The notes beneath the pieces were generated by a model that saw only the letters and a list, made by a program, of their open reading frames with translations, was not told where the DNA came from and made no database searches. 23,669 bases of DNA from a virus. Shown piece after piece: positions 1 to 23,669 of this stretch; positions within the stretch are counted from its first letter, which is position 1; every line of letters begins with the position of its first letter. Made by a program: the position numbers and the translations under genes. Where the stretch lies: the IMG/VR virus record IMGVR_UViG_3300037246_000456, positions 1 to 23,669 of that record; one strand, given 5' to 3'.

Positions 1-571
1 TTTCGTAAATCTTTTCCCATGTCGGGATGCGTTCGTCGTTCTTTAAAAATGGAGTTGCCTGCAGAAGCGCACCATGAAGTAAGGAGTTCGGGGCAAAGTC
101 CGTCGTCCAATTCGTTTGGTTGGTGTTGTCTAACAGTGCAGGCAACTCCCAGTAATTGACCTCGAACGGATATGCGAAATCCGCAGACGGAGCGATCAAC
201 CAATTGAAGTAGTTATAGTCCGCGTAAAACTTTGGTTGGTCCGTCAGATCTTCATCAGGCCAATAGCGTCGCAGATACTCATACGACCTTGCGAACAAGG
301 GGGTACGCACCTGTGTCGTGCCGACACCGAAGTTGATCGAGATCGTGTCGCGCCAGCGGTTAGGCTTTGGAATCACGGACTGTCCGATGGCTAACGTATC
401 GACCACGTTTGCCACAAATCCCAGGATCTTTAATCGGTTCGCCAGCTCCCGCTCTGCCAGATTAATCAAGCTCGGGAGCTGGTCGAACACTGTGGGATCG
501 ACGGACGTACCTCGCTCCAGGTAGGACCGTAGGTCTGCCAGTAGCGAGTTAAATGTCATCGAGACAGCCAT
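1..571 (-). CDS. SU10-type adaptor protein, C-terminus cut off
   Basis: The gene begins at ATG 571, six bases after GAGGAG, and reads through the left edge, giving the first 190 residues. The sequence starts MAVSMTFNSLLADLRSYLER and contains LINLAERELANRLKILGF, then PKPNRWRDTISINFG, RSYEYLRRYWPDED, KFYADYNYFNWLIAPSADFA and a NSLLHGALLQATPFLKND helix. This order matches phage adaptor proteins of the SU10 type, which form the ring between portal and tail nozzle in podoviruses. Placing it after the lysis genes and far from the portal is unusual but the match is clear. No frame break is seen within the visible part. Confidence 0.83.
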   Translation of the reverse strand, partial: MAVSMTFNSLLADLRSYLERGTSVDPTVFDQLPSLINLAERELANRLKILGFVANVVDTLAIGQSVIPKPNRWRDTISINFGVGTTQVRTPLFARSYEYLRRYWPDEDLTDQPKFYADYNYFNWLIAPSADFAYPFEVNYWELPALLDNTNQTNWTTDFAPNSLLHGALLQATPFLKNDERIPTWEKIYE

Positions 572-581
572 GAATTACTCC

Positions 582-1061
582 TCACCCGGTTGGGGGTGTT
601 TCAGTCTCTGTTGGATCAGGATCTGGCACAGGATCCGGTTCCGGTTCGGGTGTCGGATCAGGCTCGGGCTCAGGAGTTGGCTCGGGCTCAGGTTCTGGGA
701 CTGGCTCGGGTTCTGGCTCTGGTTCCGGCTCAGGAACTGGAGGTTGATTTGCAGCTTCTTCCTCTTCAGCTCTGCGGCGTGCCGCTTGAATGACATCATG
801 GGCTGCATCGCTTCTCTCCTTCAGAGATGCCCACTCTGCTGCAGTGGGCGCTCTGCCCTCGTCAGCCATAGCCTTGATGGTCTCAGCGAACTCCTTCAGT
901 TCGGTGTGCGCCTCCTCTCCACGCTCCAAAAGCTCGCCGAGAAAATTAAGCAACTTCGACGTCTCCTGCAACCTGATCATGGAACCTCCGCCGAGAGCGG
1001 GGTTGTTTGTGACCAAAGACAGGCCGCGAATAGCGATCAAGATCAATTGGATTGGATTCAT
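582..1061 (-). CDS. Coiled-coil protein with Pro-Glu repeat tail
   Basis: A 159-residue protein. Residues 1-20 are moderately hydrophobic, 30-103 form a helical region with a conserved-looking GRAPTAAEWASLKERSDAAH block (69-88), and 107-155 are an almost pure PEPEP/PDPDP repeat, extended and highly acidic. Proline-acid tails can span the periplasm or act as flexible linkers. AGAGGAG lies just upstream of the ATG, which overlaps the lipoprotein stop. Function unknown; it closes the probable lysis cassette and is followed by an adaptor gene ten bases on. Confidence 0.72.
   Translation of the reverse strand: MNPIQLILIAIRGLSLVTNNPALGGGSMIRLQETSKLLNFLGELLERGEEAHTELKEFAETIKAMADEGRAPTAAEWASLKERSDAAHDVIQAARRRAEEEEAANQPPVPEPEPEPEPEPVPEPEPEPTPEPEPDPTPEPEPDPVPDPDPTETETPPTG
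590..745 (-). repeat. Pro-Glu/Asp coding microsatellite
   Basis: A degenerate six-base repeat encoding alternating Pro and Glu/Asp, about 25 units, forming the tail of the 159-residue protein. Such tracts expand and shrink easily. The long open frames on the opposite strand here are a by-product of the repeat. Confidence 0.8.
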
Positions 1062-1480
1062 TGTTCTGCTCCTCTAACTGCTGATAGTAAATTATTGATG
1101 AGCGGAACAAGTCTCTCGGTCCAGTTGTTGAGGCTGTTCATGGCATTGATGTACCGTTGTTCACCCGTGCCGAACTTCCTGAACTCTTCCTGGATCTCTT
1201 CGAACTCCAGCACTGCCGCGATCAAATCATCGACGACTGCTTTCGCTCGCTCGTCTGCCCTCCCGATTGCAATTGTTTGGCTGTTATTTAACTGACCGCT
1301 GGACACAAGCTTCGCAGCTTGCTCTTCAGCGATGACGAATGAACCGTACGCGGCATACGCTTTCTGCTCGACTGTATCTGCCTGAGCGAGCGGATTGGAT
1401 GCAGCGCATCCCTGAAGCCCGATCAATAGCAGCAGACAATAGAACGCGAAAAGCTGACGCGTCTGAACTAGATAGTTCAT
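1058..1480 (-). CDS. Lipoprotein with helical body, possible outer spanin
   Basis: A 140-residue predicted lipoprotein: basic N-region, hydrophobic core and a lipobox IGLQGC with lipidation Cys at position 25, followed by about 115 residues of mostly helix. The start is ATG 1480, seven bases after a perfect GGAGGT; an in-frame GTG at 1498 lies upstream of that Shine-Dalgarno and is unlikely. After export and signal-peptidase II processing it would be anchored to a membrane facing the periplasm. Next to a holin-like gene it could act as an outer-membrane spanin, though it is longer than Rz1-type proteins. Its end overlaps the next ATG (ATGA). Confidence 0.78.
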   Translation of the reverse strand: MNYLVQTRQLFAFYCLLLLIGLQGCAASNPLAQADTVEQKAYAAYGSFVIAEEQAAKLVSSGQLNNSQTIAIGRADERAKAVVDDLIAAVLEFEEIQEEFRKFGTGEQRYINAMNSLNNWTERLVPLINNLLSAVRGAEQ

Positions 1481-1481
1481 G

Positions 1482-1712
1482 CTAAATACCTCCGTCACCC
1501 GATCCCGTGACTCTGTTGACCAAGCGTCGGGTAGTAAGCGCTTGGTAGTCTTTTAAGAATGCAATGCCAGCACCACCGAGAATGGAGACCCAGGTCGCGG
1601 TCGTGAGGTCTGCAAATGTGAGATCTGGATTGCTGGTAAACAATGTGACAACGCTCGATCCGAAAAGAATCAACGCTGCAATCAGTGCACCTACGAGTGT
1701 GTTCACGTTCAT
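1482..1712 (-). CDS. Holin-like small membrane protein
   Basis: A 76-residue protein with two hydrophobic segments, about residues 5-26 (TLVGALIAALILFGSSVVTL) and 45-60 (TWVSILGGAGIAFLKD), and a basic C-terminus, the size and layout of phage holins that permeabilise the inner membrane at lysis. I start at ATG 1712: AGGAG lies seven bases upstream and the ATG overlaps the DUF5675 stop as ATGA. A longer in-frame ATG at 1733 would add a basic extension ahead of that Shine-Dalgarno. It lies next to DUF5675 and the lipoprotein in a probable lysis cassette. Confidence 0.78.
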   Translation of the reverse strand: MNVNTLVGALIAALILFGSSVVTLFTSNPDLTFADLTTATWVSILGGAGIAFLKDYQALTTRRLVNRVTGSGDGGI

Positions 1713-2197
1713 GCTGCTTCTCCTGTTCCGCATTTGGCGCGGATCGTTAAGCGATGTGTCTCCACTCGCCCCAGTTGCGCAGTGATGATGCGCATTGCTT
1801 CACCGCTGCTAGAGACTGCACGTTCAACCTGTCCAGTCTTTTTGTTTTTCATCAGTGCCCGACGCATTCCGGGTCCTGTACAGCCCACCACGCCGGTTAC
1901 GAAATTCGCAATGTGCCAAAGAATTAAATATCTACCCACTCCATCCGGTCTGTCTTCATCCAACTTGTAAACGCCCAGCTCTGGGTTGGAGATAATATAA
2001 ACCTCGTGTCCGTTCGGTCTGACCCACGGCTCAAGTGTGTACTCTCCGTCCGGGATGCAAGACGCGAATGGCTTTCCCCCAAGATCATCATGAGGCACCC
2101 ACGGACGTTCAATGCCAGCCAGATCAAAACTAGCAACACTAAGAACACTTTCAGTCTCTGTGTCAGCATAGCTGAACCTTTCTTGCAAGAGATCCAT
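1709..2197 (-). CDS. DUF5675 family protein, possible lysis enzyme
   Basis: A 162-residue protein matching the DUF5675 pattern: an early hydrophobic strand, ERPW at about 30-33, SCIPDGEY at 46-53, a strand LILWHIANF with H95 and N98, and VVGCTGPG with C106. The H...N...GC spacing recalls the L,D-transpeptidase (YkuD) catalytic signature, so C106 with H95 may be catalytic, but no activity is established here. It sits directly upstream of the holin-like gene (ATGA overlap), the usual place for an endolysin, and no other endolysin is recognisable. The ATG overlaps the previous stop (TGATG). No signal peptide. Confidence 0.82.
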   Translation of the reverse strand: MDLLQERFSYADTETESVLSVASFDLAGIERPWVPHDDLGGKPFASCIPDGEYTLEPWVRPNGHEVYIISNPELGVYKLDEDRPDGVGRYLILWHIANFVTGVVGCTGPGMRRALMKNKKTGQVERAVSSSGEAMRIITAQLGRVETHRLTIRAKCGTGEAA

Positions 2198-2550
2198 CAG
2201 CTTGTATCCACCGTCACTTCGAGAGCAACCTTCGCTTCTTGTAGCGCGGCTAACTCAATCTCTAAATCCACCAGATACTCTGCATCATCCGATGTCCAAT
2301 CAGTTCCCTGGCGTTGACGGAACCGAAGACCTGCCATCTCTTTCTTGAGCTTATTGATGTCACGAACGAGCAGAACGACAAAAGCATTCTTGATTGGTAG
2401 CGCTTGCTGCTGAGCTGCCTGCTTAATGTCTTCGGCCAATGCTGTTGAGATTATTGGCTTGCCAACGAACCACAGTATCGGCAGCAGGGGTAGGAATGCT
2501 ACCAGCCCCGCTAACGTGATATGTAGGCTCTGCTCTCTCGTGACTTTCAT
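2197..2550 (-). CDS. Membrane-anchored coiled-coil protein, spanin-like
   Basis: A 117-residue protein with an N-terminal membrane segment (about residues 9-30, LHITLAGLVAFLPLLPILWF) followed by a charged helical region and a coiled coil (about 64-112). This N-in, C-out layout matches inner-membrane spanins (Rz-like), which link to an outer-membrane lipoprotein to fuse the two membranes. GGAG lies six bases before the ATG. The genes after it encode a DUF5675 protein, a holin-like protein and a lipoprotein, supporting a lysis role. Sequence identity to a known spanin was not established. Confidence 0.65.
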   Translation of the reverse strand: MKVTREQSLHITLAGLVAFLPLLPILWFVGKPIISTALAEDIKQAAQQQALPIKNAFVVLLVRDINKLKKEMAGLRFRQRQGTDWTSDDAEYLVDLEIELAALQEAKVALEVTVDTS

Positions 2551-2553
2551 AAC

Positions 2554-2886
2554 TTACTCCGTCGGCCCAGCCTCCGTTGATTCCACGGGAGCTATAGGCG
2601 GAACTTCGGCATCTCCCCCATTATTTTCTGCGGCAGCTGCAACTACCGGGGGTACCGGAGGTTTCACAGCGGCTGCAACTGCTTCCGCTACCTGCGGATT
2701 CTGTGGCGGAGGTGGTGCCAAAACAACCTCACCGCTTGCCAGTGCACCCAGCAACCCTTCGAGGACGCTCAGTGCACCAGACTTTGCGATGTGCATTGGG
2801 ACCGGGAGGTCATCGACCTGCAGGAGTTTCACACCCGCAGACGCTGCCATCTGAACTTGTACTGCTGTCACTTCTTGCTTTGCCAT
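2554..2886 (-). CDS. Ala/Pro-rich hypothetical protein
   Basis: A 110-residue protein. The N-terminal 55 residues look folded (helix, strand and a LEGLLGALASG helix); the rest is Ala/Pro/Glu low complexity with PPPP and AAAA runs, likely disordered. GAGG lies eight bases before the ATG. It opens the cassette leading to the holin-like gene. Function unknown. Confidence 0.68.
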   Translation of the reverse strand: MAKQEVTAVQVQMAASAGVKLLQVDDLPVPMHIAKSGALSVLEGLLGALASGEVVLAPPPPQNPQVAEAVAAAVKPPVPPVVAAAAENNGGDAEVPPIAPVESTEAGPTE

Positions 2887-2910
2887 TTTTATTTCCTCTT
2901 GGTTATGGTC

Positions 2911-3561
2911 CTACGTGTTTAGTAATGCGTCTTCGGAATAGTACGCGCGGATCGCATCTTCCTCGACCTGTGGCGTGATCAAAACCACTCTCTCCTGCCA
3001 GAGCATGTGCCTGCGGGAGATGTTGGGCAAGTGGGTTGGTGGCGTAATGCCGAATGCTGTCAAGATCGTGTTGACCGAGTTGACGTAGTCAGAGAACGGC
3101 ATCGCGTTCATACCGGGGATCGTCAGCCAATCAACTTGCTTGCGCCACGTTGAATACTTCACACCGTTGATGCCATTCTCGTTGGCAACCACGGTGTCAG
3201 CCAGGATGGCACTCGCGTCCCAGTCGGTGCTCGGTAATGCCAGTTGGTACATCGACTTGAACCGAGACACCGGGTCACGAATCATGCAGAAATTCTGGTA
3301 ACTGTTGTACTGAGCCAACGTGAGAACGCCACTGTCAATCGCTTCCTGCGGCGTAAGATGCGCTCGCGCTAGGCCTGGAGTTCCATTCGGATGGTCTGGG
3401 ATGCCGCTGGCATTGTGGCTAGACGGATAGAAATACTCTTGGGCCATGACGTCTTGCGTTTCATCGAGACCTCCCAGCAGCCGTATGAGCGTGTCAACCG
3501 TGGTGGAGCCGGTGCGCGGGATCTTCCAAAAGCAGAGCTGCTTGCTGTGTGAAATTATCAT
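2911..3561 (-). CDS. Sulfotransferase family protein
   Basis: Sulfotransferases move a sulfuryl group from PAPS to a hydroxyl or amine acceptor, often a glycan. This 216-residue protein has both cofactor signatures: a 5'-phosphosulfate-binding loop KIPRTGSTT at 13-21 and a 3'-phosphate-binding block MIRDPVSRFKSMY at 93-105 with R95 and S99. A RAHLTPQEA segment at 66-74 matches the carbohydrate sulfotransferase (Sulfotransfer_2-like) group. The C-terminus has the usual Tyr/Asp-rich helix (DAIRAYYSEDALL). There is no signal or membrane segment, so it should act in the cytoplasm. It starts within TAATG after the unknown gene and lies between the fibre and lysis genes. The acceptor is unknown. 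Confidence 0.85.
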   Translation of the reverse strand: MIISHSKQLCFWKIPRTGSTTVDTLIRLLGGLDETQDVMAQEYFYPSSHNASGIPDHPNGTPGLARAHLTPQEAIDSGVLTLAQYNSYQNFCMIRDPVSRFKSMYQLALPSTDWDASAILADTVVANENGINGVKYSTWRKQVDWLTIPGMNAMPFSDYVNSVNTILTAFGITPPTHLPNISRRHMLWQERVVLITPQVEEDAIRAYYSEDALLNT

Positions 3562-4196
3562 TAGTTTCTGGTCTCCACTTCGCAGTTCATCGTGAAGGCA
3601 TCAGTGAACAGTGTGTTGAGAGACGCACCGTCACGACACACCAAAGTAAACGAGCCACTTAGAACGCCGATGTTAGTTTCAAAATAACCGACCGCTTTAG
3701 ATAACGTCGCCGCAGAAAAAACACCATCGGTGCCAGACACGAGACTGTTTGGGATAGTGCCGCTGATCCTATTCCATTGAGTGTCGTAGTCCGCGACCGC
3801 GCATCCACCCTGCCATGTTCCGTCCGACCCTCCGAAACTTTGTATAGTTGTCGCGTTCCCATACCAGTCACCGTCACTGTGCAGTCTCCCCCCGGTGAAG
3901 GAGTTCGTGGGCTCAATGTTGAACTCGAAGAGGTTCGGGATCGTGCTCGCGGTGAACGTGCAGTCGCCACCAGCACCTTGCTGTGCCGCTGCCGCCTGCA
4001 CGTGACAGCCGACAGATCCGCGTTGATACCTGCGCAGACCTTCTTTTCCCCGGAAGCCCATCTGCGCGAGTACGATGTCGCGCCGCCTGATCCATTCGTC
4101 CCGATATTGCACTGCAAGCCATTCCGGATGCATGTGCCACGGCATCGTGATAGTGCGCGTCCACAAGAAGTGGCCTGGGAGGATGAGTGCACTCAT
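3561..4196 (-). CDS. Unknown protein downstream of the tail fibre
   Basis: A 211-residue protein not recognised. The N-terminal 60 residues are Trp/Arg-rich and helical (HPEWLAVQYRDEWIRRRD at 23-40). Residues 80-211 look like a beta-sandwich with Asn/Thr/Gly-rich strands and five cysteines at 64, 79, 132, 187 and 205, unusual in this cytoplasm-assembled gene set. It is coupled to both neighbours (ATGA upstream, TAATG downstream). It could be a fibre-associated virion protein or a partner of the sulfotransferase encoded next; both are guesses from position. Confidence 0.7.
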   Translation of the reverse strand: MSALILPGHFLWTRTITMPWHMHPEWLAVQYRDEWIRRRDIVLAQMGFRGKEGLRRYQRGSVGCHVQAAAAQQGAGGDCTFTASTIPNLFEFNIEPTNSFTGGRLHSDGDWYGNATTIQSFGGSDGTWQGGCAVADYDTQWNRISGTIPNSLVSGTDGVFSAATLSKAVGYFETNIGVLSGSFTLVCRDGASLNTLFTDAFTMNCEVETRN

Positions 4197-7189
4197 GGTG
4201 TGATTCCCGTTCCCCAGATGTAATAGACCGTTGCGCTCTCACGCCAGATGTTAGCGACACCACCTGGGCCAACTATTGCACCTCCTGCTGTATCAATTCG
4301 TGTAGCTCCATCAAGATAGAAGAGCGTCGTACTTGCGCCTTCCGTGATCGTGTAATCCCCCGAAGTGAATGCATTGATGACCGTAGTCATGTGTTCAACC
4401 GGGAAGTCCAGATCGACGTTCGATGCGAGCGTCAATGTCCGTGCAGTGGTTGCATCCTTGAAAGCGATCTGACCGGCATGTCGAGACTCCAACGTATCAG
4501 ACACGTTGTCGTTGAAGATTTGCAGGTCGTTGTAACCTACTTCATGGGATACGCTGCCGTTATCTTGGATGGTTGCAGCGGTCGTCCTACCTGTCACGGT
4601 GGGATCCGTGAAGAACATCCGGATCACTCCAGCCGTCAGCATTTGGAGCGATCCCAAATTAGAATTTAGCTGTCCGTTGGTGCCGGTGTGCTTTAGGTTG
4701 ACAAAGTCGGTATCGGCTGCACCGTCCTCAAATATGGTCAGGCCTCCAGTTTCCTCAAGGCTCGACATACTATTGATGCCATTCGCAATCGTATAGATAT
4801 CGCCAGAGGATTGATTCAGCGAGAGAGTAAGGCTGGTTGGGAAGCAGGTCCAGGATGCCCGTTCAATGCCAGCCACTTCAAACGTGATAAAGCTGGCTAT
4901 CGCATCATCAGTTACAAATCCATCCGCCTGAACTACATCATCGAAGCGGTAGAAATTCGCACCAATGAATAGAAGCCCTGCCGATGCGTTGCTGAGGTTG
5001 ATATTAAAGACCGTCGCAGATACCGCTTCAATTTCGATGTACTGAGCATCAGTTGGGTCATACCAACGATGCCGCAGACCGTCACGCCAATTCCAAATCT
5101 GGCTTGCAGCTAGGCTCTCTACCTCGAAGTCAACACCGTCCCAATCCATCGTGACGTCTTGGGCCGTACCGAATTGAATCTGCTCGTTATCGAGTAGGAC
5201 AATAGGTATGCTAACTGCGTTCAGTACGAAGTCTGTACCAACATCGTCAGTAAACATCGGCGTGTTAGGTATATCATTGCGTACCCAGAACTGACCGTCA
5301 CCAGCAATATCACCCTCAGCCGCTGCCTGTTCTCCGATGAAGATGGGCGGAGAAAGTACATGCGCGAAGCTGGACTGGGCGATTTCAAAGACACCCGAAC
5401 CGAAGTCTGCACCTGCAATACCCCATTGAAGTGTTGGTCCGAGATTCTGTACGAACGTTGCTGAGTTGTCGGAAGGATTGCGGAAGTGTATAGCTGTGCT
5501 GACACCAAGCTTCAGATCAAATACCGCATTGTCAAACGTCCAGTCGCCTGTGATGGTTTGATTAGCCGAAGGATCGAATCCACCACCCAAGACAGTGTCT
5601 GCGCCTGTGTCGTCAGTGAACACCAGGACGTTCGGAACGTCGTTGCGTACCCAGATCTCACCGAAGCCAGCGATGTTTCCATGATCCGCTGCTTTCTCAG
5701 CGAACACGAATCCAGCGGCAGCGTTGATGGTGACACGTAAGTTCTCATCTATTGAGAAGAGATCTGTTGCGACGCCACTTAAATCCCAACCCCAAGATAC
5801 GAGGTCTGGTCCAGTGAAATCTCCGAAACAGTAACCACCGTCTCCTACTATCCCTCCCTGCATAAACCAGAGTGTGCTCACCGAGTTGCCGATACTGACA
5901 AACATCATCGGAGTCGTGCGATCAACGGAGCCAGAACCAGTCAAAGAAAACGCACCACCGATAGCGGGGCGATTTGGGTTGATGCGCGTTGTTGAACCTG
6001 TATTGTTCCAGGCGTTGCCATCCCAGAACAGCATGTCTTTGCTGTTAGCAGTCAGCGTGCCCTGATCGATGAACTGATGGAAGTCAAAGACAACCTGAAT
6101 GTCTGCTCCATTCGCTGGAAGTGAAGCACCTGACTGAGCAGAGAGGTTGACGACAGGGATGCGCCAGAAACCAGTGAAGTCCACTGGAGGTCCTGTCACT
6201 AAGAACCGTTGTAGGGTGTCCGCATCAGTCGGGTCTGCTGCTTCGAACTGATAACCGTCGGTGAAATTGCTAACGATAAGCGAACCGAGGTCTTGCCCGT
6301 CAGGACCAGTGTCATCGATGTAGATGAACGTGATATTCGCCGGAGTCACGTTGTTGAACCGAAGCGTGTTGGTTCCCGGATCGGCCTGCGTTGTCGAAGT
6401 ATCGAAGAGCCACGCGTACTGGAAGATGGCAGCAACCGAAGCATCTGATTCAGTAAGTACACGCTCAAGACCTGCACCGGTCAGAGCATTGTTGACTGAC
6501 AATCCACCTGCTGCAGGAGCGAGTGAAAGAGCTATCTCGTCAAGACCACCCCTGACCAAGCGCACCTCTACGCCAGAGATCAGAGTAGTGGTCTCAGTTC
6601 CTCCCGACATACCGAACTGAGCAAGACCGTTGTCGCGAAGTGTGACCGCATCGTTGCCTCCAACTGCGATGCTGTATTGGAACAGACCTCCTCCAAGGAA
6701 GACGTTGTCTAGGAAGACTTCGCCATTCGCATTGACAAGAGCGATACCTCCGTTGGCTTGAATCGTGTAGTTGCTTATGAACCTGAAGTTACCGATATCA
6801 ATCGTGAGATCACCACCAGTGTCTTCCCAATTGGTGCCATCGACATTGAACAGCAAGTCGCCTGTTGCTTGTCCAGTAAGATCAACGTCGCTTAAGCCAG
6901 CGAGTGTAGTAACAAGACCAACAACGTTGATTGTAATCGGACCACCGGCTCCACCATCAATGACACTGATGTTGGTTCCCGCAGTGAGAATCCGCTCGTT
7001 CGGCAGGATCGCATTCGCTGACTGCGTAACGAACGTTGCGTCTAATCCGAAAGAACTCGAGAGATCCTGTGCTGCAATTTTTCGGCTGACCGGTTCACCA
7101 GCCGCAAATGCCTGCACCTCCAGAAATACATTCGCTGCATCGAGGGGCAGTACGACGTCTGGTAAATCGGAAATCTTTATATTAGGCAT
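4193..7189 (-). CDS. Large tail fibre protein, 998 residues
   Basis: The longest gene here encodes a beta-rich, Gly/Asn/Thr-rich fibre, presumably trimeric and host-binding. The N-terminus (PNIKISDLPDVVLPLDAANV) is the type that starts many phage fibres attached to the virion. Residues 63-83 repeat a motif also found at 63-83 of fibre 1. Two copies of a WVRND-PN-FTDD-G module lie at about 497-530 and 620-657. The C-terminal 80 residues end in a YYIWGTGITP strand, likely the tip. No cleavage, esterase or endosialidase motif is evident. The start lacks a strong ribosome-binding site and overlaps the previous gene by eight bases; the end overlaps the next ATG (ATGA). Confidence 0.87.
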   Translation of the reverse strand: MPNIKISDLPDVVLPLDAANVFLEVQAFAAGEPVSRKIAAQDLSSSFGLDATFVTQSANAILPNERILTAGTNISVIDGGAGGPITINVVGLVTTLAGLSDVDLTGQATGDLLFNVDGTNWEDTGGDLTIDIGNFRFISNYTIQANGGIALVNANGEVFLDNVFLGGGLFQYSIAVGGNDAVTLRDNGLAQFGMSGGTETTTLISGVEVRLVRGGLDEIALSLAPAAGGLSVNNALTGAGLERVLTESDASVAAIFQYAWLFDTSTTQADPGTNTLRFNNVTPANITFIYIDDTGPDGQDLGSLIVSNFTDGYQFEAADPTDADTLQRFLVTGPPVDFTGFWRIPVVNLSAQSGASLPANGADIQVVFDFHQFIDQGTLTANSKDMLFWDGNAWNNTGSTTRINPNRPAIGGAFSLTGSGSVDRTTPMMFVSIGNSVSTLWFMQGGIVGDGGYCFGDFTGPDLVSWGWDLSGVATDLFSIDENLRVTINAAAGFVFAEKAADHGNIAGFGEIWVRNDVPNVLVFTDDTGADTVLGGGFDPSANQTITGDWTFDNAVFDLKLGVSTAIHFRNPSDNSATFVQNLGPTLQWGIAGADFGSGVFEIAQSSFAHVLSPPIFIGEQAAAEGDIAGDGQFWVRNDIPNTPMFTDDVGTDFVLNAVSIPIVLLDNEQIQFGTAQDVTMDWDGVDFEVESLAASQIWNWRDGLRHRWYDPTDAQYIEIEAVSATVFNINLSNASAGLLFIGANFYRFDDVVQADGFVTDDAIASFITFEVAGIERASWTCFPTSLTLSLNQSSGDIYTIANGINSMSSLEETGGLTIFEDGAADTDFVNLKHTGTNGQLNSNLGSLQMLTAGVIRMFFTDPTVTGRTTAATIQDNGSVSHEVGYNDLQIFNDNVSDTLESRHAGQIAFKDATTARTLTLASNVDLDFPVEHMTTVINAFTSGDYTITEGASTTLFYLDGATRIDTAGGAIVGPGGVANIWRESATVYYIWGTGITP
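5220..5700 (-). repeat. Tandem module pair in the tail fibre
   Basis: Two coding repeats of about 35 codons, about 370 bases apart, encode IAGFGEIWVRNDVPNVLVFT and IAGDGQFWVRNDIPNTPMFT, each followed by DD-G-D-VL. DNA identity is lower than protein similarity, so the duplication is old. This module is common in fibres of environmental phages. Confidence 0.75.
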
Positions 7190-7547
7190 CGAGATCTACC
7201 TCATTCTGGTTCACTGTTGCATCCTCAAGTACGCGCAGCCTACTGTCTTCTGATATACGCGGACTGGAGCCGGGAGCTTCACGAATGCCGCCGATGAAAT
7301 TCACGTTCGGATTCGGTCCACCAGCTGTCAGAGCCTCGTCGGGACGATAAAACGGCAACGTGATCCGGTCGGCCTGACGCGGAGCCAGACGATACGGATC
7401 GTAATCATCGAGGTCATCGATGCAGACTTTCAGTCCCGGCGTGTTCGGATCCGAATGCAGCTCGTGCAGGAAAAACTTTCGCGAGCAACGCTGACAAATT
7501 CCGATGCCGTAAGTCGGGTTGCCTGTTGGATCTAAGAAGATAGCCAT
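7182..7547 (-). CDS. Small protein with CxxC knuckle
   Basis: A 121-residue protein with an N-terminal CQRC pair (C18, C21) and a third cysteine at C42 in LKVCIDDLDDYDP. Related phage proteins usually have a second CxxC where this one has only one Cys followed by aspartates, so metal binding may be altered or lost. The rest is polar and Pro-rich. GAGGT lies four bases before the ATG and its end overlaps the 998-residue fibre start by eight bases. Function unknown; it is encoded between a tail adaptor-type protein and a fibre. Confidence 0.75.
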   Translation of the reverse strand: MAIFLDPTGNPTYGIGICQRCSRKFFLHELHSDPNTPGLKVCIDDLDDYDPYRLAPRQADRITLPFYRPDEALTAGGPNPNVNFIGGIREAPGSSPRISEDSRLRVLEDATVNQNEVDLDA

Positions 7548-7549
7548 GA

Positions 7550-8620
7550 CTACCTCGTGTACGGTGAAATGTTAGGACGCAGGTACACTTCAGACTCATC
7601 GGTCTCACCTGTCCATGCGTCGTCTAAATAAGTTTTTGCATCAAGGTCCAGTCGAGGAATGATGATCTCGTCCACCTCTTTAATCTCTCTGCCCATTTGT
7701 GCCGCCAAGTTGCAAACGATAGCGAGGTACCAACGGTCAGGAACCTCCAGCTCATCGGTCATCACACCCACGTCTTGCAGTTGCCGCTGCACGAAACCGG
7801 TAACCTGATTGAACGTAAACTCTGCTCCAGGGTTAGGCCAAAGCTCGATCTCCGGTTGCGTACGTTGCTTGTCGTACCAGAACTGCGTCGGTCTGCCAGT
7901 GCTCGCTTTGTCAGGCAGGTTTGCGTAGTCGTTCCGATTCAGTTTGTACATCGGAATTTCATTCGGCTTGTTGCCGTAGAACAGCTCGATGACATCGAGC
8001 ACCGTGGTGCCGGTAGCGCGAAGTCGATACGCATCGAAGTCGTTGACGCCTCCCAGCACACCCTGCACGTCCACCCAGAGCCACTCGTTGATGACGACTG
8101 CCTGACCTGTTCGCGTGAGAAGTGTCGTCGCGGTCACGAAGTTATCGTTCGAGCCTTCGATCACGTAGTCCCAGTCGCCAGAGACGTTGGGCATGATGCC
8201 GAAAGTACTCACGTTGGTGGCACTGTCGAGCGCCATGGAGATGGTTCCAAGAGCAGCGAGCTGCGTGCACGCTGTCGTCAGGTCACTGTCAAAGGCATTG
8301 CCCGCGACTCCTTCCGATGCAGTTGCAGTCCCCGTGATCCGCTGCAGGTTGCGCAGGTTGATGGTGTAGGTGTCCACGGTACCGAGAGGACACGGCACAG
8401 TGGCCTGACGCTCGTAGATCGGCAGCAAGAGTGGGATGACGTTCCACAGCTTGATGCCTTTGTTGACCAGCGTCTGCGTCCACAACCACAGCATGTCGAG
8501 AGCAATCGTAATGTGCTCCCCGGTGATCTCTTGCTCAACCATTTTGCAACGACGGAACGCGTGATCGATGATCTGCTGGTTCCGAAAGATTGTGCTACCG
8601 ACTGTTCCTGATGTTGGCAT
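7550..8620 (-). CDS. Adaptor/nozzle-type tail protein with discoidin-like insert
   Basis: A 356-residue protein of the podovirus adaptor or nozzle type, proteins that extend the portal and hold packaged DNA. An N-terminal helical region (about 10-55) and a C-terminal half (about 216-340, with GRPTQFWYDKQ, EIELWPNP and a DELEVPDRWYLAIVCNLA helix) match what I know of such proteins. Between them, about residues 97-206, lies an extra beta domain with FDSDLTTACTQ, DWDYVIEGSNDNF, EWLWVDV and YRLRATG, which resembles F5/8-type C (discoidin) carbohydrate-binding domains. GGAGG lies six bases before the ATG, within the -1 frame extension upstream (TAATG overlap). Exact virion position is inferred. 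Confidence 0.78.
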   Translation of the reverse strand: MPTSGTVGSTIFRNQQIIDHAFRRCKMVEQEITGEHITIALDMLWLWTQTLVNKGIKLWNVIPLLLPIYERQATVPCPLGTVDTYTINLRNLQRITGTATASEGVAGNAFDSDLTTACTQLAALGTISMALDSATNVSTFGIMPNVSGDWDYVIEGSNDNFVTATTLLTRTGQAVVINEWLWVDVQGVLGGVNDFDAYRLRATGTTVLDVIELFYGNKPNEIPMYKLNRNDYANLPDKASTGRPTQFWYDKQRTQPEIELWPNPGAEFTFNQVTGFVQRQLQDVGVMTDELEVPDRWYLAIVCNLAAQMGREIKEVDEIIIPRLDLDAKTYLDDAWTGETDESEVYLRPNISPYTR

Positions 8621-8760
8621 TAGAAGCCTCCGCCACGCACTCTGCTACGCCCACCACGAGGCCGCGTCCCGTGACCCTTCGGTCTCGGGGACCTGACGTG
8701 ACGGTCCATTACTTTCTCGGCGACTCGCTTAGCGACCTTTTCTACAGAGCCGCCCCGGCT
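8620..8760 (-). CDS. -1 frame continuation of the GG-V protein
   Basis: This frame has no convincing start of its own and is entered by a -1 slip at the A AAA AAA site at 8766-8760. It encodes 46 residues beginning SRGGSVEKVAKRV, repeating the GGSV motif of frame 0, and ending in an Arg/Gly-rich tail. A fused product would be about 278 residues. Three facts argue it is really translated: it keeps the basic GG-V composition, its TAA overlaps the next gene's ATG as TAATG, and the GGAGG serving that next gene lies in its last codons. If the true sequence has eight A, frames simply join without any recoding. Confidence 0.6.
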   Translation of the reverse strand, partial: SRGGSVEKVAKRVAEKVMDRHVRSPRPKGHGTRPRGGRSRVRGGGF

Positions 8761-8766
8761 TTTTTT
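8719..8766 (-). other. Candidate -1 ribosomal frameshift signal
   Basis: The heptamer A AAA AAA fits the X XXY YYZ pattern in frame 0. Five bases later GGCGGC (8754-8749) can pair with GUCGCC (8724-8719), six pairs including one G-U. A small inner hairpin (UCGC and GCGA around UAA, 8735-8725) abuts the 3' arm. Spacing and structure are what a -1 stimulator usually needs. The frame-0 TAG lies at 8744-8742 inside the structured region. Pairing is judged by eye. Confidence 0.5.
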
Positions 8767-9455
8767 ACTACGCCTCCTGAGGCGTAACCTACGCTGCCTC
8801 CCTTGCACTTGACGTTTTTCGGCATGCCTTTCCTCGAAGCAGCAGTACCCGCTTTCTCAGGTGCCTTCATCTTCCTACTGCGCTTCAGCACTTGCTTTAC
8901 TCTCACGAAAGCAGCGTCAGCCAGAGCGCCACCACCAGAGTCCTCCCTACCCTTCATGTAGCCGCCCTTCTTCAGGCCCGGTTTCAATCGCTTCGTGCCA
9001 CCAGCTTCGATCTCGGCCTGGTTACGACCACGACGTGCAGGCTGATTACCCGTATCCATGGTCTTCTGCTTGCCGCGTGTCATCTTGAACTGACCAGAGG
9101 TGTTGCTCTCCTGCACACGACCACCGTACGCGTAGCCCATCTTTGCGCCTTCGCTTTTAAGTTTGTCGTGCACACTGCCGCCCTTCATCTTTGGCATGCT
9201 GATCGTGACATCATCGACCACGATCTCACGATCTTGACCCAGCTTACCCATAGGACCACCTATGAGACCACCCATTTGCTTCTTCACCGGACCACCTTTC
9301 GCCTTGACAGTTGCCGGGAAGCCCTTACGGGACTTTCCTTTCACGTGTCCACCGCGCATGTAGCCGCTAACTTTGTGCACGCCTGCAGAGCCGGTGAAGC
9401 CCTGTTCCGCCGGGAAAGTAAATTCCCCGTACGTTAATCCTACGTTCTTACCCAT
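8742..9455 (-). CDS. Basic Gly/Lys-rich GG-V repeat protein, frame 0
   Basis: A 237-residue, very basic protein built around recurring GG-hydrophobic motifs (RGGHV, KGGPV, KGGSV, YGGRV, KKGGYM, KGGSVGYASGGVV). Similar low-complexity proteins occur in marine phages; DNA binding or an internal virion role is possible but unproven. I choose the second ATG (9455), six bases after AGGAG; the first in-frame ATG at 9461 directly abuts the AGGAG. Near its end lies a run of seven A (8766-8760) in frame as GTA AAA AAA, after which frame 0 stops within five codons. The -1 frame continues the motif for 46 more codons, so this product is probably either the short form of a frameshifted pair or the result of a one-base sequence error. 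Confidence 0.75.
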   Translation of the reverse strand: MGKNVGLTYGEFTFPAEQGFTGSAGVHKVSGYMRGGHVKGKSRKGFPATVKAKGGPVKKQMGGLIGGPMGKLGQDREIVVDDVTISMPKMKGGSVHDKLKSEGAKMGYAYGGRVQESNTSGQFKMTRGKQKTMDTGNQPARRGRNQAEIEAGGTKRLKPGLKKGGYMKGREDSGGGALADAAFVRVKQVLKRSRKMKAPEKAGTAASRKGMPKNVKCKGGSVGYASGGVVKKAGAAL

Positions 9456-9464
9456 CGTCATCTC

Positions 9465-9749
9465 CTACGGATTGTTTGGATTGCCGGGATGGTTATCGAT
9501 TTGGTCTTGCGTGTCGATCACCGTCCGGTCCAAATTTGATTTCTGTCTTTCTAATTCAGCGAACTCCCTGCGATTCTTCAACACCTCATCACCCACTATG
9601 GCTGGCTTGATAGCCTCTGCTGTGCGAAGCATTTGTACAAATTCGTCAGCAGTCTCAATTGGCTTACCAATCCCAGCAGGAGGTCTCTTCTCTGCCTCAC
9701 TGTTGAGAAAGTGCATGACGTTGTTCCATTCTGCATCTGTATAACTCAT
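9465..9749 (-). CDS. Hypothetical helical protein, 94 residues
   Basis: A small, mostly helical acidic protein with a central coiled-coil-like stretch (about residues 55-85) and an Asn/Pro-rich tail. No known domain is recognised. The ATG overlaps the previous stop (ATGA) and the gene ends just before the basic Gly/Lys-rich gene. It could be an accessory virion protein; no function is assigned. Confidence 0.65.
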   Translation of the reverse strand: MSYTDAEWNNVMHFLNSEAEKRPPAGIGKPIETADEFVQMLRTAEAIKPAIVGDEVLKNRREFAELERQKSNLDRTVIDTQDQIDNHPGNPNNP

Positions 9750-10072
9750 ATCGGTGTGTCGTCTATGTCAGGGTTGAGTTCGCCGGTCACGAACCACATG
9801 TCCAACGCGCCAGCATTGATGGCTCCACCCGTTGGATTTTCAAGCGTGAACCGAAGTGTATCAACGTTGATGAAGATGAACTGAATCTGCAAGTCTTGTA
9901 TGACGCTGGCATCTTCGAGGAATCCCCAAGCGATCAGAGCCGTTCCGAATGGGAAGCTGGTGACTGTCGTAATGTCACCGCTCACGGTCGTGTTAGAATT
10001 CACATTCGGGAAGTCAACCGACACCGGCTGGAAGACTTTGATGTTCCTGAAGATTGTGTCCAACCTACGCAC
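9746..10072 (-). CDS. Small beta-rich protein after fibre 1
   Basis: A 108-residue beta-rich protein of unknown function. It most likely begins with GTG at 10072, inside the last codons of fibre 1, because GGAGG lies five bases upstream; the two genes overlap by eight bases. The TGA overlaps the next ATG (ATGA). It may be a fibre cap or partner encoded with the fibre, which is inference from position and coupling. Confidence 0.7.
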   Translation of the reverse strand: MRRLDTIFRNIKVFQPVSVDFPNVNSNTTVSGDITTVTSFPFGTALIAWGFLEDASVIQDLQIQFIFINVDTLRFTLENPTGGAINAGALDMWFVTGELNPDIDDTPI

Positions 10073-12509
10073 CTGTACCTCCCAGTAATCTCCAACGAGC
10101 AGTTGTCGTATCGTATCGAACGATTACTGTCTCATCAGCGGCAAGCACGTACGTCACTGCTGTCGGTGTGATGATGCGATTCGCGGCTAACGATGCGGCA
10201 TCTTGGTGCGTGATCTCAATAGCGTTTGCGCTGATATTCGTCAATTCAAACGTATCACCATCTTCAACTACGGTCGTGTCGATGCCCGTCAGTACGGATG
10301 TGACTGCGTTGCCACTGACTCTCGCCCAATGCCGCATACTAGCGCTGACTGCATCCGTCAACAAGCCTGTCCAGTCGTTAGTGTTTCCTGCGCCGAATGC
10401 TGCTGGGGTAATTGGCGGATATTCCATCGCTCCTCGGACACGGATACGACCACCGCTCAAATCAAGTGCGTTGTTTGCCGGTAGCCATTGCATCTCAGCG
10501 TCAGGTGTAGCGATGACGTTGCCCATGGAGAAAGACGTGTCATCATCGACATGAACGTTGCCAGCACCGAAGTCAGATTGTGCGCCACCGGTATTCTGTA
10601 TGAGGAAGTTCGCCGCGTTGTTGATGATGGCTGAACGTACTGCTATCCGACTGCCAGAAACGACAAGTCCTGTCAGTACCTCCATGTCCAAGCCAATCCA
10701 GTCGGTGCAAATCTCAGAGCCGATACCCAGACCGAAGAGGATAGTACTCGCGTTGAACATGTGAACGCCACGGATGGTTCCGTAGTCCGCGACTGCCGTT
10801 GCGTTGCGCGTATTGAAAAGAGGTTGAACAATTACTCCAGTGACAGTGGTGATGTGACACTCGTCGCCAGCATTATCAACGCGAATGATCGGCGCGAAAC
10901 TGAGCGCGCGATAAGTTCCTACCGTGACGGATCCTGCGCCCGTCACTTGGTACTGCGCCTGAGCCGCGTAGATGAAAGACTGAGAAGGCGCGATGCCAAT
11001 AGTCGTTGTTCGGTACGTCGGTCTCGCAAAGAACAGTGTCTGTACCGCGAACCCTGGAGCAGTTGTCCACCGGAGATTACTCAAGTCGTCTACGGTTGAT
11101 GAGATAAACGTACCAGCAGTGACAGTGATGGTGTTGGCAACTTGCAGGAGACCGACTACTCCAGCACCAGAAGCGGGGATTGTGTTCGCCCATCGGATTG
11201 CGTAGAAACCGATGTCGGTAGTCCAATCAAAGTCTATAAGAATCGTACCGTGAGTATTGATCGTACCGCGATTCGCAGCGTTTGCTCCTTGAAGATCCAG
11301 TATATCGCTCGCACCTGTACCTCCGAAGTATGAACTGCCTGTCGTACTGACTCTAACCAGATCGACGTCCGCCTCATCTCTCACTGCAAAGACATCACCT
11401 CCGACAGCGTTCGCATCAAGTGTGAATTCATCAGTAGGATTGACAATAATCTGTGGGACTGCTGGATCAACATCGTACAGAGTTTGCAAACTGCTCAGAC
11501 CTAGAGCAGCGGCAAGGTCTACACTGATGGGAGACGCTCCGAATGTCTGCGTCAAGTTCAGTATCGTTCCGAAAAGACCACTCAGGAACAGACTTGTGAC
11601 TTCAGACCTTACAACAAACGATAGTTGTCCAGCTCCATCCGTAGACAGCATCTCATCTACAGCACCATCAACTGTGGGGAACGTGTACGCTCCTGAGAAC
11701 TGTATGCTCTGATCACTGCCTATTAGGAGCGCGATCAGAGCAGTGTTAGATCCATCAGGCGTCGTGAAGAATGTGTACTCACCCGCAAGTGAAGTCGGAC
11801 TGACTGTTGACCCTGACGGAACCGACAACTGCATGATGCCAGCGATGTCGTAGTGAGTGCCACTCCAGCCGACATTCACTATCTGCGAGATCACCTGTCC
11901 TGGTGTCAATGCAATGTGCGCAGACGTGTCACTGTTCGAGCGCGACATGAGCAGGTTGGATCCGAACGACGTTGAGTGCCGATGCAACACCAGCATCGCA
12001 TCAATTGTACCCCCGAAGTCGTTGACCTTGGCTGTCGCATCGAAGTTGAAACCACCGACGTTGATGCCACCTTGCTCAGTACCGGGATCATTGATGCCAA
12101 CATTCCCAGTCAGCAGCATAGGAACTGAGAAGTCCCCCATGACAACGGTGTTGGCATCGAAGTTCGTGCCGTCGTCCATGTACAGAGTGTTGGCTGGGAC
12201 ACCACCGGGGTTTGCTGCTACGGCTACGAACTCTAGGTGTTCAACGTCGAGTGTGACGAGACCACCGGCACCACCATCGGTAAGCTGCATGCTCGTACCG
12301 GGAGTGAGCACGCGCTCATCTGTAAGCGTCGCATCGAGGGATAGGACGACGTACTCAGCGTTGTCGGGTGCGCCACCACCACCACCGGCAAGCCAATCGT
12401 AGTCGTAGTCGTCGGGCGTCAGCTTGGTAAGGACTTCTCCGGTCGCACCGTCGTCAGGGATCTGTATTGCTACGATCCCTGAGAAGCCCAGACCCGACTG
12501 CGCCGTCAT
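10065..12509 (-). CDS. Fibre-like virion protein 1
   Basis: An 814-residue beta-rich, Gly/Thr/Asn-rich protein with the texture of a tail or head fibre. The N-terminal region ends in a Gly-rich linker (AGGGGG, 41-46), followed at 63-83 by a motif (TDERVLTPGTSMQL, then TDGGAGG) shared at the same residue positions with the 998-residue fibre at 4193-7189. The middle is made of repeating beta modules. The C-terminal 120 residues carry a module with DTFELTNISANAIEITH and a final RYDTTTARWRLL strand, typical of phage fibre ends. GAGG lies six bases before the ATG. Which surface it binds cannot be told from sequence. Confidence 0.82.
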   Translation of the reverse strand: MTAQSGLGFSGIVAIQIPDDGATGEVLTKLTPDDYDYDWLAGGGGGAPDNAEYVVLSLDATLTDERVLTPGTSMQLTDGGAGGLVTLDVEHLEFVAVAANPGGVPANTLYMDDGTNFDANTVVMGDFSVPMLLTGNVGINDPGTEQGGINVGGFNFDATAKVNDFGGTIDAMLVLHRHSTSFGSNLLMSRSNSDTSAHIALTPGQVISQIVNVGWSGTHYDIAGIMQLSVPSGSTVSPTSLAGEYTFFTTPDGSNTALIALLIGSDQSIQFSGAYTFPTVDGAVDEMLSTDGAGQLSFVVRSEVTSLFLSGLFGTILNLTQTFGASPISVDLAAALGLSSLQTLYDVDPAVPQIIVNPTDEFTLDANAVGGDVFAVRDEADVDLVRVSTTGSSYFGGTGASDILDLQGANAANRGTINTHGTILIDFDWTTDIGFYAIRWANTIPASGAGVVGLLQVANTITVTAGTFISSTVDDLSNLRWTTAPGFAVQTLFFARPTYRTTTIGIAPSQSFIYAAQAQYQVTGAGSVTVGTYRALSFAPIIRVDNAGDECHITTVTGVIVQPLFNTRNATAVADYGTIRGVHMFNASTILFGLGIGSEICTDWIGLDMEVLTGLVVSGSRIAVRSAIINNAANFLIQNTGGAQSDFGAGNVHVDDDTSFSMGNVIATPDAEMQWLPANNALDLSGGRIRVRGAMEYPPITPAAFGAGNTNDWTGLLTDAVSASMRHWARVSGNAVTSVLTGIDTTVVEDGDTFELTNISANAIEITHQDAASLAANRIITPTAVTYVLAADETVIVRYDTTTARWRLLGGTGA

Positions 12510-12517
12510 GGGTTACC

Positions 12518-13084
12518 TCAGGCTAGAACATTGTCGATCAGCCCACGCACCTCTGCGAGCTTCTCGAATTCTCCTTTAAGCTCTTGCTCTCGACTGGCGA
12601 GTGCATCAGCTTGCTGTTGGAGTGAGGCTTTCTGACCATCCAACTCGCCTGCTCGGGCTTCGTTGGCTCTCTTGTCCGATTCCACGGCAGCTACAGCAGA
12701 ATTGGCAGCTGCCGAATTTTCTGCAGCAGCAGCATGCAGATTCTGCGCCTCTGTCGTTAAGGCACCCGCTTCCTGCGTGCTTTTCTCCACGATCAGCTGC
12801 GCCTGACTTTTGGCCTCCTCAACGATAGCTTCGCTTTTCTCCAGCGCTTCTGCCAACGCTGTGTCAGCTTCCGCTCGGGCCTGCTTAGCCTGCTCTTTGA
12901 TGCTGCTGATCTCACCAACATCACCGATTGTTGCAGCAGCTTCCTGCGCTTTGCGCTGCAACTCCTCGAAGTCTGCGACCTTCTTCGCAAGTTGGGGTGA
13001 GTCTTCAAAAAGGAAACGCGGGACACGAACGAAGTCGCCCCCCGCATGCCCAGCCATGTCTCCGCCTGCCAGTCCGTTGCTCAT
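12518..13084 (-). CDS. Alanine-rich coiled-coil protein
   Basis: A 188-residue protein dominated by one long, uninterrupted Ala/Glu/Lys/Gln coiled coil from about residue 30 to 180, after a short Gly-rich N-terminus. It lies between two beta-rich virion proteins and the first fibre gene and overlaps its upstream neighbour by four bases (ATGA). It could be a fibre shaft, a connector or an internal virion protein. There is no membrane segment or known motif. Confidence 0.75.
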   Translation of the reverse strand: MSNGLAGGDMAGHAGGDFVRVPRFLFEDSPQLAKKVADFEELQRKAQEAAATIGDVGEISSIKEQAKQARAEADTALAEALEKSEAIVEEAKSQAQLIVEKSTQEAGALTTEAQNLHAAAAENSAAANSAVAAVESDKRANEARAGELDGQKASLQQQADALASREQELKGEFEKLAEVRGLIDNVLA

Positions 13085-13719
13085 GCCGCTAACCCAGCCT
13101 GGACGAGATCAAACTCACACGTTCCGATGCCAGAATTAGTGAGAAGTCTCACTGCCTGAGGCGGGAACGCCAAGTTGCCGTCCGCATCCGCTGTCTCTCC
13201 TGCCAACGTCGGATGATCGAACCAATTAAAAATGGTACTTGCACCCGCGAAGACGTCGTCGAACGTATGCTGCACCGTGACGTTCACCGTTCCCGTGATA
13301 ATCAACGCCAAACCGATACTGGTCGGCGTCACGTTTTTGTCTATTGGAATCGGAATCGAGCCACCTATCACATTCGTACCGATTTCAATATTGGTCCCGA
13401 CAGCAGCATCAGCAAAGATCGAATCCACAGTGAGGAAGTCGAGCTGAGTTGCGGAGGTCCCAGCAGCGGGACCAGCAATCGTTTCGCTGATGGGACGGTT
13501 CTGCCCATCAGTGCCTGTGATCGTGAAGTTGATGCCGCTAAGAGCACCGACAGACTCCAACTCCACTTGTCGTTGTGTATCGAGCACCGCAGGTGCGACG
13601 CCCCCCGTGGAAAAAGCTCCGTTGATCAACAAGAAGCCAGCGGCTCCTATCTGCTGGTCTAAGCAAATGCCATTAGGGTCCGCCGCATCCAGCTGCCTAA
13701 TTTGCTGAATGGGTCTCAT
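13081..13719 (-). CDS. Beta-rich phage structural protein
   Basis: A 212-residue protein with Ig-like or jelly-roll-like sequence texture: alternating hydrophobic residues, and a block NFTITGTDGQNRPISETIAG at about residues 64-83 that recurs in phage virion proteins. It has two cysteines, one near each end (around 19 and 202). AGGAGAG lies six bases before the ATG. It follows the previous gene by two bases and its TGA overlaps the next ATG (ATGA). A virion surface protein is the best guess; no enzymatic motif is seen. Confidence 0.78.
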   Translation of the reverse strand: MRPIQQIRQLDAADPNGICLDQQIGAAGFLLINGAFSTGGVAPAVLDTQRQVELESVGALSGINFTITGTDGQNRPISETIAGPAAGTSATQLDFLTVDSIFADAAVGTNIEIGTNVIGGSIPIPIDKNVTPTSIGLALIITGTVNVTVQHTFDDVFAGASTIFNWFDHPTLAGETADADGNLAFPPQAVRLLTNSGIGTCEFDLVQAGLAA

Positions 13720-13721
13720 GA

Positions 13722-14444
13722 CTATCTCTCCTGAATAACAACGATCCGGTCCATGGTGAGAGTCTTCGCAGCAGCCTCACCGGCTCGAACTGCGAACGAG
13801 ACCGTTAGCAATTCATCATCCGGGAAACTAGCATTGGGTTCTGAGAAGCTACCGACGGCACCGTCGAGCGCACCGTACAACCGACCATCAGAGCCCTGAC
13901 CGTCGTAGTAAGCCTGCAGCCTGAACGCTGTGGCATCCACGATGGTCCCAACATCACCAGAGACTTCAACGCTGTTCTTCTCAGAGACCAGCGTCACGAG
14001 ACCTGCACCTTCCGGCTTGCGGAAGCTGAGACCATCCGCGTGACCGGCGAGCAGTGTCGTGTCGGTGATCGCGAGACCGATCAGAATCTCAGACAGTATT
14101 ACCTCACTGAGGGTTGCGAGGATCTCGATGAAGAATCGCTTGTCCGGATCGAACAACCAAGCCTCCGTTGAGATACCAGCAGCGATCTTCTGAAGCTGGA
14201 CTTCGTCATCATCCGCACCGGCAAGCAGCATGGTGATGATGCCACCGTTACCATCTTGGATGGCGACCGTGTTGGCTCCCTGTACGTCTGTCTCGGTCCA
14301 CTGACCGGCGACGAACGTGTAGAAATCTTCCTCGTAAAGATGCGAGCCTAAGTGGCTCGGGAATCTCAAGGAGTTGAAAATACTTCCGACATCTTCGTTG
14401 TTGATGCCGTTATTTAAGCGAGTTACTTGGTTGTCAATAAACAT
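13722..14444 (-). CDS. Beta-rich virion protein, possible decoration/fibre
   Basis: A protein of about 240 residues, mostly predicted beta strand, resembling concanavalin-like sandwich proteins encoded after capsid genes in marine phages; function unknown. I place the start at the ATG at 14444 because GGAG lies six bases upstream. A longer reading from an in-frame TTG at 14456 would put that Shine-Dalgarno inside the gene. It is the first gene after the capsid terminator, so its expression depends on read-through or an unseen promoter. No signal peptide or membrane segment. A capsid-surface or head-fibre role is inference. Confidence 0.78.
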   Translation of the reverse strand: MFIDNQVTRLNNGINNEDVGSIFNSLRFPSHLGSHLYEEDFYTFVAGQWTETDVQGANTVAIQDGNGGIITMLLAGADDDEVQLQKIAAGISTEAWLFDPDKRFFIEILATLSEVILSEILIGLAITDTTLLAGHADGLSFRKPEGAGLVTLVSEKNSVEVSGDVGTIVDATAFRLQAYYDGQGSDGRLYGALDGAVGSFSEPNASFPDDELLTVSFAVRAGEAAAKTLTMDRIVVIQER

Positions 14445-14482
14445 TTCTGTCTCCAAAAATCATGGTCTCCCGTTTACATCCG

Positions 14483-14521
14483 AGAGAAAATAGTGGAGGG
14501 CATTTAACGTCTGCCCTCCAC
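14483..14521 (-). terminator. Intrinsic terminator after the capsid gene
   Basis: A perfect 10-bp inverted repeat (GTGGAGGGCA and TGCCCTCCAC) around a nine-base loop lies 22 bases past the capsid stop codon and is followed on the minus strand by TATTTTCTCTC. It acts for leftward transcription. A terminator directly after the major capsid gene is common in phages and would set a step-down in expression of the genes further left. Confidence 0.88.
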
Positions 14522-14543
14522 CATGTTTGGATAGAACCCTCGT

Positions 14544-15473
14544 TCAGAGTCCTGGAGTACCGAAAACGGCGCGCGGATCAGTCCAATCGGGGATGTAACG
14601 TTCCGTGGACTTGTAGCGCATCGAGTCAGTCTCGAAGTCACCTTCCATCGACTTCTCCAGCCCGCGACGCATCATCATCTGCAGACCACGAGGAGCGTCC
14701 GTCTGGACCCACCATGCAGTAGTCGATGTAATACGCGACAGGTTCGCCTGACCTTGAGACAGAAGCCCCATGGACAGGATCGGGTTGATGTCGTTGTTTG
14801 CCGTACCGGCGCGAAGAACGCTCTTCAGCAGAACTTCAGCTTGGAAGACCTGGCTCGGACCAGTGACAATCTTGAGAGGCTGCAAACGAATCCGCTTGCC
14901 GTTATTGTCCACGGCATTGCGAATCTGAATGAGCAACTGCTCAAGCGACGTTTGCGATAAAGCTGCAGCAGTCGTCAACAGGTTCGAGAACACGCCACCC
15001 GCAGCACCTCCCGGTGCGATTGGATGGTTGGTCACGTTCAGCGCTACACCGTCACCACCAACGAACGCACCATTGAAGGCACGGTTGAGGATGTTGGCGC
15101 AGAGCGTCTCCTTCGTTTCGATCATAGACTGAGCGAGATGCTCAGAATAAATCCGACCGATACGAATGTGGTCGCCGTCTTCGACCAAGACCTTGGTTAG
15201 CGCGAACGCCAAGCCAAAAACCTTGTAGACGTAACGCTGAATGAACAGCACTCCGCCTGCGTCGAATGTCACCGGAGTGCCGTCAGGCATTTCCGGAGCA
15301 GCATTGAATCCGAAGAGGACTGGCTCTTCATGGTACGAACGGGGGGTACCCGTACGATCCGTGAAAACACCTTTCCATTCATCGGCGCGTTGGTTGTAAA
15401 TACCGTCAAAGGTCTCGTTGAGAATGGGCTCAACAATAGACCTAAAGTCGGTGGACCTCATTGGGACAGCCAT
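14544..15473 (-). CDS. Major capsid protein
   Basis: The 309-residue capsid subunit, presumably of the HK97 fold, which builds the icosahedral shell. I recognise the conserved blocks of a capsid family common in uncultured aquatic phages: DGDHIRIGRIYSEHLAQSMI near 110-130, ETKETLCANILNRAFNGAF just after it, a Gly-rich HPIAPGGAAGG segment, the AVDNNGKRIRL loop and a C-terminal block MRRGLEKSMEGDFETDSMRY followed by the ERYIPDW motif. AGGAG lies eight bases before the ATG. It follows the decoration gene by 25 bases and is followed by a strong terminator, consistent with high, separately bounded expression. Confidence 0.93.
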   Translation of the reverse strand: MAVPMRSTDFRSIVEPILNETFDGIYNQRADEWKGVFTDRTGTPRSYHEEPVLFGFNAAPEMPDGTPVTFDAGGVLFIQRYVYKVFGLAFALTKVLVEDGDHIRIGRIYSEHLAQSMIETKETLCANILNRAFNGAFVGGDGVALNVTNHPIAPGGAAGGVFSNLLTTAAALSQTSLEQLLIQIRNAVDNNGKRIRLQPLKIVTGPSQVFQAEVLLKSVLRAGTANNDINPILSMGLLSQGQANLSRITSTTAWWVQTDAPRGLQMMMRRGLEKSMEGDFETDSMRYKSTERYIPDWTDPRAVFGTPGL

Positions 15474-15498
15474 AACTTATGCTCCTATTGTAAGCCGC

Positions 15499-16062
15499 TT
15501 ACGTCTTGATGACCGTGTAGGCATTAAAGGCATGCTCAGCGATCTGAACCTGCGCGATGGTGAATGCATCACCGACCACGTTATCAGGTGCAGGGTTGAT
15601 ACCGACGACTCTAAGAGACGCGGCAGCAGCGCTAAGCCCCGCTGTTGCTAACGACACGCTGGACAAGCCGGTCGTTGTGTTCCCAGCCAATGCGTTGTAG
15701 TCCGCCATATCCCCGACGTTGGCTTGTAAGATCGAGCCATCACCTTGGATTTCATAGACCATCTGGGCGTCACCGACGTAGTACGCAACGATCTCCGTAC
15801 CTACGGTGTTGGCCTCCCAGAAATTGCCGACACGACGTCTGCCATCGGTGCCCGTAAACTCAACGCCCGCAAAGACACCGAGAATATTGGTTGCACCAGC
15901 GACAGCAGGCACAAGAGCGCCCGTCGCGTCGTCAATACGCACTGGAGAGAACTGAAAGATGTTCGTGGCGAAGCCGCTGATAATCGTACTCAGCTGCTGT
16001 CTAATAATCCCTGAAGGATGAAAAGCTGGCTTTAGCCCGAACGGAGACGCTACAGAACTCAT
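15499..16062 (-). CDS. Head decoration or structural protein
   Basis: A 187-residue protein starting with an 'SPFGLKP' N-terminus, typical of a family of phage structural proteins encoded directly before the major capsid gene. It is beta-rich, Ala/Gly/Val-rich and has a single long domain with no membrane segment. A GGAG lies six bases before the ATG. Its place immediately upstream of the capsid gene suggests an abundant head or decoration protein; the exact location on the virion is inference. Confidence 0.75.
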   Translation of the reverse strand: MSSVASPFGLKPAFHPSGIIRQQLSTIISGFATNIFQFSPVRIDDATGALVPAVAGATNILGVFAGVEFTGTDGRRRVGNFWEANTVGTEIVAYYVGDAQMVYEIQGDGSILQANVGDMADYNALAGNTTTGLSSVSLATAGLSAAAASLRVVGINPAPDNVVGDAFTIAQVQIAEHAFNAYTVIKT

Positions 16063-16082
16063 AAATTTCTCCGAATGCTAGA

Positions 16083-16667
16083 TTAAATTTCATCCAGAGC
16101 CTCACCCGTCGCAATAGCAAACGGAGGAGGTTCTGGTGCCACTCCCAACGCTGCTGTGCCATCTTCAAGAGTCAAGTTTACCTTGCCGCGTTTTGCTGCG
16201 GCGTTCATTTCAGCTTCCATTGCACGGAGCTGGCTGCTGAGCTTTTCCTCTTCGCTGAGAGGTTGCTCGTGATGATTGATGTACATGTACGACTCGTACA
16301 ATTCGAGAGGAAGCTTGAAAGCAATCATCTCGTTGACACCAATGCAGCCTTCCCACTCACCGGTTTTGAGGGACGCATGGTCCCAACCAGCTATATCCGC
16401 TGCTCTGATCGGCTCGTAGCCCAGCCGAACGCGTGCATGAATCGGATCTCGTGGATTTTCCGTGGTCAGCCAACAAACGTGGTAACCCTCGATCTTAGGA
16501 ATGTCTGGCAATGCAGATTGGAAATATTGTTGGCGAAACTCAGCCACCCTTTCATCGTCTGACAGTGCCCGGTCTTGCGTCACATCTCGATCTTGCATGC
16601 GACGGTCTGCGTGCGCTCCCGATTGATCGGAATTCAGTCTCGTGTCTGTTCTACGTTTTGCTGGCAT
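16083..16667 (-). CDS. Conserved head-region protein, unknown function
   Basis: A 194-residue soluble protein between scaffold and decoration genes. A central block at about 63-86 (HVCWLTTENPRDPIHARVRL and following residues) looks well conserved and resembles proteins that neighbour scaffold genes in metagenomic podoviruses. The N-terminus is basic and likely disordered, and a helix around 137-160 could form a coiled coil. The ATG has GGGGGAG seven bases upstream, inside the end of the scaffold gene. A procapsid or minor head role is plausible from position only. Confidence 0.8.
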   Translation of the reverse strand: MPAKRRTDTRLNSDQSGAHADRRMQDRDVTQDRALSDDERVAEFRQQYFQSALPDIPKIEGYHVCWLTTENPRDPIHARVRLGYEPIRAADIAGWDHASLKTGEWEGCIGVNEMIAFKLPLELYESYMYINHHEQPLSEEEKLSSQLRAMEAEMNAAAKRGKVNLTLEDGTAALGVAPEPPPFAIATGEALDEI

Positions 16668-16669
16668 GA

Positions 16670-17677
16670 TTATGCTCCCCCCGCTTGAGCTTCTTTATCG
16701 TACGTCGCGTACGACTTCAGATACTTATTGCGGAGCACTGGATCTTCCCAAACACCAGCCTCGATCATCGCATCCTTGCGCTCAGGGCTGATATACACCT
16801 CGTTCTTTCGCAGCGGACGTTCACGTCCTCCTGTTCGGAACTGAGGTCCACGGCTCTGGCCCGAAGGTCTCTGCTGTCCGTTACCGGACCCTCCTCCGTC
16901 ACCTTCACCTTGGTTACCGGCACGTGAATCGTACCGTTTAGGTAATGCTTCTGCGGTACGAGCACGCAGCTCGTCCCAGTAATCTTTGTCCGTAGGGTTA
17001 AACCCTTCTTGAACCAGCGACCGGTCGATCTGCAATACAGTGACCGAATCCTGATCACGCCCAGCTGGATCCCACCAGTCGTTATCGACCATGAACTGCT
17101 GCGCGTGTGCTACATGACGCGGATCCAACTCTCGTGCCGGTGGAGCTTGACGACGTGTAGCGGGCTGAGCCAGGTATTCTTTCGCCTGTTCGAGATCGCG
17201 CAGGTTGTCACGGATCGTGTCGCGGTGATCGAGCGCTTCCGCGAGATTCCTTCCGTCATTTGCCGCAACGGCTTGCTCGATGACCTGATTGGCAAGCTGC
17301 ATATCAGATCGAGCTTTGTTGATACTCTGCTCAACAGTGGCGACTTCACTGCCCGCGATGCGCGCGTCGGTTTCTTGCTCGAAGTGACTGAAGCGTTGCT
17401 CCAGATCTTGGTTTCGAGTACGGAGGAAGTTTAACTCGCGCTCAGTGCGGTCGCGTGCTTCCTTCTGACGTTGACGACGCGTTTTGTTTTCAGAGCGACG
17501 TCGATCCTTTTTGTCTTCAGGATCCTCTTGGTCGCCAGCTAGACGTTCGTCTTGTTGCTGACCGTCATCATCTTCGAGATCGTCGTCATCCACTTTGCCT
17601 TCCGGCTCTTCGACGGCAACGAATTCTTCTTCCTGCTCGTCGTCTCCAGGTTTGACGTCTTCATTTTCGGGGGACAT
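16670..17677 (-). CDS. Probable capsid scaffolding protein
   Basis: This 335-residue protein has the layout expected of a scaffold: an extremely acidic N-terminus (residues 1-57, many Asp/Glu), a basic then mixed-charge coiled coil from about 60 to 175, a Gly/Gln-rich linker near 255-275 and a basic C-terminal segment that could bind capsid subunits. Scaffolds guide capsid subunits into a procapsid and are then released. No protease gene is seen in the window, so release without cleavage as in P22 would fit. AGGAG lies seven bases before the ATG. Position between portal and capsid genes supports the role; assignment is by architecture and context. Confidence 0.75.
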   Translation of the reverse strand: MSPENEDVKPGDDEQEEEFVAVEEPEGKVDDDDLEDDDGQQQDERLAGDQEDPEDKKDRRRSENKTRRQRQKEARDRTERELNFLRTRNQDLEQRFSHFEQETDARIAGSEVATVEQSINKARSDMQLANQVIEQAVAANDGRNLAEALDHRDTIRDNLRDLEQAKEYLAQPATRRQAPPARELDPRHVAHAQQFMVDNDWWDPAGRDQDSVTVLQIDRSLVQEGFNPTDKDYWDELRARTAEALPKRYDSRAGNQGEGDGGGSGNGQQRPSGQSRGPQFRTGGRERPLRKNEVYISPERKDAMIEAGVWEDPVLRNKYLKSYATYDKEAQAGGA

Positions 17678-17687
17678 GCTCTATCTC

Positions 17688-18131
17688 CTACAGATAAGCG
17701 ATTACCGATAACGGGTCACAAGTTATTTCACCGATCAGATCCAGATCGTTGTAAAGCACGAAGCACGCCTGCTCTACGCCTGTTTTCTGCCGCTCGGAGT
17801 CCGGTACGTCAACCATCCACTTGTCGCCGCCAAACTTCGGCACGCGTACATAGGTTCCGATCTGACACCACTCTCCTTCCGGCCAGACTTCCAGAGTGTC
17901 GCGATTCTTAAAAGCGGCTGGTCCAAGCATAGTGACTTTAGCGACCTGAGTGTTCCAGAACTCGGTCTCCTGGGTATCATCCGGAACGATGATCCCACCC
18001 TTCGTCATCTTGCGCGGTGAACGCTTCTGAACCAGCACTCGTGAGCCGAACGGTACCAGGCCAGGATCGACCTCCGGAAAGGCTTGATCAAGTGAACCGT
18101 AATCCAGCATTGTTCGTACGCTTGCTACCAT
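17688..18131 (-). CDS. GroES-like co-chaperonin
   Basis: Co-chaperonins of this family cap the host GroEL ring and assist folding; phage versions such as T4 gp31 support folding of the major capsid protein. This 147-residue protein contains a GroES core: a first strand LVPFGSRVLVQK at 25-36, a Gly-containing mobile loop KMTKGGIIVPDD at about 41-52, then strands near 60-79 and 92-109 and a closing strand ACFVLYNDLDLIGEI at 122-136. It is longer than cellular GroES (about 97 residues) because of an N-terminal extension of about 24 residues and a C-terminal tail. The ATG at 18131 has a weak ribosome-binding site; an in-frame ATG at codon 8 is an alternative. It sits just before scaffold and capsid genes, which fits a capsid-folding role. 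Confidence 0.88.
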   Translation of the reverse strand: MVASVRTMLDYGSLDQAFPEVDPGLVPFGSRVLVQKRSPRKMTKGGIIVPDDTQETEFWNTQVAKVTMLGPAAFKNRDTLEVWPEGEWCQIGTYVRVPKFGGDKWMVDVPDSERQKTGVEQACFVLYNDLDLIGEITCDPLSVIAYL

Positions 18132-18137
18132 AATGAC

Positions 18138-18335
18138 TTAGGTCTCGTCTTCTGCTTCACCAACTACTTCATTGAACAACTGCTCGGCGCGACACAGACC
18201 ATGATAAGTTCCGCTTGCTTCACCGTATCCGAAAGCTGATTTGTCTTTCGGTGTCGCGAGCAAGACGATGCATCCGGCCTGTTCCTCTTTCAGCCTCTGA
18301 AGATATTTTTTTAAAACAACGTCTTCGGCGGACAT
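18138..18335 (-). CDS. Hypothetical protein, 65 residues
   Basis: A short mixed-charge protein with an N-terminal amphipathic helix (about residues 4-18), a central hydrophobic strand CIVLLATP and an acidic C-terminus. I do not recognise the family. It lies 12 bases after the preceding gene and six bases before the GroES-like gene, in the same orientation. Its ribosome-binding site is weak. Confidence rests on tight packing and protein-like composition. Confidence 0.65.
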   Translation of the reverse strand: MSAEDVVLKKYLQRLKEEQAGCIVLLATPKDKSAFGYGEASGTYHGLCRAEQLFNEVVGEAEDET

Positions 18336-18347
18336 ACTAGTACCGAA

Positions 18348-18569
18348 TTACGCTGGTGTCGAACGTGATGTCTTGGGTGGCGTGTGCTTGTAGCCACTCC
18401 CGGTGTCTCCGCTCGACGAAATCTTGCCGCCTTTACCCATGCCGCCTTTCAAATTAACCTCGCCACCGAGATCTCTCGTGTCTGCCTTCGGGAGTGCAGC
18501 CCCCGTCGCCAGTGCCTTGTGCTGGTTAATAGCGCCCTTCGGCCACTTGCCCATTTTGCTACCTTTCAT
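18348..18569 (-). CDS. Small Gly/Lys-rich hypothetical protein
   Basis: A 73-residue basic protein rich in Gly, Lys and Ser, with a low-complexity stretch GGMGKGGKISSSG near residues 42-54. It is probably disordered and function is unknown. The start is well supported: AGGAGAGG lies just upstream of the ATG in an A-rich context. It follows the portal by a 79-base gap in which I see no clear terminator. Its composition recalls the larger Gly/Lys-rich protein encoded at 8742-9455, so both could be small virion or DNA-associated proteins, but that is speculation. Confidence 0.7.
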   Translation of the reverse strand: MKGSKMGKWPKGAINQHKALATGAALPKADTRDLGGEVNLKGGMGKGGKISSSGDTGSGYKHTPPKTSRSTPA

Positions 18570-18648
18570 TTTTCCTCTCCTGCTATTAAATATGGAGCCC
18601 TCGCGGAACAGTCCTCTCGGTCAAACATCTGCTTCTCGGATCAACTCG

Positions 18649-21258
18649 TCAAGTATCCGTGCGAGGCCGGGGGTTTGTTGCACCCTCTCCGGTCTTGATC
18701 TTCGACCGATCCGTCACTGCCTTGACGCCTGCGATCTCCAGTGCCGTGGCATTATCCTCGGCATTCATGAGTTCGCGCGAAGCTGTTTCCATCTCAGTAC
18801 GCTCGTCTTCAGACCGTTCGCGCTCCATAAGCTCTTCGAGTCGAGCAGCGTACTCGTTCGCCTTTAGTGCTTCGTCACGGGCTGAATCTAAAGCCTTCTG
18901 TTGCTCCTCGGCCTCAAGCTCCATAAACGTCTGTTGTGTCTCGTGCTCGCGCGCTTCGCGTTTATCCACGAGCGTCAACTGCGTGCGTTCGCGCTCTCTT
19001 TCGTCTCGGGCCTGGTCAGCTTCACGCTCTTGCTCGATAGCAGCCATCGCATTCGGATCGACCGGCGGCTGTGGCTCTTCGGGCTGTAGCGACTGCATGA
19101 CTTCCTGCAGTTGCTGAATTACTGGCATGATGCCTGACAGAACTTTTCCGACGGCAGGAATCACTTCTACCGATTGGTACGCGAGATTTTTATCCATCTC
19201 CTCACGCACTTTCGGATCTCGAAGTCTCATCAGCTGCCCCAACTGGTCGTCACTCATGCCGGTCGTGGCTTGCAGTAGATCGACATTGTACGAAACGTAG
19301 TAGAGCGCAACGTGTTCGATGATGTGTCCCATGAGCATAGGGACAAAGCGCGGCGCGATTAAGGGATTTTGTCCCAACACGGGCGACATCGCATAGTCTA
19401 GATGGACCTGCAGATGCGCTAAATGATCTTGGTTCGGGAACGCTGCCACAGGCCTGCCCATGGTCATCGCTGCGTTCTCATTGACTGCGTTTGACTCCTC
19501 CGGTGTGTCGTCAGGTAGGAGCAACTCATCAGGGTTTGGAATTCGAGTTCGTTCAAGGATTCGCTTCTCGACTTCCTTAACGTTGTAAACCTCGGGCATC
19601 GCAGCGGCGCGATCTGCAATAATTTGCAGCTGCGCCATACGCTGAACGTCAGAGAAGATCTCTGGATCCGCAACCGGCATGACGTCATGCGGCGGATCGA
19701 AATCTTTCCGGTAAGCAAGAACGCTACCAACGTCGTCTTTCAGCTCTCCGTCGTCCAAGTACATCCGGTTGATGCGGCACATGATCTTCATGACCATGTC
19801 CATGGCTTTGAACATGCGCAGGTGAATAGCGCTGAAGACAGTCATGCCTTCCTCGATAAGCGCTAACGTGGTGCCTACAGGCATTTCGGTGGATTGCTCT
19901 CCTAATTTTTCGAAGGTTGTTTGAACGACACCGCGTCCCAACTTATCCACGACACCCAGGAGTTCGAGCAGAACGTTCGACGGCTGGTTGAACGGCACCG
20001 GCATGATGAGTTTGCGAATGTCATCACCAGCGATGCCGCCTTCGATCTCAGTAACTGCAGCGACACGCAGCTCCTTGCTCTGTCCACTGAAGTTCGCCCC
20101 TTTTAATCGAATGAGTGTGGGCAGGTTGTTCATGTGCGCAGAGTCAAGGAGAGCGCGAAGTGCACCAGTCGCGGCACCCGACAGGGAACCGATCATCTGA
20201 CCTAAGCCAATTGAGCCTGCTCCACGCCACGGTATGAACGGGAATTCTATGGACCAGTACAACGGTTGCTTGGTTTCGTCAGACTCTTCCCAGTTGCGAT
20301 TGACTGCGCAAACTTTTCGGGAAGGTCCGTGAATGGTAATTCGGTAAGGCGCGTAATCGTGATCCTTTTCTAATTCATCGCACCAACAGTTGACTTCGTA
20401 ACAGTTGTGCAGTCCGTCTTCGTTATAAGGTGCGATTGCATCCTTACCTTCCACAGCAGCCGATGCCTTCGCTGGTCGAGTCGCCTCTTCAACAGCAGAC
20501 GTTTTAACAATGGGACCATTGTCCACGTACATCTTGCTCTTGACGCGCTGTTCGTACTCCAACTCCGTGATGTGCTCAGCGAAGGTGACACGCTCTGCCG
20601 TGTAGAAGTTGGATGCTGCGTAGGGGATGTAAACATCGTCGCTGGGCCAATACGTCGGGACAGGACGTTTCTTTTTATCGTCATAGACGATGCGCATGTA
20701 TTGCGATCCGCCCAAGGGGACTTGCGTCAGTAGCTGTTCCAGTTCGGTGCGAAACTCCGGCATCTGCGTGAGGAACTGCCAGTTCATGTAGGTCTTGATG
20801 CGGTCGGCTTTCCTGAAGCGATCTACTTCGGGATGGTCACCTGGGATGTAAGTCTTTACGGGTCCGTTCGGCGGCATAAGTTCCTTGATCGCACGCGACG
20901 CGAAATCAACCACCGCTTCAGTAAGCATGGGGTGCACTGCTTTAGATGCACCTTCGAAATCCGCGCCTCCGGGTGTTTCCTTGCCCAGCCCCGTGCGCTT
21001 AATCGCTTCTTCGTAATCTTTCTCCCGTTTCTCGCGTGCCTTTTTATCGCGCTCGATGTCTTGTAGTAACCGAGTTGCGATTTTGTTCAGAGTCTCGGTG
21101 TCAAAGTCGTCCGCAATGTTGGCGTACCATTCTTTGTTCGGTCTCTGGAGGTCTTCACCCACCGTGACGATGGCACCACCGTCGTCGGTATCGACTACTT
21201 CGTCAGGTACGGATGTGAACTTCTCAACTGAACCAACTTGGTCTTCGGGAGTTGCCAT
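18649..21258 (-). CDS. Portal protein (podovirus type)
   Basis: The portal forms the dodecameric ring at the capsid vertex through which DNA enters and to which the tail attaches. At 869 residues it is in the size range of large P22-like portals. Recognisable features are the charged N-terminal helix region (about 60-90) and the conserved block ELMPPNGPVK at 126-135 that I associate with portals of uncultured aquatic podoviruses. The last part, about 735-845, is a very highly charged Arg/Glu coiled coil that could form a C-terminal barrel reaching into the capsid or simply a long tail. The start overlaps the upstream stop (TGATG). Family identity is confident; domain limits are estimates. Confidence 0.92.
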   Translation of the reverse strand: MATPEDQVGSVEKFTSVPDEVVDTDDGGAIVTVGEDLQRPNKEWYANIADDFDTETLNKIATRLLQDIERDKKAREKREKDYEEAIKRTGLGKETPGGADFEGASKAVHPMLTEAVVDFASRAIKELMPPNGPVKTYIPGDHPEVDRFRKADRIKTYMNWQFLTQMPEFRTELEQLLTQVPLGGSQYMRIVYDDKKKRPVPTYWPSDDVYIPYAASNFYTAERVTFAEHITELEYEQRVKSKMYVDNGPIVKTSAVEEATRPAKASAAVEGKDAIAPYNEDGLHNCYEVNCWCDELEKDHDYAPYRITIHGPSRKVCAVNRNWEESDETKQPLYWSIEFPFIPWRGAGSIGLGQMIGSLSGAATGALRALLDSAHMNNLPTLIRLKGANFSGQSKELRVAAVTEIEGGIAGDDIRKLIMPVPFNQPSNVLLELLGVVDKLGRGVVQTTFEKLGEQSTEMPVGTTLALIEEGMTVFSAIHLRMFKAMDMVMKIMCRINRMYLDDGELKDDVGSVLAYRKDFDPPHDVMPVADPEIFSDVQRMAQLQIIADRAAAMPEVYNVKEVEKRILERTRIPNPDELLLPDDTPEESNAVNENAAMTMGRPVAAFPNQDHLAHLQVHLDYAMSPVLGQNPLIAPRFVPMLMGHIIEHVALYYVSYNVDLLQATTGMSDDQLGQLMRLRDPKVREEMDKNLAYQSVEVIPAVGKVLSGIMPVIQQLQEVMQSLQPEEPQPPVDPNAMAAIEQEREADQARDERERERTQLTLVDKREAREHETQQTFMELEAEEQQKALDSARDEALKANEYAARLEELMERERSEDERTEMETASRELMNAEDNATALEIAGVKAVTDRSKIKTGEGATNPRPRTDT

Positions 21259-21620
21259 CAGTGAGAACTCCCGTATTTGCGCGCCATGAGATCAGCAACG
21301 TATGGAGTAATGTTTGAGAACGAACACACGGGACAGCCGTTGTTCTCTTCAATGATCCGGTCGGGACCGAAAATCTCGAGTGCTCCCATGTTGATCATGT
21401 TGCACGCTTCCCAGCAAGGATCCAACTCACCACGAATAAACTTCGAGGTCAATTCATCGGGAGTTTCCGCAATTTGGTCGTCGAGGCCGCGATCTTTCAG
21501 CGCGAACATCAGCTCGGCCCAGTGTCCGTCGCACCACTTAATGGCTTTCAGGTGCTGCTGCGGCTCGTGCATGAAGTACGGGACGTCGAGTTTGATGTTG
21601 GGAGGCTGGTTGTCATCCAT
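21258..21620 (-). CDS. Conserved small Cys-rich phage protein
   Basis: A 120-residue protein of unknown function between terminase and portal. It carries C30, a CxxxC pair at 69-73 and a CPVC knuckle at 96-99, so it may bind a metal ion through the last four cysteines, though no known zinc-finger family is clearly matched. There is no signal peptide or membrane segment. The ATG overlaps the terminase end and the TGA overlaps the portal ATG (TGATG), so it is probably translated by coupling; no good Shine-Dalgarno precedes it. Its fixed place between the packaging motor and portal suggests a packaging or head role, which is inference from position. Confidence 0.85.
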   Translation of the reverse strand: MDDNQPPNIKLDVPYFMHEPQQHLKAIKWCDGHWAELMFALKDRGLDDQIAETPDELTSKFIRGELDPCWEACNMINMGALEIFGPDRIIEENNGCPVCSFSNITPYVADLMARKYGSSH

Positions 21621-23208
21621 AGGGATTTTCTCGCTTCTTCAGCCTCCGCTCCGCTATCTCGCGAGCACGTGCTCGTTCTTTGTCCTCGACGGAATCCACG
21701 ACTGTGAAGGGACCAAAGAATTTATCCATGAGAAGGCGCAGCCCCTGTGTTGCGGTGTCAAGCAAATCATCTCGTTCGACGGAGCCTGGGCCAACGTACG
21801 AACATACTTGGGAGATGAGCGGATCCGCCCAGCTCTTGAAGTTTCCGGGATTGATTTCCGATTCAACTGCCCATACTCGCCCTGCCGCAAACATTGGTGA
21901 AACGTAATGGAGCCGCGTTAGCTTATCTTCATTACCCGGATTGTAGCCGTGAGTCAAGATGTTCTCTTCCGCGAGCTGCTGACGAATTGAAATTCCAGAG
22001 GCTTTCTCTTCGATCAAGATGACGTCGATGACGCGTCCCTGATGTTTTGCGCGATGCGCTTTCAGGCGAATGATGGGCTTCAAAAGCGGCTCGTCCATGT
22101 CACCGTAGGTGTACTTCATCTCCTTCTTGATGCGACGAATCAGGTTCGGGAAGCCCAGCCAGTCTTCCCATGCGTCGAGCAGCATTGCGTGTGGGAGCGG
22201 GGGCTTGCCCATTCGAGGCTGCATAAATACACCCCAGACACTACAGGCTGTCGGGTCATTTTCCTGCTTACGCTTGTCGTAGTTCCTCTCCTTGAACGCC
22301 GGATCGATAGACATGACGATGTAGGTGAACTTCGGCAGCGCTTTCTCGTGAGGCCAGACCTTCCACTGACTGCGTTGAACGAATCCCTCCTCTTCCGGAT
22401 CCAACACCTCACCGTGAATTTCCTGGCGACCGACGCGCGTGCCTTCGTACTTAGCAATGGACTCGAAGAAGTATTCGGTCAGGTTCTCGCGGTTCTCGTA
22501 CGTCGCACCGACGATGTCCACCACGCGCTTATCTTTCTGCAATCTGCGCACGAACGGAGTGGGCTTCGGTGTACCGGTTACGCACAGGCGTGGCGTGTCG
22601 CCGAGACGCAGGCCGAACATCATGTTGTCCCAGGCCTCCTGCGGATACTTCCACGACGCGATCTCGTCGCACCAGATAGCTGCGTGCTGCGGACCACGCA
22701 ATCGTTCGGGAGTATCCCCCGCAAACCCGCGAATGATCGAGCCGTTCTTCAGGGTGATGGAAGGCAGCGCTTGGTTACGATCATGAATGAGCTGCGGGGG
22801 AATAACTGACATGAGTCCGGTCGGACCTTCGAAGCAGGTGTACCGAACGTCATCGTGCGTTGGAGAGACGACCGCGTAGAAGCTCGGGAACTGCCACGCC
22901 TGATCTCCCATCCAGTTTGCACCGGTTAGAGTTTTACCAAAGCCACGACCTGACCGGATAAGCCAGATCGGTTTGATCATGTCGATGAATTCTTGCGGCG
23001 GCAGTTGCTTCTTGCGCGCCATCTGCTGCCAGCAGACACGCCAACGCAGGTAGTGCAGTTCTTCCTCGGTGAACCCTGCGAGCAGTTCTGCAGTGTCGTC
23101 CGGGAGTTGTTCTTTAACCTCGTCGTCGAGATCGTCGAAGTTGAAATCGTAGTCGAACTTGGGCGGCTGGTGGACCAGACCAAAATTGAGTGATATGACC
23201 TGGCCCAT
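21613..23208 (-). CDS. terL: Terminase large subunit (ATPase and nuclease)
   Basis: This is the DNA-packaging motor: the N-terminal ATPase translocates DNA through the portal and the C-terminal RNase H-like nuclease cuts the concatemer. The 531-residue length is typical. A Walker A motif SGRGFGKT lies at 86-93, Walker B AAIWCDE at 176-182 with E182 as probable catalytic glutamate, and a coupling motif TGT at 211-213. Candidate nuclease acidic residues are D302 (SIDPAF), E400/E401 (LIEEKASG) and D480/D481/D484 (DDLLDT), ordered as in T4 gp17. The ATG follows GAGG with six-base spacing, inside a predicted hairpin. The gene ends ATGGATGA, overlapping the next start by eight bases. No small-subunit gene was recognised nearby. 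Confidence 0.97.
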   Translation of the reverse strand: MGQVISLNFGLVHQPPKFDYDFNFDDLDDEVKEQLPDDTAELLAGFTEEELHYLRWRVCWQQMARKKQLPPQEFIDMIKPIWLIRSGRGFGKTLTGANWMGDQAWQFPSFYAVVSPTHDDVRYTCFEGPTGLMSVIPPQLIHDRNQALPSITLKNGSIIRGFAGDTPERLRGPQHAAIWCDEIASWKYPQEAWDNMMFGLRLGDTPRLCVTGTPKPTPFVRRLQKDKRVVDIVGATYENRENLTEYFFESIAKYEGTRVGRQEIHGEVLDPEEEGFVQRSQWKVWPHEKALPKFTYIVMSIDPAFKERNYDKRKQENDPTACSVWGVFMQPRMGKPPLPHAMLLDAWEDWLGFPNLIRRIKKEMKYTYGDMDEPLLKPIIRLKAHRAKHQGRVIDVILIEEKASGISIRQQLAEENILTHGYNPGNEDKLTRLHYVSPMFAAGRVWAVESEINPGNFKSWADPLISQVCSYVGPGSVERDDLLDTATQGLRLLMDKFFGPFTVVDSVEDKERARAREIAERRLKKRENPYG

Positions 23209-23214
23209 CTACAT

Positions 23215-23247
23215 CCTCGATACGGTTGACCAAATGGCGCATCGAGG
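23215..23247 (-). promoter_or_regulatory. terL leader hairpin covering the Shine-Dalgarno
   Basis: In the minus-strand transcript CCTCGATGCG and CGUAUCGAGG can pair over 10 bp around a 13-nt loop, with one G-U wobble. The 3' arm contains the GAGG that serves as the ribosome-binding site of the terminase large subunit, six bases before its ATG. On the plus strand the wobble would be an A-C mismatch, which favours an RNA element read leftward. It lies between the terminator and the terL start, so it may limit terL translation. No convincing sigma-70 promoter is visible here. The fold is judged by eye. Confidence 0.55.
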
Positions 23248-23254
23248 GTAGCGC

Positions 23255-23281
23255 AAAAAGAAGGGGCTCGCTAGGAGCCCC
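23255..23281 (-). terminator. Intrinsic terminator upstream of terL
   Basis: On the minus strand GGGGCTC and GAGCCCC form a perfect 7-bp stem around a five-base loop (CTAGC), followed directly by TTCTTTTT. The plus strand has no T tract after the stem, so the terminator works for leftward transcription only. The stop codon of the 132-residue upstream gene (TAG) runs from the stem into the loop. Termination here would uncouple that gene from the head operon. Confidence 0.85.
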
Positions 23282-23669
23282 GTTCAGCTAACACCTTGGC
23301 ATAGTAGCGTTTCTTCTTCTTCAGCTTCTTCAGCGCGTTGGTCGCACGTTTCAGCTTGGTCTCCCAGCGCACGATGTTCGCGTCCACTCTGACTGCACGA
23401 TCCACCTGCACATCCTTCTCAGGCTTCGTCTTTGCGTAGGGTTCGTCGCGCAGGAACTTGCGACAGATGAGTGTTGCCCCGTCACGTTCGAACCGCAGTT
23501 GCTGGTTAGTGTGCGCACCTCCAGAGAGCTGACGTTCGAGCCAGTGACCCATGTCGTGGTTGATGTCGTGCCAGCCCTGATCAGGGTTGACAGTGAACAC
23601 TCCCCAGCGGCACCACGTGCGTCGGTTCCCTGTTCCGATATGCAACTTGTACGGGAAGGGCTTCTTCAT
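23271..23669 (-). CDS. Small phage protein with HxxxHxxxH motif
   Basis: This 132-residue protein has unknown function. A central segment holds H34, H38 and H42 spaced by four, then H53 after a Gly-Gly turn, with D35 and D39 beside the first two histidines. This could be a degenerate metal-binding or metallopeptidase-like site (HDMGH instead of HExxH). From memory it resembles small proteins found near terminase genes in uncultured aquatic phages. The C-terminal 40 residues are strongly basic, with a KKLKKKK run, suggesting nucleic-acid contact. The ATG coincides with the window's last bases, so the true start could lie further upstream. Its TAG stop lies within the terminator stem-loop that separates it from the terminase gene. 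It sits where a small terminase often lies, but I see no helix-turn-helix, so that role is not claimed. Confidence 0.75.
   Translation of the reverse strand: MKKPFPYKLHIGTGNRRTWCRWGVFTVNPDQGWHDINHDMGHWLERQLSGGAHTNQQLRFERDGATLICRKFLRDEPYAKTKPEKDVQVDRAVRVDANIVRWETKLKRATNALKKLKKKKRYYAKVLAERGS

Follow-up and report, generated by a model that had tools for sequence, protein, structure and literature searches.

Highly probable programmed -1 ribosomal frameshifting in a late gene next to the tail adaptor in a clade of uncultivated tailed phages

The window analysed here, i.e., the whole 23,669-nt (23.7-kb) stretch of an IMG/VR virus record, carries its late genes on the minus strand, and a terminase, a portal, a major head protein and a tail adaptor are recognisable among them. 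A Gly/Lys-rich ORF of 237 or 239 aa is flanked by a 94-aa ORF on one side and by the adaptor gene on the other. The features of this locus are as follows.

8742..9461, minus strand: frame-0 ORF for a basic, Gly/Lys-rich GGxV-repeat protein (239 aa; pI 10.5)
8773..8778, minus strand: SD-like AGGAGG, six nt upstream of the heptamer (anti-SD duplex of -10.3 kcal/mol)
8760..8766, minus strand: slippery heptamer A_AAA_AAA, which each of 37 other contigs either keeps or replaces with a different canonical heptamer
8747..8754, minus strand: 5' arm of a predicted stem (GGCGGCUC), five nt after the heptamer
8742..8744, minus strand: frame-0 stop UAG, which the -1 frame maintains through GTA followed by G
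8719..8726, minus strand: 3' arm of the predicted stem (GAGUCGCC), with a GTC codon invariant in 11/11
8620..8760, minus strand: -1-frame extension of 46 codons plus UAA, a basic C-terminal module with an H-x3-PRPKGHG motif
7550..8620, minus strand: next gene, a 356-aa "tail adaptor" homologue, whose start overlaps the extension stop as TAATG

Two ATG codons might serve as the start of the frame-0 ORF. The first of them (9461) yields a short form of 239 aa and a long form of 280 aa; the second (9455) is better placed, corresponds to the start in most homologues and gives 237 and 278 aa, which are exactly the sizes named in the original prediction. The frame-0 protein is basic and probably disordered, as far as a model can tell: its AlphaFold prediction is unconfident (mean pLDDT of 45), which fits disorder, but would equally be expected from a thin alignment. 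No family match was found for it in Pfam, PHROGs or the PDB, nor did we find any relative among the isolate phages or the bacterial and archaeal genomes searched. Gene position, basic charge and repeats suggest that the protein may be "virion-like". Two other proteins of the window also deserve a comment. The model of the adaptor homologue (7550-8620) includes a discoidin/CBM32-like (carbohydrate-binding) beta-sandwich set between helical regions (Foldseek E of about 1e-7), while the ORF at 582-1061 ends C-terminally with a long Pro-Glu repeat of the PEPEPEPEP type.

Frame 0 terminates with the codons GTA AAA AAA GCC GGG GCG GCT CTG TAG, so that UAG lies five codons after A_AAA_AAA. After a slip at the heptamer, the -1 frame reads AGC CGG GGC GGC TCT GTA and onwards for 46 codons (SRGGSVEKVAKRVAEKVMDRHVRSPRPKGHGTRPRGGRSRVRGGGF) until the TAATG junction, where one A is common to the extension stop and the ATG of the next gene at 8620. 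The GGSV motif is encountered twice, as KGGSVGY upstream and as RGGSVEK in the extension. All these elements, namely the distance to the frame-0 stop, the open -1 frame with its junction and the repeated motif, had been predicted and were read in the minus-strand sequence as described. The 46-aa basic peptide of the extension had no match in Pfam at E<=1, including any Ig-like domain. Strongly shift-prone in-frame heptamers (A7, GGGAAAA and GGGAAAG) are rare in the window, occurring only four times in the 7,436 codons of its genes. A second in-frame A7 (18306-18312, minus strand) is situated near the start of a 65-aa ORF (18335-18138), and the -1 frame closes there after 28 codons.

The original prediction proposed looking for the same break in related phages. 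The first protein search retrieved 18 relatives; 15 of them possessed both A7 and the -1 extension, while the other three (L010, L016 and L017) had neither. Later searches with the extension and alignments gave 37 IMG/VR contigs besides the window, diverged from one another, and the break was present in every one. Each carries a canonical X_XXY_YYZ heptamer in the zero frame, within the overlap of the two ORFs and 0, 3 or 15 nt before the frame-0 UAG. Four types of heptamer were observed: A_AAA_AAA (in most contigs), A_AAA_AAG (L062), G_GGA_AAA (L063) and G_GGA_AAG (L073, L080 and the distant L110). The extension of close relatives is 38-51 residues long. Keeping in mind the rarity of such heptamers in the genes of the window, the presence of one within 15 nt of the stop in 38/38 contigs excludes chance. 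Codon usage points in the same direction: Lys-Lys pairs at the slip sites are encoded by AAAAAA in 21/22 cases (AAAAAG in the remaining one), compared with 11/89 for the other Lys-Lys pairs of the same genes, where A7 was found in 0/89; the associated p = 3e-9 is inflated by relatedness. A signal kept in dozens of relatives is indicative of a real control element, not of a sequencing error.

A maximum-likelihood tree built on the adaptor protein recovered a single, fully supported clade comprising five loci without the extension and 24 with the frameshift, inside which the type of heptamer varied. The extension was lost at least four separate times in this main clade, with the heptamer lost each time, although recombination might change these counts, as the tree was built on the neighbouring gene. 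Loci without the extension are likewise without the heptamer (L010/L016/L017, L068, L076, L095 and L082-L084). In L068, a leftover of the extension end (GAGGAGCGAGCTACTAATG) is found at 2640-2660, and the heptamer and the rest of the extension have apparently been deleted. The module bearing the H-x3-P-x-P-x-G-H-G motif forms the in-frame C-terminus of a gene upstream of the adaptor in outgroups L102, L103, L104, L111 and L114, which matched the extension profile with E from 2.5e-11 to 8.6e-6; L103 also matched the frame-0 profile (4.8e-14). A second, distant clade contains L110, with GGGAAAG located directly before UAG. L085/L086 from the distant clade (frame-0 stop at 3426) carry the extension module behind CAAAAUAG only, with no canonical heptamer; judging by the sequence, a single-tRNA shift at this place is conceivable, or the site might be a weakened one. 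According to the original prediction, homologues with one uninterrupted frame and no slippery run would speak for an error. Uninterrupted homologues do exist, but only as the distant outgroups with the in-frame module, while the broken frame prevails in the window's own clade and is apparently its ancestral state.

Both the short and the long products seem to be under selection. In the extension, median dN/dS was 0.11 in group 1 and 0.16 in group 2, i.e., it evolves under purifying selection. Downstream of the frame-0 stop, variation in the -1 frame is greatest at third codon positions, both in group 1 (34/39 vs. 22/39 and 12/39) and in group 2 (26/36 vs. 8/36 and 7/36). As for the short product, the frame-0 UAG arises in all relatives analysed where a -1-frame codon, either GTA or ATA, stands before a G, and 11/11 group-1 rows use GTA for the Val at codon 6 of the extension. 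In the genes of the window, GTA accounts for 80/522 Val codons (15%) and ATA for 42/420 Ile codons (10%). Synonymous changes would destroy the UAG, yet it is kept, which suggests selection for the short product; the rows counted here are related sequences, not independent events.

These data also bear on two other ways to explain a conserved -1 frame. It might be a separate small gene, translated from its own start (the ATG of VMDRH) or by reinitiation after the UAG, and an ATG is indeed present at VMDRH in most copies. However, this ATG is replaced by CTG in L063 and by GTG in L066, and protein-level conservation of the -1 frame extends to the codons that follow the heptamer and precede this ATG. 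In several loci (L063, L080, L069 and L008), the -1 ORF opens a mere 3-21 nt ahead of the heptamer and contains no start codon preceding the conserved region, which leaves the frame-0 gene as the sole entry. Taken together with the in-frame fusion of the module in the outgroups, the missing starts led us to reject a separate gene, and we consider it extremely unlikely. Alternatively, the extension could be a relic of an ancestral in-frame tail that was thrown out of frame and decayed. The in-frame tail of the outgroups and the loss of the extension in some relatives agree with such a scenario, but it is hardly compatible with the low dN/dS of the -1 frame and with heptamer turnover that always leaves a shift-prone site; we therefore give decay scarcely any credence.

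The break might also be an artefact or the result of RNA polymerase activity. The original prediction held open a single A missing from the assembly, which would make the gene one ORF of 278-280 aa. Homopolymers are error-prone, and the outgroups do have the module in frame. Nevertheless, the break occurs in 37 other diverged contigs with four types of heptamer, and codon choice maintains the frame-0 stop. Independent assemblies of relatives so widely diverged could not credibly share one assembly error, and the missing A was thus rejected, its probability being practically nil. Transcriptional slippage, in which RNA polymerase would add an A to A7 and ordinary translation would give the long form, deserves slightly more attention, since A7 is a homopolymer and longer A runs have been reported to slip (PMC5009743, PMC3711429). 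The reported runs are longer than the one here (An with n>7; runs of nine), and the heptamers are invariably in the X_XXY_YYZ register. Moreover, the corresponding site in relatives reads GGGAAAA or GGGAAAG, where no base is repeated more than four times in a row. As these sequences do the job in relatives, slippage of the polymerase is very unlikely; indeed, the G_GGA_AAR heptamers are explained neither by a missing A nor by slippage on an A run. From these sequence patterns, we infer that the slipping agent would be the ribosome and not RNA polymerase.

Several sequence elements around the heptamer might stimulate ribosomal slippage. The anti-SD duplex of the window falls into the top 1% of in-gene positions. 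Among relatives, the SD duplex had a mean energy of -7.7 kcal/mol, while the other positions in the genes averaged -3.7 kcal/mol and those matched for Gly-Gly averaged -6.5 kcal/mol; the signal is partly a product of Gly-Gly codons, and the relatives' values are non-independent. On the 3' side, the prediction of a stem beginning five bases after the slip run was borne out by folding. Such stems start five nt after the heptamer in group 1 and L061, six in group 2 and seven in L067/L062. The arms are paired in 95% of cells in group 1, compared with 25-47.5% when slid, and in 89% in group 2, compared with 38-49%. Compensatory changes were absent from group 1, and group 2 had only two such cells, both at a single pair; for most of group 1, the stem energy was nothing unusual when compared with synonymous shuffles. 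Because of this scarce covariation and the ordinary energies, we grade the stimulatory downstream stem only as likely.

Overall, programmed -1 ribosomal frameshifting at A_AAA_AAA is very probably the event that joins the two frames. The original prediction placed such an event outside the tail-chaperone genes, and it is supported by the conserved heptamer and stop, the constrained extension, the coupled loss of heptamer and extension, and the in-frame outgroups. We suppose that the majority of ribosomes would stop at the UAG, releasing the short basic protein, while a fraction would re-pair one base back on A_AAA_AAA. The slip would presumably be aided by the SD-like sequence 6-7 nt upstream and by the stem 5-7 nt downstream. 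Shifted ribosomes would continue in the -1 frame and add the conserved, arginine-rich 46-residue module; the predicted trans-frame peptide of the long form spans ...VVKKSRGGSVEK.

What the two products might do is a more speculative matter. By analogy, the gene could encode a disordered repeat protein that belongs to the virion or takes part in assembly, made beside the head-tail adaptor, with the extension serving as a tether on some copies; we regard this as a plausible supposition, with the odds slightly against it. Somewhat more doubtful is the idea of a new two-isoform class of phage proteins, i.e., disordered, basic GG-repeat virion or assembly proteins in which -1 frameshifting supplies a set share of the copies with the conserved H-x3-P-x-P-x-G-H-G module; such a class would be frameshifted in one large uncultivated clade and fused in frame in the outgroups. 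The extension lacks a start codon of its own in many copies, and thus ordinary gene callers are expected to miss it, leaving it absent from protein sets across this phage clade. The natural series described here, with its four heptamers, three stop spacings, losses and in-frame outgroups, lends itself to studying how frameshift sites originate, change and disappear.

GGGAAAG, used by some relatives here, is the frameshift heptamer of phage lambda, which makes for a likeness to the lambda G/GT tail assembly chaperone. The -1 shift of lambda G/GT likewise takes place close to the end of a late gene and yields two forms, one short and one long (PMC5009743). Unlike G/GT, the gene described here precedes a head-tail adaptor homologue and not a tape-measure gene (none was found in a PHROGs scan of 18 window proteins), and its product is Gly/Lys-rich, predicted to be disordered and without a PHROG match. 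With the adaptor as the next gene and no PHROG or Pfam match to chaperone families, assignment to G/GT was rejected. In phage genomes surveyed in the PRFect study, tail chaperones dominate frameshift genes (PMC10885494). According to a review, -1 shifts occur both in tail chaperones and in coat proteins, the latter gaining Ig-like or other extensions, the Ig-like ones being a mix of in-frame and frameshifted forms, as is the case here (PMC5009743). The coat frameshifts of T7/T3 gene 10A/10B, Lactobacillus phage A2 and Listeria A118/A500 (PMC5009743) resemble our case in placing a C-terminal extension on some copies; however, our gene does not encode a coat protein, and its 46-aa basic module is without a Pfam or Ig-like match, which ruled out the Ig-like type of extension. 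The class of transcriptional slippage sites was also dismissed, the run here being A7 at most, with GGGAAAA/GGGAAAG in relatives. The E. coli dnaX cassette (PMC3711429, PMC5009743) has an A-rich heptamer as well, together with an SD-like element upstream and a hairpin downstream, the counterparts of the putative stimulators here, but its shift yields a shorter product, while the shift here yields a longer one. No report of this gene family was found in the literature searched, mostly papers outside subscription; the case is a further member of the C-terminus-adding -1 frameshifts already known from phages, and it brings one more gene family to the few that shift frame in phages beyond tail chaperones and coat proteins. 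Finally, CsoS2A/CsoS2B of alpha-carboxysomes is, on paper, a similar design: a disordered, repetitive scaffold with a C-terminus added by frameshifting, which tethers the scaffold to a shell (PMC10484944). The resemblance drawn here is one of design, and any such role of the phage protein is suggested by analogy. If the two-isoform class is real, it would represent a phage counterpart of the CsoS2 pair of short and long scaffolds.
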